Part shown: in pieces, positions 1 through 64,000 of the stretch
Position numbering within the stretch: position 1 is the first letter of the stretch
How the letters are laid out: the number at the start of each line of letters is the position of its first letter
Source of the DNA: Parasphingopyxis algicola
Lineage (GTDB): Bacteria > Pseudomonadota > Alphaproteobacteria > Sphingomonadales > Sphingomonadaceae
Length of the DNA: 64,000 bases
Reading direction: 5' to 3'
Assembly: GCF_013378075.1 (NCBI RefSeq)
Contig: NZ_CP051131.1
Span: forward strand, 2,678,501-2,742,500
Made by a program: the position numbers and the translations under genes
The notes under the pieces: model-generated
Seen by the model: only the letters and a program-made list of their open reading frames with translations
What the model was told of the DNA's origin: nothing
Databases searched by the model: none

Positions 1-1
1 G

Positions 2-202
2 CCCCGTCTCCATCGCGACAATTGCAAGGTCGCCGACGTCCAGATCCTCTTCAACCGCCTGGCCTGCGTCCGCATCGATACCCCGCGGCTCGCCCAGACG
101 ACGATCTTCCTCCTGTGCCGCCGCGGGACCGACTGGGTGATCGCCGAAAAGGCCTCGTCCGGCGGCATGGCGGAGCAGGTGCGGCACCGGATGGCGATGT
201 GA
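2..202 (+). CDS. C-terminal end of an unidentified protein (cut by window edge)
   Basis: Reading frame 2 is open from the window edge to a TGA at 200-202 and gives 66 residues with ordinary protein composition (a hydrophobic TTIFLLC strand, then DWVIAEK, then GGMAEQV). The alternating strand pattern would suit the tail of an NTF2/SnoaL-like barrel, but that is a guess. A second frame (22-213) is open over the same bases but is extremely Arg/Pro rich and looks like a shadow. The start lies outside the window, so length and function cannot be given. Confidence 0.5.
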   Translation, partial: PRLHRDNCKVADVQILFNRLACVRIDTPRLAQTTIFLLCRRGTDWVIAEKASSGGMAEQVRHRMAM

Positions 203-226
203 GGAGCGGTTAGCCGCCGGGCAGTC

Positions 227-451
227 CTAATCTTCGAGGATCGTCAGCTCCTTTTTCGTTGCGATTACGAGCACCCAGTCTTCCGTTTCCCCGCTTTCCC
301 ATATCAGCGCCGGCTGGGTCCCGTCGCTCAACTTGATGGCATCGGTCGGGCCGGCCACTGCGACGTTATATCCTTCGCCTTTCCAGAAGCCCGCAGCAGC
401 GGCTGCGTCGTCATTTTTCCGGAATGCCAATACCCTCGTCATATCGGTCAT
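227..451 (-). CDS. small hypothetical protein, 74 aa
   Basis: I chose the ATG at 451 (MTDMTRVLAFRKND), because GGGAGA lies a few bases upstream; the frame is open 51 bases further but without a better ribosome binding site. The protein has short alternating strands (VLAFRKN, YNVAVAG, PALIWES, WVLVIAT) and a Lys/Glu-rich tail, compatible with a small alpha/beta domain. No family is recognised. It sits 10 bases after the stop of nothing downstream but directly after the lipoprotein gene at 462-1301 on the same strand, so the two may be co-transcribed. Confidence 0.6.
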   Translation of the reverse strand: MTDMTRVLAFRKNDDAAAAAGFWKGEGYNVAVAGPTDAIKLSDGTQPALIWESGETEDWVLVIATKKELTILED

Positions 452-461
452 GATATTCTCC

Positions 462-1301
462 CTAAGCTTCATCCCACCGGCTGAGTGCTTCTTCGAACGC
501 ATCGGGATTCACCCGATAATCGTCCGCATAAAAATCTCGCGCATCTATGAAGTCGGCACACTGATCCGGGGTCCGGCTGGCGCAGGCCGCGGCCCCGCCC
601 AACATGACGCCCGCCCGGCGCTCGAAACTTTGCAGACGGTCGGCCAATTGTTCTGCGTTGGTGTTTCTTATCGCTGCCACCAACGTCGGTTCGAAGGCCT
701 GATGGCGTTCCGAAAGACCTTCGCCTTGGCTAAACGCGCTTGAGCCAGTCAGCAAAGTGGCCAGCGTATTTCCGTCATTCTGACGGGCCGCCTCATCGGC
801 CGCAGCGCCAGTCGCCACGACTGCGGCCCCGCCAGTTGCCGCCAGGACCTGGGCCGCCATGCCCGTGGCGAAATACTGTGCGAGTCCGCCACTGGCTTCT
901 GGCGATGAACCGGACGAGGCTTCGAACTCGGCTCCGAAACTGGCTAGCACCGAATAGCTGTCCATTGCGCCTCCCCTGAATGCGACGAGCGAGCAGGGGT
1001 GGACGGCATAGCGAGTGCCAGAAGCCGTAACGTTGCGCGTGAGATCGCAAGGTTGCAAACGATTGTCCGGCGCGCGACTCCGGTCGACCGTATTCGCCAC
1101 CAACGGCAGAATCACGGCTTCCTGCCGATCATAGGCGAGCATGATCTCGGGCATCTGCGTGGCGTTGGTCCCCACCTTCAATCCCACGGTCGTATTCGTC
1201 CCGAAGATCATCGTATTGCTGTGGCGGGTCGCCTGGACGCATCCGGCGACGAGCGGCAGCAGCGCTAGCGCGGCAAGCTGTGTGTGTAATCGGCTATGCA
1301 T
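462..1301 (-). CDS. putative lipoprotein of unknown function, 279 aa
   Basis: The ATG at 1301 begins MHSRLHTQLAALALLPLVAGC, a signal peptide ending in a lipobox (VAGC), so the mature protein should be lipid-anchored in the envelope. The frame continues upstream of 1301 but only into low-quality Arg/Pro-rich residues, so the longer start was rejected. The central part has an Ala/Gly-rich hydrophobic stretch (AAQVLAATGGAAVVATGAAA) that could be a membrane-interacting segment, and the second half has paired cysteines (AACAS, DQCADF). I recognise no family. Its first 37 bases overlap the end of the preceding lipoprotein-like gene (1265-1609), suggesting an operon of two envelope proteins. Confidence 0.65.
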   Translation of the reverse strand: MHSRLHTQLAALALLPLVAGCVQATRHSNTMIFGTNTTVGLKVGTNATQMPEIMLAYDRQEAVILPLVANTVDRSRAPDNRLQPCDLTRNVTASGTRYAVHPCSLVAFRGGAMDSYSVLASFGAEFEASSGSSPEASGGLAQYFATGMAAQVLAATGGAAVVATGAAADEAARQNDGNTLATLLTGSSAFSQGEGLSERHQAFEPTLVAAIRNTNAEQLADRLQSFERRAGVMLGGAAACASRTPDQCADFIDARDFYADDYRVNPDAFEEALSRWDEA

Positions 1302-1609
1302 GGGTCCTGTCCTTCCAATGCCCGCAACACGGTTGCGGCGTTTTCGGCCTGGGCCGGCGAACGGATGACGATAAGCAGCTGGCACCGTGCGGGATCGGCG
1401 CTAATCCAGCTGCCTGAATGCCAGCCCAGGAACGGCCCGCCATCCCAGCCGAGACCGACCGTCTCGACATCGATCGCGTTCACCGCGCCTGCGGCTTCGG
1501 GCGTGACGACCCTGACCACGCCGATAAATGTCCGGGAGACCGCCCCGTCGCCGACTGTTATGGTCGTGCAACCGCCGAGCAGTGCTGCCAGCAGAAATAG
1601 GACACGCAG
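1265..1609 (-). CDS. probable small lipoprotein with a non-ATG start
   Basis: The frame is open to about 1680 but contains no ATG or TTG near the plausible start; a GTG at 1519 would remove the N-terminus. Just upstream of that, the frame encodes L-R-V-L-F-L-L-A-A-L-L-G-G-C, a convincing lipoprotein signal, preceded 8 bases upstream by AGAGGGGGA. Start must therefore be the CTG at 1609 or the ATT at 1612, both rare, or there is a base error. Downstream the protein alternates strands (GWDGGPFLGWHSGSWIS, LLIVIRS) and ends DYTHSLPR. Function unknown. It overlaps the next gene by 37 bases on the same strand. Confidence 0.45.
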   Translation of the reverse strand: MRVLFLLAALLGGCTTITVGDGAVSRTFIGVVRVVTPEAAGAVNAIDVETVGLGWDGGPFLGWHSGSWISADPARCQLLIVIRSPAQAENAATVLRALEGQDPCIADYTHSLPR

Positions 1610-1784
1610 AATTCCATCCCCCTCTCGGGCCGAGGATAGGAAGAGGCGGCGGTCAGGCCAGCGCTATCGCATCCGTTTCGGAGACTTTGGATGCTGAATG
1701 TGTCCGGGTTAAACGCGAATTCACGCACCGTCTGGATGTTGCTTTTTAAGTCTTCCTTTCTGATAGTCGGACGAGGGAGAGAGA

Positions 1785-2561
1785 ATGAAAGCCAGAGTGC
1801 GTAAGATTATGGTGACGTTCCGCTCATTCAATAAGAGTGAGTGGTTAGTCATCGGATTCTACATCTCCATTCTTTGGATAGGCGTAGTATTGGCGGCACT
1901 TATTGCAGATGCATATTTTGATAAAGATACGCCCCCTCGACTCGTTGCGTTCGCCGTTATTGTGAGTTTGCTGATTCTCGTTTTTTACGTCCTGCCGGCG
2001 GCGTCAGACATAAGAAAACCGAACAAGTGGCGAACTCTCATTTCTTTCAATGCGGTCCGGCGGCTTGTTTTCGCCCTAATGGGACTCCTTGCATCATTGA
2101 CTCTTGTTTATGGCCTGATCGCACCCCGCAGTGCGGTTGAGAGCGAAACCGGAATCCTAGAAGAAACCACCCGTCAAACCGAAGAAATCGCACGGGATAC
2201 GAACGAACGGATGAGGCAAATTGTCCCGGACGAAGGCCAAGAACCGAGCATTATCTCCGAAATTTCGGGCTTGTGGGGAGAGATCGATCCGCCATGCGAA
2301 CTGACTTGGCGCATCGAATTAGCCGGTGAGGCTCTCGTGGCGGAAATGATAAGGCGGCCCGAAGGTGTCGCGCCATTCCGGCTGATAGCGAATATCACAT
2401 CGACGGACCGCGATACGATGCGTGTAGTCGGCGAGGAACCGATGTCGGCGCGCGGTCGGGCGGCGACTTTCAACTACGCCACCAACGGGGTGACCGAACG
2501 ACTGTTCTGGTACGATGAAAGTCGAGATTCGGAGCGTTTGGAGCTAAGGCGGTGCGGCTGA
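1785..2561 (+). CDS. three-helix membrane protein of unknown function, 258 aa
   Basis: Start at ATG 1785 after GAGGGAGAGA. Three hydrophobic segments are visible at about residues 20-43, 52-74 and 91-113, followed by a short heptad-like Glu/Thr-rich linker (GILEETTRQTEEIARDTNERM) and a soluble C-terminal domain of about 110 residues containing one Trp-rich strand set (LTWRIELAGEALVAEM). No family recognised. Its last 10 bases overlap the start of the TPR gene at 2552, so the two are translationally coupled and probably act together. Base composition is clearly less GC-rich than the surrounding genes, which together with the isolated two-gene layout suggests acquisition. Confidence 0.7.
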   Translation: MKARVRKIMVTFRSFNKSEWLVIGFYISILWIGVVLAALIADAYFDKDTPPRLVAFAVIVSLLILVFYVLPAASDIRKPNKWRTLISFNAVRRLVFALMGLLASLTLVYGLIAPRSAVESETGILEETTRQTEEIARDTNERMRQIVPDEGQEPSIISEISGLWGEIDPPCELTWRIELAGEALVAEMIRRPEGVAPFRLIANITSTDRDTMRVVGEEPMSARGRAATFNYATNGVTERLFWYDESRDSERLELRRCG

Positions 2562-4249
2562 AAATTGCCCTTGTTCTGCTTTTTTCGGCGGGAGCGATTC
2601 TGGCATTTCCGATCGGCCCTATAAGTGCCCAGACCCGGCCGGATGCGGCAAGTGGATTGTCGCCTGCGGATGCCCGAAGATTGCGGCTCGAATACGAGTT
2701 AAGTCAACGCACTCTCGCAGCGATCGCGAGGATATTACAGATCAACTATCCGGACATCAGCGGTACAAGATTGACCGAACTTGTCGAGCAAAAAGCTGCG
2801 GAAGCGACTGCGCTTCGGCGCGAACTTATCGATCTGCGCGCAACCGTCTCGCGGTTAAGTGATCCTGGGGCGAGAGATCCCGCTGCCGGTATTCTCAATC
2901 GTGCGACGCAGGCCTTTGACGATGGTCGATTGGCCGAAGCTGAGCAGTTGATGGGTGAGTTGAGCGCATTGCGGCGATCCGAATATGCAGCGGTTCGTGC
3001 AGCATGGGTGGAGGCCATATCGTCCCAAGCGCGATTGGCGGAGCTACAGGGCGGAGCCGATGATTATGATCGCGCGGATGGGTTATGGAACACGCTAGCC
3101 GAATTTTATTCGGAAGAGTCACAACGATCGCGAATAGGGGAGTGGAGGGCCAGACTCAATCGAGCCCGTGGCCGATATCAACAAGGATATCTGCATGGCG
3201 ACCGGTCGGCCTTGGATAGATCGATTGAGATGCATAGGAATGAGGTCTTGCCTCTCATTTCTGAAGAGGGCTACTCCCGAGAATGGGCTGAAACTAACGT
3301 TTCCTTGGGACTCGTTTTGCGGGTTCAAGGGGAACGTATTGGTGGCGCAGATGGTATCGCGTTGTTTGATCAGTCGATCGAAGTTTACCGCCGCGCCTTG
3401 AGCATTTTTACGCTTGAGGAGTCTCCAGTTTGGTGGGCAAACGCGAGCCACGGCATGGGTCTAGTGTTTTGGCGACGAGGCCAATGGACCGTAAGCGGCG
3501 ATACAGATTTTGCTGAAGCAGCATCAATTTTTAGGAGTACACTGGCAGTCTACAATCAGAATGATCGACCGCGGGACTGGGCGATAACCCAAATAAATCT
3601 TGGTATTACCCTAATGGAACAACAGGAGCGGGCGAGAGAAACAGAGTCGAATAGGCTCCTTGGAGAGGCAATAAACGCCTTTCGGTCGAGCCTAACAGTT
3701 TATCGTCGAACGGCAGACCAATCTGATTGGGCGCTCGCGCAACTCAACCTGGGAAGAGCTCTTCGCCGGCAAGGTGCCCGTACGGCCGGCGCAGCCGGTA
3801 TAAGAATTCTTCAAGAAGCCAATTTGGCGCACGAGAACGCGCTTCAATATTATACAAGATCTAGTTGGCCGACGAGATGGGCAGATATGCAGGACGCTCG
3901 CGCGCTGACTTTGGGCTATCTTGGTGAGCGAACCGCTGGAAACGCAGGCATGCGATTACTCTTGGAGGCGGTGCTGGCACAACGCGATGCAATGCTCGTT
4001 TATACTCGGAGCGAAATGCCCATCCAATGGGCCCAATTGCAGAACAATCACGGATTAACGTTAAGAAAGATCGGCGCCAGAGTCGGTGGTACGGTCGGCT
4101 TGTATTTCCTGCTTGCTGCAGAACGAGCCATTCTCAACGCGCTTGAAATCTGGACACCAGAGCATAGCTCTTACCTGAATCAAAAAGGGCTGTCTAACTT
4201 GCGGCATGTGCACGAAACGATCGCTGGTTTAGATCCTCAAAACCCCTAA
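2552..4249 (+). CDS. exported tetratricopeptide-repeat protein, 565 aa
   Basis: Starts at GTG 2552 inside the preceding gene. Residues 1-27 form a signal peptide (LKIALVLLFSAGAILAFPIG...SAQ). A helical segment with many Ala/Arg/Glu follows (about 40-130), then from about residue 170 to 540 come at least seven TPR-like helix pairs of the type WA...LG..L...G.R..G..G...L..A, as in alphaproteobacterial TPR_10-type proteins. Such proteins scaffold protein contacts; partner and process are unknown. Its coupling to the membrane protein at 1785 suggests a periplasmic repeat domain working beside a membrane component. Lower GC and many A/T-ending codons separate the pair from uvrA next door. Confidence 0.75.
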   Translation: MRLKIALVLLFSAGAILAFPIGPISAQTRPDAASGLSPADARRLRLEYELSQRTLAAIARILQINYPDISGTRLTELVEQKAAEATALRRELIDLRATVSRLSDPGARDPAAGILNRATQAFDDGRLAEAEQLMGELSALRRSEYAAVRAAWVEAISSQARLAELQGGADDYDRADGLWNTLAEFYSEESQRSRIGEWRARLNRARGRYQQGYLHGDRSALDRSIEMHRNEVLPLISEEGYSREWAETNVSLGLVLRVQGERIGGADGIALFDQSIEVYRRALSIFTLEESPVWWANASHGMGLVFWRRGQWTVSGDTDFAEAASIFRSTLAVYNQNDRPRDWAITQINLGITLMEQQERARETESNRLLGEAINAFRSSLTVYRRTADQSDWALAQLNLGRALRRQGARTAGAAGIRILQEANLAHENALQYYTRSSWPTRWADMQDARALTLGYLGERTAGNAGMRLLLEAVLAQRDAMLVYTRSEMPIQWAQLQNNHGLTLRKIGARVGGTVGLYFLLAAERAILNALEIWTPEHSSYLNQKGLSNLRHVHETIAGLDPQNP

Positions 4250-4369
4250 TAGCCAAGTCGCAAGGCGCAATGCGGGACGCGCCCGATTCCCGCCTTGCCC
4301 CGCAAGAACAAATATGGAACAAGCCCGACCTATGTCCGTCACCAAGATTACAAAGCATCGGTGTTCCGA

Positions 4370-7378
<3,009 letters not shown>

Positions 7379-7387
7379 CGCGACGTG

Positions 7388-7807
7388 CTAGGGATTTTGG
7401 TACATCCAGTGTCCGTCATCCTTGAAGCGGCGTAGTTTGCCAGCCTTAGTTAGGTTGGTTAGCGCGGCCGCGATATTCTTGCTCTCATAGGTAGCCCCCT
7501 TTTCAGCGAGCTTCTCTCTGATAGCGGCGGGAGACCTTGGTTCATCAAAGAAGCTTTCTTCCTTTAGAACCTCGATCCTGGAAGCACACGAAGGTCCTCC
7601 AGTCTTTCGGTTCCGAACAGGCTTTGACGTCTTGGTTTTCGGCAACTTCTGATCGGACTGCGGCACTTGCCCCGGCGCGTCTAGGGGAAGTTCGCCGAAC
7701 CGACTGATCGCTAGGTCTTTCATGTCAGCATAAACGATCTCTACAAACTCTTGTTCGCCCTCAACGTCAATCGTTCCGCTTCTCAAGTCGATGACCAGTT
7801 TGCTCAC
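7388..7807 (-). CDS. winged-helix protein, fourth gene of a four-gene operon, 139 aa
   Basis: The start is GTG 7807, fixed by a perfect AGGAGG six bases upstream; the frame itself runs on to 7882 inside the upstream gene. The N-terminus (KLVIDLRSGTIDVEGEQEFVEIVYADMKDL) looks like a small beta-hairpin/helix domain, a Lys/Pro-rich linker follows (about 60-85), and the C-terminal 60 residues read as a winged helix (SPAAIREKLAEKGATYESKNIAAALTNL, then the wing RRFKDDGHWMYQNP). No family recognised. It is 10 bases downstream of the HEPN-like gene and shares with all three operon partners a C-terminal winged helix that ends in an aromatic wing strand. Confidence 0.75.
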   Translation of the reverse strand: MSKLVIDLRSGTIDVEGEQEFVEIVYADMKDLAISRFGELPLDAPGQVPQSDQKLPKTKTSKPVRNRKTGGPSCASRIEVLKEESFFDEPRSPAAIREKLAEKGATYESKNIAAALTNLTKAGKLRRFKDDGHWMYQNP

Positions 7808-7817
7808 GACACTCCTC

Positions 7818-8558
7818 CTATCCAATAAACCTTTCCAAGAATTTTTCACCAGTGCTCGTGATGAACCAACGCCCGTCCTCATTTTTGTGAGCTAGGCGTT
7901 CGGCTTCGATTTTTGTCAGCGCGTGCGTAATGGAACTCGAGGACCGTTTAACCAATTTTCCGAGGTCGCGACGCGAGATACCATCGGGGTGACTATCTAT
8001 GATCAATAGAGTCTCGACATGTGTCTGTAACTGCTGAGTCACAACATGCTGGCCGCCGATATGCTCAACCAGCGGGGTCGGGCGGCGAAGAATTGTGTCG
8101 ATGATTGTGTCAAGTTCATGCCCCGCGATGTTTCCGTACTGAGCAAGCAATTCTGCCAACGCCCACGACATTGCGTTCAAAGCTTGAAGTGCATCGCGTT
8201 TCTGCGGATTCACCCCTTTGACGTGCACCGCGCCTCTTTTTGATCGCATGTCATAGGCGCTCGCCGAAAGGATTTTCGGGATCAGGATCCGTGTAGCCTC
8301 AGGCATATCTGTCGTCTTGGAAAGCTTACTGGCGGCATCGCCAAAATGTTTGATTTCCGTCGGCACGGAACCGGTCATCTCGAATGTCAGAGCGCGCAAT
8401 ACGTGCTCTGAGTAAAGACCTGCTTCAACTAGGCTACTCTTATAGCCTCCCGTTTGATATTTTTGCGTAGCGTGCGTGTACGAAGCCATTATCTGCTCGA
8501 CTAATGTCTGAGGGAAGTGGCTACAAAGAGCATCCTGTATCCGACTGGCGACCGACAT
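7818..8558 (-). CDS. HEPN-like plus winged-helix protein, 246 aa, third gene of the operon
   Basis: Start ATG 8558 overlaps the stop of the upstream gene (TAATG). Residues about 20-150 are all-helical and contain R105-SKRGAV-H112 in the context YDMRSKRGAVHVKG, matching the Rx4-6H signature of HEPN ribonucleases of the abortive-infection C-terminal type (established for the superfamily; activity here is inference). Residues about 175-246 form a winged helix (GISRRDLGKLVKRSSSSITHALTKI, wing GRWFITSTGEKFLERF). The combination suggests an RNase or nucleic-acid sensor under nucleic-acid-binding control. Neighbouring genes encode three more winged-helix proteins. It could instead be a purely structural HEPN domain if the R-H pair is not catalytic. 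Confidence 0.7.
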   Translation of the reverse strand: MSVASRIQDALCSHFPQTLVEQIMASYTHATQKYQTGGYKSSLVEAGLYSEHVLRALTFEMTGSVPTEIKHFGDAASKLSKTTDMPEATRILIPKILSASAYDMRSKRGAVHVKGVNPQKRDALQALNAMSWALAELLAQYGNIAGHELDTIIDTILRRPTPLVEHIGGQHVVTQQLQTHVETLLIIDSHPDGISRRDLGKLVKRSSSSITHALTKIEAERLAHKNEDGRWFITSTGEKFLERFIG

Positions 8559-8935
8559 TAGCCCTCTCCGACCTCAGCCTTGATCTTGCTCAGATTGGCA
8601 GGGACGATGCGATAGTCGGTCTGATCCTTTCTCAACAAATTTTCTTTTTGGAGGACTTTTAGAGTAGGGCGCAGCGACCCCGGCTTTATCCCCAGAGGCA
8701 GCTCCAAATCTTTTGGTGCGGTTTTCACCCGGTATTCTGGCTCGTCTAGATACGGCCAGCCTTCATTGGCAGCCAGGTAGACCAGTATCCTTTCCCTGTT
8801 CGATAGGCGACCTGCATCCGGCGTCAAAACAATGGATTTGTCGTCGGTATCGTAGCGCACGAAATCCTGTACGATTTGTTCTATAACCTCTTCGTTGACA
8901 GAGGAAGCAGACGCAGCGAGATCTTTCAGAGCCAT
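8558..8935 (-). CDS. winged-helix protein, second gene of the operon, 125 aa
   Basis: Start ATG 8935, with GAGGAA inside the end of the preceding gene. About 35 acidic N-terminal residues precede a helix-rich domain (RLSNRERILVYLAANEGW) and a recognisable helix-turn-helix and wing (IKPGSLRPTLKVLQKENLLRKDQTDYRIVPANLSKI). No catalytic motif. It is separated by only two bases from the first gene and overlaps the third gene by three bases (TAATG), so stoichiometric co-expression is likely. The family is not one I can name. Confidence 0.7.
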   Translation of the reverse strand: MALKDLAASASSVNEEVIEQIVQDFVRYDTDDKSIVLTPDAGRLSNRERILVYLAANEGWPYLDEPEYRVKTAPKDLELPLGIKPGSLRPTLKVLQKENLLRKDQTDYRIVPANLSKIKAEVGEG

Positions 8936-8937
8936 GA

Positions 8938-9393
8938 TTATTCCTCGGGCTTAGCGAGCTTCCGCCCAGTGCGAGTCACATAGAAGCTGTTTCGGTCACC
9001 TTTGATGGGCGCCAAGTAGCCTTTTGAAATTGCGGTCGAGAAATCTCTCGGGAAATTGCCCGGCGGCGGCAAACGCGCTTCTTGATAGCGATCACGTACG
9101 TCTTGACGGGTAATTGACTCCTCGCCTTCTGTTTCCATCACCCACAAGGCAATTAACGCGATTGTTTCAGCGCTCGTTTTGGGGTCTATCTCGTTTATCA
9201 ACTCGCTTAACGCGAGGTCAAACGCTCCTCCATCTGTGCCACCGCTCTCCTGGGATTCGGCAACACGTGGCACCTCATCCGGATCGAGGGACGCTACACG
9301 CAACATTTCGATGGCTTGCCGCAAAGTCACTTTTCCCGTAAATTTGAGCCCAATTCCGTCGATCGAAACGTCTATTTCTTTATCTTCGGCCAA
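8938..9393 (-). CDS. winged-helix protein, first gene of the operon, 151 aa
   Basis: Start ATG 9393, the first gene behind the 9411-9432 palindrome. Residues 1-40 form a strand-turn-strand-helix unit (IDVSIDGIGLKFTGKVTLRQAIEMLRVA) that resembles in pattern the N-terminus of the fourth operon protein. A helical middle follows and the C-terminus reads as a winged helix (SITRQDVRDRYQEARL, FPRDFSTAISKGYLAPI, wing NSFYVTRTGRKLAK). No enzyme motif is visible. Being first, it could also be the autoregulator of the operon acting at the palindrome. Base composition is lower in GC than uvrA. Confidence 0.7.
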   Translation of the reverse strand: MAEDKEIDVSIDGIGLKFTGKVTLRQAIEMLRVASLDPDEVPRVAESQESGGTDGGAFDLALSELINEIDPKTSAETIALIALWVMETEGEESITRQDVRDRYQEARLPPPGNFPRDFSTAISKGYLAPIKGDRNSFYVTRTGRKLAKPEE

Positions 9394-9410
9394 CGTGGTT
9401 CTCCGTATTG

Positions 9411-9432
9411 GAATCTACATATATGTAGAATC
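9411..9432 (-). promoter_or_regulatory. palindromic operator/promoter of the four-gene operon
   Basis: TCTACATATATGTAGA (9414-9429) is a perfect 16-bp palindrome, extended to 22 bp with one mismatched pair. It lies 18-39 bases upstream of the first start codon of the minus-strand operon and contains TACATAT, which could double as a -10 element. Position and symmetry suggest a dimeric repressor site, plausibly for one of the operon's own winged-helix proteins. Confidence 0.55.
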
Positions 9433-9550
9433 ATTCTTCACGTCAAGCACCGGCCAGCTGGCTAGGCCGCCGGACATCAAGGGCATAGAGCGTTTTTGTG
9501 ACACATTAGTCCTGAAATCCTCCTCTTGGCGGGCGTATGACAGTAAAAAA

Positions 9551-9768
9551 CCCAATGTTGAATCTGTTCGCTATTGAGAGAACAAGACGTGAATATCTAT
9601 TCAATTTTTGCTCCATAATAGTTTGTTTATATACACATAACTTTATTATTGTTTATTTTCTGAATGTTATATGTCTTTGTGATGCAAGCAATGCAGACTT
9701 AAACGTATCAAAGATTGAATAGATGTTCAGTCCTGACGCTATCAATGGATAGCAGATTCAACATTGGT
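9551..9768. repeat. AT-rich 218-bp foldback element
   Basis: The ends are inverted copies: CCAATGTTGAATCTG at 9552-9566 and its exact complement at 9753-9767. Inside them the similarity continues imperfectly for about 60 bp in total and ends in TGAATATCTATTCAAT (left) versus the complement of ATTGAATAGATGTTCA (right). The centre is extremely AT-rich (about 9600-9700), unlike all surrounding DNA. No convincing protein is encoded: a 61-residue frame through the centre is a by-product. It could be a MITE-like element or a long hairpin RNA. Confidence 0.7.
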
Positions 9769-9772
9769 GTGA

Positions 9773-9853
9773 TTGACGGCTTTCCGCTACTGCTACCGAG
9801 ACGCCGAGCGCATCACTCTGATCATCCCGAACCTTTATCCCCTTGCAATGTAG
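9773..9853 (+). pseudogene. possible gene remnant, 26 codons
   Basis: After the foldback element an open frame reads AFRYCYRDAERITLIIPNLYP then stops at 9851-9853. The alternating strand pattern could be the tail of a small toxin-like or RelE-like protein, but there is no start and no further similarity. It suggests that the foldback element landed in, or brought, a now-lost gene. Evidence is weak. Confidence 0.2.
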
Positions 9854-9878
9854 GACATCATCTGACCTATCCTGTCGG

Positions 9879-10784
9879 ATGACGGACAGCGAAAACCCCC
9901 AAACCCTCCCCGCCCGCGCTGCGCCCGCCGATCCCGGATGGACGCCCGCCCGGATGCGCTATTTCCTCTCGCGGCTCGCCGATACCGGCAATGTGCTCGG
10001 CGTGTGCCGGGAGATGGATATGTCGCGGCAATCGGTTTACGCGCTGCGCGCGCGGGACGCGGCCTTTGCGCGGGCGTGGCAGGGGGCCGCGTTGCGGCAT
10101 CGCGATGCGCTGGTCGATCTGTGCATGGAGCGCGCGACGGTCGGCGTGACCGAGGAGATCGTCGTCGACGGCGCGCTGGCCGAGCGCACGAAGCCCGACG
10201 GCGCGATGCTGCGCCATATGCTCGCCCGGGCGGACCGGCGCTGCGACGACGAGCGGCTCGCCGCCCGGCCCGCGCAGCAGTCCGAATTGCGATTCGAGGC
10301 GCTGCTCGACTGTATCGATCCGCCCGGAGAGGGACGCGCGGACGGGAGCGCGGACGGCGCGGCGGCGGCGGCGGCGGATCGCGACGCGCTGCTCGCCTGT
10401 ATCGGGGAGAGCGCCAACTGGAACTGGGACGTGCGCGACTATCCGGGCCTGGCCGCGCCGGGATCGGGGGGCGTAGCCGGAGCGGGGCCGGGCCGGCGCG
10501 CGGCCGATGCGGATCCGCTCCGCGGCTATGCCGGCGAGGAGGAGGCGGTCGAGGCGCTCGCCGCCTACAAGCGCCTGATGGCGACGCCGCCCGGCGAGGT
10601 CGACATATCCGATCTCGATCCCGAGGCGGCGGAGGGCTGGACCGAGGAGCAATGGCTGCGCGCCGACCATAGCGGGCTCGCCGACCGGCTGTTCGGGGCG
10701 GACGGGGAGCCGGCGGCGGACCGGGCGGAGGATGGTGCGGATGGCGGCGTCGAATGCGGCGGAAAGGGGGAAGGCGACCCCTGA
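9879..10784 (+). CDS. HTH protein resembling phage terminase small subunit-like proteins, 301 aa
   Basis: I chose ATG 9879 (MTDSENP); the frame extends 36 bases upstream without support. Residues about 25-75 form a homeodomain-like helix-turn-helix (MRYFLSRLADTGNVLGVCREMDMSRQSVYALRARDAAFARAW), the hallmark of a group of sphingomonad proteins that recall terminase small subunits or resolvase-like HTH proteins. The rest is Ala/Asp-rich and low in complexity. The gene at 33372-34028 has the same architecture (FLHALARTGCVRDACAIAHISSTSAYRHRRRDAGFAAAW). There are no other phage genes nearby, so a packaging role is unlikely; a DNA-binding role of unknown target is inferred. Confidence 0.7.
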   Translation: MTDSENPQTLPARAAPADPGWTPARMRYFLSRLADTGNVLGVCREMDMSRQSVYALRARDAAFARAWQGAALRHRDALVDLCMERATVGVTEEIVVDGALAERTKPDGAMLRHMLARADRRCDDERLAARPAQQSELRFEALLDCIDPPGEGRADGSADGAAAAAADRDALLACIGESANWNWDVRDYPGLAAPGSGGVAGAGPGRRAADADPLRGYAGEEEAVEALAAYKRLMATPPGEVDISDLDPEAAEGWTEEQWLRADHSGLADRLFGADGEPAADRAEDGADGGVECGGKGEGDP

Positions 10785-10820
10785 CGCGTGTCAACCAGTG
10801 TCAACCGGATGGGAACTTTG

Positions 10821-11005
10821 TTTGTCAGACTCGACCTGGCGGTCGAGCGCGGCACCAGATTTTGGTTTGTCAGAACATTGCTGTCGCAATGTCGCCGCAC
10901 CGGCCCTCTCCCCCTCCCGGCCTCCCAACAGGGTATACTCAATGGGAGGCCGGGAGGGGGAGAGGGCCGGTGCGGCGCTCGACCGCCAGGTCGAGTCTGG
11001 CAAAG
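10821..11005. repeat. composite palindromic cassette, copy 1
   Basis: Two left modules (TTTGTCAGACTCGACCTGGC... and TTTGTCAGAACATTGCTGTC...) lead into a perfect 35-bp inverted repeat: arms 10893-10927 and 10943-10977, starting CGCCGCACCGGCC and ending GGCCTCCCA, with loop ACAGGGTATACTCAA. A right module CTCGACCGCCAGGTCGAG-TCTGGCAAA closes it. It fills the gap between 9879-10784 and the gene at 11121. Confidence 0.9.
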
Positions 11006-11120
11006 AAAGCGAGACCCACGAAAATTCCCCCAAACACCTCATCTTCCCCGCATTCGCTTTGACATTGATAGTCATTATCAATAAATCGAGAATCCATTCT
11101 CCAGCATGAAGGAAATTCCC

Positions 11121-11384
11121 ATGGCTTCGAAATTGCGGCGCACTTCCTATCTCTCGCGGCTCGGTGTCGGCACCGGTATCGGCGCGCTGGCGCTGGTCAC
11201 GGGCGCCTGTTCGCCGGGCGGCGAGAGCGTCAGCGACAGCGATCCGGGCGGCGACGTATCCGAGCCCAGCGAAGCGGCGGCGCCGGCCACCGACAGCGAT
11301 GTCGCCGGCCAGGATGTCGAGCCGGAAGCGGTCGAACAGGGCTCCACCGACACCGAAGGGGATGCGGCGACCGATAGCTATTAG
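11121..11384 (+). CDS. Tat-type lipoprotein related to the TDSDTG repeat family, 87 aa
   Basis: Start ATG 11121 after AAGGAA. The N-terminus (MASKLRRTSYLSRLG, GIGALALVTGAC) matches that of the cluster at 18379-20845: an RR motif, then GIGAL..VTG, then a lipobox cysteine as in the protein at 20174. The mature part is short, Asp/Glu/Ala-rich, with DSD and DTEGD remnants instead of full repeats. It therefore looks like a degenerate or minimal paralogue 7 kb from the main cluster. Export by the Tat route and lipidation are inferred from the signal. Function unknown. Confidence 0.7.
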   Translation: MASKLRRTSYLSRLGVGTGIGALALVTGACSPGGESVSDSDPGGDVSEPSEAAAPATDSDVAGQDVEPEAVEQGSTDTEGDAATDSY

Positions 11385-11605
11385 CGCCGGCGCGCGCCTC
11401 TTCACCCCGCGCTAACCACGCTTTCGATTGCGCTTGTCCGCGGGGGCCCCTATATGGGCCGCACTGCCGATGTCGCACGTGGCGACGGACTAAGGCGCCC
11501 GGCGCCCTCTATTCCCTCAATACTTCAGCATACAGACGCAGGCCGCGCCCGGTGTTCGGGCGGGGCTCACTTCCCCGTTTGGGGTTTAATAAAGGGAATA
11601 AGACT

Positions 11606-11812
11606 ATGCCGATTGGCAAGGTAAAATTTTTCAACGAACAGAAGGGCTATGGTTTCATCGAGCCCGAAGAGGGCGGCAATGACGCCTTCGTTCACATGAC
11701 CGCCGTCCAGGCCGCGGGGATGAGCACGCTGAAGGAAAACCAGCGCGTCTCCTACGAGCTCGAAGAGAGCCGCAACGGCAAGATGGCCGCGACGAACCTC
11801 GAAGAAGCCTAA
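11606..11812 (+). CDS. cold-shock domain protein, CspA family, 68 aa
   Basis: Full-length single cold-shock domain: MPIGKVKFFNEQKGYGFIEPEEGG with RNP1 (KGYGFIE) and RNP2 (DAFVHM). It binds single-stranded nucleic acid and acts as an RNA chaperone. ATG 11606 is preceded by AAAGGGA; the open frame upstream is not conserved. The 220 bases before the start hold no gene and could be the long leader typical of csp mRNAs. A strong intrinsic terminator follows at 11838. Confidence 0.97.
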   Translation: MPIGKVKFFNEQKGYGFIEPEEGGNDAFVHMTAVQAAGMSTLKENQRVSYELEESRNGKMAATNLEEA

Positions 11813-11837
11813 GCGCTTCCTCGACGCGAACGGAAAG

Positions 11838-11871
11838 GGCGGCGGAGCTTCGGTTCCGCCGCCTTTTTTTT
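11838..11871 (+). terminator. intrinsic terminator of the csp gene
   Basis: Perfect 9-bp stem GGCGGCGGA / TCCGCCGCC with loop GCTTCGGT, followed by eight T residues, 25 bases after the stop codon. Confidence 0.95.
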
Positions 11872-12142
11872 GTCAGACTCGACCTGTCGGTCGAGCGCGG
11901 CATATTTGTCTGTCAGAATTTCCCTATCGGGAAATCGCCGCACCGGGTTTTGATTTGTCAGAACATTGCTGTCGCAATGTCGCGGCACCGGCCCGCTCCC
12001 CCTCCCGGCCTCCCACAGGGTATACTCATTGGGAGGCCGGGAGGGGGAGCGGGCCGGTGTAGCGCCTGAGGCGAAGCCGAAGGTCTGACAAAAGAATCCC
12101 GGTGCGGCGACCTTGCGCAAGCCAGGTTCTGACAGACAAGAA
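11869..12142. repeat. composite palindromic cassette, copy 2
   Basis: Three left modules (stems CTCGACC/GGTCGAG, ATTTCCC/GGGAAAT, ACATTGC/GCAATGT), a 30-bp perfect core inverted repeat (11986-12015 and 12030-12059, GCTCCCCC type) with loop CAGGGTATACTCAT, then right modules ending CTGACAAAAG and CTGACAGACAAG. It begins in the T-run of the csp terminator and fills the gap to 12162. Confidence 0.9.
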
Positions 12143-12161
12143 GCCCGACAAACCGAACTCC

Positions 12162-13019
12162 TTACTCCACTCGCTCCGCCCGCCACCCGCTCTCGCCCAC
12201 CATCGCATCGCCCACCATCGCATCGTCCGCGACCCGGCCGCCGTAATTCTGCGCCCCGTTCCCGCCATCGAGGCGGAAGGCGATGCGGGGGCCGGTGAGG
12301 CGGCCCTCCGATATCGCGGCGGCGGTGCCATCGGCCAGGGTGGCGGTTCCGCTGAAGAACTGGAAGCTCTGCTCGAGGTCGAGCAGCGCCTCGCCCTCCG
12401 GTCCGGTCAGCCGCCAGCGGCCGTCGACCCGTGCCGGGACGATCCAGAGATAGGCATGGGCGCCGCCCGCCCGCACCTCGTCATCGGGCTGCCACGCGCC
12501 CATGTCGAAGGCATGGGAGACGACCCGCGCGCCGGGCCGCATCTCGGCCAGGATGCGCGGGCGCAGGCGCAGATTGACTTCGGGCAGCAGGAACATGGCC
12601 ACCACATCGGCATCGGCAATCGGCGTCTCGAACAGGTCTTCGGCGCGGAAGGCGGTGCGCTCCGCGACCCCGGCGACACGGGCATTGGCCTCGGCCTCGC
12701 GGACCAGCACCGGATCGATATCGACGCCGAGGCCGGAAGCGCCGAAATCGCGCGCCGCGGCGATCAGGATGCGGCCGTCCCCCGTGCCCAGGTCGATCAC
12801 GCGGTCGCCGGACCGGACCTGCGCCATGCGCAGCATCGCGGCGACCATCTCCGGGCGGGTTTCGGCATAGGGCACGTCGAGCGCGGGGGCGGGGCTGAAC
12901 AGCGTGTCGAGCGAGCAGCGCGCGCTGGTGACCGAGAGGCAGCGCATGCCGAGCAGCGCCGCGGCCGTGAGCAGCGCCGCGAGCCCGAGGCCGATCGCCC
13001 TTGCCTGCCAGCTGCCCAT
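12162..13019 (-). CDS. membrane-anchored class I SAM-dependent methyltransferase, 285 aa
   Basis: Start ATG 13019 after AGGAG; the frame extends far upstream but without quality. Residues 1-25 form one hydrophobic anchor (RAIGLGLAALLTAAALLGM). The methyltransferase core follows: motif I VIDLGTGDGRILIAAA, acidic loop GVDIDPVLV, then ADVVAMFLLPEVNLRLRPRIL and ARVVSHAFDM. The layout resembles DOT1/EEF1A lysine methyltransferase-like small enzymes that methylate proteins. The C-terminal 90 residues form a beta-rich extension (YLWIVPARVDGRWRLTGPEG). Substrate unknown. The gene is convergent with the cassette at 11869 and divergent from the CHRD gene at 13204. Confidence 0.8.
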   Translation of the reverse strand: MGSWQARAIGLGLAALLTAAALLGMRCLSVTSARCSLDTLFSPAPALDVPYAETRPEMVAAMLRMAQVRSGDRVIDLGTGDGRILIAAARDFGASGLGVDIDPVLVREAEANARVAGVAERTAFRAEDLFETPIADADVVAMFLLPEVNLRLRPRILAEMRPGARVVSHAFDMGAWQPDDEVRAGGAHAYLWIVPARVDGRWRLTGPEGEALLDLEQSFQFFSGTATLADGTAAAISEGRLTGPRIAFRLDGGNGAQNYGGRVADDAMVGDAMVGESGWRAERVE

Positions 13020-13203
13020 GCTCCGCTCCTGCCCGCCGGACGGCCCGGCCGTCGCCGACGGTAGCAGGGCGTCCGGGCCGGGGACAGGCCGGACATAGGG
13101 GGCACCGAATTCCCCTCCCGTCATACGCCGAAATGGGCTATATCGACCGCCTATCCGGGCGGCGGCGCGGGGCGGCCGCCTCGAACAGTCTGGGAGTGCG
13201 ATC

Positions 13204-13632
13204 ATGAACCGATCCTCATCGATCCTGCTGGGCGTGCTCGCGGTTGCGGTGTTCGCCATGCCGGCACAGGCGCAGGAATCCTACATGGCCGATCTGACCG
13301 GCGAGGCCGAGGTACCGGGGCCTGGCGATCCGGACGGTGCGGGAATCGCGACGCTCGACTGGAACACGATGAACGAAGAGCTCTGCTATGCGCTGGCCGT
13401 CGACTATGTCGATCCGGCGACCGCCGCGCATGTGCATCGCGGTGTCGCGGGCGAAAACGGGCCGCCCGTCATCACCTTGGAGACACCGGGCATCGACGGC
13501 GGTAGCGATGGCTGTGTCGAGATCAGCAACGCGCTGCGCACCGAGCTGCGCGAGAATCCGTCCGGCTTCTATGTTAACGTCCATAACGACGCCTATCCGG
13601 CGGGCGCGGTGCGCGGCCAGCTGGAACGATAG
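13204..13632 (+). CDS. exported CHRD-domain protein, 142 aa
   Basis: Signal peptide at residues 1-23 (SSILLGVLAVAVFAMPAQAQ). The rest is one CHRD domain: LTGEAEVPGPGDPDGAGIATL, AAHVHRG, GFYVNVHNDAYPAGAVRGQL, which are hallmark strings of this family, first seen in chordin. The biochemical role in bacteria is not established; the domain is exported and probably binds a ligand in the periplasm. It lies 24 bases before the next exported protein gene, so the two are likely co-transcribed. Confidence 0.9.
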   Translation: MNRSSSILLGVLAVAVFAMPAQAQESYMADLTGEAEVPGPGDPDGAGIATLDWNTMNEELCYALAVDYVDPATAAHVHRGVAGENGPPVITLETPGIDGGSDGCVEISNALRTELRENPSGFYVNVHNDAYPAGAVRGQLER

Positions 13633-13656
13633 ACACGCCATAAGGGGAGAGACGAT

Positions 13657-14271
13657 ATGGGGGCAATCAGGACAGGAGCCGCAGTCTTGGCGCTGGGGGC
13701 GCTGGGCATGCTGGCGACGGCAGCGCAGGCGGATCATCATGAGGGCGTCGAGGCGGCGGACGAGTGCCCGGGCGTAATCGACGAGGCCGGGCACGGCCCC
13801 GATCCGGGCAGCGCCGAATATGAAGCCGCCTGCCGGTATCAGCGCGATCTCGCCGCCGTCCGCGCGCATGGCGAACAGTGGAAGACGTTGTACGAAGCCG
13901 GGGACTTCGATGCGCTCGAAGCGCTCTACACGCCCGATGCGATCCTGATGACGGCGGGCGCGCCGCGGCTCGACGGGCCCGAAGCGATCGTCGGGCGGTT
14001 TCGGCAGAGCCATGCGGCCGGGTGGCGCGCGACGATCGATTTCCGCGAAGAGGATCTCGCGATCGACGGCGACCGGGCGGACCTGATCGCGCTCTACTGG
14101 ATGACGATCACACCGCCCGAGGGCGAGGCGATCGAGGCGAAGGGGCGCAGCTGGCTGACCTTCCGGCGTGGCGAGGACGGCGTCTGGCGGCTGTGGCGCG
14201 ACATGGACAATCGCGCGCCCGACGTGACCGCCGAGATGCGGCCGGGGCACGACAGCGCGGACGGGTCGTGA
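13657..14271 (+). CDS. exported SnoaL/DUF4440-like protein, 204 aa
   Basis: Signal peptide (VLALGALGMLATAAQA), then an NTF2-like fold visible as WKTLYEAGDFDALEALYTPDAILM, GPEAIVGRFRQ, the strands around DLIALYWMTI and RSWLTFRRGEDGVWRLWRDMDN. Members of this superfamily are diverse enzymes or binding proteins, so no reaction can be assigned. Stop TGA overlaps the GTG start of the GFA gene (GTGA), indicating translational coupling. Confidence 0.85.
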   Translation: MGAIRTGAAVLALGALGMLATAAQADHHEGVEAADECPGVIDEAGHGPDPGSAEYEAACRYQRDLAAVRAHGEQWKTLYEAGDFDALEALYTPDAILMTAGAPRLDGPEAIVGRFRQSHAAGWRATIDFREEDLAIDGDRADLIALYWMTITPPEGEAIEAKGRSWLTFRRGEDGVWRLWRDMDNRAPDVTAEMRPGHDSADGS

Positions 14272-14756
14272 CAACCGAAAATGCGGGCGGCTGCGCGTGT
14301 GGCGCCGTCCGCTACCGGCTCGCGAGCGCGCCGATGTTCGTCCATTGCTGCCACTGCACCGAGTGCCAGCGCCAGACGGGCAGCGCCTTCGCCGTCAACG
14401 CTATCATCGAAACCCGGCGGATCGAGCTGCTCGCCGGGACGGTGACCGAGCGGAGCCTTCCCACCGAAAGCGGGCGCGGCATCGATCTCGTGCAATGCGC
14501 GGCCTGCCATACGGGCCTCTGGACGCATTATGCGGGCGCGGGCCGGGTCTTCGCCTTCGTGCGGACCGGCACGCTCGACGATCCGTCCGCCTGCCCGCCC
14601 GACATCCATATCTATACGCGCAGCAAACAGCCCTGGGTCGTCCTGCCCGAGAGCGTACCGGCGGTGCCCGGCTATTACCGGACGGCCGATCTCTGGCCCG
14701 AGGACAGCCTGGCGCGCCGCGCGGCGGCGAAGGCGGCCGCGACCGGAGAAACCTAG
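14268..14756 (+). CDS. GFA-family (glutathione-dependent formaldehyde-activating-like) protein, 162 aa
   Basis: GTG start at 14268 overlaps the previous stop. Zinc ligands are present in the standard order: GGCACGAVRY, HCCHCTECQRQTGSAF and the later CAACHTGL pair, followed by DDPSACPPDIHIYTRSKQPW. Proteins of this family bind zinc; true glutathione-formaldehyde activity is rarely proved. Length is normal. The third gene of the 13204-14756 unit. Confidence 0.9.
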   Translation: MTTENAGGCACGAVRYRLASAPMFVHCCHCTECQRQTGSAFAVNAIIETRRIELLAGTVTERSLPTESGRGIDLVQCAACHTGLWTHYAGAGRVFAFVRTGTLDDPSACPPDIHIYTRSKQPWVVLPESVPAVPGYYRTADLWPEDSLARRAAAKAAATGET

Positions 14757-14800
14757 GGCGTATCGCGATCGGCTTGCCCCGAAACCGTTAGGGCTCAGGG

Positions 14801-15808
14801 CTAACGGTGTGATACTCCGATATCCTGAAGCAGCGCGCGCATCCGTTCGGCGAGCGCCGTCGCGCTGGTGAATGCCGCCTCGACCCGGCCATGGATGCAC
14901 CAGTCGCCGCAGGCCGCGAGGCGTTCGTCGGGATCGAGCAGCGCTTCTGAGCCCTCCTGCCGCGGCAGGTTCGCATAGCGCCAGCGGTGGAGCGCGATAT
15001 GCGCGGCCCCGGCCAGATCGTGCCCCGATATCCGGCTCGCCTCGGCGAGCAGATGCGCGGTCACCGTATCGGGATCATCCTCGAGATGCGCCTCGGCCCA
15101 GGCGTTGGTCGAATGGACAAGCAGCGACGGCGCGGTGTCGCGGCCCGGCTTGCTGCTGTTGACCGACATCCAGCTGATATCGGCATCGCCGACATGCGCG
15201 GCGTCCCAATCGACGGGCAGCGGATCCTCGAAACCCATCATCAGCGCATAACAGGCCCGCATATCCGGCGCGCCCATCGCGTCCCGATGGGCGAAAACGG
15301 ACGGCATCAGCGCGCGGCCCTGCGGCGCCGGCGCAGTCGACACGAACCAGTCGAAGCGGCCGAGCCGCGCGCCGTCTTCGGCGTTCAGCGCCCAGCCATC
15401 GCCGTCCCACTCCACCGTTGCGATGCGCGTCCCGAGCCGCACATCGAGATCCGCGGCCAGATACTTGGCCAGCGCGTTCATCTTCGGCGCACCGACATAA
15501 TGCGGGCGCTCCCCGTCCCATTGCCACTCCGCCGTCTGCTCGCCGCCGACGAACTCGGCGAACCGCGCATCCCAGCGCGCGACGGTGCCGCGTTCGATCA
15601 GCGGCGCGAGAAAGGCCTGGAACGCCTCGCTCTGCGCGGTGAAGAACTGGGCGCCGTGATCGAACTGCCAGGAATCGGCATAGCGGGTCGCCATGCGCCC
15701 GCCGACGCCGCGCGCCTTTTCGAACAGCGTGATCTCGGCCCGGTCCGCCAGCGCCCGGGCGAGGGCGAGGCCGGCGAGCCCGGCCCCGGCGATCGCGATC
15801 CGGGTCAT
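14801..15808 (-). CDS. renalase-like FAD-dependent oxidoreductase, 335 aa
   Basis: Start ATG 15808 (MTRIAIAGAGLAGLALARAL), giving the FAD-binding GxGxxG. Next come KARGVGGRMATRY and WQFDHGAQFFTA, the signature of the bacterial renalase/NAD(P)H-flavin amine-oxidase-like group. In characterised members the substrate is an aberrant NAD(P)H isomer; here it is inference. The start codon overlaps the upstream DUF3429 stop by ATGA, and that gene overlaps DUF2256, so the three form one operon. Confidence 0.88.
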   Translation of the reverse strand: MTRIAIAGAGLAGLALARALADRAEITLFEKARGVGGRMATRYADSWQFDHGAQFFTAQSEAFQAFLAPLIERGTVARWDARFAEFVGGEQTAEWQWDGERPHYVGAPKMNALAKYLAADLDVRLGTRIATVEWDGDGWALNAEDGARLGRFDWFVSTAPAPQGRALMPSVFAHRDAMGAPDMRACYALMMGFEDPLPVDWDAAHVGDADISWMSVNSSKPGRDTAPSLLVHSTNAWAEAHLEDDPDTVTAHLLAEASRISGHDLAGAAHIALHRWRYANLPRQEGSEALLDPDERLAACGDWCIHGRVEAAFTSATALAERMRALLQDIGVSHR

Positions 15809-16236
15809 GCGAATGCCGCCGTCACGAGCAGCGAGACGATCACGATCGCGGTCACGCCGACCCGCGTCCGCCAATAGCCGGGCGCGATATGATCGGCCTT
15901 GCGCAACCGCCGGTCGATCAGCAGCAGGATTGCGAACAGCGCCGCGAAGACGAGGAGCGCGCGCGAGACGGGCAGCAGCAGAAAGGCCAGCCAGCCGGTA
16001 ATCGCGATCGCATTGCTGGTCAGGAACAGGTTGATGCCGATCTCCTCGCCGGCCGCCAGATACTGTCCCCAATGCACGCCTGCCATGAACGAGACGATGG
16101 TCAGCGCCCAGGCGGCGACGATCAGCGGCGCGGGACCGAGGCCCGAGGCCGGATCGACGCCGGTTACGGCCAGCGCCGCGCCGGCGACGAATGGCAGCGC
16201 GCCGGCATAGGCGAGGGTCGCGCTGCGATCAGCCAT
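15805..16236 (-). CDS. DUF3429 integral membrane protein, 143 aa
   Basis: Short polytopic protein with four to five hydrophobic segments: LAYAGALPFVAGAALAVTG, PLIVAAWALTIVSFMAGVHWGQYL, LFLTSNAIAITGWLAFLLLP, ALLVFAALFAILLLIDRR and a last helix near the C-terminus. The FMAGVHWG string is characteristic of DUF3429. Function unknown. Start and stop both overlap neighbours (DUF2256 by 8 bases, renalase-like by 4). Confidence 0.88.
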   Translation of the reverse strand: MADRSATLAYAGALPFVAGAALAVTGVDPASGLGPAPLIVAAWALTIVSFMAGVHWGQYLAAGEEIGINLFLTSNAIAITGWLAFLLLPVSRALLVFAALFAILLLIDRRLRKADHIAPGYWRTRVGVTAIVIVSLLVTAAFA

Positions 16237-16381
16237 GGCCCGCCGCCCGGCTGGTGCGGTTTCGGCGGCAGCGATCCGAACAATATTTCACCTCGGGCCA
16301 GACCGCGCGCCATTTCTTGCGCCAGGCGAACGGCCGGCCGCAGGTCGCGCATATCTTGCTGTCGAGATCGCCCTTCTTCAC
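16229..16381 (-). CDS. DUF2256 small zinc-ribbon-like protein, 50 aa
   Basis: Translating the minus strand from GTG 16381 gives KKGDLDSKICATCGRPFAWRKKW and later KYCSDRCRR, the diagnostic CxxCGRPFxWRKKW and YCSxRC motifs of DUF2256. The four cysteines should bind one metal ion. It ends in the overlap ATGGCTGA with the DUF3429 start. In other bacteria DUF2256 genes are often near photolyase/cryptochrome-type flavoproteins; here the partner is a renalase-like flavoprotein. Function unknown. Confidence 0.9.
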   Translation of the reverse strand: MKKGDLDSKICATCGRPFAWRKKWRAVWPEVKYCSDRCRRNRTSRAAGHG

Positions 16382-16511
16382 GCGCGGGTCCCTAGCGCGT
16401 TGCCGAAGCTGGGGGAAGTTTGGAGGTAGGATGGCCGGGGCGGAGCCGATTAAGCCGCCACAAAGAGAATGGTGGTTATCCCGATCGGATATGGAGTCCG
16501 AAAACCACAGG

Positions 16512-16582
16512 CGTCATCCCAGCGAAGGCCGGAATCTCTTGCTGCCTATCGGCCTGAGATCCCAGCCTTCGCTGGGATGACG
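16512..16582. repeat. dispersed inverted repeat, CGTCATCCCAGCGAAGG type
   Basis: CGTCATCCCAGCGAAGGC at 16512 onward is inverted as GCCTTCGCTGGGATGACG ending at 16582, with GGAATCTC/GAGATCCC continuing the arms. This is a widespread proteobacterial intergenic repeat. It lies in the 718-base gene-free stretch 16382-17099; the bases before it (16405-16511) show nothing recognisable. Confidence 0.85.
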
Positions 16583-16630
16583 CGGAGGGATACATGTCCG
16601 AGCGATGCAAGTTCGAAAGATACAGGCGCC

Positions 16631-16668
16631 CAAAAGAAAATGGGGGCTGATCCGAAGATCAGCCCCCA
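16631..16668 (-). terminator. strong intrinsic terminator on the minus strand
   Basis: Perfect 12-bp stem TGGGGGCTGATC (16641-16652) and its complement (16657-16668) with tetraloop; read on the minus strand it is followed by TTTTCTTTTG. It ends whatever is transcribed leftward from the 16669-17100 stretch. Confidence 0.85.
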
Positions 16669-17020
16669 CTGCGCCGAGCGCCAGTTTGGATTGCCCGAGG
16701 GCTCTCCGCTCCGTGCTCAGGCACGGCAGACAGTTTCGATATTCGAGAACATCTCCGCTGTCCTAGGTGGTTTTCCAATCTATCCGCCTTGTCTTCGCTT
16801 GCACGATGACGGTGCGGTAAATCTTCCAAACACCCCGCTTTCCCTTCCACACTGCTTCGCTCGCGGTCTGCAGTCTTTCCGGTTCCGCGGTCTCCAGTTC
16901 TCGCTTCGGTCGTTGCCTTCCGTCGCTTTCCCTGTCGACAGATGAAAGGTGTCACGGCTTTCCGAGTCGTGCCAAGCAAAAAGCGACATGGAATTACGAG
17001 GATATCGGGGATAACTCGAT
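16669..17020 (-). ncRNA. possible structured non-coding RNA or long 3' leader region
   Basis: About 350 bases upstream of the minus-strand terminator contain no plausible protein in any frame but are rich in short inverted repeats, and read on the minus strand they are purine-rich with many GAAAG/GCGAAGC elements. An AT-rich stretch at about 17020-17060 could hold the promoter. I checked for RNase P, tmRNA and SRP RNA core motifs and found none. An alternative is that this is only the 3' untranslated tail of the cupin gene at 17100. Confidence 0.35.
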
Positions 17021-17099
17021 AAGCATATGATTCATAATATAAAATTCGGACCAATGAATCCTTGCTGCGCCTCATGCTGCGCAGCATTCCGCGTTCGAC

Positions 17100-17543
17100 T
17101 CAGCGATTGCCGGGCGACCAGCCTGGCGGCGCCAGGGTGAATCCGGCGAAATCGAATCCGGGAACGACGACGCAGCTGACCAGCGTGTAGCCGGCAGCGC
17201 CGTCGAGCGGTTCGGCGGCCTGCCAGTGATGGGGCGGAACGAGCGCCTGGGGCGCGTCGCCGGCGGTAACGTCGCCGCCGAGCCGGACCGTTTCGGGAGC
17301 GGCTGCGTCCGGGTCCGCGATATGGAGCGCGAGCGGATCGCCGCCATGCCAGAGCCAGAGTTCGGCCGCGTCGACGCGGTGCCAGTGCGATCGTTCGCCC
17401 GCCGCGAGCAGGAAGTGGATCGCCGTGCCCGCGGCCCGATCGCCCGCCTCGCTGACCGCGCGCCATGTCTCCCGATACCAGCCGCCTTCGGGATGGCGCT
17501 CGAGGCCAAGCGTTTCGCAAATCGCCTTTGCCGTTTCGTTCAT
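17100..17543 (-). CDS. DUF985-type cupin protein, 147 aa
   Basis: Start ATG 17543, with GGAGGAGGAG upstream. The family signature is clear: LGLERHPEGGWYRETWR, GTAIHFLLAAGERSHWHRVDAAELWLWHGGDPL, and VPPHHWQAAEP. DUF985 proteins are single-domain cupins whose ligand and reaction are largely unknown. Normal length. Confidence 0.9.
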   Translation of the reverse strand: MNETAKAICETLGLERHPEGGWYRETWRAVSEAGDRAAGTAIHFLLAAGERSHWHRVDAAELWLWHGGDPLALHIADPDAAAPETVRLGGDVTAGDAPQALVPPHHWQAAEPLDGAAGYTLVSCVVVPGFDFAGFTLAPPGWSPGNR

Positions 17544-17642
17544 GGCCGTCTCCTCCTCCCCGCCGCCGTTCAGCACAGGCTCATCTTGACTGCGCCATTC
17601 GCCCTAGCCGGGTCGCGCCGCTATGCCAAAGGAGCATTGCCG

Positions 17643-18188
17643 ATGCATGCGTCCCTATCGGCCTTGAGCGCGTTCTTGCTTGCCGCCGCGCCGGTCGCGG
17701 TGCACGCCGCCGGACCAGTTGCACCGATCGCGCCCGCCGCCAATCCGCAGATCGATTATCCGGCATTCGTCGCGATGGCCGCGGCCGTGCAGGAGGTGCG
17801 CGCGAGCCGGCTGCTCGATCTCGAGACGTTCCAGGAAATGGCCGGCGAACCCCGCGCGCTGCTGCTCGACGCGCGGTCCGCCGAAGCGTTCGCGCTGGGC
17901 CATATCGACGGCGCCGTCAACCTGCCGCTGCCCGACTTCACCGCCCGGAGCCTGGCGGAGACAATCGGGCCGGACGCGGACCGGCCGATCCTCATTTATT
18001 GCAACAACAATTTCGTCAACGATGTCGCGCCGGTCGTGCGCAAGGCGGTCGCGCTGGCGCTCAACATCCAGACGATGATCAATCTGCACGGCTATGGCTA
18101 TTCCAACGTCTACGAGCTGGGCGAGGCGGTCGATCTCGCCGATCCGCGGGTGCGGTGGGTCGCCGACGACCGGAGGGCGGAGAGCTGA
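17643..18188 (+). CDS. exported rhodanese-domain protein, 181 aa
   Basis: Start ATG 17643 after AAAGGAG. Signal peptide (ALSAFLLAAAPVAVHA), then a rhodanese domain: ALLLDARSAEAFALGHIDGAVNLPLPDF and the active-site loop ILIYCNNNFVND, with the catalytic cysteine present. Periplasmic sulfurtransferase or redox-active single-domain rhodanese. It precedes the repeat-protein cluster by 190 bases on the same strand; a link is possible but not shown. Confidence 0.9.
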   Translation: MHASLSALSAFLLAAAPVAVHAAGPVAPIAPAANPQIDYPAFVAMAAAVQEVRASRLLDLETFQEMAGEPRALLLDARSAEAFALGHIDGAVNLPLPDFTARSLAETIGPDADRPILIYCNNNFVNDVAPVVRKAVALALNIQTMINLHGYGYSNVYELGEAVDLADPRVRWVADDRRAES

Positions 18189-18378
18189 CGGGCAAGAATT
18201 TCGGGTCGCGAGGGTCGAGCGTACGGGGTCGCACATACGTCGTTGCGATGCCGTAACAAATAGGAGAAAGGTGCCGTGTTGCGAGCGATTATCATTAAGA
18301 GAATGTTTTTTGACAGGTTCGGGCAGGAAGGTTACATCCGGAGCCCGGGCGCGCGTAATTTTGTTTGGGGAGGGGCAA

Positions 18379-19146
18379 ATGAGTTCTAAGCTCGATCGCA
18401 GATCATTTTTGAGGCGCGTCGGTGCCGCAGCCGGCGTCGGCGCGTTGGGAGTCGTATCCGGAAGCCCCGCCCGCGCCTTTCAGGTAACCGACAGCGACAC
18501 CGGACGGTACGCCGATCCGATCGGACGCGGGCGCGGCGGTAGCGGCGTCACCGACAGCGATACCGGCAGCTATGCCGACCCGGTCGGCCGTGGGCGCGGA
18601 TCGAGCGGCGTCACCGACAGCGACACGGGCCGCTATGCCGATCCGGTCGGCCGCGGACGCGGGCGTTCCGGGATTACGGACAGCGATAGCGGCCGCAATG
18701 CGGATCCGGCGGGCAACGGCCGGGGCCGCTCGGGCATTACCGACAGCGATAGCGGCCGCAACGCCGATCCGGCGGGCGATGGCCGTGGTACCAGCGGCAT
18801 CACCGATAGCGATACGGGCCGCAATGCGGATCCGGCGGGTGATGGACGCGGCGGCGGACGCAGCGGCATTACCGACAGCGATACGGGCCGCTACGCCGAT
18901 CCGGCCGGTAATGGCCGGGGCCGTTCGGGCTGTTCGGACAGCGATGGCGGCACCTATGCCGATCCGGGCGGCCGGGGCCGCCGGTGCGGCAGCCGGTCCG
19001 GCTATACCGATAGCGATGGCGGCAGCATGGCCGATCCGGGCGGCAACGGCCGCGGGCCGCGCCGCAACTATCGCACGGGCATCACCGATGCCGATAGCGG
19101 CTCGAACGCCGATCGCGGCGGATATGGACGGGGCAACGACCGGTAA
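18379..19146 (+). CDS. Tat-exported TDSDTG-repeat protein with ten repeats, 255 aa
   Basis: ATG 18379 follows GGGGAGGGG. The N-terminus (KLDRRSFLRRVGAAAGVGALG) is a textbook twin-arginine signal, cleaved near ARA-FQ. The whole mature protein is ten tandem units of about 21 residues with consensus [IV]TDSDTGxxADPxGxGRG plus a Gly/Ser/Arg linker. The last three units drift (CSDSDGG, YTDSDGG, ITDADSG) and gain paired cysteines. The D-x-D-x-G spacing recalls calcium-binding loops of thrombospondin-3 or dockerin type, and the GRG ends give strong positive charge; both are inferences. Tat export implies folding or cofactor loading before export. First of four consecutive paralogues, followed by a JmjC oxygenase. 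Confidence 0.85.
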   Translation: MSSKLDRRSFLRRVGAAAGVGALGVVSGSPARAFQVTDSDTGRYADPIGRGRGGSGVTDSDTGSYADPVGRGRGSSGVTDSDTGRYADPVGRGRGRSGITDSDSGRNADPAGNGRGRSGITDSDSGRNADPAGDGRGTSGITDSDTGRNADPAGDGRGGGRSGITDSDTGRYADPAGNGRGRSGCSDSDGGTYADPGGRGRRCGSRSGYTDSDGGSMADPGGNGRGPRRNYRTGITDADSGSNADRGGYGRGNDR

Positions 19147-19241
19147 CGGCGCCTGCTAGACCCGAATTGGCGTGCCGGGTGTCCCGCGGCAGTCGCCGGT
19201 ATCGACGTCAAATCTCTTGTGTAGTGTGAAAGGGTCAATCG

Positions 19242-19610
19242 ATGAGTAGAAAAATGGATCGCCGCTCCTTCCTGCAACGCGTCGGCGCAACGGCGAGCAT
19301 CGGCGCGCTGGGCATCGTGACCGGCACGGGCGCCGCGCGGGCCCAGATCACCGACAGCGACACAGGGCCGTCCGCCGATCCGGCGAACCGGTCGGGCTGC
19401 ACCGACAGCGATGGCGGCGCCAGCGCCGACCGCGCGGGCAACGGCCGGTGCGGCGGCAGCACGGGCTATACCGATGCCGATGGCGGCGCGATGGCCGATC
19501 CGGGCGGCAACGGCCGGGGGCCGGCCCGCTCCTCGCCTTCGGGAATGACCGATGCGGACAGCGGATCGACCGCCGATCGCGGCGGTTACGGCCGGGGAAG
19601 CGATCGTTAG
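19242..19610 (+). CDS. Tat-exported TDSDTG-repeat protein with four repeats, 122 aa
   Basis: ATG 19242. Signal RRSFLQRVGATASIGALGIVTG...ARA, then four units: ITDSDTGPSADP, CTDSDGGASADR, YTDADGGAMADP, MTDADSGSTADR. The repeats match the last units of the 18379 protein (GYGRG near the C-terminus in both), which suggests that the two arose by tandem duplication and shortening. Contains two cysteines. Same strand, 95 bases after the first paralogue. Confidence 0.85.
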   Translation: MSRKMDRRSFLQRVGATASIGALGIVTGTGAARAQITDSDTGPSADPANRSGCTDSDGGASADRAGNGRCGGSTGYTDADGGAMADPGGNGRGPARSSPSGMTDADSGSTADRGGYGRGSDR

Positions 19611-19695
19611 GTACTGACTGGCGGTCTCGTCATTCGCCGCCGGGTTTTCAGACTTCCGAATGACTATCACGACCCATTGAAGAGGGGGGAATTTG

Positions 19696-20016
19696 ATGAC
19701 TAAGAAATTGGATCGCCGTTCATTCTTGCGGCGAGTCGGCGCGACGGCCGGTATCGGCGCGCTCGGCATCGTCACGGGTACGACTGCCGCCCGGGCGCAG
19801 GTCACCGACAGCGATACGGGCCGCAACGCGGATCCGGTCGGACGCGGCCGGACGGGCGTGACCGACAGCGATACCGGATCCAGCGCCGATCGGGCCGGCC
19901 ATGGCCGCGGCAGCAGCAGCGATCCGGGCGGACGCGGCCGGAATTGCAGCGACAGCGATGGCGGCAGCCGGGCCGATCCGGGCGGACGCGGCCGTTCCTG
20001 CAGCGACAGCGACTAG
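19696..20016 (+). CDS. Tat-exported TDSDTG-repeat protein with three to four repeats, 106 aa
   Basis: ATG 19696 after AGAGGGGGG; a TTG three bases earlier is less likely. Signal KLDRRSFLRRVGATAGIGALGIVTG...ARAQ is almost the same as in the other paralogues. Units: VTDSDTGRNADPVGRGR, VTDSDTGSSADRAGHGRG with a partial SSSDPGGRGR, CSDSDGGSRADPGGRGR, and a final CSDSD at the C-terminus, i.e. the protein stops inside a repeat. Confidence 0.85.
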   Translation: MTKKLDRRSFLRRVGATAGIGALGIVTGTTAARAQVTDSDTGRNADPVGRGRTGVTDSDTGSSADRAGHGRGSSSDPGGRGRNCSDSDGGSRADPGGRGRSCSDSD

Positions 20017-20101
20017 CAACCGGCCCGGCCTCGGCGCGGCCTATGCCGGATCGATGCCGGGCAATCGTCGGCGGGATCGCTGATCTGACTGTGTGAACCG
20101 A

Positions 20102-20130
20102 GGCGGCGTCCATTTTTCGTGGATGCCGCC
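20102..20130 (+). terminator. probable intrinsic terminator after the third repeat gene
   Basis: GGCGGCGTCCA and TGGATGCCGCC pair around a T-rich loop; the downstream tract is CCGCTTGTTT, so termination may be partial. It would separate the first three repeat genes from the fourth. Confidence 0.5.
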
Positions 20131-20173
20131 CCGCTTGTTTCCCAGGGTCTGAGCTACAAGGAAGGGGAAGCCC

Positions 20174-20845
20174 ATGTCTTCGAAATTCAATCGCCGTTCG
20201 TTTCTCAGCCGTATCGGCGCGACCGCTGGCCTCGGCGCGCTGGCCACCGTTACCGGTGCCTGCGACCAGCTCGGCCTCGGTGGCGGCGAAGACAGCGATA
20301 CCGCGGGAACCGATCCGGGCGACGACATGCCGCCCGCGGGCGGCGCGGAATCCGGTACGGCGGGCAGTGGCGAGACGGGGTCGGCGGGCGCCGAGCCCCC
20401 GGTCCAGAGCGGGCTCACCGATACCGATAGCGGGGCGACGGCGGACCCGGCCGGCAACGGCCGTGGCGGACCGAGCAATGGCGGCAGCGGCATCACCGAC
20501 AGCGATACAGGCGCCAATGCCGACCCGGTCGGACAGGGCCGCGGCGGCAATAGCGGCGGCATCACCGACAGCGACACCGGCGCGAACGCCGATCCCGTGG
20601 GCCGAGGGCGCGGCGGCAATCGCAGCGGCGGCGGAACCGGCGTGACCGACAGCGACACCGGCACCAATGCCGATCCGGTCGGTCAGGGCCGCAGGCCGAA
20701 CACCGGCGTTACGGACCGGGATACCGGCGCGAGCGCCGACCCGATCAACGGCGGACGCGGCGGCCCGGGGAGTACCCGGGGTTTCACGGACAGCGATATG
20801 GGCTCCAGCGCCGATCCGGTCGGCCAGGGCCGCGGCGGCAACTGA
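20174..20845 (+). CDS. Tat lipoprotein with six TDSDTG repeats, 223 aa
   Basis: ATG 20174 after AAGGAAGGGG. Signal KFNRRSFLSRIGATAGLGALATVTGAC ends in a lipobox cysteine, unlike the three upstream paralogues but like the protein at 11121, so this one is probably membrane-anchored. An acidic/Gly-rich spacer (about 35-75) precedes six units: LTDTDSGATADP, ITDSDTGANADP twice, VTDSDTGTNADP, VTDRDTGASADP, FTDSDMGSSADP, each followed by a GxGRG-type linker. Asn precedes ADP in several units. The gene sits 165 bases upstream of the JmjC oxygenase on the same strand. Confidence 0.85.
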   Translation: MSSKFNRRSFLSRIGATAGLGALATVTGACDQLGLGGGEDSDTAGTDPGDDMPPAGGAESGTAGSGETGSAGAEPPVQSGLTDTDSGATADPAGNGRGGPSNGGSGITDSDTGANADPVGQGRGGNSGGITDSDTGANADPVGRGRGGNRSGGGTGVTDSDTGTNADPVGQGRRPNTGVTDRDTGASADPINGGRGGPGSTRGFTDSDMGSSADPVGQGRGGN

Positions 20846-20918
20846 GACGGTCCCCAGCCGCCACGTCTTTTCGCCAAGTTCCATCCCATGGATGCCTTGC
20901 GGCAAACCGCCTGGTCTT

Positions 20919-20932
20919 TTGCTCCAGATCAA
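20919..20932 (+). promoter_or_regulatory. FNR/FixK-like box upstream of the oxygenase gene
   Basis: TTGCTCCAGATCAA matches the TTGAT-N4-ATCAA consensus in nine of ten fixed positions and lies about 80 bases upstream of the JmjC start codon. Alphaproteobacterial FnrL/FixK sites have this form. Function is inferred from sequence only. Confidence 0.4.
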
Positions 20933-21010
20933 TGTGCAACGGACGCGCCATGGCCAGAAATGGCGTGACAGAATAAGGGTGCGGCCGGTCCGCGTTTTTC
21001 GAGAGACATC

Positions 21011-22222
21011 ATGCACAAATATGACCCGACCACCGGTCTTCCGCAGGAATCCATGGATGCGCTCCACCGCGTCCTCGGCCCGGTCGATCCGAGCACATTC
21101 TTCACCGAGACCTTCGAGGAGAATTTCCACCTGATCGAGCGCGGCGAGCCCGGCCGTTTCGCCGATCTCGTCTCGGTCGACGTGCTCGACGCCTTCATCG
21201 CCGACAACCAGCTGTTCGACGGCCAGATCGATGCGACCCGCGCCGATCCGCAGATCCGCCGCGACGCCTTCACGCTCGAGAACAACCAGATCGATCGCAG
21301 CGCGCTGCTGCGGCTCTATCAGGACAAGGCGACGATCATCGCGCCGCACCTGCACAGCTATCACAAGCCGCTCGGCGATTTCGTCCGTGCGCTCGAGCCG
21401 GTGTTCAGCGCCTCGGTGCAGACCAATATCTACCTGACCCCCCCGGGCGCGACGGGTTTCCGCACCCATTACGACAATCACGACGTGTTCGTGATGCAGG
21501 TATCGGGCGCCAAGAGCTGGCGGCTCTACGATGAACCCGTCGGCAAGCCGTTTCGCGGCGAGGGGTTCGAGCCCGGCAAGCACGATGTCGGCGATCCGCA
21601 GGAGGAATTCGTCCTCAAGGCCGGCGACACCGTCTATATCCCGCGCGGCATGATGCACGACGCCGATGCGCATGATGAGGAAGCTTCGCTCCACATCACG
21701 CTCGGCCTCGTCACCAAGACCTGGGCGGATGTCGTGCTCGAGGCGATTTCCAAGGCGGCGCTTGAGACGGACGGTCTGAGGCGCGCCCTGCCGCCCGGCT
21801 ATGCCAATCGCGATTTCGATCGCGGTCCGGCGCGCGAGCAGTTCCGCGCATTCGTCGCCGAGCTGGCGGAAAAGGCCGAGCTCGACGAGCCGCTCGACAT
21901 CATCGCCGAGGATTATGTGAAATCGCGGACCCCGGAGATGGCGGGCATCGTCCGCTACGCCTCCAGCCCGGTCCCCGAGGACCAAGGCTACCAGGCCAGC
22001 GAGAACGGCCTCTACCGCCTGATCGAGGACGAGGAGAGCGGCGAGTTCGCGGTCGTCACGCGCGGCGGATCGAGCGAATTTATCGGCGCGAAGCGCAAGG
22101 CGTTCGACCGGGCGATGGACGGCGAACCCTTCACCCGCGCCGATCTTCCCGAGATCGAGGAAGCGGACGCGATCGATCTGGTCCGGCGGCTGCTGTCGCG
22201 GGGATTGGTGCGGCCGGTTTAG
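21011..22222 (+). CDS. JmjC/cupin-4 2-oxoglutarate Fe(II) oxygenase, 403 aa
   Basis: ATG 21011. The N-terminal half includes FFTETFEENFHLIERGEPGRF as in ribosomal-oxygenase-like (RoxA/NO66/MINA) proteins. The metal triad is visible as H153-Y-D155 in GFRTHYDNHDVFVMQVSGAKSWRLY and H216 in YIPRGMMHDADA, followed by SLHITLGL. Enzymes of this family hydroxylate protein side chains (Arg, His, Asn, Asp) using O2 and 2-oxoglutarate. C-terminal 120 residues are a winged-helix-like tail as in RoxA relatives. Its position just after four repeat proteins rich in D, N and GRG makes these attractive substrates; no direct evidence. Alternative: a ribosomal-protein or metabolite hydroxylase unrelated to the neighbours. 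Confidence 0.9.
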   Translation: MHKYDPTTGLPQESMDALHRVLGPVDPSTFFTETFEENFHLIERGEPGRFADLVSVDVLDAFIADNQLFDGQIDATRADPQIRRDAFTLENNQIDRSALLRLYQDKATIIAPHLHSYHKPLGDFVRALEPVFSASVQTNIYLTPPGATGFRTHYDNHDVFVMQVSGAKSWRLYDEPVGKPFRGEGFEPGKHDVGDPQEEFVLKAGDTVYIPRGMMHDADAHDEEASLHITLGLVTKTWADVVLEAISKAALETDGLRRALPPGYANRDFDRGPAREQFRAFVAELAEKAELDEPLDIIAEDYVKSRTPEMAGIVRYASSPVPEDQGYQASENGLYRLIEDEESGEFAVVTRGGSSEFIGAKRKAFDRAMDGEPFTRADLPEIEEADAIDLVRRLLSRGLVRPV

Positions 22223-22266
22223 GTTTTTGGAGACTTTCTGGCAGGTTTTCCCCGCATCAGAATTTA

Positions 22267-22487
22267 TTTGTCAGACTCGACCTGTCGGTCGAGCGCGGCA
22301 CCGGGATTCTTTGGTCAGAATTTTCCTGACGGAAAATCGCCGCAAATTTTTTGTCAGAAACTTCCTATCGGAAGTTCGCCGCACCGGCCCTCTCCCCCTC
22401 CCGACCTCCCGTTGAGTATACCCTGTGGGAGGTCGGGAGGGGGAGAGGGCCGGTGCGGCGCCTGAGCGTCAGCGAAGGTCTGACAAA
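22267..22487. repeat. composite palindromic cassette, copy 3
   Basis: Left modules with stems CTCGACC, ATTTTCC/GGAAAAT and AACTTCC/GGAAGTT, core arms of the CTCTCCCCCTCCCGACC type with matching changes in both arms, and a loop in the opposite sense (GTTGAGTATACCCTGT). Right module CCTGAGCGTCAGCGAAGG-TCTGACAAA. Fills the gap between the oxygenase and 22506. Confidence 0.9.
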
Positions 22488-22505
22488 CAAAGAGCCTGAC
22501 CAAAA

Positions 22506-22799
22506 CTAACGCGACGCGAGCCGGATCTCCTCGGCGCGGGCTTCGTCGATCTCCGAGAGCCGGAAATTGACGGTCGTGCCGTTCATCCGGCCGGTCACGC
22601 GCCCGTCGCGCACGACGAGCCGGAAACGAGCGCCGGTCGGATAGTGCCGCCCGGTCAGGATGCGCTGGTCGCCGCGCTCTTCGGTCTCGTAGACATAGGT
22701 GATGCCGTTATGCTCGAACCGCTCCTGCGAAACGGTATCGGCCAGGGCGGGCGCGCCGAGCGCGAGCAGCGGGACGGAAAGAAGGATGGAAGCTTTCAT
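22506..22799 (-). CDS. small exported protein of unknown function, 97 aa
   Basis: Start ATG 22799 (MKASILLSVPLLALGAPALA), a clear signal peptide; GGAGA precedes it. The frame upstream to 22916 was rejected. The mature part is a beta-rich domain (NGITYVYETEERGDQRILTGRHYPTGARFRLVVRDGRVTGRMNGTTVNFRL). No family recognised. Probably periplasmic. Confidence 0.75.
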   Translation of the reverse strand: MKASILLSVPLLALGAPALADTVSQERFEHNGITYVYETEERGDQRILTGRHYPTGARFRLVVRDGRVTGRMNGTTVNFRLSEIDEARAEEIRLASR

Positions 22800-22963
22800 G
22801 ATCGGTCTCCAATGGCTTATCGCCAATTCGAACACCTCTCTCCGCGTTCCGGGATAGGCGTCGGCCATTGTGCGCTGCAATATGAACGGGCGCAGCACCG
22901 CATGCACGAATTTCACTTTTTCGAAAATTGCGCGGCGGCGAATTTTCCTTAGCCGGCGATCCC

Positions 22964-23725
22964 TTAGCCCGCCATCATCGTCATTCCGCGCGCCAGATAG
23001 GCCAGTCCGATCAGGGTGACGACCCAGCGCGTCCAGCCCAGAAAGCCGGTATCGGTCATCCGGTCGAGCACGGCCTTGCCGGCGCGCGTCCCCACAAGCG
23101 TCAGCGGGATCGCGAGCAGGATCGCCAGCCAGGGCATCTCGGCGCCCCCCGCCGCGAAGACGAGCGGCCCGCCATAGACGATGATCTTGGCGAGATGCGG
23201 AAAGACCTGGCTGAACGCCTTGGTCGCGACGATCTGGTGGCGGGTCAGCGTCGTGCGCACGAAGAAGATGTCGAGCAGTGGCCCGGCGACCCCCGCGAGC
23301 AGGTTGGTCCCGGTCACCAGCAGGCCCGAAGCGAAGGCGTGGCGCGGCCGGCGCGCATCGAGCGCGAAGCGTTTGGCCGGCAGCCAGACCGACAGGCCGA
23401 CCAGCCCGAGCGCGACGAACACGAGCGGGCGCGGCGGCACCCAGGCGATGATCCAGGCGATACCGGCGAAGACCAGCGCGGCGACGAGCGAGGCGAGCGC
23501 GTACCAGCCGATGACGGACCAGACGATATCGCGCCGGTTGAGCCAGGCCCGCCAGCCATTGGAGACGATCTGAATGATACCATGGGTTACGAATGCCGCG
23601 CTGATAGGGAGCAGCAATGCCAGCGCGCCCATCAGGACGAGCCCGCCCGCCATGCCGAAAATCCCCGAAATCAACGCTGTCACGAAAGCGATGGCGGGCA
23701 GCAGGATCGTCAGCGGCGCAAGCAT
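22964..23725 (-). CDS. TSUP/TauE-SafE family membrane transporter, 253 aa
   Basis: Start ATG 23725 (MLAPLTILLPAIAFVTALISGIFGMAGGLVLMGAL), the standard TSUP N-terminus with a conserved GxxGMAGG. About eight hydrophobic segments; the second repeat contains LLVTGTNLLAGVAGPLLDIFF. Family members export sulfite, sulfoacetate or other organosulfur anions; substrate here unknown. Isolated gene. Confidence 0.88.
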   Translation of the reverse strand: MLAPLTILLPAIAFVTALISGIFGMAGGLVLMGALALLLPISAAFVTHGIIQIVSNGWRAWLNRRDIVWSVIGWYALASLVAALVFAGIAWIIAWVPPRPLVFVALGLVGLSVWLPAKRFALDARRPRHAFASGLLVTGTNLLAGVAGPLLDIFFVRTTLTRHQIVATKAFSQVFPHLAKIIVYGGPLVFAAGGAEMPWLAILLAIPLTLVGTRAGKAVLDRMTDTGFLGWTRWVVTLIGLAYLARGMTMMAG

Positions 23726-23897
23726 GGCGCGCTGATAGCCGGATCGGGCGGGCAATGCCATCGAACGGCGGGGCGCCGCCACTTGTCGAACGCTGACGGC
23801 GCTCAGAGCCCCGCCGCGGGCGGTTAGTCGAAACCCGGTTGCGCCCGCCGGCTGTCCTGCGAGTGCCGGAACACCGACATCAACTGGGGACCATATC

Positions 23898-24683
23898 ATG
23901 AACTCGAAATTTGGACTTTTCCTCGCACCGGTCGCGCTGCTGTGCGCCACGCTGCCGCAGACATCGGCCTTCGCGCAGGATGGCGCGCATGCGGCGCTTT
24001 ACGCCGAGGCGGTCGGCGCCGAGGGCCGCCCCGAAGCCATGGTCGAGCTCGACCAGCATCGCCGGCCCGCCGAGATCCTCGCCTTTTTCGGCGTCGAGCC
24101 GGGCGACAACATCCTCGAGGTGGGCATGGGCGCCGGCTATTGGGTCGACATGCTGGCCCGCGTGGCGGGCGATGAGGGGCTTGTCATCGGCAGCGTGCCC
24201 GAAATCGCCTATGAGGCCCGGGAAAGCGTGCGCGAGGCGACCGACGCTGCGGGCGAGCGCAACGCCAATTTCCGCGCCGATATCGGCAGCATCCAGGAGA
24301 TCAACTATCCGGCGGCGAGCCTCGATTTCGTGATGCTGAGCCTGATTTTCCACGATGTCTATTTCGTGAGTTCCGATTTCGGCTTCGTCCGCCAGACCCC
24401 GCAGATGTTCCTCGCGGGCGTCTATGAGGCGCTGAGGCCCGGCGGCACGGTGGGCGTGATCGACAGCGTCGCGCCCGCCGGCATGGCGCCGCGCGAAAGC
24501 GTCGATGCGCTGCACCGGATCGATCCCGCGGTCATCCGCCGCGAGTTCGAGGCGGCGGGCTTCGTCCTCGAGGAAGAAAGCGACCTGCTGCGCAACTCCG
24601 AGGACAGCCTGACGACCTCGGCCTTCGATCCGAGCATTCGCCACCGGACCGACAAGGTCGTGATGCGCTTCCGGCGGCCGTAA
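23898..24683 (+). CDS. exported class I methyltransferase-like protein, 261 aa
   Basis: Signal peptide (LFLAPVALLCATLPQTSAFAQ) precedes a Rossmann methyltransferase fold: DNILEVGMGAGYWVDMLA, then FRADIGSIQE, LDFVMLSLIFHDVYF and YEALRPGGTVGVIDSVAP. Motif I has GMGAG. Such exported methyltransferase-like proteins are common in sphingomonads but no SAM source is known in the periplasm, so it may bind another ligand or be inactive. Convergent neighbours are repeats. Confidence 0.85.
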   Translation: MNSKFGLFLAPVALLCATLPQTSAFAQDGAHAALYAEAVGAEGRPEAMVELDQHRRPAEILAFFGVEPGDNILEVGMGAGYWVDMLARVAGDEGLVIGSVPEIAYEARESVREATDAAGERNANFRADIGSIQEINYPAASLDFVMLSLIFHDVYFVSSDFGFVRQTPQMFLAGVYEALRPGGTVGVIDSVAPAGMAPRESVDALHRIDPAVIRREFEAAGFVLEEESDLLRNSEDSLTTSAFDPSIRHRTDKVVMRFRRP

Positions 24684-24907
24684 TTTGTCAGACTCACAAC
24701 CTAGCGGTTGAGCGCCGCACCGGGATTTATCGGTCAGAACGTTGCTAGCGCAACGTCGCCGCACCGGCCCGCTCCCCCTCCCGGCCTCCCACGAGCGTAC
24801 CCTGATTGGGAGGCCGGGAGGGGGAGCGGGCCGGTGCGGCGATTTTCCGTCAGGAAAATTCTGACAAAAAAAGAAGTTCGCCGCACTGACCCTCAGGTCG
24901 AGTATGA
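24684..24907. repeat. composite palindromic cassette, copy 4
   Basis: Left modules CAACC/GGTTG and ACGTTGC/GCAACGT, core of the GCTCCCCCTCCCGGCC type with loop CGAGCGTACCCTGAT (reverse sense), right modules ATTTTCC/GGAAAAT ending CTGACAAA, then a decayed module CCGCACTGACCCTCAGGTCGAG. Confidence 0.88.
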
Positions 24908-24911
24908 CCGA

Positions 24912-26183
24912 TCAAACCCGCGCCGGCTCGTTCGCCAATTCGTCCTCGTTGAACAGCCGGCCGCGCTCGGTCGCCAGAACGCTGACCAGCGCCAGGCTGC
25001 CGCAGACGAGGAAGCCGAGCGAGAGCGGCAGGGTCGTGCCGTCGTACATCTGCCCGATGCTGCCGCCGATCACCGCGCCGACGAGGACGCCGACCGCGCC
25101 CTGGACCGAGCTGGCCGTGCCCGCGATCGCGCCCATTTCCTCCATCGCCATCGCCCCGAAATTCGCGCCGCACAGGCCGAATGCGCCCATGTTCGCGGAG
25201 AGCAGGATCAGGAACACCCAGAGCGACTTGTTGCCGGTATAGGCCATGACCGCCCCGGCGGCCGCGAAGCCGATAAAGGCGAGCAGTGCGCTGTGCGATA
25301 CCAGCCGCGTGCCGAGCCGGAGCACGATGCGGGAATTGAGCAGCGAGGCGGCCGACATCGTGCCGGCGATCATCGCGAAGGCGGGCACGAGCATGTCGGG
25401 CCGGTCGAACGTGTCGTACATGACCTGCTGGATCGAGTTGATGAAGCCGAACAGCGCGCCCGACAGCATCGCCGAAGCGAGCATATAGCCGAGCGACTTC
25501 CGCTCGGTGACCGTATGCCGCCAGCCGCGCCCGATGCGGGCCGGCGTCAGCGGCAGCCGGTCTTCGGGGCTCAGCGTTTCGGGGAGCCGCCAGCCGATCC
25601 ACAGGCCGACGCCGATCCCGATCGCCGCGAACATCCAGAAAATCCAGCGCCACGAGGCGAAGGCGAGGATGATCTCGCCGAACAGCGGCGCGAGCACGGG
25701 AACCGCCATGAACACCATCATCGCGAAGGACATGACCTGCGCCATCTTGCGCCCGACATAGAGGTCGCGGACGATCGAGATGGCGAGGACGCGCGTCGCG
25801 GCGACCGCGATGCCCTGGCAGAAGCGCGCGGCGAGCAGCAGCTCGAACGACTGGGCGAAGGCGGCGACGACGCTCGAGGCCGCATAGAGCCCCAGCCCGC
25901 CGACGAGCAGCGGACGGCGGCCGAACCGGTCGGACAGCGGGCCGTGGACGATCTGGGCGAGGCCGAAGCCGATCAGCAGCGCACCGATCACGAGCTGGCG
26001 GTCGTTGTCCGCGGCGACGTCCAGCGCCTCGCCGATCGCCGGCAGCGCGGGCAGCATCGCATCGATGGCGAGCGCCGTCATCGCCATGAGCGAAGCGACC
26101 ATGGCGACGAATTCGGTGAAGCCCGGCACCGTGCGGGCCGGCCGGTCAGGCGCTCCGTTCGTCATGCGTGGCCCATGCGCCAT
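24912..26183 (-). CDS. MFS multidrug efflux transporter, Bcr/CflA type, 423 aa
   Basis: Twelve hydrophobic segments. Motif A is seen as GPLSDRFGRRPLLVGG after helix 2, and MALTALAIDAMLPALP-like first helix plus RDLYVGRKMAQ are typical of Bcr/CflA drug:H+ antiporters. ATGs at 26183 and 26165 are both possible; neither has a good ribosome binding site. Substrate range unknown. Divergent from the DUF2721 operon. Confidence 0.9.
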   Translation of the reverse strand: MAHGPRMTNGAPDRPARTVPGFTEFVAMVASLMAMTALAIDAMLPALPAIGEALDVAADNDRQLVIGALLIGFGLAQIVHGPLSDRFGRRPLLVGGLGLYAASSVVAAFAQSFELLLAARFCQGIAVAATRVLAISIVRDLYVGRKMAQVMSFAMMVFMAVPVLAPLFGEIILAFASWRWIFWMFAAIGIGVGLWIGWRLPETLSPEDRLPLTPARIGRGWRHTVTERKSLGYMLASAMLSGALFGFINSIQQVMYDTFDRPDMLVPAFAMIAGTMSAASLLNSRIVLRLGTRLVSHSALLAFIGFAAAGAVMAYTGNKSLWVFLILLSANMGAFGLCGANFGAMAMEEMGAIAGTASSVQGAVGVLVGAVIGGSIGQMYDGTTLPLSLGFLVCGSLALVSVLATERGRLFNEDELANEPARV

Positions 26184-26270
26184 TTTGCGGTGCAGCGGAA
26201 CCCGTTAATTGGGCAGCGGCGGCGGACGGCGCTTGACCGGGCGGGGCGGAGCCCTGATGGAAAGCGGGTG

Positions 26271-26726
26271 ATGGACTCCATGCCTGCCGACATCGCGCTC
26301 ACCATCCAGCTCGCGCTGGCGCCGGCCTTCCTGCTCGTCGGGATCGGCCAGTTCCTGATCCTCGCTGCCGGGCGGCTGGGCCGGGTGGTCGACCGGGCAC
26401 GGATCATCGCCGATATCCTGCCGCGCGAACCGGGACCCGAACATGACGACTGCATCGCGGAGCTCAGGATGCTCGACCGGCGGATGACGGTCACCGGCCT
26501 CTCCATCCTGTTCGGCACGATTTCGATGATCGCTGTCTGCCTTGTCGTCGCCGGCCTGTTCGCCGCGCGGCTGTTCGAAATCGAACTGACCGGAATGACC
26601 GCCGCGGCCTTTGTCGGCGCCATGGGGCTGTTGATCCTCGGCCTGATCACCTTTCTCTACGAGGTGCATCTGGCGAACAAGTCGATCCATGTCCGCGCCG
26701 ACCTGCTGGACAAGCCGAAGCGATGA
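26271..26726 (+). CDS. DUF2721 membrane protein, 151 aa
   Basis: ATG 26271 (MDSMPADIALTIQLALAPAFLLVGIGQFLILAAGRLGRVVDRARII); a second ATG lies at 26280. Three hydrophobic segments at about 11-33, 75-100 and 105-130, with the DUF2721 hallmark LARxxRVxDRxR between them. Function unknown. The stop overlaps the next gene by ATGA, starting a three-gene operon (26271-27876). Confidence 0.88.
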   Translation: MDSMPADIALTIQLALAPAFLLVGIGQFLILAAGRLGRVVDRARIIADILPREPGPEHDDCIAELRMLDRRMTVTGLSILFGTISMIAVCLVVAGLFAARLFEIELTGMTAAAFVGAMGLLILGLITFLYEVHLANKSIHVRADLLDKPKR

Positions 26727-27130
26727 GCCCGGCGGGCGAGAAACGGCTGTTGCAGCTGGCGGCCGGGATCGCCTGTCTCGTCCCGATCGGCATGGGCGCG
26801 GCGAGCATCGCCATCGGGCCGTCGATATTGTCCGGGATCGGCGATCCGCCGGTCCGCGATCTCGACAGCCATTTCCGCTATCTGTCCGGCATCTTCCTCA
26901 TCCTCGGCCTCGCCTTTGCGAGCTGCGTGCCGGGGATCGAGACCAAGACGGCGCGGTTCCGGCTATTGGGCGCGATGGTCGTGGCGGGCGGCCTCGCGCG
27001 CGCCTGGTCGGCGGCCGAATACGGCTTGCCGTCGGAAGGGCATCGCTTCGGCCTCGTGATGGAGCTCGGCGTCGTCCCGCTGCTCATCCTCTGGCAGGCG
27101 CGGGTCGCGCGGCGCTTGAGCGTCCGATGA
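26723..27130 (+). CDS. DUF4345 membrane protein, 135 aa
   Basis: Starts in the ATGA overlap. Four hydrophobic segments; DSHFRYLSGIFLILGLAF and GLARAWSAAEYG(L)PS are DUF4345 signatures. Function unknown. Stop overlaps the sterol desaturase start (ATGA). Confidence 0.88.
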   Translation: MSPAGEKRLLQLAAGIACLVPIGMGAASIAIGPSILSGIGDPPVRDLDSHFRYLSGIFLILGLAFASCVPGIETKTARFRLLGAMVVAGGLARAWSAAEYGLPSEGHRFGLVMELGVVPLLILWQARVARRLSVR

Positions 27131-27876
27131 GCGATCCCTGGCTCGCGGGCGCGCTCGCGCTCTGGGTGGCGCTTGTGTTCGCGCTCGAACGGCTGGCCGT
27201 CGCGCAAACCCCGCCCGCCGACAATCGCCGCCGTATCCTGCGCAATATCGGGCTCGGGCTGATCGCGCTCGCCACGGCGCCGCTGCTGCTGACGTTCACC
27301 GGGCGGATCGCGTCGGGCGTCGAACCGCTGGTGCCGCTGGCAGGGCTGGGCGCGCTCGGCGCGCTCCTCGTCCAATTGCTGATCCTCGATGTCTGGACCT
27401 ATGGGATGCACCGCGCCTATCATGAAATCCCGCTCCTCTGGCGCTTCCACGCCCCGCACCATCTCGACGAGCATCTCGATGCGAGCTCGGCCTTCCGCTT
27501 CCATCTCGGCGAGATCCTGATCTCGGCCGCGATGCGGCTGATCCCGGCGTTCGCCTTCGGCATCGACGCGGCGACGCTGCTGTTGTTCGAAGCGATCCTG
27601 ACCGCCAATGCCGTGTTCCACCATTCGAACATCCGCCTGCCCGCCCGGTTCGAGCGGCTGCTCTCCTTCGTCATCGTCACGCCCTCGATCCACTGGCGGC
27701 ATCACCGGAACATACAGGCCGACACCGACAGCAATTACACCGCGATCCTTTCACTCTGGGACCGGCTGTTCGGCTCGCGCAATCCCAAGCCGCGCCGGAT
27801 CGGCATGCCGATCGGCGTCGAGGGCGAGCGGGACCGGAGCTTCGGGAAGCTGCTGGTTTATCCGTTTGCGGGTTGA
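27127..27876 (+). CDS. sterol desaturase / fatty acid hydroxylase superfamily protein, 249 aa
   Basis: Integral membrane di-iron enzyme. Histidine boxes: HRAYH, FHAPHHLDEH and HWRHHRN, in the usual order, with a DLWTYGMHR-type lead (ILDVWTYGMHRAYHEIPLLWRFHAPHH). The reaction would be hydroxylation or desaturation of a lipid; substrate unknown. Third gene of the DUF2721-DUF4345 operon. Confidence 0.92.
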   Translation: MSDPWLAGALALWVALVFALERLAVAQTPPADNRRRILRNIGLGLIALATAPLLLTFTGRIASGVEPLVPLAGLGALGALLVQLLILDVWTYGMHRAYHEIPLLWRFHAPHHLDEHLDASSAFRFHLGEILISAAMRLIPAFAFGIDAATLLLFEAILTANAVFHHSNIRLPARFERLLSFVIVTPSIHWRHHRNIQADTDSNYTAILSLWDRLFGSRNPKPRRIGMPIGVEGERDRSFGKLLVYPFAG

Positions 27877-28172
27877 TTTGTCAGACTCGATTCTTGGGTC
27901 AGAATTTCGCTAGCGCGAAATCGCGGCACCGGCCCGCTCCCCCTCCCGGCCTCCCACAGGGTAAACTTATTGGGAGGCCGGGAGGGGGAGCGGGCGGAGA
28001 TGGCAGAGGCTCCGGCGGCGCAAAGCGTCGTTGGATGCCATCGGAGGGCGGTGCCGCGCTCGACCGCAAGGTCGAGTCTGACAAACAGTCCCCCGGTGCC
28101 GCGCCTGAGGCGAAGCCGAAGATCTGACAAAAGGAATCTGCCGCGCTCGACCGTCAGGTCGAGTCCGACAAA
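27877..28172. repeat. composite palindromic cassette, copy 5
   Basis: Truncated left modules, core GCTCCCCCTCCCGGCC type with loop CAGGGTAAACTTAT and a right arm that breaks off after GAGCGGG. It continues into a unique-looking 100-bp block (about 27979-28086) that recurs almost exactly at 33251-33354, then three right modules ending TCTGACAAA, TCTGACAAA and TCCGACAAA. Confidence 0.88.
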
Positions 28173-28179
28173 GAAAACC

Positions 28180-28650
28180 CTATTCCCCGCTGTCTTCCGG
28201 CGCCGCATAACGCAGGGCGATCAGGCGGTCGCCCTCGAAGACCGGGGCGTCGGGCACGGTAACCCCGTCGTTGAAATCGAAAATCCGGTCCTCGTTCATG
28301 TCGTAATGGAGCATGACGATGAACATCTCGCCGGTCTCCGGAACCGCATTGATCGTGATCCCCACATCATGGCTGATCCCCTGGAGGACCGGCGCCGCGC
28401 CCACATATTCGGTGGGCACCGGAGCGCCGTCACGGAACGGATGCATGACGAGGAAGCCGTCGCGCTCGATGCGCACCGAGGGGAAGGTGAAGGTCGCGCC
28501 CGATCGGGTTGCGCCTTCGAGCCGGATCGCATTGCGTTCGCCATTGCCGGTTTCGATCTGCGGCGGTGCTGCCATGTCCTCCTGAGCCGCGGCCAGCGCC
28601 GGGCCGGAAAGAAACGCCGCACAGGTCCAAACCGCTGCCATCCTGATCAT
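28180..28650 (-). CDS. exported DUF7282-like protein, 156 aa
   Basis: Start ATG 28650 with AGGAGA upstream. Signal peptide (AAVWTCAAFLSGPALAAAQ). The domain contains SVRIERDGFLVMHPFRDGAPVPTEYVGAAPVLQGISHDVGITI and FIVMLHYDMNEDRIFDF, which resembles DUF7282 proteins (beta-sandwich, common in haloarchaea and some bacteria). Function unknown; the assignment rests on pattern only. Confidence 0.7.
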   Translation of the reverse strand: MIRMAAVWTCAAFLSGPALAAAQEDMAAPPQIETGNGERNAIRLEGATRSGATFTFPSVRIERDGFLVMHPFRDGAPVPTEYVGAAPVLQGISHDVGITINAVPETGEMFIVMLHYDMNEDRIFDFNDGVTVPDAPVFEGDRLIALRYAAPEDSGE

Positions 28651-28769
28651 ATTATATCTCCTGCCGACTGGACTTATCGGATATGGAAAGGGCGATCCAC
28701 CTTGACGCTGCCCGCCTACCTGCGGCATCTGGCGGCTGTCACAGTTCAGGCACAGCTCAGGAAACACCC

Positions 28770-29048
28770 ATGTCCGCGCGTATCTACCAACGGATGAAGA
28801 ATGCCATGCAGTCGGGCCGCCACCGCGTCGGCCTGTGGACTCTCGAATTCGAACCGAGCGAAGCGCAGCGCGCCGATCCGCTGACGGGCTGGGCCGGGTC
28901 GTCAGACACCAACCGCCAGGTCCGCCTGACCTTCCCGACATTGGAAGCCGCGAAAGCCTATGCCGACAAGCAGGGCATCGCCTATCATGTCGTGCCGGGA
29001 CCCGAAAAGAAACTGAAGCTCCAGGCCTACGCCGACAATTTCCGCTAG
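28770..29048 (+). CDS. ETC complex I subunit-like protein (NDUFS4/AQDQ type), 92 aa
   Basis: ATG 28770. RIYQRMKNAMQSGR, WTLEFEPSEAQRADPLTGWAGSSDTNRQVRLTFPTLEAAKAYA and the C-terminal NFR match the NDUFS4 family, an accessory subunit of respiratory complex I found in mitochondria and alphaproteobacteria. Stand-alone location is usual. Length normal. Confidence 0.95.
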   Translation: MSARIYQRMKNAMQSGRHRVGLWTLEFEPSEAQRADPLTGWAGSSDTNRQVRLTFPTLEAAKAYADKQGIAYHVVPGPEKKLKLQAYADNFR

Positions 29049-29050
29049 GA

Positions 29051-29250
29051 GCCGACTTCAGTTCCCGGCCCATCGCCGCGCGGCATCGAAGGATGGCGTC
29101 CGCCGTCTCCTCGAGCTCGGTCGCCGGATGGAGATCGGTGCCCTGGAGGTGGACGACCGGCCAGCCCATCGATTCGGCTCGCCGCGCTTCTTCGACGGAT
29201 GCCGGCGAGGTACGCACGAAACCGCGCTGCGCATCTAGCCAGTCGGGCAT
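29051..29250 (-). pseudogene. possible small broken gene
   Basis: From ATG 29250 the frame reads MPDWLDAQRGFVRTSPASVE..., HPATELEETADAILRCRAAMG, which looks like protein, but there is no stop before the complex I gene on the other strand and the frame would run antisense through it. A single frameshift near 29060 would end it at once. Treat as doubtful. The rest of 29049-29321 shows nothing. Confidence 0.25.
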
Positions 29251-29321
29251 CGGCGGCGCGCCTTTCGGGTCTTGCTGGTCGGTTCCCGGGCCCGTTAGCA
29301 CGGTTTGCCGCGACGCACGGC

Positions 29322-29915
29322 CTATCCGCGCGGCATGCGCAGCATCGGATACATGACCGGCGAGTCGCCCGTCTGGATCTCGCCCATCAGTTCGAACCCG
29401 TGCCGCTCGTACAGCGGATTGTTCTTCGAGTTGGACGATTCCAGATAGGCCGCCGCGCCGTCCGCATCGCACAGCCGCAGCCGGTGTTTGAGCAGCGCGC
29501 TGCCGAGCCCGCGACCCTGGCGAAACGGATCGGCCGCGATTTGCGGCAGATACCAGCAGGGCGTTTCGGGGTGGGCTTCATCCATCTGCGCGAAAAAATC
29601 CTCGATCGCGTCCATCCGGTCGTCGGGGACCGAACCGGCGATCACCGTCATTACCGCCTCGTCGTCGGGAAAGAAGTCCGGCGGCAGCCAGCAGGCCGCC
29701 GCCCCGCCGCACGCCGTCATGTCGGCCGTGCCTTCGTCGAACGCCCGCCCGCAAAAGGCGGTCACGAAATCCGGCATGGCGCGCGCATAGATATCGCTGT
29801 CCGGCCATACCCAGCGCGCGACGGGATCGGCGACGAAGCCGAGCGTGATTGCGGCTTTGGCCCCGGCGCGCTCGCCATGGGATTTTGCGGATTTCACTGC
29901 GATCATCGTCATCAT
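29322..29915 (-). CDS. GNAT-family acetyltransferase, 197 aa
   Basis: Start chosen at ATG 29915, seven bases after AGGAC; two more ATGs follow at once. The acetyl-CoA binding loop is visible as LPQIAADPFRQGRGLGSALLKHRL, followed by AAAYLESSNSKNNPLYERHGFELMGE, typical of GNAT N-acetyltransferases. The N-terminal half has AMPDFVTAF and is longer than minimal GNATs. Substrate unknown. Confidence 0.9.
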   Translation of the reverse strand: MMTMIAVKSAKSHGERAGAKAAITLGFVADPVARWVWPDSDIYARAMPDFVTAFCGRAFDEGTADMTACGGAAACWLPPDFFPDDEAVMTVIAGSVPDDRMDAIEDFFAQMDEAHPETPCWYLPQIAADPFRQGRGLGSALLKHRLRLCDADGAAAYLESSNSKNNPLYERHGFELMGEIQTGDSPVMYPMLRMPRG

Positions 29916-30043
29916 CTTGTCCTGAACCGTGTTTCGGGATCGGGACGCCATGACTGGCTTGCGTTGTAGCGAGCGTGGGAACGGGCGTTGTTTTTCAAGA
30001 TGGCGCCCGAAAGCGGTCGACGGGCTATGCCTGCCGGGCGGGA

Positions 30044-30598
30044 TCAGGCCCGATCGTCGCCGGCCAACCAGCCCGCCCCCAGCAACGCCAGCATCCGCAC
30101 GTCGATCACGCAGTCCTCGTCCCGCTTCGCCGCCACGAAATCCGCGACGCCGGTCAGCGGGACGCGGTGGACGATGATATTTTCATGGTCGGTGCCGCCG
30201 CCAGCGCCGACTTTTTCCAGCGCCGTCGCCTTGAGCAGGGCGAAGGTCTCGCTTGTCATCCCGGGCGAGGAGCAGAAGCGGCCGAGATTCTCGATCTTTC
30301 CCGCGCGATAGCCGGTTTCCTCTTCCAGCTCGCGGCGGGCGGCCTCGACCGGATCCTCGCCGGCCGTGTCGTCGCCGACGAGCCCGGCCGGAAATTCCAG
30401 GCAGTTGGCCTTGAGCGGCACCCGGTACTGCTCGACGAGGATCACATGATCGCCGCCGGTATCGCCGTCACCCGCCGCGTCGATCGCCAGCAAGGCCGCC
30501 GCGCCGATGCCGCGCACCCGGCTCACATATTCCCAGCGGCCCTCCTGGAGGATGGCGAGATAGTTGCCGGCCCAGTGGGTGGTGACGGGATCGCTCAT
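30044..30598 (-). CDS. NUDIX hydrolase, ADP-ribose pyrophosphatase-like, 184 aa
   Basis: Complete NUDIX box: GLVGDD..GEDPVEAARRELEEETGY (Gx5Ex7REUxEExGU) after the LEFPAG string typical of ADP-ribose pyrophosphatases, and CSSPGMTSE downstream. Likely hydrolyses ADP-ribose or related dinucleotides. It lies 17 bases downstream of the first TPM lipoprotein gene on the same strand. Confidence 0.93.
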   Translation of the reverse strand: MSDPVTTHWAGNYLAILQEGRWEYVSRVRGIGAAALLAIDAAGDGDTGGDHVILVEQYRVPLKANCLEFPAGLVGDDTAGEDPVEAARRELEEETGYRAGKIENLGRFCSSPGMTSETFALLKATALEKVGAGGGTDHENIIVHRVPLTGVADFVAAKRDEDCVIDVRMLALLGAGWLAGDDRA

Positions 30599-30615
30599 AA
30601 TGCGGGTTTACGGCC

Positions 30616-31158
30616 TTAGCGCGCGGCGATGCGTTCGACGCCGCCGAGCCGGGCGGTCAGCGCGTCGACGGCGCTGTCAAACCCTTCGGACACCTCGCCC
30701 GCATCGAAATGCGCGGCCATTTCCGATTCGGTCGCGTCGGTAAACTCGCGGGTCAGGGCTTCGTGTGCGCCGGTCGCCGGGACGATGGCGATCGCCTCGT
30801 CGGCCGCGGCGATCAGGATAAGCGCGCCGCCCGCGCCGATGCCGCGTTCGCCGACCATCTCGGCCGCCTTTTGCTCGATATCGGTGTCGTCGGTGCTCAG
30901 GATCACCGCGATATGGACCTCGTGACCGGTTTCCGCGTGAAAGGCGGCGAGCCGCTCGTTCAGCTGCGCATCCATGCCTTCCTCGAGCAGCCCGATATCC
31001 TTCACATAGTCGATCGGGCCCTCGCGCCCGTCTTCTGCGACAGCGGCCTCGTCCACGGTCGCCGCTCCGGCGGCTTCGGCATCGCCACCGGCGCTGCCGC
31101 TACAGGCGGCGAGAGCAAGCGCCATGCCCGTAATCGCGATCGGGCTCCGATATCGCAT
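30616..31158 (-). CDS. TPM-domain-like lipoprotein, 180 aa
   Basis: Lipoprotein signal (SPIAITGMALALAACSG), an acidic linker, then a TPM-type domain: YVKDIGLLEEGMDAQLNERLAAFHAETGHEVHIAVILSTDDTDI, GALILIAAADEAIAIVPATGAHEALT. The TPM fold occurs in phosphatase-like and photosystem-repair proteins; activity here is unknown. Paralogue of the next gene upstream, with 5 bases between them. Confidence 0.8.
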   Translation of the reverse strand: MRYRSPIAITGMALALAACSGSAGGDAEAAGAATVDEAAVAEDGREGPIDYVKDIGLLEEGMDAQLNERLAAFHAETGHEVHIAVILSTDDTDIEQKAAEMVGERGIGAGGALILIAAADEAIAIVPATGAHEALTREFTDATESEMAAHFDAGEVSEGFDSAVDALTARLGGVERIAAR

Positions 31159-31163
31159 TGTGC

Positions 31164-31688
31164 CTATTCCCCCTGATTGCCGAGCCGCGCGATCAGCGCA
31201 TCGGCCCCGGCGTTCAATCCCTCGGCCAGCTCGTTCTCCTCGAAATGCGCGATCATCGCCACCTCGGTGTCGCCGGTAAAGGCTTCGTCCAACCCTTCGC
31301 CGACGACAGCCAACGCCTGGTCCGCTCCGGCGACGTAGATCAGCGCATCGGCCTCGCGTTCGGTACGCCGTTCCTCGGCGATCGTTTCGATATCGGCGCC
31401 GTCGGTCGTCATCCCGAGGATGATGTGGACGTCCTGTCCGCTGTCCGCGTGGAAGGCCGCAAGCTTCTCGTTGAGGGTGGCGATGAGCGCGGCGTCGACC
31501 AGGCCGTCCGTCTCGTCCTCGGCATAGCCCGATGCGTCATGGGCGGCGGCATCGTCCGCGGCCGTGTCCTCCGTCGCCGCGGCCGCCGCTTCATCGTCTT
31601 CATTCTGGGTGGCGGCTTCGCCGCTACACGCGGTCAGCGCAAGCGCGACGGCGATCGTCCCGGCCGGGATCATGGTGGAGATTTTCAT
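31164..31688 (-). CDS. TPM-domain-like lipoprotein, 174 aa
   Basis: Start ATG 31688 (MKISTMIPAGTIAVALALTACSG) after AGAGGAAC; the longer frame to 31727 lacks support. Ala/Glu/Asp-rich linker of about 40 residues, then LVDAALIATLNEKLAAFHADSGQDVHIILGMTTDGADIETIAEERRTE and ALIYVAGADQALAVVGEG, clearly paralogous to 30616-31158. Tandem duplication. The 271 bases upstream (31689-31959) form a divergent promoter region to the gene at 31960. Confidence 0.8.
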   Translation of the reverse strand: MKISTMIPAGTIAVALALTACSGEAATQNEDDEAAAAATEDTAADDAAAHDASGYAEDETDGLVDAALIATLNEKLAAFHADSGQDVHIILGMTTDGADIETIAEERRTEREADALIYVAGADQALAVVGEGLDEAFTGDTEVAMIAHFEENELAEGLNAGADALIARLGNQGE

Positions 31689-31959
31689 CGAAACAGTTCC
31701 TCTGCGGCAAAGTCCGGGCCATCGCATATTTGGAACGCCCGCGAAACAGGCTTGGCCCGGCGAGTCCGCGAATTTCCGCGCGGAAAATTCCGACGGAAGA
31801 AACCGCCATACTCGGCCGATCGGTCGGGACTGAAGAACCGGATCCGACCGAATCCCGATTTCGTTGGAACCTTTGTCCGGCTCCGTTCATTGGAAGGGTG
31901 GACTGCGGCGCCGTAATCGCCGTTAAAAGCCCGAAAACAAACACAGGGAATACAACACC

Positions 31960-32235
31960 ATGAAGAAGATGATTTTCACCACTGTCGCTGCCTCCGCCGC
32001 CCTCGCGCTCGGCGCCTGCCAGAGCCCGGAAGCGGACGCCGTCGAAGATGCGGCCGAAGAGCAGGCCGAAGCGATCGACGAAATGGCCGACGAAGCGACC
32101 AGCGAGGCGCGGGAAGAAGCGCTCGAAGAGCAGGCGGATATCGTCGAGGAACAGGGCGAGGAAGCCGCCAACGCGATGGACGATGACGGCGAGATCGCCC
32201 CGAGCGAGACCGGCATCGGCGACACGCAGGAATAG
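31960..32235 (+). CDS. small highly acidic lipoprotein, 91 aa
   Basis: Signal MKKMIFTTVAASAALALGAC ends with a lipobox. The mature chain is nearly all Glu, Asp and Ala (EDAAEEQAEAIDEMADEATSEAREEALEEQ) and is predicted to be helical or disordered. No family beyond 'small acidic lipoprotein'. Followed by a terminator-like hairpin. Confidence 0.8.
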   Translation: MKKMIFTTVAASAALALGACQSPEADAVEDAAEEQAEAIDEMADEATSEAREEALEEQADIVEEQGEEAANAMDDDGEIAPSETGIGDTQE

Positions 32236-32286
32236 TCTTCGGACAACCGGATACGAGCCATTTACGGTAATGCCTCCCATGGCATT

Positions 32287-32325
32287 GACGGCGTTGCGGG
32301 TCACTCCCCGCAGCGCCGTTTTCGT
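32287..32325 (+). terminator. intrinsic terminator after the acidic lipoprotein gene
   Basis: GACGGCGTTGCGGG pairs with CCCGCAGCGCCGTT (one G-U and one mismatch-free stem otherwise) and is followed by TTCGTT. Confidence 0.65.
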
Positions 32326-32328
32326 TGG

Positions 32329-32560
32329 TTCGTCAGACCTTCGGCGTTCGCCTCAGGCGCCGCGCCGGGGTTCACTTGTCAGAACATTGCTATCGCAATG
32401 TCGCCGCACCAGCCCGCTCCCCCTCCCGACCTCCCACTAGGGTACACTCAATGGGAGGTCGGGAGGGGGAGCGGGCTGGTGCCGCGCTCGACCGCAAGGT
32501 CGAGTCTGACAAACAAGAATCTGGTGCGGCGATTTCCTGCTATGGAAATTCTGACAAACA
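32329..32560. repeat. composite palindromic cassette, copy 6
   Basis: Left module TTCGTCAGACCTTCGGC...CCTCAGGCGCCGCGCC and an ACATTGC module; core CACCAGCCCGCTCCCCCTCCCGACC with the exactly compensated right arm (GGTCGGG...GGGCTGGTG), loop CTAGGGTACACTCAA. Right modules CTCGACCGCAAGGTCGAG and ATTTCC/GGAAAT, each ending TCTGACAAA. Confidence 0.9.
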
Positions 32561-32639
32561 AAGCCCCCGACAAACCCGCCCAATCCCGCCAAAATCGCCG
32601 CTTTCCCGCGCTCACTTCCCATTAACGCGCGAAGCCCTA

Positions 32640-33022
32640 TATTGGGGCTGCCGGGGCTTGCTCCGGCTATGGCGATAAACGGTGTCGTGCAATAGACACA
32701 GCGGACCCGGGGGCAGTACCCGGCGGCTCCACCATAGTGGGCGGTTTTCCGAGGGTTTCCCGACGATTTCCACCCGCCAAGATGGGGCCGAACCAGGATC
32801 GACGTGTGTTGAAAGACGCCACTTTTCGCCCGGCCTGAATGCGCCGCAAAACCGTTCACAAACCATAAGTGCCAACGATAACGAAGCACTTGCTATTGCT
32901 GCGTAACGCATAGCCTCACGGCTTAAGTTACAACGACAATAACGGGGCTGGACCACGCCCGGCAACAGAAGTGGAAACCGGCGGTCCGGGGCGCACCGAG
33001 CAACAGAAGCGCCCCACTCCAA
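32640..33022 (+). ncRNA. ssrA: permuted two-piece tmRNA (ssrA)
   Basis: The acceptor half comes first and ends CGGCTCC-ACCA at 32734, with the alphaproteobacterial T-arm GGACCCGGGGGCAGTACCC. After an intervening loop, the coding half begins GGGGCCGAACCAGG at 32784; GGGGCCG pairs with CGGCTCC of the acceptor half to rebuild the 7-bp acceptor stem. The tag frame GCC-AAC-GAT...GCG-TAA at 32871-32906 encodes ANDNEALAIAA. Pseudoknot-rich sequence continues to about 33020. tmRNA rescues stalled ribosomes with SmpB and tags the product for proteolysis. A -10-like TATATT is at 32636. Exact processed ends are estimates. Confidence 0.95.
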
Positions 33023-33023
33023 T

Positions 33024-33048
33024 CCCCACAAAGTGGTACTTTGCGGGG
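33024..33048. repeat. CAAAGT-N3-ACTTTG hairpin at the tmRNA 3' end
   Basis: CCCCACAAAGTGGTACTTTG followed by CGGGG folds into a hairpin. The same core in the opposite sense (CGCAAAGTACCACTTTGCG) lies at 39014-39033, just before acnA. It may end the tmRNA transcript or be a boundary of the island between them. Confidence 0.5.
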
Positions 33049-33058
33049 TCCCCGCTTC

Positions 33059-33362
33059 TTTCGTCAGGCCTTCGGCTTCGCCTCAGGCGCCGCCCCGGGT
33101 TTCTCTTGTCAGAACATTGCTATCGCAATGTCGCGGCACCGGCCCGCTCCCCCTCCCGGCCTCCCATTGAGTGTACCCTGTTGGGAGGCCGGGAGGGGGT
33201 GCGGGCCGGTGCCGCGCTCGACCGATAGGTCGAGTCTGACAAAAGAGACTCCGGGAGGGGGAGCGGGCGGAGATGGCAGAGGCTCCGGCGGCGCAAAGCG
33301 TCGTTGGATGCCATCGGAGGGCGGTGCCGCGCTCGACCGCAAGGTTGAGTCTGACGAACAAA
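33059..33362. repeat. composite palindromic cassette, copy 7
   Basis: Left module CCTTCGGCTTCGCCTCAGG, an ACATTGC module, a core with one arm mismatch (GCTCCCCC versus GGGGGTGC) and a reverse-sense loop TTGAGTGTACCCTGT, a right CTCGACC module, then the 100-bp block shared with copy 5 (33251-33354) and a final module ending TCTGACGAAC. Fills the gap before 33372. Confidence 0.88.
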
Positions 33363-33371
33363 CACCGCCGC

Positions 33372-34028
33372 TCAACCCCCGTCCGCGTCATCCCCCTCCG
33401 GAAACGCCCCGCCTTCCATCCGCGCCTTCACGATCGCGAGCTGCGCATCGAGCGCCGCGATCGCGTCCTCCTCGCCGATATCGTCCGCAGCGCGCCGGTC
33501 CGCCGCCGCGTCCGCGCGCTTCAGCAAGGTCACGAGGATCGCGTCCGAATAGCGTTTCCGGTAGACCGCCACCTTGCCGCCCGAGACGACCGGCTCCCAC
33601 ACCCCCTCCACCGCCCGCTCGAACGCCGCCGCCTCCAGCACCGGCAACGCCTCGGTCAGCGCCCGCTCCCAGGCCGCCGCGAACCCGGCATCGCGCCTGC
33701 GGTGGCGATAGGCGCTGGTCGAGGAGATATGCGCAATCGCGCACGCATCCCGCACACAGCCCGTCCGCGCCAGCGCATGGAGGAATTTTCGTTTTCGGGG
33801 CGTCGTCCACCCGTCATGCCGGGTGCGATACTCCCAATCCCCCGCCTTCGCGAGGGCAGGCGGGTTGAGGGCAGGGGAGTTGGTCTCAACCAATTCCGTT
33901 TGGGCTGAGCCTGTCGAAGCCTTGCCCTTACTTTGCCCGGTTGAAGAAGAAGGACAGCCCTTCGACAGGCTCAGGGTAAGCGGTTCTTTTTGCGGCGCAG
34001 GCAGGCGCGGCGGATCGGGATCGGCCAT
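33372..34028 (-). CDS. HTH protein resembling phage terminase small subunit-like proteins, 218 aa
   Basis: Start ATG 34028 after GAGGAG. Residues about 70-125 hold the HTH (KRKFLHALARTGCVRDACAIAHISSTSAYRHRRRDAGFAAAW), matching the protein at 9879 in layout. The rest is helical (EAAAFERAVEGVWEPVV, YSDAILVTLLKRADAAADRR). The N-terminal linker (LTLSLSKG ... TGSAQTELVET) is the in-frame translation of a dispersed CTGAGCCTGTCGAAG repeat. No other phage gene nearby. Confidence 0.75.
   Translation of the reverse strand: MADPDPPRLPAPQKEPLTLSLSKGCPSSSTGQSKGKASTGSAQTELVETNSPALNPPALAKAGDWEYRTRHDGWTTPRKRKFLHALARTGCVRDACAIAHISSTSAYRHRRRDAGFAAAWERALTEALPVLEAAAFERAVEGVWEPVVSGGKVAVYRKRYSDAILVTLLKRADAAADRRAADDIGEEDAIAALDAQLAIVKARMEGGAFPEGDDADGG
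33905..33974. repeat. dispersed inverted repeat inside a coding region
   Basis: CTGAGCCTGTCGAAG (33905-33919) and its complement CTTCGACAGGCTCAG (33960-33974) flank 40 bases. This is a very common sphingomonad repeat, normally intergenic; here it is read in frame in the N-terminal linker of 33372-34028. Confidence 0.85.
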
Positions 34029-34164
34029 GATCGGGCTCCTCACACAGGGAATGGAGCCGATCTATTTATACTATCCGGGGGTCTGTAGGACAGGGAATAA
34101 GTTGCATACGGGCTATCGATTGATCAGTACCGAAAAGCAGAGGCTCGAGGAATTGGAGGCGGGG

Positions 34165-34872
34165 ATGTTCCAATCAATCAATTTGATCGCGATTATTAGC
34201 GCGCTGACCACGCTGTTAGCGTCCGCTTTGATTGTAGGTAGAATTTCCTATTTCTTTGCTACATTGCGCGCGCGCCTCAATGCTCGCAGACTATCAAGCC
34301 AGATGGATCAAGCAGTATTTGCTGGTCCGTTCTCAAAAGGCGCTCTCAAAGCTTCCTTCCTCACTTACGTCGAACCAGATTGCTCTCCTACCGATCCGTC
34401 AAACGAATCTGACTTGAGATACACAGCAGACGTCAGGGAGCGAATATTCAAAGTCGTTGATCGTTATGTCGAAGTGTCTGGCCGGCGAAAACATCTTATG
34501 ATCCTCGCAGACTCTGGAATGGGTAAGACGTCGTTTTGCCTAAACTATTTCTTACATGCTCAAAAAAAATTTACTCCGGAACACCATGTAGCCTTGGTCA
34601 GTCTCGCGCATCCCGAATGCATGGAATATATCGCGGCAATTAAAAATAAGCGAAATACAATTCTATTATTGGATGCATTGGATGAGAATTCAGAAGCGAT
34701 TGTAAATTATAACGAAAAACTATCAGAAATACTTATTGCTGCAACAGATTATCTAGTAGTAATTGTAACTTGCCGATCCCAATTTTTTGAAGATCAGGAC
34801 CACATACCGGTCGATACAGGTGTCTCCATGCTGGTTCCGCGAAAAGGTGGAGAGTCTGCAACCTATAAAATA
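34165..34872 (+). pseudogene. 5' part of a NACHT/STAND-type NTPase gene, split by an insertion
   Basis: ATG 34165 follows GGAGGCGGGG. Residues about 5-30 are one membrane helix (INLIAIISALTTLLASALIVG). The NTPase core has a Walker A-like ILADSGMGKTS (112-123, with Ala for the first Gly) and Walker B LLLDALDE (167-174), then VIVTCRSQFF (sensor 1), all typical of NACHT P-loop NTPases. The frame is broken after TYKI by the element at 34873 and resumes at 37644 as YHAYLMPFDKGQI, the usual continuation. Joined, the protein would have 652 residues. Low GC. NACHT proteins of this kind often serve in anti-phage defence; inferred here. Confidence 0.85.
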
Positions 34873-34897
34873 CCCGTTTATCCCCTTGACGCACGTG
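34873..34897 (+). repeat. left terminal inverted repeat of the IS1595-family element
   Basis: Outer sequence CCCGTTTATCCCCTTGACGC; differs from the complement of the right end at two positions. Confidence 0.93.
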
Positions 34898-34921
34898 TAG
34901 ATTGCCCGTATACTGCGGGCT

Positions 34922-35830
34922 ATGGACAACAAGAAAAGCCCCTCTGCCTCACCTGAATTTAGCGTTCGCGAGTTTTTCCAGCGCTTCCCGGATGACGATG
35001 CCTGTCTCGCGCACATCATGGACGTTCGCTATGGCGGCACCCGCTTCGACTGCCCGTCATGCGGCACCGTTGGCGCGACCTTCCACAAGCTGGAAAAGCG
35101 CCCGGCCTATAGTTGCTCGGCTTGCGGGCATCATGTCTATCCGTGCGCCGGGACGGTCCTGCACCGCACCCGGACGCCGCTCGTTTCGTGGTTCTATGCG
35201 ATCTATCTGTTCTGCACGACGCGCCACGGCGTGTCGGGCAAAGAGCTGCAACGCCAGCTTGGCGTGACCTATAAGACGGCGTGGCGCATGGGGCAGCAAA
35301 TTCGCCAGCTTACCGAACAAGCCGATGTTGCCGCGCTTCTGTCCGGCCATGTCGAGCTTGATGAGGCCTATGTAGGCGGCAAGCGGTCGGGCGGTAAGCG
35401 CGGGCGCGGTGCGCCGGGCAAGACTATCGTCATGGGCCTTGTCGAGCGCGGTGGCTCCATGAAAGCCAAGGTCATCCCGAACGTGAAGAAAGACACGCTG
35501 CGCAAGGTGACGCTGGAAAATGTTGAGCCGGGATCGGTTGTCTCGACGGACGAGCTTTACAGCTACAACTTACTCACGAAAGACGGCTACCGTCACGGCG
35601 TCGTGAAGCACGGCAAGCGCGAATATGCCTACTACGATTATCAGACTGGCGAGAACCACCATGTCAATTCGGTTGAAGGCTTCTGGCGTCTGTTTAAGGC
35701 GTCGGTTCGCTCAACCCACGTCCATATCAGCGAGAAATATATGAGCCGCTATCTTAGCGAGTTCACTTTTCGGGCGAACCATCGCGACCGGGCGAACGGG
35801 ATGTTTGATCTTCTGGTTGGGGCACTTTGA
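34922..35830 (+). CDS. IS1595-family (ISXO2-like) transposase, 302 aa
   Basis: ATG 34922. N-terminal zinc ribbon: FDCPSCGTVG and YSCSACGHHVYPCAGT. DDE-type catalytic residues D147 (HVELDEAYVGGKRSGGKRG), D210 (STDELYSYN) and E252 (NSVEGFWRLFK); HH at 247-248 region as in the family. Length and motifs are complete, so it should be active. A hairpin GCCCGTATACTGCGGGC lies just upstream. Confidence 0.96.
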   Translation: MDNKKSPSASPEFSVREFFQRFPDDDACLAHIMDVRYGGTRFDCPSCGTVGATFHKLEKRPAYSCSACGHHVYPCAGTVLHRTRTPLVSWFYAIYLFCTTRHGVSGKELQRQLGVTYKTAWRMGQQIRQLTEQADVAALLSGHVELDEAYVGGKRSGGKRGRGAPGKTIVMGLVERGGSMKAKVIPNVKKDTLRKVTLENVEPGSVVSTDELYSYNLLTKDGYRHGVVKHGKREYAYYDYQTGENHHVNSVEGFWRLFKASVRSTHVHISEKYMSRYLSEFTFRANHRDRANGMFDLLVGAL

Positions 35831-35951
35831 TGACGCTCCCCAATCGGGAGTCGAACTCAGCAGAGGGAATTGGACCTACGCCATCGGCCTCTGCCTGATC
35901 GGTAAATTCATCTAATCGTCCGGTTTCCAGCGCTTCACGTAACGACAGCAT
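35763..35951 (-). CDS. small IS-associated protein, 62 aa
   Basis: MLSLREALETGRLDEFTDQAEADGVGPIPSAEFDSRLGSVIKVPQPEDQTSRSPG. Similar short proteins (LREAL..GRL.EF..Q.EA.GVGP....FD..L) accompany many alphaproteobacterial IS1595 transposases. Its 3' end overlaps the transposase end tail to tail, and its promoter side faces the passenger gene across the AGTCTGCA motifs. Role unknown; accessory or antitoxin-like possibilities are guesses. Confidence 0.7.
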   Translation of the reverse strand: MLSLREALETGRLDEFTDQAEADGVGPIPSAEFDSRLGSVIKVPQPEDQTSRSPGRDGSPEK

Positions 35952-35974
35952 AGCGCTATCCTTTCTTGCGATTC

Positions 35975-36050
35975 TTAGTCTGCATTGTTGCAGACTATAA
36001 TACCTTTTAAAAACAACAGACTATGCGTTTAGTCTGCATATAGTCGACAA
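35975..36050. promoter_or_regulatory. divergent control region with repeated AGTCTGCA motifs
   Basis: TAGTCTGCA-TTG-TTGCAGACTA is a palindrome; 20 bases further CAGACTATGCGTTTAGTCTG forms a second inverted pair and a further AGTCTGCATATAGTC follows. The region lies between the divergent starts at 35951 and 36059 and is AT-rich, consistent with overlapping promoters and a repressor. Confidence 0.55.
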
Positions 36051-36058
36051 AGGCTAAC

Positions 36059-37630
36059 ATGAGCAACGACCAGTTTTCCCTCGATCTACAGCCTCCAGAG
36101 CGCACACTACCACAACTTTGGACGGCAGACGATATTTACAATGCCTGTGACCAGTCCGTGATCGAGGGGTTTGGTGAAGACCACCGCGTCGAACGGAAGC
36201 GTGTTGAAGTTCACGCGCGCGATCTCGCGGTTTACGTTTCGATGTGGTCAAACACGCAGCCGCACGGCGGGGTTGTTTTTATCGGGGTAGCAAATTCAGG
36301 GGAAATTCGCGGGTGCGCGAATGCCGCCACCACCCATCTGAATGATCTAAGATCGGTGCGAACGTATTGCCCAGATGCAAAGGTCGAGTTCAAGGAAATC
36401 CCCGTTACTAACGACAAAGGGGCGGACGATTTCGTGTTGGCGGTACGGGTGCACTACCGGCACGACAAATTAGTCGAGTGCGCAAGCGGCGAAGCATATG
36501 TCCGCGAGGGTGAGTCTAAGAGACGCCTTTCGGAAGCAGAAAAACGAGAGATACGGCTCAACAAGGGTGAGCTAGATTTTGAATCTGATGGCGTTGCGCT
36601 GCGTTATCCCGACGACTTTAATGCTGATCTTTTAGCACTGTTTCATTCCGAATTTGTGCGGAAAAGAAGTCTCTCCCGACGCGACTACAGCATTGAAGAT
36701 GTGCTCTATTTGACGAAGATGGGCAAATCTGGCCCGAACGGCTTTGAGCCCAATATTGCGTGCGCGCTAATGTTCGCGAAAGACCCGCGACGGGTGCTAC
36801 CTGGGGCGTTCATTCGGGTGCGCCGATATGACGGCATAGAAGAGCAATTCGGCACGAGTATGAATGTGTTGGCAGACGAAACGTTCGACGGCGCGCTGCC
36901 CAATCAGATAGCTGACGCAGAAACTTTCATAGCCCAGCAAATTCGAAATTTCACGCGGCTAGGAGCTGATGGGCGCTTTGTGACAAGCCCGGAATATCCC
37001 CGCGAAGTTTGGCTTGAAGCACTCGTCAACGCAGCTGTGCATCGATCCTACAATCTCAAAAACATGAACATCTTTGTGAAAATGTTTGAGGACAAACTTG
37101 TCGTAGAAAGTCCGGGAGGGTTTATGCCACCGACGACGGCTGAATCCGTTTACGACGCGCACAATCCGCGGAACCCCAATCTCATGTGGGGCATGTATTA
37201 TCTTGATTTTGTGCAGTGCGCCTTTGAGGGAACTCGAAGGATGCGAAGGGGAATGCGTGAAGCTAACCTTCCCGACCCAATTTTTTCGTCCAAAGAAATC
37301 GGCATTTTCCAAGTGAGTGTGGTGCTGGAAAATGCGATAGAGCATCGGAAATCTTTTATCAGGGCCGAGGCCGCGCCCGGCATTGACCAGAAGATTTACG
37401 AGAATCTGTGCCAAGAGGAAAAAATGATCGTCAACGCATTAGCGGACGGCAAGGACTTGAATGTTAATGATGCCATGCTTCTAGTGGGTAAAGACTGGCG
37501 AGCCACAAGAGCGTTTTTCGATCATCTGATGGACATGGGAATTGTGGGACAGACGCCCGGGAAAGCGCGCAACCGATGGCGAAAATACTACCTCGTCCTC
37601 GGCACTAAATCACCTGCTTCAAGGGGATAA
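36059..37630 (+). CDS. AlbA_2 (Schlafen-like) plus ATP-binding protein, IS passenger, 523 aa
   Basis: ATG 36059. Residues about 30-160 form an AlbA_2/Schlafen-type domain (ESRVEFK-like EDHRVERKRVEVHARDLAVYVSMWSNTQPHGGVVFIGVANSGEIRGC). Middle and C-terminal parts include EVWLEALVNAAVHRSYNLKNMNIFVKMFEDKLVVESPGGFMP, the HATPase_c_4-type ATP site of RecG-like/DNA-binding ATPases, and a last winged-helix-like segment. The C-terminal residues GTKSPASRG are encoded in the right terminal repeat. Family members occur as regulators and in phage defence; here it is a transposon passenger, possibly conferring defence or addiction. Confidence 0.88.
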   Translation: MSNDQFSLDLQPPERTLPQLWTADDIYNACDQSVIEGFGEDHRVERKRVEVHARDLAVYVSMWSNTQPHGGVVFIGVANSGEIRGCANAATTHLNDLRSVRTYCPDAKVEFKEIPVTNDKGADDFVLAVRVHYRHDKLVECASGEAYVREGESKRRLSEAEKREIRLNKGELDFESDGVALRYPDDFNADLLALFHSEFVRKRSLSRRDYSIEDVLYLTKMGKSGPNGFEPNIACALMFAKDPRRVLPGAFIRVRRYDGIEEQFGTSMNVLADETFDGALPNQIADAETFIAQQIRNFTRLGADGRFVTSPEYPREVWLEALVNAAVHRSYNLKNMNIFVKMFEDKLVVESPGGFMPPTTAESVYDAHNPRNPNLMWGMYYLDFVQCAFEGTRRMRRGMREANLPDPIFSSKEIGIFQVSVVLENAIEHRKSFIRAEAAPGIDQKIYENLCQEEKMIVNALADGKDLNVNDAMLLVGKDWRATRAFFDHLMDMGIVGQTPGKARNRWRKYYLVLGTKSPASRG

Positions 37631-37635
37631 ACGGG
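37611..37635 (+). repeat. right terminal inverted repeat of the IS1595-family element
   Basis: Ends GCTTCAAGGGGATAAACGGG, followed directly by the ATAAAATA target duplication. Contains the stop codon of the passenger gene. Confidence 0.93.
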
Positions 37636-37643
37636 ATAAAATA

Positions 37644-38894
37644 TACCATGCGTATTTGATGCCTTTTGATAAAGGACAGATAAACAAATATATAAATCGT
37701 CAGTTTCCGATACTCGCCTTTTACGGCTTACCAAATCGCCGAAAAGCTAAGAGCTTGGTTGAAAGGGTTCCAGAATTAAGTGTTAGGCCAATGCTGCTTG
37801 AACTTTTGCCCGATTTGGTTCGAGAACGGAGAGAGGTATCTGAAATATTTGAGCTGTACAGATTTATGATTGAACAGTGGCTAATTAGAGAAAGTCACTG
37901 GATTCCAAAAGACATATTGTACATCTCTTCGAAGAAGCTTGCCGTACACATATTTGAAAAGCAATCGAACGGGCACGGTGATAGAGTCAGCGTTAATGAA
38001 TTGATGGCAGTTGCAACAACTAAAAATGTAGATGTTAAGTATTGGGATCACTTAACGTCACGATCTCTTCTAAATCGTGATGGGGACGGGGGCTTCAAGT
38101 TCGCGCATAGATCGATACTCGAGTATTTCTTTGTAGTCGCAGCGATCGAAGGAGAGGAGAAATGCTTTTCGCTGAAATGGACGGACTTAATGAAAGAGCT
38201 ATTTATAAGTTGGGGCTACGTATCAATTGACCAAGATAGCGTGGAAGTTGCAGAGAGTATTCTTAAACGAGATTTAAATAAAACAGGGCTGATACCCTTG
38301 TCTGCGCCGCCCAATCCGCCGGCTCGTATATCAGGAACGATTCTGGATAGAACGTTTAAGTCGAAGACAGCAAGAGGTATTCGACACAAGACAATTAGTC
38401 CGACATGGAGAGGCAACAGTCTATTTTTAAACGAACGTGGCAGCAATTGGAGAATTTGGGACGTAGAATACAATTTGGAATGGGTAATACCAAGAGAGGT
38501 TAATCAAGATGATGAGCTGAATGAATTTGCTGTGATGTCGCTGGTCGATCTTCAGAAACTGGAGAACAACGAACGAGATCCATATAGATTCCCGTCATAC
38601 GAGGAATTTATCTCTCTGATACAGGGCTTGGAAGCAATTGACCGTATGGATATTTTGAGCAGCAGGCATCCATATTATATTGGTGATAAACTAGGTGATA
38701 GAATGCACTTGGTGGTTTCGCTAGATGGGGCGCTTGCTAGTACAGCTGCAATGGCGGTCATAGACGAAAACAGAATTATCGATGGGCTGGGCGTCCGACC
38801 AACGCTGTACATGGCGAGCATTCATCATAATCCTGCGGTTTTTCAGTCCGCGAAAGCGATAGGGGCTCGCGTGCGACGACCGAAGGCCAAATAG
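37644..38894 (+). pseudogene. 3' part of the split NACHT/STAND-type NTPase gene
   Basis: Continues the frame from 34872. YHAYLMPFDKGQINKYINRQFP and later LYRFMIEQWLIRE, FAHRSILEYFFVVAAI are the winged-helix and 'FxHxSFxEYF'-type helical segments that follow NACHT cores. The last 250 residues (SPTWRGNSLFLNERGSNWRIWDVEYNLEWVIPREV ...) are a C-terminal domain of unknown type ending RRPKAK. Strikingly low GC with many A/T-ending codons, unlike acnA downstream. Without its N-terminus it has no start signal and is presumably silent. Confidence 0.85.
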
Positions 38895-39013
38895 CCTCGG
38901 AAGCGATTGGAGCTTAGGAGCTCTTCCCCCACGCGCCCCATCCCGCTAAACCCTTCCCGACTGATTCACCCGCTTTGCCGCCGGTCGCCGCGCCCCGCCG
39001 CGTTCCCCTTCCG

Positions 39014-39034
39014 GCGCAAAGTACCACTTTGCGA
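39014..39034. repeat. CAAAGT-N3-ACTTTG hairpin upstream of acnA
   Basis: CGCAAAGTACCACTTTGCG, a perfect 8-bp stem, 13 bases before the acnA start. Shares its core with the hairpin at 33024-33048. Could be a regulatory hairpin in the acnA leader. The rest of the 38895-39046 gap shows nothing else. Confidence 0.5.
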
Positions 39035-39046
39035 CGAAAGACTCTT

Positions 39047-41737
<2,691 letters not shown>

Positions 41738-41762
41738 CCGAACATGCGCTAGGCTTCCCGCC

Positions 41763-42422
41763 ATGCCGCGGTTGGGAGAAGTTTCGAAGGACGAGGCGGA
41801 CGATTATGTCCGCGCGCTCTACACCGCCCTGTTCGGCGATCGCGATCCGGTCGCCGAGCCGGGTACCGCGACAGGCACGCCGGGAAACTGGTGGACGGTG
41901 TTCGCGCTCGTGCCCGATGCCTTCAAGCACACGACCGAGGGCTTCGGCTTTTACCGTTCGGACCAGCGCAAGCTCGATCCCGTGCTGTGCGAGCTCGGCC
42001 AGACGCGGGCCGGCTATGCGGTCGGATCGCGCTTCGTCTATTCGCAGCATATGAAGGCCGCCCGCTTTGCCGGGCTGACCGACGAGCAGGCCGAGGCCAT
42101 CGCCCATTGGCCGGTTGCCGACTGTTTCGATGAGATCCAGCGCGCCGTGCTCGCCTATACCGATTGTCTCGTGCTCCAGCATGGCCGCGTGCCGGACGGC
42201 GTGTTCGACACGCTCAAAAAGCATCTCTCGGACGAGGAGATCCTCGAGCTGACCTATATTACCGCGACCTATATGATGCATGCGGTGATGAGCCGGGCGC
42301 TCCGGCTCGAATATGACGATGTCGACGATCCGGTCGCCGAGGTGCCCGCGCCCGAAGGCGCGACTGCCGATGTGATGGGCATGGTCGACCATCGGCACCG
42401 CGACAGAGGACAGGAGGAATAG
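41763..42422 (+). CDS. carboxymuconolactone decarboxylase/AhpD-like protein, 219 aa
   Basis: Start ATG 41763. All-helical fold with FALVPDAFKHTTEGFGFYRSDQRKLDPVLCELGQTRAGYAVGSRFVYSQHMKAARFAGLTDEQ, the CMD-domain pattern, though the usual CxxC of AhpD is not present in the expected form (S-x-H remains). Function unknown. Ends 4 bases before the VOC gene, so they form an operon. Confidence 0.85.
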   Translation: MPRLGEVSKDEADDYVRALYTALFGDRDPVAEPGTATGTPGNWWTVFALVPDAFKHTTEGFGFYRSDQRKLDPVLCELGQTRAGYAVGSRFVYSQHMKAARFAGLTDEQAEAIAHWPVADCFDEIQRAVLAYTDCLVLQHGRVPDGVFDTLKKHLSDEEILELTYITATYMMHAVMSRALRLEYDDVDDPVAEVPAPEGATADVMGMVDHRHRDRGQEE

Positions 42423-42426
42423 CGCC

Positions 42427-42951
42427 ATGGCCTATCATCATCTCGCGCTCGCGGCGAAGGACATGAAGGCGATCCACGATTTCTACGAGGGCGTGATGGG
42501 GTTCGAGCTCGTCAAGGTGGAGATCGCGCCGGTCATGGGCGGCGGCTGGGGCAAGCATTTCTTCTACCGCATGGACGCCGACGATAGCCGCTTCATCGCT
42601 TTCTGGGAGTTGCACGACGTCCCGGGACAGGCGGATCAGGTGCACGACCTCAACGCGGCGGCAAAGATGCCGCAGGGCACCAATCATTACAGCTTCGCCG
42701 TGGATACGCGCGCGGAGCTGGATGGCTGGCGCGAGCGCTGGAACGATGCCGGGCGCGACGTGCTCGAGATCGATCACAACTGGTGCCGCTCGGTCTATAC
42801 GCGCGATCCCAACGGCAACATGATCGAATTCTGCCTGACGACCGGCGAATTCACCGAAGCCGACCGCGAGCGTGCCCTGGCCGCGCTCGACGAGACGGAA
42901 ATGCAGGCGAGTCCGCCGCCCGGATCGATGAAGAACTGGCCGGCGGGATAA
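42427..42951 (+). CDS. VOC-superfamily (glyoxalase/dioxygenase fold) protein, 174 aa
   Basis: YHHLALAAKDMKAIHDFYEGVMGFELV supplies a first metal histidine and HFFYRMDADDSRFIAFWEL the first acid; NHYSFAVDTRAELDGW and YTRDPNGNMIEFCLTT give the second half. All four metal positions look present. Substrate unknown. Coupled to the CMD gene. Confidence 0.9.
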   Translation: MAYHHLALAAKDMKAIHDFYEGVMGFELVKVEIAPVMGGGWGKHFFYRMDADDSRFIAFWELHDVPGQADQVHDLNAAAKMPQGTNHYSFAVDTRAELDGWRERWNDAGRDVLEIDHNWCRSVYTRDPNGNMIEFCLTTGEFTEADRERALAALDETEMQASPPPGSMKNWPAG

Positions 42952-42958
42952 GTATTAG

Positions 42959-43186
42959 TTTGTCAGAATTTCTCTCGCGCGAAATCGCGGCACCGGATTC
43001 CATTTGTCAGACTCAACCTGTCGGTTGAGCGCCGCACCGGCCCGCACCCCCTCCCGACCTCCCATTCAGGGTATGCTCGTGGGAGGTCGGGAGGGGGTGC
43101 GGGCCGGTGCGGCGAACTTTCGCCAGAAAGTCTCTGACAATCAAAACCCGGTGCCGCAACGTTGCGCTAACAACGTTCTGACAGAT
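42959..43186. repeat. composite palindromic cassette, copy 8
   Basis: Left modules TTTCTCTCGCGCGAAAT and CAACC/GGTTG, core of the GCACCCCCTCCCGACC type compensated in both arms, loop TTCAGGGTATGCTCG, right modules AACTTTCG...AAAGT and AACGTTGCGCTAACAACGTT, ending CTGACAATC and CTGACAGAT. Confidence 0.9.
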
Positions 43187-43213
43187 AATAGCGTTGCGAA
43201 ACCGCTACCCGCC

Positions 43214-43855
43214 TTACGACGCCAGCTTCAGCGGTGTTCCGCTCGCCTCGGGCGCTTCCGCGCATTTCGCGCTGAGACCGTTGAACAGAGTGTTGATCGC
43301 GATCCGGAGGTTATCCATATTCGCGCTCTCATAGCGCGGGATCAGGGCCGGATCGCAGAAGGGCGCCAGCATCAGATTGACCGGCGACATCAGCCCGTCG
43401 ATCGTCATGCCCGGAAATTCGCCGTCCGAAATGGCCTCGGCGAGGATCGTCGCCATATAGTGATCGGCGAGATCGACATAGCTCATGATCACCTCATGAT
43501 GCTCTTCGCCGAGCGCCATGCAGGCCATGAAATAGTCGCGATCTTCTTCATAGCGTCGCCGCTTTTCCGCGGCGCGCCGCGCGAAGAACTGGTACAGCTT
43601 CTCGCGCGGCGGGAGATCGCTCTCGACCACCTCTTCCATCATATCGTTGAACGGGCGGAACCAGCGCTCGACAGAGGCCTCCATAAGGGCCTCCTTGCTG
43701 GGGAAGAAACGGTACACATTGGATTGCGACATGCCGCAGGCATTGGCGATATCGGTGACGCTCGGGACGACTGCCCCCCGTTCGCGGATCAGCTGTTCGG
43801 CAGCCTCGAGCAACTGCTCGGCAGCAGCATCGTGATCGGTTTGGGGACGGGCCAT
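43214..43855 (-). CDS. TetR-family transcriptional regulator, 213 aa
   Basis: Start ATG 43855 after AAGGAG. N-terminal HTH: AAEQLLEAAEQLIRERGAVVPSVTDIANACGMSQSNVYRFFPSKEALMEA, then an all-helical ligand domain. Upstream (43880-43940) is AT-rich with short palindromes (TGATAAACAATAACTAATATCAATTATCA region), a likely site for autoregulation and for control of the divergent DUF389 gene. Confidence 0.93.
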   Translation of the reverse strand: MARPQTDHDAAAEQLLEAAEQLIRERGAVVPSVTDIANACGMSQSNVYRFFPSKEALMEASVERWFRPFNDMMEEVVESDLPPREKLYQFFARRAAEKRRRYEEDRDYFMACMALGEEHHEVIMSYVDLADHYMATILAEAISDGEFPGMTIDGLMSPVNLMLAPFCDPALIPRYESANMDNLRIAINTLFNGLSAKCAEAPEASGTPLKLAS

Positions 43856-44005
43856 GATAATCTCCTTGATGCTACTGTATCGCATCCACATGACAGTTTT
43901 ATGATAAACAATAACTAATATCAATTATCACTATAGGCAAGGGAGAATTGTCGCACCGGAGCGTTGCGCCTATGGCAGCCCTTTCCACTTGGGGATGGCT
44001 GAAAA

Positions 44006-45532
44006 ATGGCGAATGGACAGGCTGATAGCGGGATAAATCGCAATCCGGTCAGCGGCTCGATCGCCCTGATCCGCCGCTGGTGGCGGATGGTCTGCCGCGA
44101 GGTCGATCAGGTCGCGGTGATCGAAAAGGTGCGCGGCGAATCGGGCTGGACGCCGCGTTATGTCTTCATGACCTGCATGTCGGCCGGGATCGCGATCCTC
44201 GGCATGCTGCTCTCCTCGCCGGCGGTCGTGATCGGCGCCATGCTGCTATCGCCGCTGATGGGCCCCATTCTCGGCATCGGGTTCGCGCTGGCGGTCGGCG
44301 ATTTCCGCTGGCTCAGGGATGCGGGACGCGCATTGGGGCTCGGCACGATCGTCGCGATCCTCTTCTGCGCCATCATCGTCGCCATGTCGCCGCTCCAGAC
44401 GATCACCTCGGAGATCGCGGCGCGCACCCGCCCCAACCTGTTCGATCTCGGCGTGGCGCTGTTTTCCGCGCTGGCCGGCGCCTATGCGATGATCCGCGGC
44501 CGCGACGGCACGATCGTCGGCGTCGCCATTGCGACCGCGCTGATGCCGCCGCTCGCCGCGATCGGTTTCGGCCTCGCCACCTTCAACTGGGCGGTGTTCG
44601 GCGGGGCGCTGTTCCTGTTCTTCACCAACCTGATGACGATCGCGCTGACCGCGGCGGTCATGGCGCGCATCTACGGCTTCAGCACCTATCTCTCGTCCAA
44701 GCAGAGTGTCGCCCAGTCGGTCGTCATCGTCACCGTATTCGTGGCGCTCGCGATTCCGCTCGGCTTTTCGCTGCGCCAGATCTCCTGGGAGGCCAATGCG
44801 ACCCGCCAGGCCCAGGCTCTCGTCGGCGACGAGTTCGGCGACGCGGCGCGCATCTCGCAACTCGATTTCGATTTCGATGCGGAGCCGATCACCGTCACGG
44901 CCTCGGTGCTGACGCCCGAGATCGTCGGCGGCGCCGAGGAGCGCGCGCAGCGGACGTTGCGGCGCGAACTGGGGCGGATGGTGAATGTCGACCTGCGCCA
45001 GTTCCAGGTGGACACCGAAAGCACGACCGACAGCGCGGAACTGGCCCTCGCCCGGATGCGGGAACAGGCGGCCGCGACGCGCGAGGAGATTGCCGACCTG
45101 ACCGACCGGCTGGCGCTGATCGCCGGCGTCAATGCGGACGAGGTGACGGTCGATCGCAATGCCCGGCGCGCGATCGTCCGGGTGCGGGCGCTGCCGGGCG
45201 CGGAACTCGAGACCTATTATGCGCTCGAAGGCCGGGCCAACGGCCGCGCGCAAGACTGGGACGTCCAGGTCGTTCCCCCGGCCAAGGACCTGCCCGCGAT
45301 CGGTTTTGCCGATGGTGAGCCCGATGCGGCCGGACAGCGCAATATGGTCATCGCGATCTGGGCGGCAGAGCGGCTGGCGGTGCCGGTCGGCGTTTCCGGA
45401 TCGGACGCCGCGGTCGCGGTGGTCATGGAGCGGATGCGCGACGCGGGGATCGATGTGCGGCGGCTGCCCGGCGATCAGCCCGGTTTCGTCGCGCTGAGCT
45501 GGTTGGCGCCGGACGGCGGCGAGGAGGAATAA
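44006..45532 (+). CDS. DUF389 (TIGR00341-type) membrane protein, 508 aa
   Basis: N-terminal 270 residues hold six to seven hydrophobic segments including SSPAVVIGAMLLSPLMGPILGIGFALAVGD and GTIVGVAIATALMPPLAAIGFGLAT, both signatures of DUF389. The C-terminal 230 residues are soluble with two BON-like or OsmY-like segments (ITVTASVLTPEIVGGAEERAQRTLRREL). Function unknown; proposed envelope or transport role. Confidence 0.9.
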   Translation: MANGQADSGINRNPVSGSIALIRRWWRMVCREVDQVAVIEKVRGESGWTPRYVFMTCMSAGIAILGMLLSSPAVVIGAMLLSPLMGPILGIGFALAVGDFRWLRDAGRALGLGTIVAILFCAIIVAMSPLQTITSEIAARTRPNLFDLGVALFSALAGAYAMIRGRDGTIVGVAIATALMPPLAAIGFGLATFNWAVFGGALFLFFTNLMTIALTAAVMARIYGFSTYLSSKQSVAQSVVIVTVFVALAIPLGFSLRQISWEANATRQAQALVGDEFGDAARISQLDFDFDAEPITVTASVLTPEIVGGAEERAQRTLRRELGRMVNVDLRQFQVDTESTTDSAELALARMREQAAATREEIADLTDRLALIAGVNADEVTVDRNARRAIVRVRALPGAELETYYALEGRANGRAQDWDVQVVPPAKDLPAIGFADGEPDAAGQRNMVIAIWAAERLAVPVGVSGSDAAVAVVMERMRDAGIDVRRLPGDQPGFVALSWLAPDGGEEE

Positions 45533-45575
45533 GCGCGAGTCGGTAAATCGATCGCTGTTCCTTTGGGATACGTTT

Positions 45576-45668
45576 CGTCACTGCGAGCGCAGCGAAGCAA
45601 TCCAGAGCCGCAAACACCGTCGCTAGCCGCTCTGGATTGCGTCGTCGTTTCACTCCTCGCAATGACGG
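45576..45668. repeat. dispersed inverted repeat, CGTCATTGCGAGG type
   Basis: CGTCACTGCGAGCGCAGCGAAGCAATCCAGAG is inverted as CTCTGGATTGCGTCG...CTCGCAATGACGG (arms only partly symmetric). A widespread proteobacterial intergenic repeat between the convergent genes 44006 and 45705. Confidence 0.85.
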
Positions 45669-45704
45669 GAATGTTGTCGATGGTCCGAAGAGGCCAGCTG
45701 AAAA

Positions 45705-46433
45705 CTAAGACACGGGAGCTGCAATGGCCGATGCCAGCCAGTCCGGCAGGTCGAGCCCGGCCAGATCCTCGACCCGGCGATGTTCGACGGAGAGGCCGAG
45801 ATCGGGATAGGCGATGCGCTGGCGCTTCTCGTCGGCGCGGTCGCGCGGCACGATAACGAGCCTCCGATTGACCTTGTTGCGATAGTGCATGCGGGCCGTG
45901 TTCTCCTGCCCGACATAGCAGCCTTTCTCGAAATCGACGCCGTTCAGCTCCTCGGCATTGCATTCGAGCCAGAGCGTCTTGTCGCTGCCGAGCTCGGCGA
46001 TGCCCTCGGTCACGCCGAGCGCCAGGCGATGGGCGCGCCAGCCCTCCGCCGGTTCGCTCGCCGGCGCGAGCCAGCGATGGCCGAGCGCGGCGAGGCGCGG
46101 GTCGGGCGGACGGGCGCTCGCATCGGGCGACCAGTGGACCGCGAGCGCATCGTCGCGGGCGATCTCGATCGGGCGGCGCAGGCGGTAGAGCGCCAGGCGC
46201 TTCGCCAGATCGTCCGCGGCTTCGGCTTCGCAATCGACGAGAATATCCGCGCCATCGGCCCAGAGGAGGAAATCGAACAGCGCCTTGCCCTGCGCGGTCA
46301 GCAGCGCCGTCCATTGCGGCGTGTCCGGCTGGACCCGGTCGACATTCTGGGTGACGAGGCCCTGCAGGAATTCGCGGACATTGTCGCCCGAGAGGCGGAT
46401 CAGCGCGCGGTCGGAAAGGGTGGTGGCGGCCAT
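45705..46433 (-). CDS. ygfZ: YgfZ/GcvT-like folate-binding protein for Fe-S cluster enzymes, 242 aa
   Basis: ATG 46433 (MAATTLSDRALIRLSGDNVREFLQGLVTQNV). The family signature KGCYVGQENTARMHYRNKVNRRLV is exact. YgfZ-type proteins bind tetrahydrofolate and help maintain Fe-S enzymes. A longer TTG start (46442) is less likely. Divergent from pyrC by 40 bases. Confidence 0.93.
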   Translation of the reverse strand: MAATTLSDRALIRLSGDNVREFLQGLVTQNVDRVQPDTPQWTALLTAQGKALFDFLLWADGADILVDCEAEAADDLAKRLALYRLRRPIEIARDDALAVHWSPDASARPPDPRLAALGHRWLAPASEPAEGWRAHRLALGVTEGIAELGSDKTLWLECNAEELNGVDFEKGCYVGQENTARMHYRNKVNRRLVIVPRDRADEKRQRIAYPDLGLSVEHRRVEDLAGLDLPDWLASAIAAPVS

Positions 46434-46473
46434 GGACTTCAATTAGGGATCGGGCCGTGCAAAGGGAAGCCGC

Positions 46474-47511
46474 ATGACCGATATTCTGACGATCCGCCGG
46501 CCCGACGACTGGCATGTCCATCTGCGCGACGGCGCGATGCTGGCGGCCGTGGCGGGATACACGGCCCGGCAGTTCGCCCGCGCGATCGTGATGCCCAATC
46601 TCGCGCCGCCGGTGACGACGGCGAAGGCGGCGGACGCCTATCGCGACCGGATCATGGCCGCGCTTCCCGAGAGCAGCGATTTCACCCCGCTGATGACCGC
46701 CTATCTGACCGATACGATCGATCCCGACGATCTCGCCGCCGGCCATGCGGACGGCGTGTTCACCGCCGCCAAACTCTATCCGGCCGGCGCGACGACCAAT
46801 TCCGACAGCGGAGTCACCGATATCGCGAACATCCATACCGTACTCGCGCGGATGGAGGCGATCGGCATGCCGCTCCTCATCCATGGCGAGGTGACGGACA
46901 GCGATGTCGATATTTTCGACCGGGAAGCGGTGTTTATCGAACGTATCCTCGAACCGCTGACGCGGAAATTTCCAGCGCTTAAAATCGTCTTGGAACATAT
47001 CACGACCGCCGATGCCGTGGCGTTCGTCGAAGCCACCGGCCCGAATATCGCCGCAACGATCACGCCTCATCATTGCGTCATCAACCGCAACGCGATCTTC
47101 GAGCGTGGCATCCGCCCGCACGCCTATTGCCTGCCCGTCGCCAAGCGCGAGCAGCACCGGCTGGCGGTCCGCGCGGCGGCGGTGTCCGGCTCGCCCAAAT
47201 TCTTCCTCGGCACCGATACGGCCCCCCATGCGCGCGAGGACAAGGAATCCGCCTGCGGCTGCGCCGGCATCTTCAACGCGCCCTTCGCGCTCGAAAGCTA
47301 TGCCGCGGTGTTCGAAGCGGAAGGCGCGCTCGACGCGTTCGAAGGTTTCGCCTCGGAGCACGGCCCGCGTTTCTACGGCCTGCCGCTCAACGAGGGGACC
47401 GTCACCCTCCGCCGTACGCCGACGACCGTTCCCGAAAGGCTCGCCGCGGGCGGAACCGAATTCGTCCCCTTCCAGGCCGGCGAAACGCTGGGCTGGACGC
47501 TCGACGGATAG
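46474..47511 (+). CDS. pyrC: dihydroorotase, class II, 345 aa
   Basis: Third step of pyrimidine synthesis. Metal ligands HVHLRD at the start (RRPDDWHVHLRDGAML), the carbamylated-lysine region AKLYPAGATTNSDSGV, HGEVTD and LEHITT histidines, and the late LGTDTAPHAREDKESACGCAG. Full length, single-chain PyrC type. Confidence 0.97.
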   Translation: MTDILTIRRPDDWHVHLRDGAMLAAVAGYTARQFARAIVMPNLAPPVTTAKAADAYRDRIMAALPESSDFTPLMTAYLTDTIDPDDLAAGHADGVFTAAKLYPAGATTNSDSGVTDIANIHTVLARMEAIGMPLLIHGEVTDSDVDIFDREAVFIERILEPLTRKFPALKIVLEHITTADAVAFVEATGPNIAATITPHHCVINRNAIFERGIRPHAYCLPVAKREQHRLAVRAAAVSGSPKFFLGTDTAPHAREDKESACGCAGIFNAPFALESYAAVFEAEGALDAFEGFASEHGPRFYGLPLNEGTVTLRRTPTTVPERLAAGGTEFVPFQAGETLGWTLDG

Positions 47512-47518
47512 CGGGCTC

Positions 47519-48427
47519 TCAGGCCGGTATGCGGGCGCGCAGCCGGTTGGCGCGGGCCATGCGGAGATTGTCGATCGTGAACAGCGCGAGCCCGGCCCAG
47601 ATGAACAGGAAGCAGGCGATCTGGCCGGCATTCAGCGGTTCGTTGAAGACGAAGGCGCCGATCACGAACACCATCGAGGGCGCGATATACTGGATGAAGC
47701 CCAATGTCGTCAGCGTCAGCCGCTTGGCCGCCGCGGCGAACAGCATCAGCGGCACCGAGGTGACGAGCGCGGCCATCACCAGCAGGATATCGGTTTCGGT
47801 ATCGGTGCCGAATATCAGCCCGCCGGACAGGCCGAGCCAGACCAGATAGGCGACGCAGAGCGGGCTCAGCAGCGTGGTCTCGACCGCCAGCCCCTCGATC
47901 GCGCCGGCATCGGTGACCTTGCGGACATAGCCGTAGAGCGCGAAGGAGATGGCCAGGGTTCCGCTGATCCACAGCGTGTCGAGCGCGCTCCAGGCGAGGA
48001 TCGCGACGCCGATCGCGGCGAGCGCTATCGCGACGATCGTGGCCGGCCGCAGATTCTCCTTCAGCAGCACGGTGCCGAGCACGACATTGAGCAGCGGATT
48101 GAGGAAATAGCCGAGGCTCGCGGCGAGGATATGTTCGTTGGTGACGGCCCAGATATAGACGAGCCAGTTGACCGCGATCAGCGTGGCGGACGCGGTCAGC
48201 GCCAGCAGCGTGCGGCGGTTGCGCACGGTGGTGCGGAGGTCGCCCAGCTTGCCGAGCGCGAGCAGCAGCGCCAGTAACAGCCCGACCGACCAGATGATCC
48301 GGTGCGCGACCGTCTCGACCGCGCCGACATGATCGAGCAGCTTGAAATAGAGCGGCACCAGCCCCCAGAGGAGATAGACCCCGATCCCGAAGGCATAGCC
48401 GGCCGGTGTGTTCTGCTGATCGCTCAT
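47519..48427 (-). CDS. rarD: RarD-type EamA permease, 302 aa
   Basis: Ten hydrophobic helices in two EamA repeats. AFGIGVYLLWGLVPLYFKLLDHVGAVETVAHRIIWSV and YFLNPLLNVVLGTVLLKENLRPATIVAIALAAIGV are RarD signatures. Presumed drug/metabolite exporter, substrate unknown. Convergent with pyrC, 7 bases apart. Confidence 0.93.
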   Translation of the reverse strand: MSDQQNTPAGYAFGIGVYLLWGLVPLYFKLLDHVGAVETVAHRIIWSVGLLLALLLALGKLGDLRTTVRNRRTLLALTASATLIAVNWLVYIWAVTNEHILAASLGYFLNPLLNVVLGTVLLKENLRPATIVAIALAAIGVAILAWSALDTLWISGTLAISFALYGYVRKVTDAGAIEGLAVETTLLSPLCVAYLVWLGLSGGLIFGTDTETDILLVMAALVTSVPLMLFAAAAKRLTLTTLGFIQYIAPSMVFVIGAFVFNEPLNAGQIACFLFIWAGLALFTIDNLRMARANRLRARIPA

Positions 48428-48495
48428 GGCGTTGCGCTAGGCCAGTGGGGCGAATCGCGCCACACGAAAATTGTTGGCGAAGCGAAAGAAGCTTT

Positions 48496-48674
48496 TTCGT
48501 CAGAATCGACCTGTCCGTCGAGCGCGGCAGACTCCTTTGTCAGAATTTCCCTCGCGGAAAATCGCCGCACCGGCCCGCACCCCCTCCCGGCCTCCCAACA
48601 GGGTATACTCAATGGGAGGCCGGGAGGGGGTGCGGGCCGGTGCGGCGCTCGAACGTTAGTTCGAGTCTGACAAA
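48496..48674. repeat. composite palindromic cassette, copy 9
   Basis: Left modules TTCGTCAGAATCGACCTGTCCGTCGAG and ATTTCCC..., core of the GCACCCCCTCCCGGCC type with the same loop as copy 1 (ACAGGGTATACTCAA), right module CTCGAACGTTAGTTCGAG-TCTGACAAA that touches the stop codon of the DUF1134 gene. Confidence 0.9.
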
Positions 48675-49523
48675 CTAAAAAGGCAGCCAGCGGCGGTTGC
48701 GGCTGAAATTCATGTAACCGATATTGGCGCCGAGCCGGAGGCCCGCGCCGAGCCGGATCGGGATCAGCACCTTGTCGCCCGAGCGCAGATAGCTGGCGGT
48801 CAGCCCGCCGACCAGATAGGCATTGCCTTCGCCCGCCGGGAAACGGCGGAACAGTTCGTCCGTGTCGTAGAGATTATAGACGAGCACGAAGGTCGACGCG
48901 CCGTTCGCGCCCGCATCGAAACCGATCGAGGGGCCGGTCCAATAGACGGGATGCTCGCCCTCCACGGCGTGGAACAGCGTACCCGAGCCGTAGCGCAGGC
49001 CGAAAATGAACGCGCCGCCCGCCTCGCGCCCGACGATATAGCCGTTGGGCTCGCCCTGATCGGACAGGATATCCTCGATGATCCGCGCCAGGCCTTCCGC
49101 GCCGTCGCCGAACACGCCGCCGGCGGCCGCGATCAGATCGTCCCGCTGATAGGTGGCGCGCCCGTCCTCCGTCGCCGGCACGGTCGACTCGCCGGTCGCC
49201 GCGTCGTTTCCGGCGACGTCTTCCTGCGCGGGGATGGCTTCATTCTCGTAGCCGGGCGTGTCGGGGATATAGTTGGGGTCGGTATAGACGGTCGTGTCGG
49301 TCTCGACGGCGGCCTCGGGGTCGAAGCCGGGCGCGGCGTCATATCCCGGATCGTCGACGGTCGCGCCCTGGTCGGTCGTCGTGCCGCCGCTCTGATAGTC
49401 GCTCTCGCTGAAATCGAGCGCGGCGTCGGGGTCGACCGTGTCGACCTGCGCGGCGGACGGCGCCACCGCCATCCCGGCAAGGCCGAGCGCGGCAACGATG
49501 GAAAACAGGCGCTTCTTCAACAT
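48675..49523 (-). CDS. eipA: DUF1134 periplasmic protein, EipA family, 282 aa
   Basis: Start ATG 49523. Signal peptide (RLFSIVAALGLAGMAVAPSAAQ). An acidic, disordered stretch of about 100 residues (DYQSGGTTTDQGATVDDPGYDAAPG...) precedes the DUF1134 core: GGVFGDGAEGLARIIEDILSDQGEPNGYIVGREAGGAFIFGLRYGSG, DTDELFRRFPAGEGNAYLVGG, and IPIRLGAGLRLGANIGYMNFS. In Brucella the family member EipA maintains envelope integrity. The long acidic insertion is unusual. Confidence 0.9.
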   Translation of the reverse strand: MLKKRLFSIVAALGLAGMAVAPSAAQVDTVDPDAALDFSESDYQSGGTTTDQGATVDDPGYDAAPGFDPEAAVETDTTVYTDPNYIPDTPGYENEAIPAQEDVAGNDAATGESTVPATEDGRATYQRDDLIAAAGGVFGDGAEGLARIIEDILSDQGEPNGYIVGREAGGAFIFGLRYGSGTLFHAVEGEHPVYWTGPSIGFDAGANGASTFVLVYNLYDTDELFRRFPAGEGNAYLVGGLTASYLRSGDKVLIPIRLGAGLRLGANIGYMNFSRNRRWLPF

Positions 49524-49730
49524 GGTGCATCCCCCGGCAAAGCTCGGCAGGCGCAATTTACGCCCCGACCGGACGCACGCGCAATCGAGCGCGGGACGAA
49601 CCGAGTCGGTTCCGCGCCGAAACGAGTCGATCCTGTGGATTTTCGGGCATTTGGCGCCGACCGGACGGCGCGGCGACTGGCTGTTGATCGGGCCGGAATG
49701 CATCGCTATACGCGCCGGACGGCTGCGCCA

Positions 49731-49823
49731 GGACACGTGGGTGAGTGGCTGAAACCACCGGTTTGCTAAACCGGCATACGGGGATTACCCGTATCGAGGG
49801 TTCGAATCCCTCCGTGTCCGCCA
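49731..49823 (+). tRNA. tRNA-Ser (anticodon GCU)
   Basis: Acceptor GGACACG...CGTGTCC-G with encoded CCA; anticodon stem-loop CCGGTTTGCTAAACCGG; long variable arm ATACGGGGATTACCCGTAT as in class II tRNAs; T-arm AGGGTTCGAATCCCT. Confidence 0.98.
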
Positions 49824-49921
49824 GCTGGCCCGTTTGCGGCGGTTCCGCCTCGTATCGCGGCGCCGGCCGATCCTTCGATTTTCGTCCAGTTCTGTCCGGC
49901 CTTTCCAGAAGACCGGCCCGG

Positions 49922-51001
49922 CTATTCGGCGGTGCTGTCGATCTTTTGGCTTTCCTCGGCCGGGTTCTCGATGTCATGGGTCCCCCGGTTGCGCATGAAA
50001 TAGCGTTTCGCCGCGCCCCATGCTTCGGCCTGCCGGGCCTTGAACTCGTCCGGGTCGAGCGATTTGCGGGTCGATCGCAGCTCATAGACTTCGCGCAGGA
50101 TGTGTTCGGGATTGTCGAAATCGAGCGCGCCGTCGTCGGGCTCCAGACCGGTCAGCTCATGGGCATAGCCCTGATGCGCACCGTGAAACCAGAATTCGCT
50201 CAGCAGCTGCAGGCTGGTCGGCTTCAGTTCCACCTGGCGCCCCCACCACGCCATCCGGTCGAGCGTGTGGTAGATCTTCCCGTTATAGCCGGTCCACAGA
50301 TAGTTGCCGCGGTCGGGCCGCATGGCGTCGATCGAATTGTCCTCGATGCCGAACTTGCCGAATTCCTCCTCGCGCACGAAGAACCCGTTTCCGGTAGCGC
50401 AGATCAGCTCATACCCCTTCTGCTTGCCGAGTTCGACCATCGCGGCGATCGAGGACCCCTCGTTGACGCCCATGTCGCGGTCCTGGACGAAGATGACGCT
50501 GTTCGGGACCGAGGGGTTGAATTCGATGCACACCAGCCTGGGCCGATAGTCCTGGATAGCGTCCCAGACATGCCAGTCGACGCTGTCGACATCGATGCTG
50601 GCGAAATCGAAATCCTTGGGGATCGGCGTCTCGGCCAATATGTCGTCCATCGTGTTCTTGCCGCGCTCGAAGCCGACCCAGCGATGCATCGCATGGACCC
50701 GGTCGGGATAGGGCAGGTTGGTCATGATCTCGGCGCACCGCTCTTCGTCGCCTTCGATCAGCACGGCCGACCAGCCCTCTTCGCGAATGAGGCGAGCCGT
50801 GTTGCTCAGATACAGCCCGTCCCATGCCCCGAACTCGACGCACCAATGGTCGCGTTCGGGCTCGTCCTCGTCGAGAATCCGGAAGATCTCGGCGATGATC
50901 CCGTCCTCGCCCGCCTGGGAATAGGTGTTCGACGCGAAGCGCCGGAGATAGGCCGACTTGTCGTTCGTCAGCTTGCGCGGGATGACTTCTATTCTCGGCA
51001 T
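49922..51001 (-). CDS. FkbM-like methyltransferase-domain protein, 359 aa
   Basis: Start ATG 51001, six bases after GGAGA (a TTG at 51013 is rejected). YSQAGEDGIIAEIFRIL and CVEFGAWDGLYLSNTARLIREEGWSAVLIEGDEERC form a Rossmann methyltransferase motif of the FkbM type; later FDFASIDVDSVDWHVWDAI. The C-terminal 120 residues are an added domain. FkbM-like proteins methylate sugar or polyketide hydroxyls; in a glycan locus a sugar substrate is the natural inference. Confidence 0.8.
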   Translation of the reverse strand: MPRIEVIPRKLTNDKSAYLRRFASNTYSQAGEDGIIAEIFRILDEDEPERDHWCVEFGAWDGLYLSNTARLIREEGWSAVLIEGDEERCAEIMTNLPYPDRVHAMHRWVGFERGKNTMDDILAETPIPKDFDFASIDVDSVDWHVWDAIQDYRPRLVCIEFNPSVPNSVIFVQDRDMGVNEGSSIAAMVELGKQKGYELICATGNGFFVREEEFGKFGIEDNSIDAMRPDRGNYLWTGYNGKIYHTLDRMAWWGRQVELKPTSLQLLSEFWFHGAHQGYAHELTGLEPDDGALDFDNPEHILREVYELRSTRKSLDPDEFKARQAEAWGAAKRYFMRNRGTHDIENPAEESQKIDSTAE

Positions 51002-51084
51002 GATGGTCTCCAATGCTGCAGCATGTTCCTAATACAAATCCAAACGCGAACTCCAGTACGCGGCCTGACGCTCTCGCAGTGCCC

Positions 51085-52065
51085 TCACATCAGCTCGTTG
51101 GCGGGTGCGATATTCCTGTTGTCGCGGTACCAGTCGGTCGTGCGGGCCAGGCCTTCGGCGAGCGCGATCTGCGGATCGTAGCCGATCGCTCGCATCTTGG
51201 AGATATCGGGGCAGCGGCGCGGCGTCCCGCCCGCCGCTTCCGGCCCGGGTTCGATATCGAGCGCGATACCGATCGTTTCGCCCGTCAGCTCGACGAGGCG
51301 GCGGATCGATACCTCTTCGTCATTGCCGATATGATAGACCTGCCGGTGATCGCCCCTGGCATACATGGTGAGGATGCCGCCGACGACATCCTCGACATAG
51401 GCGAAGGCCCGGGTTTCGCTGCCATCGCCCTGGATCGAGAATGTCCGCGAACCGCGCTCCTCGCAGGCGAGCGCGCGCAGGATGAACTGCGGCACGACAT
51501 GCTTCCAGCCCATATCGGGCCCGTAGACATTGTGCGGGCGGAAGACCTGCACCTTGCGGAAATGGTCCTGCGCATAGTTGAACGCGATGAGTTCGGAGAC
51601 GATCTTCGATCCGCCATAGGAATAGCGCGGGTTCAGGCTGTCGGGCAGCATCAGCGCGACATTTTCGTCGGTCGGGACGGTCGCCGGCGTCTGATAGACC
51701 TCGGCGGAGGAAGCGACGACCAGATCGGGAACGCCTGTGTCGCGGCACGCCTCGACCACGGCCAGCGCCCCGCGCAGTCCGACATCGAGCACCAGTTCGG
51801 GGCGTTTGTAGAAATTTTCCGTTCCGTTGATCGCGGCCAGGTGGAAGACGACGTCATTGCCCCTGATCGCTTCGGCCACGGCCTCGCCGTCGCGTACGTC
51901 GCACGAATGCAGGCGCACCGAATCGGCGACATCGGCGAAGCGGGAGGCGTCGCCGCGCACCATATTGTCGACCACCGTAACGTCCCATCCATCGTGCACC
52001 AGGCGCCGGACGAGGTAGGCGCCGATGAATCCGCCGCCGCCTGTGACCGTGCATTTTCCGGTCAT
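51085..52065 (-). CDS. NAD-dependent nucleotide-sugar epimerase/dehydratase, 326 aa
   Basis: Extended SDR. GGGGFIGAYLVRRL (NAD binding), YSYGGSKIVSE (YxxxK catalytic), and FRPHNVYGPDMGWKHVVPQF. Likely epimerises or dehydrates a UDP- or GDP-sugar; the exact sugar is not readable. Its start overlaps the dehydrogenase stop (ATGA), so the two act on linked steps. Confidence 0.9.
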   Translation of the reverse strand: MTGKCTVTGGGGFIGAYLVRRLVHDGWDVTVVDNMVRGDASRFADVADSVRLHSCDVRDGEAVAEAIRGNDVVFHLAAINGTENFYKRPELVLDVGLRGALAVVEACRDTGVPDLVVASSAEVYQTPATVPTDENVALMLPDSLNPRYSYGGSKIVSELIAFNYAQDHFRKVQVFRPHNVYGPDMGWKHVVPQFILRALACEERGSRTFSIQGDGSETRAFAYVEDVVGGILTMYARGDHRQVYHIGNDEEVSIRRLVELTGETIGIALDIEPGPEAAGGTPRRCPDISKMRAIGYDPQIALAEGLARTTDWYRDNRNIAPANELM

Positions 52066-53378
52066 CTATAGGCCTTTCTCAGATTCCCGACCGCATAATA
52101 GGCGTCGCCGACCTCATGGGGGTGATGGCTGGAAAAATGATTCCAATAGTCGAAGATGAAGCCGCCCTCGGCCAGCTGTTCCCGCAGTTCGACCGGCGGT
52201 ATCGCACCAAAATCGGGGTGGTTGTTGGCGATGATCATGCAATCGGCTCCGGCGATCGCGTCCGACCGGCTGTCCACGATCGTTGCGCCATCGGCGACTT
52301 CGCGCAGCTCCGCGTGCGAGCAGACCGGGTCGTAAAGGCGGATGTCGGCGTCGGGTATCTGCGCGCGCAAGGCGGCCAGCACCTTGAGCGACATCGATCC
52401 GCGCAGATCGTTCGTGGCGGGAATGCCCTTGAACGCCATGCCAAGCAGGGCGATTGCCGGCCGATCCCTGTCCGAAAGGCGATCTGCGATGAACCGCACG
52501 GTTTCCGCCGGCTGGTTTTCGTTGACCGCGCGGGCGGCCGGGGTGATGTCCAGCGCCACGTCCATTTCGGCAAGCGATTGGGTCAGGATGTGCGGGTCCT
52601 TTTCGAGGCAGGGCCCGCCGACCAGCCCCGGCAAGGCGACATCGGTCCGCGGATAGCCGAATTTCCCGCCCGAGATCACCTCGTTGGCATTGACGCCGAA
52701 AACGTCGCAAATCCGGGCGACCTCGTTGGCGAAGCCGAACTGCACGTCGCGATAGGTGTTGTCGACGAGCTTGATGATCTCGGCGGTTTCGAGCGAACCC
52801 ACCTGCACGACCGACCGGGTCAGCTGGTAGAAGAACCGAACGGCGCGATCGCGCGTTTCGGCGTCATCGGCCCCCACGATCTGCGGCAGTTGCCGCAATT
52901 CCTGCATGGCGCGGCCTTCCAGCGTGCGTTCCGGGCACATCGCGATATGGAAAGACTTGCCCGACTCTTCGAGGATCGGTTTCACGACGTTGCGGCTGAC
53001 GCCGATCTTCACCGTGGATCGCAGGATGACGAGCGCGCCGTCCGGCATGTTATCGGCGACTTCCCGGGTTGCCGATCGGATATAGTCGAGCTGCGCATTG
53101 CCATTCTCGTCCAGCGGCGTACCGACCGTGATGACATAGATGTCGCATTCGTCCTCGGGCGTCAGCGCCTGAACCGCCTTGAGCTGGCCCGAGCGCGTCA
53201 CATGGCGCATGATGCTTTCGAGCCCGGCCTCGGAAAAATGCGGCTTGCCGCTATTCGTCAGATCGACGATGTCTTTCCTCTTCTCGATACCCAGAACCGA
53301 GAAGCCCAGATCCGCCAGGGCGGTCGCGAAGGTAAGGCCGACATAGCCCAGCCCGACAATGCCGATATCATATTTCAT
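52062..53378 (-). CDS. nucleotide-sugar 6-dehydrogenase (UDP-glucose/GDP-mannose dehydrogenase family), 438 aa
   Basis: ATG 53378: MKYDIGIVGLGYVGLTFATALADLGFSVLGIEK. Family motifs: FANEVARICDVFGVNANEVI and the catalytic cysteine in VGGPCLEKDPHIL (UDP binding), then FKGIPATNDLRGS. Oxidises a UDP-sugar (or GDP-mannose) to the uronic acid for polysaccharide synthesis. Coupled to the epimerase by a 4-base overlap. Confidence 0.93.
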   Translation of the reverse strand: MKYDIGIVGLGYVGLTFATALADLGFSVLGIEKRKDIVDLTNSGKPHFSEAGLESIMRHVTRSGQLKAVQALTPEDECDIYVITVGTPLDENGNAQLDYIRSATREVADNMPDGALVILRSTVKIGVSRNVVKPILEESGKSFHIAMCPERTLEGRAMQELRQLPQIVGADDAETRDRAVRFFYQLTRSVVQVGSLETAEIIKLVDNTYRDVQFGFANEVARICDVFGVNANEVISGGKFGYPRTDVALPGLVGGPCLEKDPHILTQSLAEMDVALDITPAARAVNENQPAETVRFIADRLSDRDRPAIALLGMAFKGIPATNDLRGSMSLKVLAALRAQIPDADIRLYDPVCSHAELREVADGATIVDSRSDAIAGADCMIIANNHPDFGAIPPVELREQLAEGGFIFDYWNHFSSHHPHEVGDAYYAVGNLRKAYR

Positions 53379-53489
53379 TCTGCCAGCTTTCCCCGATACG
53401 GATGCGATGGCGCCTTGCCCGGCTCTCCGATGGGCGACGGTCGCCATATCCGGATGGCGGTCGGGAATCGCCCGGCACGCGAAAGCCGT

Positions 53490-54446
53490 TCATCGCACAT
53501 TTCCGGTCTCCGATGCTTGCCGGAAATGATCGTACATTTGGGCAAGACCGTTCCGGAGGTCCGTTGCGGGCTTCCAGCCGAGCGCAAGGATCCGGGAATT
53601 GTCCATTACCTTGCGCATGGTCCCGTCGGGCCGGTCGGTGTCGAACCTTATGGTTCCTCCGAAGCCGACCACCTCTCCGATCATCTTGGCGAGCTCGGCA
53701 ATCGATACCTCCTCGCCGCTTCCGGCATTGATCATGCCGCCATCGGCATAATTCTCCATGAGAAACAGGCAGGCATCGCCGAGATCCTCGGAAAAGATGA
53801 ATTCCCTCATCGGCTTTCCGGTACCCCAGATGACGACGTCCTGCGCGCCGCTGGCCTTGGCTTCGTGAAAGCGGCGCATCATGCCCGCGATGACATGGCT
53901 GTGCTCGGGGTGGAAATTGTCCCCAATCCCGTAGACGTTGGAGGGCATCGCGGTGAACGCATCGAAGCCGTGCTGCTTGCGATAGGCGTCGCACATTTCC
54001 TTGCCGGCGATCTTGGCGACCGCATAGGCCGAGTTCGTCGGTTCCAGCCTGCCGGTCAGGAGGCTGTCCTCGCGGATCGGTTGCCGTGCCTCGCGCGGGT
54101 ATATGCAGGACGATCCCAGGAAGAGCAGACGTTGCGCGCCGTTCCGCCAGGCCGCGTCGATCACATGGGTCTGGATCAGCAGGTTTTCCCGAATGAAATC
54201 GGCCGGCTGGGTGTCGTTCGCGGCGATCCCGCCTACCTTGGCGGCGGCGAGGAACACCCAGTCCGGTTTTTCGGCGGCGAAAAAGGCGTCGACCTGTGCG
54301 CGATCGTCGAGCGGGAGCTCGGCGTGCGTGCGGGTGACGATATTCGTGTAGTTGCGGCGCCGCACGGTCCGTTCGATCGCGCCGCCGACCATGCCGCGAT
54401 GCCCGGCGATATAGATTTTCGGCTGTTCAGATGTTTTTGCGATCAT
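53490..54446 (-). CDS. fcl: GDP-L-fucose synthase, 318 aa
   Basis: IYIAGHRGMVGGAIERTV, the VGGIAANDTQPADFIRENLLIQTHVIDAAW string, LFLGSSCIYPREARQPI, NSAYAVAKIAGKEMC (YxxxK) and MPSNVYGIGDNFHPEHSHVI are specific for Fcl/WcaG. Converts GDP-4-keto-6-deoxymannose to GDP-fucose. The GDP-mannose 4,6-dehydratase partner is not in the window. A fucosyltransferase lies 415 bases away on the other strand. Confidence 0.95.
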   Translation of the reverse strand: MIAKTSEQPKIYIAGHRGMVGGAIERTVRRRNYTNIVTRTHAELPLDDRAQVDAFFAAEKPDWVFLAAAKVGGIAANDTQPADFIRENLLIQTHVIDAAWRNGAQRLLFLGSSCIYPREARQPIREDSLLTGRLEPTNSAYAVAKIAGKEMCDAYRKQHGFDAFTAMPSNVYGIGDNFHPEHSHVIAGMMRRFHEAKASGAQDVVIWGTGKPMREFIFSEDLGDACLFLMENYADGGMINAGSGEEVSIAELAKMIGEVVGFGGTIRFDTDRPDGTMRKVMDNSRILALGWKPATDLRNGLAQMYDHFRQASETGNVR

Positions 54447-54861
54447 TGCCAGACGTCTTTGCTGGAGGAAGGAGCGAAAAGGAAGCCTCGATCATGACGC
54501 TCGCGTGCCACATGCCGATGACGATCGGCTCATTGTGAATGATCGAGGACACGAACGGCGTGTAGTATCCGGAAAACGGAACAGTCGGAAAATCGTCTCC
54601 TAGCGCTCGGTGGGTGCGATCGACATCGTTACGTATCGTAGGCGCGGGGGGATGAAAACCCTTGGTACCGGCCCATCGCCGGTGCCTCGCAAAAATCATA
54701 TGTGCCATCGGATGCGCTCGCGAGGCGGACGCATCGCCGCCAGCGGAAAGAATCCTTCCGGAACCATATTTGTTCTTTTTTTGGCGCGCATCGCCCGCTA
54801 AGCGTTTGCGGGCCGGGCAGGCCCTGTCCGTCTGGATATCGGGGAGTTTTGCAAAGACGTC
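54447..54861. other. gap between fcl and the fucosyltransferase; possible gene fragment
   Basis: 415 bases without a convincing gene. A minus-strand frame (54427-54708) has a protein-like central part (DFPTVPFSGYYTPFVSSIIHNEPIVIGMWHASVMIEASF) but overlaps the fcl start and is flanked by poor sequence, so it may be a decayed fragment. Divergent promoters are expected here; no motif is clear. Confidence 0.35.
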
Positions 54862-55911
54862 ATGCCCAAGCCGACCCTCGTCATTGGCCGCAGCGATCGC
54901 CTGATTGCCCGTTTGAAGTCAACGCTTCTGGCCTGGCGATTCCTGAATCAGGTGAATGGGCGGCTGATCGTGAACTGGCCGAACATTCCCCAGCGCTATG
55001 GCGACGAATGTTTTCGCTACTCGCCGGCCGAGCTCTTCGATCTCGTCCAGCTCCATTGCGATCGCGGCGACGAACTCATCTTCGTCGAGCAGCGGCCGAT
55101 GACCTTTCCGCCCGAGGCGACCAACCTCGGCGATCCCGAATATAAGGACTATTTCCGGAACGGGTTTCCGCGCGACATGTTCGAAGGGCGGGACACATTG
55201 TTCGCCAATCGCGGCACCGCCCCCTTCTTCTTCGAGGACGAAAGCGCGGCGCGGGCGGATTTCCCGAATCAGATGAGCGATCTGTTTCACACGCTCCCGC
55301 TCAACATCTACATCAAGACCCATCTCAACCGTTTCTACGAGAAGACCGGGCTCGGGCCGGGCGAATATATCGCGCTCCATATCCGGCGCGGCGATTGCTA
55401 CGACATGCTGCTCAACGAGCTGAACGGAGAGGCCGGCGCCTCGATCGATCCGAAAAGGGTCGAACTGCTGGTCGGCCATTTCGCCATCCGGACGGCGCCC
55501 GCCGAATATTATGCGGAGGGTATCGAGCAGGCGCTGTCGACCGGCAAGAAAATCGTCTTCACGAGCGACAGCCCCGAAACGATTGGCACTTTTCGAAAGA
55601 AATACGGTGCGCGCGAGTTCATCGATCTCAGCATGTTCAAGATGGCGATCGATATCCAGAAAGCGTTCCTGGATTTCCTGATCATCAAGAATGCAGCCTA
55701 TGTCATCGGCACGTCGAGCAATTTCTCCTATTTTGCCGCGCAGCTGGGCAAGATCGATTTCTACAACGCCACCTGCGCGGGGCCGTTCGAGATTCTCCAA
55801 AACCAGCTGGAGACGGAAATCCTGGACCATCTGGATGTTCCCGACGAAACGCAGGCGTTGATGATGCAAAAGCTCGAGAAGGAATATAACCGGATCAATC
55901 GGATCCGTTAG
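54862..55911 (+). CDS. NodZ/O-fucosyltransferase-like glycosyltransferase, 349 aa
   Basis: ATG 54862. GEYIALHIRRGDCYDMLLNEL carries the HxRRGD motif that binds GDP-fucose in NodZ, alpha-1,6- and O-fucosyltransferases, and KKIVFTSDSPET and YVIGTSSNFSYFAAQLGK match the later motifs of these enzymes. Expected to transfer fucose from GDP-fucose to a glycan. Next to fcl, which makes the donor. Acceptor unknown. Confidence 0.82.
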   Translation: MPKPTLVIGRSDRLIARLKSTLLAWRFLNQVNGRLIVNWPNIPQRYGDECFRYSPAELFDLVQLHCDRGDELIFVEQRPMTFPPEATNLGDPEYKDYFRNGFPRDMFEGRDTLFANRGTAPFFFEDESAARADFPNQMSDLFHTLPLNIYIKTHLNRFYEKTGLGPGEYIALHIRRGDCYDMLLNELNGEAGASIDPKRVELLVGHFAIRTAPAEYYAEGIEQALSTGKKIVFTSDSPETIGTFRKKYGAREFIDLSMFKMAIDIQKAFLDFLIIKNAAYVIGTSSNFSYFAAQLGKIDFYNATCAGPFEILQNQLETEILDHLDVPDETQALMMQKLEKEYNRINRIR

Positions 55912-56202
55912 ACGGGGCGGCTTTCCGATCTCCGGCATGGCGATTCGGCGAATGCCGTCCATGCCGCCCATGCCGAACCCCGCGGCCAGTTCGGCCGGTC
56001 CGCTTTGCGACGCTTTTTCTGCGATTTCCGGACATCTGTCGCCGGATGTGACGGTTGTGTAACAAAATCCGATGAAATGCGCGTTTCAAGGCATTGAATC
56101 ATTTCCGTCTCCCACCCGGCTGTTGCTTTGTCGGTTGCGACTGGTAAACCTCTTCGCGCTTGCGGATAGCCCCGGGGCAGGGGCCAAAAACGGAAATTGT
56201 TG

Positions 56203-57360
56203 ATGAAAGTCTTTGTCTTGGGAGGGGACGGTTTTTGCGGCTGGCCCACAAGTCTTCATCTGTCGCGGCGCGGATATGACGTCACGATTATCGACAATCT
56301 ATCGCGTCGGAAAATCGACATCGAACTGGGAGTCCAGTCGCTAACGCCGATCGCGCCGATCGATCAGCGTCTCGCGGCCTGGAAGGACGTGAGCGGCAAG
56401 GATATCGCCTTTCACAACTTCGACATCTCGGAAAACTATCATCGGCTGCTAAGCCTGATCGAAGACGAAGACCCGGATGTCGTCATCCATTTCGCCGAAC
56501 AGCGCGCTGCGCCCTATTCGATGAAGTCGAGCTTTCACAAACGCTATACCGTCGACAACAATCTCAACGCGACCAACAATCTGCTGGCAGCGATCGTCGA
56601 GGCGAAGAGCAACGCCCATGTCGTGCATCTCGGGACGATGGGGGTCTATGGGTACGGTACGGCCGGAATGAAGATTCCGGAAGGCTATCTCACCGTGCAG
56701 ATTCCGACCGATACGGACGTTATCGAACAGGAAATCCTCTATCCGGTGAATCCGGGATCGATCTATCATCTGACCAAGACCCAGGATCAGCTCTTCTTCG
56801 CCTATTACAACAAGAATGACGGAGTGCGCGTCACCGATCTCCACCAGGGCATCGTCTGGGGTACCCAGACCGAAGAAACCAAGATGGACGAGCGGCTCGT
56901 CAACCGGTTCGACTATGACGGCGATTACGGGACCGTGCTCAACCGGTTCGTCATGCAGGCGGCGCTCGACTATCCGATGACCGTGCATGGCACGGGCGGC
57001 CAGACGCGGGCGTTCATCCATATCCAGGATACCTGCCGCTGCATCGAGCTGGCGATCGCCAACCCGCCGCAAAAGGGCGAGCGCGTGAATATCCTCAACC
57101 AGATGACCGAAACCCACCGGGTGCGCAATCTCGCCAAGATGATCGCGGACAAGACCGGCGGCGAATTCGAACTGGTCGACAATCCGCGCAACGAAGCCGA
57201 CGAAAACGATCTCCATGTGGCGAACGATCGTTTCCTCGGCCTCGGGCTGGAACCGATCACGCTCGACGCCGGGCTGCTGGACGAGATCACCGAGATCGCG
57301 CGGAAATATTCCGACCGGTGCGACCGGTCGAAAATTCCCTGCCGCTCGACATGGACCTAG
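56203..57360 (+). CDS. sqdB: UDP-sulfoquinovose synthase-like SDR (SqdB/SQD1 type), 385 aa
   Basis: ATG 56203 (two TTGs precede it). VFVLGGDGFCGWPTSLHLSRRGYDVTIIDNLSRR is the SQD1-type NAD loop, VVIHFAEQRAAPYSM and SIYHLTKTQDQLFF (YxxxK) follow, and GGQTRAFIHIQDTCRCIELAI is diagnostic. The enzyme makes UDP-sulfoquinovose from UDP-glucose and sulfite. It is followed 15 bases later by a CysH-type reductase. No SqdX/SqdD lipid step is in the window, so a sulfoquinovose-containing glycan is as likely as sulfolipid. Confidence 0.9.
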   Translation: MKVFVLGGDGFCGWPTSLHLSRRGYDVTIIDNLSRRKIDIELGVQSLTPIAPIDQRLAAWKDVSGKDIAFHNFDISENYHRLLSLIEDEDPDVVIHFAEQRAAPYSMKSSFHKRYTVDNNLNATNNLLAAIVEAKSNAHVVHLGTMGVYGYGTAGMKIPEGYLTVQIPTDTDVIEQEILYPVNPGSIYHLTKTQDQLFFAYYNKNDGVRVTDLHQGIVWGTQTEETKMDERLVNRFDYDGDYGTVLNRFVMQAALDYPMTVHGTGGQTRAFIHIQDTCRCIELAIANPPQKGERVNILNQMTETHRVRNLAKMIADKTGGEFELVDNPRNEADENDLHVANDRFLGLGLEPITLDAGLLDEITEIARKYSDRCDRSKIPCRSTWT

Positions 57361-57375
57361 CGCGGGGCAGCGACC

Positions 57376-58128
57376 ATGGCACTGGCGACCCGCACGGCGA
57401 TTGAACTCGACAAGAAGGCCGCCGCGCTGAACGCCAGCTTCGAAAAGCTGACGACGCCGCAAATCATCGCGCAAATACTCAATGGCCGCGTTGCCGGCCG
57501 CACGGCGGTGCTGTCATCCTTCGGGGCCGAGGCGGCCGTGTTGCTGAAGCTCGTGGCCGACAAGGATCCGACGACGCCGGTGGTGTTTCTCGAGACCCGC
57601 AAGCATTTCACCGAGACCTTGGAGTATGTCGACGCTCTCATGGACGCGCTCGGGCTGACGACGCTCGTCCGCGTCCGCCCGAGCGCCGCCCAGCTTGCCG
57701 CCGCCGATCCCTGGGGGGACCTGCACGCGACCGACAGCGATCGCTGTTGCTATGTCCGCAAGACCCTGCCGATGATCGGCGCGCTGAAAAACTACGATTG
57801 CGTGCTCACCGGCCGCAAGCGATTCCAGACGGACGACCGCAAACAGATGGACCATGTCGAGGTCCAGCAAAGCTGGTTGCGGATCAACCCGCTGGCGGGC
57901 TGGACGCCGGACGATATAAACGCGTTCCTGAACGATCATGGCCTCGCCCGGCATCCGCTCGTTGCGTGCGGATATGCCTCGATCGGGTGCGCGCCCTGCA
58001 CGATCCCGAGCGAGGACGACCGCGCCGGGCGCTGGGCCGGTCAGGAAAAGACCGAATGCGGCATCCACGAATATGAAGGCGGCGCAGGATCGTCCGGCTC
58101 GACGCGGCAAAAGGGTTCAGCCGACTGA
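57376..58128 (+). CDS. cysH: adenylyl-sulfate reductase, CysH type, 250 aa
   Basis: SSFGAEAAVLLKLVADKDPTTPVVFLETRKHFTETLEY (PP-loop), RCCYVRK and GYASIGCAPCT (the paired cysteines that hold a [4Fe-4S] cluster in APS-type reductases) and the C-terminal ECGIHE with the catalytic cysteine. Reduces APS (or PAPS) to sulfite. Directly downstream of the sulfoquinovose synthase that uses sulfite. No cysteine-synthesis partner genes are nearby, so a dedicated supply to SqdB is inferred. Confidence 0.93.
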   Translation: MALATRTAIELDKKAAALNASFEKLTTPQIIAQILNGRVAGRTAVLSSFGAEAAVLLKLVADKDPTTPVVFLETRKHFTETLEYVDALMDALGLTTLVRVRPSAAQLAAADPWGDLHATDSDRCCYVRKTLPMIGALKNYDCVLTGRKRFQTDDRKQMDHVEVQQSWLRINPLAGWTPDDINAFLNDHGLARHPLVACGYASIGCAPCTIPSEDDRAGRWAGQEKTECGIHEYEGGAGSSGSTRQKGSAD

Positions 58129-58171
58129 CGGCGTGCGGTAACGGGCCGACGGCCTCGCGGTAGCCCCGCTC

Positions 58172-60826
58172 TCAAAATCCGATCTTGTCCCGCAATCGCC
58201 TGAAAACGCCGATGTGCCGAAGATGGGTACCCGCGCCGTTCGGCACAGCGGACGCGCCCAGCTCGTCATGCGGGATCGTGCTGGCCGGGGCCCGGCCGCG
58301 CAGTTTTTCCGCGCGCTTCTTCTCGACCTGTTCCAGCATGAAGAAGAAGTCGTCGCCCCAATAGATCGGCCGGTGCGAACTCAGATAATAGACGCTCGGC
58401 TCGAGCCGCTGGACCGCGAGGCCGGCCGCCCGCACCTTGTCTTCGGTTATCAGCTCGATCCGCAGATGCGTTTTCGGTTGCCGGTCGAGGAACGGCAGCA
58501 ATTCGATATCGGAGATCGCGAGTTCGCCCTGCGTATCGTAATCCGGCTCATGGCGGATGATCTCGTCGTTCGCCTTGACGACGAGCTCGCCGGTATGGCG
58601 CTTGGCGACGTGCAGGACTCCGGTCGGGCGATCGAATCCGAGGAAGATCGCATGGTTATGGAGAACCTTGTCGTTCACATGGCCCTTGCGTTCGACATTG
58701 GTAAGCCAGGCCACGCCATCCGGCGTCCGATGCGCTTTCGCCATGATCAGCGGACCGTTGTTCGATCTTTGCGCTCCGCCCAGTTTGTCGGAGTCGATGA
58801 GCAACAATTTGCGCGCCGCCAGGCTCATGTCTTCGAGCACCGGTTTGCGGATCAAATAGTTGCAGGTCGGGTTGCCCGGGTGCATTTTGTCCTGGCCCAT
58901 ATGCACGTCGAATAGCGGTTCCGGGATTACGAAGAGCTCGCGGTCGACCGCCGCCGCGCGGCCGACATATTCGTGCAAGGTGCCGGACGATACGCGATAG
59001 CCCTCGAACGGACCGATCGCATCGAATGCCATCCGCGTCCCGATCAGAAACTCCACGCCATAGGCGTCGCCGGACAATGCCTGGGTCGCGACGTCGGCGC
59101 CGAGCGGCACGAAGAGCGCGTCGTCGTCCCTATCGACCGCTCGGACGTGATAGAGGGAGGTCAGGAAATCCGCCGGCTGTGCCGTGAGAGCCTTGCGTAC
59201 CCTGGGAAAGAACTCCGGCGAGAGGTCCGTCGCGCAGGCGGCGTCGAAGATCAGGATGTCGGAATCGATATCCTCGCGCGCCCGGTTGAAACATTCGCCC
59301 GCCGAGGCGCCGATCATCTCGATGACAGTGTAGCCCTTGTCCCGCGCCTCGTCGATCTGCTCGCGAACCGCGGGCGTGGAAAGGAAGGTTACTATGACGA
59401 CATGCTCCGCGTCCGCCAGATTCTCGCGCGGACGCCCCTCGACGAGCGCTGCGAATGCGTGCTGGTTGGGGGGCAGCGTCACATAGGTGATCGACTGGAG
59501 ATCGGCCTGCGCGCCCGGCTGGGGCGCGAGCGCGCCATGGCCGTTTTCGGCGATATAGCGATGGAAGCCGTACCAGGTTTCGAGATTGCGGTCATTGTCG
59601 AACGCCGGCCGCGCGACCTTTTGCCCGTTTTCCAGCGCGTCGGCCATGCGGTCGGCGAGGTGCTGTACTTCAGGGCGGACGAGCGTCGCGGGATGGTCGG
59701 CGGGATAGATGAGCTCCGGCGTCCCGCCCACATCGGTGGCGATGAACGGGATATTGTGGACCAGCGCCTCATACACCGCCATCGTCGAATTCTCGATCAG
59801 CGAGGGCATGACCGCGATCATGTCGCGCGAGCACATCAGCGACAGCGCCTCGGGCTGGTTGCGGTCGCTGACGATTTCGACCGGGAACGGCCAATGCTCC
59901 GCATGGGCGCTGATGAACTCGATCGGCTTCCGGTTGCCCTGGCTTTGAAGCTTCTCGCCTTCCTTGCCCAGAAAGGTGATCTTCTCGATTTCCACGCCGC
60001 GGGCGACCAGCGCGTCGATCGCGAAGACGAAGAGCTCGAGGCCCTTGCGCGGTTCGAGCCGGCCGAAAAAGACGAGTTCCCTGGTCTCGACCATGTCGCC
60101 ATGGGCGCGCTCGGGCCTTTTGTCCTCGACCTCCACCTCGGAGAAATCGACGATATTGGGCTGCACATAGGTGCGGCCCTCGGGCAATCGGTATCCGATA
60201 TGGTCCATGAAGCTCAGCAGGTGCGCGCTGCCGCCGACGACGATATCGGACCATTCGACGCATTTCTGTTCGGCGAAGGCGGCGACGACGAGTTCGGGCT
60301 TGTCGATCGGGCGCATCTGATAGTGACGGTTCCAGATGTAAGGCGACGAGGTCTTCATCACGAACAGCGTGTCCTGGAACGCGAGGCCCAACTGCTTGGC
60401 CTGGAGGCAGTAAAAGGCGCCGCCCCTCCATTCGGACGTATGGACCATGTCGAACCGGTCATTGGCCTTGAGCCAGCGATAGAAGGACAGCCAGCGCCAT
60501 TGCCATTTGGTGCTGGCGCAGGCGATCTCGTCGTCGAGATCGGGCAGATAGACCAGGTCGATGCCGAAGCCGGCATAATGGTCGATCCAGTGTTCGGGTG
60601 TCTCATTCTCGACCTTGCGGCCTTTGAGATACAGCACCGTAACCGTGTGGCCCTCGGCGGCGAGGCCGCGAGCGAGATGATAATAGGTGGAGGCGATGCC
60701 CCCGTTGCGGACGGGGCCGATGATCTCTTCGGTCGCGATCAGAACCTGTAGCCGCTTGTCCGACCCGTCGGTCGAAAACTTCTCGAGCGACGGGAAACTG
60801 CGGACGTCAAACAGATCTTTCTGCAT
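58172..60826 (-). CDS. bifunctional-looking glycosyltransferase: GT4 domain plus GT-A-like domain, 884 aa
   Basis: Residues about 25-430 form a GT4/GT-B fold: LIATEEIIGPVRNGGIASTYYHLARGLAAEGHTVTVLYLKG, ELVFFGRLEPRKGLELFVFAI, ENSTMAVYEALVHNIPFIATDVGGTPELI. Residues about 450-650 look like a GT-A domain (NRAREDIDSDILIFDAACATDLSPEFFPRV, EFLIGTRMAFDAIGPFEGY). The last 230 residues are of unknown type. Nucleotide-sugar donor and acceptor unknown. It is convergent with cysH and divides the locus. Confidence 0.82.
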   Translation of the reverse strand: MQKDLFDVRSFPSLEKFSTDGSDKRLQVLIATEEIIGPVRNGGIASTYYHLARGLAAEGHTVTVLYLKGRKVENETPEHWIDHYAGFGIDLVYLPDLDDEIACASTKWQWRWLSFYRWLKANDRFDMVHTSEWRGGAFYCLQAKQLGLAFQDTLFVMKTSSPYIWNRHYQMRPIDKPELVVAAFAEQKCVEWSDIVVGGSAHLLSFMDHIGYRLPEGRTYVQPNIVDFSEVEVEDKRPERAHGDMVETRELVFFGRLEPRKGLELFVFAIDALVARGVEIEKITFLGKEGEKLQSQGNRKPIEFISAHAEHWPFPVEIVSDRNQPEALSLMCSRDMIAVMPSLIENSTMAVYEALVHNIPFIATDVGGTPELIYPADHPATLVRPEVQHLADRMADALENGQKVARPAFDNDRNLETWYGFHRYIAENGHGALAPQPGAQADLQSITYVTLPPNQHAFAALVEGRPRENLADAEHVVIVTFLSTPAVREQIDEARDKGYTVIEMIGASAGECFNRAREDIDSDILIFDAACATDLSPEFFPRVRKALTAQPADFLTSLYHVRAVDRDDDALFVPLGADVATQALSGDAYGVEFLIGTRMAFDAIGPFEGYRVSSGTLHEYVGRAAAVDRELFVIPEPLFDVHMGQDKMHPGNPTCNYLIRKPVLEDMSLAARKLLLIDSDKLGGAQRSNNGPLIMAKAHRTPDGVAWLTNVERKGHVNDKVLHNHAIFLGFDRPTGVLHVAKRHTGELVVKANDEIIRHEPDYDTQGELAISDIELLPFLDRQPKTHLRIELITEDKVRAAGLAVQRLEPSVYYLSSHRPIYWGDDFFFMLEQVEKKRAEKLRGRAPASTIPHDELGASAVPNGAGTHLRHIGVFRRLRDKIGF

Positions 60827-60855
60827 GTCTCCCCCCGGGTTTCATCAAGCGCTCG

Positions 60856-62451
60856 TCATTTCAGTTTCGCGACGCACAGCGCAGCATTCACCATCAGATC
60901 GCGCCGCGTCAAACTGTCATCGAAATCGCGTAGCCGGGCGAAAACGTCGTCGGTCAACCGCTCGGCAACCGCTTCGGGCGACTCGATCTCGACCCATTTT
61001 ACCACGTCATAATTGTCATAGGTGATGTCCTTGATCTCATCGAGGCGTATCTGGTTGAGATTCGTGTTGAAATAATGGTCTTCGGGCAGGTCCGGCGCGA
61101 TCAGGATGTGATTCCAGTCCGCCACTTCGTCATGCTCGGCGAGTCCGGGGACATATTGCTCGGGCCGGTTCGGCATCTTGTGATGGCCGTTCCAGCAATA
61201 GAAATTGTGGTGGTGATATATCAGATGGCCGTCCGGATTCAGCAATGTCCGGATGTTCGGGATGATCTGGCGGATATTGTGCAGATGCTCGGTGACGTTG
61301 TGCAGGACGACCGCGTCGAACGTCGCCTTGGTTTCGAGATCCTCGATAACGCCGTTGATCAGATGGATGTCCGGGCATCGCTCCATGATCTGATTGGGTG
61401 TGACGCCGAGGTCCGCCTTTTTGCGCTTGCGCTTGTTCTTCACCGTCGATGAATCGAGCGGCATCTGCGGATCGATCCCGGTATAGCTTTTGGCCCCGGC
61501 TACGAGGAAGCCGTTGCCGAACGCGCCGAAGCCGCAACCGACATCGAGAACGGAACGGTGGACGACATAGTCCTGAATCCGGCGGGGCCAGATGATGTAG
61601 CCATATTCCACCGACTTCGCGATCAGCGCCGGGTCATAGTTGCGGAGCGCTTGAGTCGGGCTTTTGGCGAACGCAAAATGCGCGGCCTTTGCGTGGTCCA
61701 GATCGTCGGCCCAGTTGGTTACGCCCAGATGTTCGGTCTTGCTGCGCAGCCACTGAATGTGGCGCTTGGCATCGCTTTCGTCGTCGTTTCCGATCGCCGC
61801 ATCCAGCGCCGCGATGCGGTCCGGCAAATTCGCCAGGAAGGTCGCGGCGGGATCGGCACCTTTGCGCGGGCTCGCCTTTTTCGCCTTTTTCGCCTTCTTC
61901 GCCTTGCCCTTCGGTTGTTCGGATGGCCCGTTTTGAACCTGGTGTTCGGCGATTTCGGCCTTGATCTTCCGCGCGAGTTTGTGGCCCGGCCGTTCGCGAA
62001 GGAAATCCTCGATCAGCTCCTCCGCGTCGTCAAGCTGGCCATTGGCCAATTCGGCCCGGGCCAGATGCAGTTCGACCACCGCGGACGATCTCTTCTTCCG
62101 GGCGTTGGATAGAATGGCACGGGCCTGTTTCGCATCGCCGTCCGAAAGGCATTTTTTCCCGTCTTCGATCTGCCGTTCGATCTCGGCGATCCGCGCGAGG
62201 GCCGTCTCGACAACATCGGTTTTGGCGCCCGATTCACCCGCTTGAACATAAGTCGTTCGGGCGGCCGCGAAATCACCCAGCCATTCGAGTATCTTTGCCC
62301 GGCGCATCAGCGCCGACCAGTGATCGGGGCGCTGTTCGAGAATGTTGTCGACGATCTTCAGCGCACTATAGGGTCGCCGGTCCGCGAGCAGGCGCTGGGC
62401 GATTTGCAGCGGGGTATCTTGTTTCGTGATCGGTACTTCCCTGTATCTCAA
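60856..62451 (-). CDS. TPR plus SAM-dependent methyltransferase protein, 531 aa
   Basis: Residues 1-170 are TPR-like helices (YSALKIVDNILEQRPDHWSALMRRAKILEWLGDFAAARTTYVQAG). A Lys-rich linker KGKAKKAKKAKKASPRKG (about 187) leads to a class I methyltransferase: VLDVGCGFGAFGNGFLVAGAKSYTGIDP, ATFDAVVLHNVTEHLHNIRQIIPNIRTLLNPDGHLIYHHHNFY. Likely methylates a glycan or protein in this locus; the TPR part would recruit partners. Lies 29 bases upstream of the GT gene on the same strand. Confidence 0.85.
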   Translation of the reverse strand: MRYREVPITKQDTPLQIAQRLLADRRPYSALKIVDNILEQRPDHWSALMRRAKILEWLGDFAAARTTYVQAGESGAKTDVVETALARIAEIERQIEDGKKCLSDGDAKQARAILSNARKKRSSAVVELHLARAELANGQLDDAEELIEDFLRERPGHKLARKIKAEIAEHQVQNGPSEQPKGKAKKAKKAKKASPRKGADPAATFLANLPDRIAALDAAIGNDDESDAKRHIQWLRSKTEHLGVTNWADDLDHAKAAHFAFAKSPTQALRNYDPALIAKSVEYGYIIWPRRIQDYVVHRSVLDVGCGFGAFGNGFLVAGAKSYTGIDPQMPLDSSTVKNKRKRKKADLGVTPNQIMERCPDIHLINGVIEDLETKATFDAVVLHNVTEHLHNIRQIIPNIRTLLNPDGHLIYHHHNFYCWNGHHKMPNRPEQYVPGLAEHDEVADWNHILIAPDLPEDHYFNTNLNQIRLDEIKDITYDNYDVVKWVEIESPEAVAERLTDDVFARLRDFDDSLTRRDLMVNAALCVAKLK

Positions 62452-62704
62452 CCCACCGGTTTCAGCGACCGCTACCCCGTCAATCCAAGGGCCGAACGTG
62501 CCAGGCTATGAATTGACTTGCCCATCACCTGCACAGCTTCCGGCTTTTTCCAGCAAATATCCAGATTTGCAATCTACCATTTCGGGACGAGCGCTGCTAG
62601 CCGCTCTTCTGCGCTTCCTGTAACGTTGAGGGCATTGGGGAGAGACTGACGGGTTTTGGACGGATCGAAACAGGTCTCGCCTACAGATTGGGGATCAGAC
62701 AGCG

Positions 62705-62920
62705 ATGAACGATGTTGACGAAGGACCGGCAGAGGGCGTGTTTTCGGGTACGCCCGAAGCGATAGCCTATTTGCTGTTGCGGGATATCGCCGTTGCCGAA
62801 GGGCGCGACTATCGCGGCATTGGCGGGCCGGAAAACGGCAATGCGCCGTCGCGCAAATGGATTTTGGATTGTTACCGGGATTGCCTTGTCGCAACGCGCG
62901 GCGAACGCGGAGACGATTGA
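62705..62920 (+). CDS. small hypothetical protein, 71 aa
   Basis: ATG 62705 (MNDVDEGPAEGVFSGTPEAIAYLLLRDIAVAEG...). A single helical segment and the string RKWILDCYRDCLVATRG suggest a short helical adaptor, but no family is recognised. Isolated between two minus-strand genes; the 250-base gap before it shows nothing. Confidence 0.45.
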   Translation: MNDVDEGPAEGVFSGTPEAIAYLLLRDIAVAEGRDYRGIGGPENGNAPSRKWILDCYRDCLVATRGERGDD

Positions 62921-62977
62921 ATCGGCATTGGCCGGCTGCGTGTCGCCAATCGGACAGCGATCGTCCCGCCGCGCGGG

Positions 62978-64000
62978 TCAGCCCGGTTTTTGGTTCAGAT
63001 ATTTTTCGGCCCTTTGGCGGAGCGACTGCAGACGGCGTATCTGCCTGTCATTCGCGCCCGTTACGCCTTTCATCGCGTCGAGCGCCTCCTCGTACCGCTT
63101 CGTAGCGATCAGGCAGTCGGCCAGCTGGATGACGATGGGCGGGGTTTTTTCGCCGATACTCACGGCATCCCCGAGCCGCTCGATGGCCGCTTCGTAGTTG
63201 CGGACAAGGCGGAATGCCTGACCGACATGGACTTTCGCCGCGCAACGGTATCGCGGATTATAGTCGATCCATCGTCGCTCGACGGCGACCACCTCGTCGG
63301 CCGTTCCGGCGGCCATGGTCGCATCGACCAGAATACGCCAATGGAGATCGCCCTTCGGCGGATCTGCGCAAATCCGGTCGGCGATCGCGACCGCCTGCCG
63401 GTATTCGCCCAGCTCCATCAGCGATTGAGCGCATAAAAGCTGCATTTCGATACGCGTATCGTCCGCCAGCAGTGTGGCGACCTCTTCATGTGCGTCCCGC
63501 TCCGCCAGGAATCGCGCATATTCGCGCCGGAATGCGGGAGACGTCGTGGCGGCATCCCGATGCTCCGCGAAAAAGGCTGCATCGTCATATATGCGCGCCT
63601 GGTTCGCGCGTTCCGCGAGGATCAGCGCCGCGGCGTCCTCGGCCGGCAGCTGCGCATCGTCCGGCAATATCCACTCCGTGTCGGTCGTCCGGCCGGTAAA
63701 GGCGTTGACCATGCGTTCGACGTTGAACGCCACGATGTCCTTGGTGACGTGGACCAGATCGTCCATCCAGGCGATCCGCCGGTCGCTATAGGTCACCGAT
63801 TCGTAGCTCGGGAAATAGCAGACCTGGCTGCGCTCGGTGACGACATGCTCGGCAACCGCGCGCAGCACGGATTTGGAATAGCTGTTCGCGGTCATGACAT
63901 CCATTCGGCGATGGGTCTGCATCATCGGTACCGGCGAAACGGTAAGGACGATCTGGAGGCCGCGCGGCCCGTTCGCCATGCACAGGTCCAGCGCCCGGTT
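62978..64000 (-). CDS. GSCFA-domain protein, C-terminal part (cut by window edge)
   Basis: The frame is open to the window edge. GLQIVLTVSPVPMMQTHRRMDVMTANSYSKSVLRAVAEHVV...YFPSYESVTYSDRRIAWMDDLVHVTKDIVAFNVERMV is the C-terminal half of the GSCFA fold, an SGNH-like hydrolase family. About 200 residues of TPR-like helices follow (RNYEAAIERLGDAVS, KRYEEALDAMKGV). Found in glycan and capsule loci; substrate unknown. Confidence 0.85.
   Translation of the reverse strand, partial: NRALDLCMANGPRGLQIVLTVSPVPMMQTHRRMDVMTANSYSKSVLRAVAEHVVTERSQVCYFPSYESVTYSDRRIAWMDDLVHVTKDIVAFNVERMVNAFTGRTTDTEWILPDDAQLPAEDAAALILAERANQARIYDDAAFFAEHRDAATTSPAFRREYARFLAERDAHEEVATLLADDTRIEMQLLCAQSLMELGEYRQAVAIADRICADPPKGDLHWRILVDATMAAGTADEVVAVERRWIDYNPRYRCAAKVHVGQAFRLVRNYEAAIERLGDAVSIGEKTPPIVIQLADCLIATKRYEEALDAMKGVTGANDRQIRRLQSLRQRAEKYLNQKPG

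Follow-up and report, generated by a model that had tools for sequence, protein, structure and literature searches.

Repeat genes and oxygenase of the window

In several phyla, genes for a JmjC oxygenase subfamily are found together with genes for Tat-type Asp-repeat proteins. The exported Asp-rich repeat protein and its probable modifying oxygenase are probably an undescribed gene pair in several bacterial groups. We found no description of the repeat-oxygenase pair in the open-licence PubMed Central literature, where the string TDSDTG retrieves two papers that, by their titles and abstract starts, concern other proteins. In the window, the 64,000-nucleotide stretch of Parasphingopyxis algicola DNA analysed here, four consecutive Tat-signal TDSDTG-repeat genes adjoin a JmjC_2 oxygenase gene. 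The sequence-only reading had described four such paralogues beside an oxygenase with a full H-x-D...H triad, and the open reading frames, motif counts, PF08007 match and intact triad (H153-x-D155...H216) agree with that description.

18379 to 19146, forward strand: repeat protein 1, 255 aa, start MSSKLDRRSFL, Tat signal, 10 [TSN]DxD motifs
19242 to 19610, forward strand: repeat protein 2, 122 aa, start MSRKMDRRSFL, Tat signal, 4 [TSN]DxD motifs
19696 to 20016, forward strand: repeat protein 3, 106 aa, start MTKKLDRRSFL, Tat signal, 4 [TSN]DxD motifs, 3-4 units
20174 to 20845, forward strand: repeat protein 4, 223 aa, Tat-type start MSSKFNRRSFL, lipobox-like VTGAC, linker, 6 [TSN]DxD units
21011 to 22222, forward strand: JmjC_2 (cupin-4) Fe(II)/2-oxoglutarate oxygenase, putative hydroxylase of the arrays (PF08007, E 5.6e-27)
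11121 to 11384, forward strand: fifth, short repeat member with a degenerate Tat-type start RRTSYLSR, lipobox-like VTGAC and few [ST]DxD motifs

Tandem Repeats Finder located 63/126-nt arrays inside 18487-18967 and a 69-nt array at 20484-20629. Against the 16.7-bit cut-off of the NCBIfam TAT_signal_seq model, genes 1 and 2 score above (19.5 and 16.9 bits) and genes 3 and 4 narrowly under (15.6 and 14.5 bits). The VTGAC that follows the Tat region of repeat protein 4 looks lipobox-like when the sequence is read by eye. The fifth member, which lies outside the range 18379-22222 of the sequence-only reading, matches gene 1 weakly (E 6.8e-5, 37% identity), and Pfam has no family for it. For the four repeat proteins, Pfam searches up to E 1 gave no family, including the calcium-repeat families, and NCBIfam gave nothing beyond Tat-signal-type and weak sub-cut-off matches. 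PHROGs gave no family for genes 1 and 4, the two that were searched, a PDB sequence search with gene 1 gave no match, and AlphaFold gave no confident fold for gene 1 with four orthologues (pLDDT 41, from just five sequences). On these searches, a known repeat family or fold was rejected for the repeats tested.

Co-occurrence across genomes

The pair was followed through three overlapping genome samples. Repeats and oxygenase occur in the identical 9 of 199 genomes of the family sample. Eleven of 367 genomes in the class sample have repeats, all within the 12 that have the oxygenase subfamily; the two genes are adjacent in all 11, and of the 33 genomes whose JmjC_2 matches are all weaker, none has repeats. 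The phylum sample has repeats in 6 of 398 genomes, all within the 8 having the subfamily.

After three duplicates (L041, L043 and L046, equal to L055, L056 and L125) were dropped, 86 of 89 oxygenase loci were retained. A fixed rule identified a Tat/Asp-repeat neighbour at 60 of these (63 of 89 with the duplicates), and inspection by eye found an Asp-repeat neighbour at 20 of the 26 loci failing the rule, some of these cases being weak (arrays cut by the contig end at L066, L081, L088 and L126; L107 partly N). Six of the 86 have no resolvable repeat neighbour (L048, L079, L102, L112, L117 and L129); L079, L112 and L129 are at contig ends, and at L048 a repeat gene lies 153 kb from the oxygenase. 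Open reading frames passing the rule numbered 111 in 0.49 Mb near the oxygenase, compared with 1 in 0.74 Mb far from it. Since DxD is itself part of the rule, finding Asp throughout the arrays is partly circular.

Hence, the pairing is strong and not due to chance. Because repeats are found only in subfamily-bearing genomes in the three samples and mostly adjoin the oxygenase, the repeat proteins are very probably substrates of the neighbouring oxygenase, which the sequence-only reading had offered as one possibility. The two findings it had named as contrary, repeats widespread without a neighbouring oxygenase and oxygenases in unrelated contexts, were not seen across these genomes, the six loci above apart.

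Oxygenase active site and array composition

The oxygenase model (pLDDT 93.9) matches NO66 in Foldseek (E 9.7e-31), and NO66 and MINA are its best sequence and fold matches. YcfD is a distant structural match, much weaker than NO66/MINA, and FIH is a distant fold match (E about 1e-9). The HxD...H triad is invariant in 86 of 86 oxygenase relatives; 59 oxygenase sequences make up alignment A3. The substrate-contacting Tyr328 of NO66 is retained as Tyr141, and Ser421, which contacts the substrate His in NO66, is replaced by Gly232, a Gly in 86/86 oxygenases. Thus, of the two residues contacting the substrate His in histidyl hydroxylases, the oxygenase has the Tyr but not the Ser. His accounts for 0.4% of array residues. 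The oxygenase resembles the His hydroxylases NO66 and MINA, yet its arrays are almost free of His and the Ser has become Gly. A mobile origin of the oxygenase was rejected: viral contigs gave no confirmed relative, and the 25 matching plasmid records, 22 of them from Streptomyces, are all below 60% identity, and in a single one does the match extend over 80% or more of the query.

Arg, Asn, Pro and Lys are each missing from the arrays of some loci. It is unlikely that the oxygenase hydroxylates the Arg in GxGRG in the manner of YcfD, with hydroxy-Asp not central to the product's structural or binding role. GxGRG is frequent, Arg makes up 10% of array residues and occurs in 58 of 61 loci, and YcfD hydroxylates Arg according to an excerpt of PMC4543633. 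However, the arrays of L093, L103 and L128 stand beside the oxygenase without Arg, the array of the Chloroflexi locus L130 is composed of D, G, T, A and E, and the oxygenase is matched better by NO66/MINA than by YcfD.

Divergent members carry a conserved leader, L-x-[DE]-x-x-I, placed exactly 7 residues before RR in 15 of 15 pattern-found proteins from 11 loci, and L130 retains the leader without RR. These features, the unit number that differs between orthologues, and the presence of a precursor gene beside a modifying enzyme at the same 60 loci by rule and 20 by eye recall multi-core RiPP precursors, a possibility raised by the sequence-only reading, in which the modified units would be excised and secreted as small signal, antimicrobial or metallophore peptides. 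We regard such excision as distinctly unlikely, given that the loci read by eye have no constant protease or peptide-exporter neighbour, that the window's own repeat proteins are without the leader, and that some members are lipoprotein-like, which suits an anchored protein.

Fur-type motifs and iron context

Two Fur-type operator-like sites lie upstream of repeat genes in the window. The sequence-only reading had not foreseen operators of this type.

11064 to 11082, no strand assigned: Fur-type operator-like palindrome ATTGATAGTCATTATCAAT, 15/18 scored positions, upstream of the fifth repeat gene
18278 to 18296, no strand assigned: site GTTGCGAGCGATTATCATT, similar to a Fur-type operator and 101 nt upstream of gene 1, 13/18 to the E. 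coli-type motif

Across the 3.67-Mb genome, TGATAATNATTATCA is matched with no more than one mismatch only by the core of the first site. A strict E. coli-type Fur box (at most three mismatches) occurs at three places in the genome, namely the start of a citrate-synthase-like gene, the site of the fifth repeat gene, and a third place, L135; it was dropped as the sole motif, and a TTGCGAA variant was therefore derived from the operon's own site. Against the TGCGAA variant, the second site scores 16/18, and it is one of two genome places with one mismatch to TTGCGAAYNATTMTCAWT, a variant derived from it. The TTGCGAA variant is post hoc, chosen after the operon's site had been seen, and its independent part is the other genes that it precedes: feoA-feoB, ferritin, a TonB receptor, hemerythrin and rubrerythrin. 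In the whole genome the variant has 26 rows (about 23 places) versus 2 for the reversed control; many of its 3-mismatch sites are inside ordinary genes, and at two mismatches or fewer it has five places, one in a glycosyltransferase-like gene. Among TonB-receptor upstreams, 1 of the 30 examined (46 receptors were found) scores 16/18.

Across loci, a Fur-type score of at least 13/18 was found upstream of the first repeat gene at 13 of 55 loci versus 11 of 773 control windows. The other 42 loci have no operator at this threshold, 2 of 12 unlinked repeat genes pass it and 10 do not, and none of the five alphaproteobacterial loci with rule-passing true repeats reached 14. A Fur motif at every locus was accordingly rejected. 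The lineages with Fur-type motifs ahead of repeat genes are Parasphingopyxis, Maricaulis-like alphaproteobacteria and some gammaproteobacteria; the motifs are candidate operators, a motif not being proof of Fur binding. Of the 86 oxygenase loci, 5 have PepSY_TM nearby and 4 have a TonB receptor, these surroundings belonging to some gammaproteobacterial-type loci, and iron-uptake neighbours were confirmed by Pfam in L069, L091 and L047. At most oxygenase loci, iron-uptake genes are absent from the neighbourhood. For three lineages, the motifs and gene surroundings suggest a link to iron, and the pair looks as if iron starvation induces it in some lineages.

The sequence-only reading had considered metal binding, with calcium in mind. 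Binding of a metal stands as an idea, but the regulatory and neighbourhood evidence shifts it from calcium to iron. Calcium-binding surface or matrix proteins, in which Asp hydroxylation would tune how the Tat-exported proteins fold or bind Ca(II), are a still more doubtful explanation than excised peptides: DxDxG recalls calcium loops and Tat exports folded proteins, whereas the four repeat proteins match no Pfam calcium repeat, gene 1 has no confident predicted fold, and Fur-type control and iron-uptake neighbours would be unexpected.

Proposed function

Our best reading, to which we give slightly less than an even chance, is a dedicated module that modifies and exports proteins and is linked to iron limitation. 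Low iron would derepress the operon, and the JmjC enzyme would beta-hydroxylate the Asp of [ST]DxD units in the cytoplasm. The arrays would then be exported by Tat, some as lipoproteins, and outside the cell their clustered Asp/hydroxy-Asp would bind Fe(III) and concentrate it for TonB/PepSY uptake, by a chemistry akin to that of beta-hydroxyaspartate siderophores, but with the ligands borne on a scaffold made by the ribosome. We infer both Asp as the target residue and the iron binding of the arrays; FIH, a JmjC enzyme that accepts Asp in an excerpt of PMC4543633, is a precedent for the former. That iron starvation should induce an enzyme which itself needs Fe(II) is not obvious.

More tentatively, the module may be old and multi-phylum, with iron-starvation-induced siderophore-like proteins that carry a JmjC-installed beta-hydroxyaspartate in each [ST]DxD unit, leave by Tat and supply ferric iron for TonB/PepSY uptake, a separate leader guiding the enzyme in divergent lineages. 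It is very improbable that the oxygenase acts on another protein, e.g. a ribosomal one like the ribosomal oxygenases NO66, MINA and YcfD, the nearest relatives of known function, with the linkage reflecting shared regulation only, since repeats were never found without the subfamily in the three samples, the flanking genes vary between lineages while the pair stays, and the partner retains its Asp arrays where its sequence otherwise diverges. Judged by gene linkage, the more likely substrate is the repeat proteins and not a ribosomal protein.

The iron-starvation pattern hints at a genetically encoded iron-binding protein. If the siderophore-like reading is true, a protein-based, post-translationally hydroxylated iron ligand joins the field of small-molecule siderophores, the NO66/MINA/YcfD family gains a bacterial role outside the ribosome, and a set of repeat proteins that lack annotation is explained. 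Should iron binding be wrong, a multi-phylum oxygenase-substrate pair, partly behind Fur-type operators, would remain new biology.

Comparison with known systems

The oxygenase finds its best sequence and fold matches in the ribosomal histidyl hydroxylases NO66 and MINA, also JmjC enzymes, and shares the HxD...H triad and the substrate-contacting Tyr with them. It differs from them by the invariant Gly in place of the Ser contacting the substrate His, and its gene instead adjoins exported Asp arrays almost without His. YcfD, the ribosomal L16 arginyl hydroxylase, is likewise a bacterial PF08007-type JmjC enzyme with a fold match, but a much weaker one, and some partner arrays here are without Arg. 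FIH and AspH are 2-oxoglutarate oxygenases that hydroxylate Asp/Asn at many repeated sites, as an excerpt of PMC4543633 states. The proposed Asp hydroxylation in repeats resembles theirs, and FIH is also a JmjC enzyme; both are human enzymes, however, with FIH a distant fold match only and AspH in another subfamily.

Bufferins and other MNIO/DUF692 metallophore RiPPs combine a short exported protein, a modifying iron oxygenase and a link to metal. The present pair has a similar arrangement, but the enzyme adjoining the window's repeat genes is JmjC_2 and not DUF692 (MNIO), the proposed residue is Asp and not Cys, and the signal is of Tat type. Beta-hydroxyaspartate siderophores such as cupriachelins are small lipopeptides from non-ribosomal synthetases. 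An excerpt of PMC10484230 describes the cupriachelins as beta-hydroxyaspartate siderophores. A hydroxy-Asp ligand and an iron-limitation context, both proposed for the present pair, would be common to the two systems, whereas the would-be ligand carrier here is a gene-encoded array instead of a small lipopeptide.

Repeat proteins and oxygenase of the operon

ORF, repeat and domain searches of the window bore out the sequence-only reading of four Tat-exported TDSDTG-repeat proteins beside a JmjC/cupin-4 oxygenase. Each repeat protein has a Tat-type signal followed by an array of [ST]DxD...GxGRG units, and the gene 4 protein additionally has a lipobox-like VTGAC. The window's arrays comprise 517 residues, including one His and no Lys. 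Similarity to gene 1 and the sequence itself revealed another relative:

11121-11384, + strand, fifth short repeat relative

A rhodanese-domain gene (window 17646-18188) is located directly upstream of the operon, and at three other loci (L054-L056) the DNA just 5' of the first repeat gene resembles it. The same genome has a remote second JmjC_2-like match (G000:C1:1004691-1004945, L002; 27% identity, E 3.1e-4), which is perhaps a YcfD orthologue. Intergenic regions of the window host a REP-like element, composed of inverted pairs of GGGAGGGGGAGAGGGCCGGTGCGGCG approximately 33 nt apart, with 17 matches at ≤3 mismatches versus 0 in shuffles. Its copies are:

10893-10977, REP-like element
11981-12064, REP-like element
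22377-22460, REP-like element
24757-24841, REP-like element
27922-27947, REP-like element
32402-32486, REP-like element
33132-33216, REP-like element
43030-43114, REP-like element
48563-48647, REP-like element

Pairing of repeats and oxygenase

In the family sample (199 genomes, 96 genera; E ≤1e-20 for the oxygenase and ≤1e-3 for gene 1 relatives), each partner was found in nine genomes, the identical nine, from four genera. The two are adjacent in eight of these, and 153 kb apart in G186. The class sample (367 genomes) has 12 genomes set apart by the oxygenase profile (best E ≤2e-96) and 33 others with a best JmjC_2 match of 9.9e-43 or weaker. At E ≤1e-5, repeats were found in 11 genomes, all within the 12 and all 11 with a copy adjoining the oxygenase, and in none of the 33; in the twelfth genome (G398), the oxygenase gene is terminal on a contig of 6 kb. 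Six genomes of the phylum sample (398 genomes) have repeats, all within eight oxygenase genomes. In two of the six (G718 and G838), the repeat profile matches other contigs and divergent cassettes adjoin the oxygenase; by eye, divergent cassettes are also present in the other two oxygenase genomes (G743 and G842). As the samples overlap and their genomes are related by descent, hypergeometric figures overstate the pairing; by genus, the family sample alone gives ca. 3e-7. The oxygenase and the repeat proteins are very probably an enzyme-substrate pair. Single genomes have several unlinked repeat genes, so a single oxygenase may have many substrates.

A scan with the oxygenase alignment, covering 84,980 species with one genome each, kept the best 80 of at least 566 confirmed stretches, among which the closest named relatives are from Parasphingopyxis (83-85% identity). 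Adding the window and eight family loci gave 89 loci, or 86 once duplicates were removed. By a fixed rule (RR motif, then ≥3 [TSNGCAP][DN]xD within 450 residues), 63/89 loci have a repeat neighbour ≤3 kb from the oxygenase, and matching ORFs number 111 in 0.49 Mb near the oxygenase versus one in 0.74 Mb farther off. An Asp-repeat gene was recognized by eye in 20 of the 26 rule failures, bringing the total to 80/86 loci. The loci, many from MAGs, are labelled Alpha- and Gammaproteobacteria, Acidobacteriota, Polyangia, Sandaracinaceae, other deltaproteobacteria, Chloroflexi, and Bacteroidetes. The L069 contig, labelled Dehalococcoidia, is similar to gammaproteobacterial loci and contains both TonB-receptor and Tat-type genes; it may be misbinned.

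Outside DxD, the repeat proteins are highly plastic, with repeat forms such as SDSDSSDRSGR in marine gammaproteobacteria, DPDKKK in Acidobacteriota, and DGTDGTDG in a Chloroflexi contig. An unlinked P. lamellibrachiae gene (L050:8501-9241) consists of eight nearly identical units, as if amplified recently. A pattern search found the leader L-x-[DEM]-x-x-I in 15 proteins from 11 loci, with exactly seven residues from Ile to RR in 15/15, and further leader-bearing proteins were recognized by eye. The leader is probably separate from the Tat signal, since a Chloroflexi protein (L130) has the leader without RR and the window's proteins have RR without the leader. It may guide the oxygenase.

Target residue

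The oxygenase structure model (pLDDT 93.9) best matches NO66 and MINA, followed by YcfD-like proteins, with FIH distant. All 86 oxygenases share the metal triad and Lys168. One study describes the substrate His of NO66 and MINA as contacted by a Tyr and a Ser, and its simulations found Asn too short for reaching that Ser (PMC9994133). Aligning NO66 to the oxygenase family profile places NO66 Tyr328 at Tyr141, kept in 86/86, and Ser421 at Gly232, likewise in 86/86; the 93 residues between Tyr328 and Ser421 served as numbering check. His accounts for 0.4% of array residues, and 29/61 loci have none; Arg, Asn, and Pro are absent from the arrays of 3, 6, and 5 of the 61, respectively. Among the residues known to be hydroxylated by this enzyme class, Asp alone occurs in all arrays, although the selection rule favours it. 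On balance, Asp is more likely than not the target residue, and we infer that the oxygenase beta-hydroxylates array Asp.

Fur-type sites and iron-uptake neighbours

We scored the 250 bp preceding the first repeat gene at 18 positions with an E. coli-type 19-mer Fur motif. Scores ≥13/18 occur at 13/55 loci versus 11/773 control upstream windows, mostly in Parasphingopyxis, in Maricaulis and its relatives, and in gammaproteobacteria; elsewhere, most loci have no such site in the 250 bp. The Parasphingopyxis sites are 87-102 nt upstream, and three gammaproteobacterial loci (L083, L084, and L091) score 17/18. Ten of 12 unlinked repeat genes are without an operator-like site; one in P. lamellibrachiae has a 16/18 site 101 nt upstream.

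A variant motif derived from the operon's own site gave 26 rows across the window's 3.67-Mb genome versus 2 for its reversed control. Two places have just one mismatch: the operon's site, and a second ~290 nt 5' of a gene of the ferritin family. Sites with two mismatches precede feoA-feoB and a TonB receptor, and those with three precede hemerythrin and rubrerythrin genes; one of the five places at ≤2 mismatches is inside a glycosyltransferase-like gene. TGATAATNATTATCA has a single match at ≤1 mismatch in the genome, and this precedes the fifth repeat gene. Promoters bound by Fur1 in the sphingomonad Sphingobium SYK-6 include those of feoA and of TonB-receptor genes (PMC7376174). The repeat genes are likely under iron regulation in three lineages; iron binding by the arrays is a tentative proposal for their function.

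The gene order is PepSY_TM, small gene, repeat gene, oxygenase, and TonB receptor at L069, and small gene, repeat gene, oxygenase, PepSY_TM, and TonB receptor at L091, where operator-like sites of 14-18 of 18 lie between module genes. PepSY_TM relatives are near the oxygenase in 5/86 loci, and relatives of the L069 TonB receptor in 4/86. HemS and FecCD genes adjoin L081, and L047 neighbours a TonB-receptor barrel and a regulator of the FUR family, possibly Zur. A small protein recurs in gammaproteobacterial-type modules (L069:1419-1826, L091:7013-7417, and L084:6848-7216) and matches no Pfam family; at L069 its gene adjoins PepSY_TM.

Comparison with known systems

A search of open-licence PubMed Central papers returned no description of the repeat/oxygenase module, which is conserved, fits no described family among those named or tested, and has an inferred chemistry. 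It works partly like RiPP systems and partly like hydroxyaspartate siderophores, but in neither case do all the defining features show in these data.
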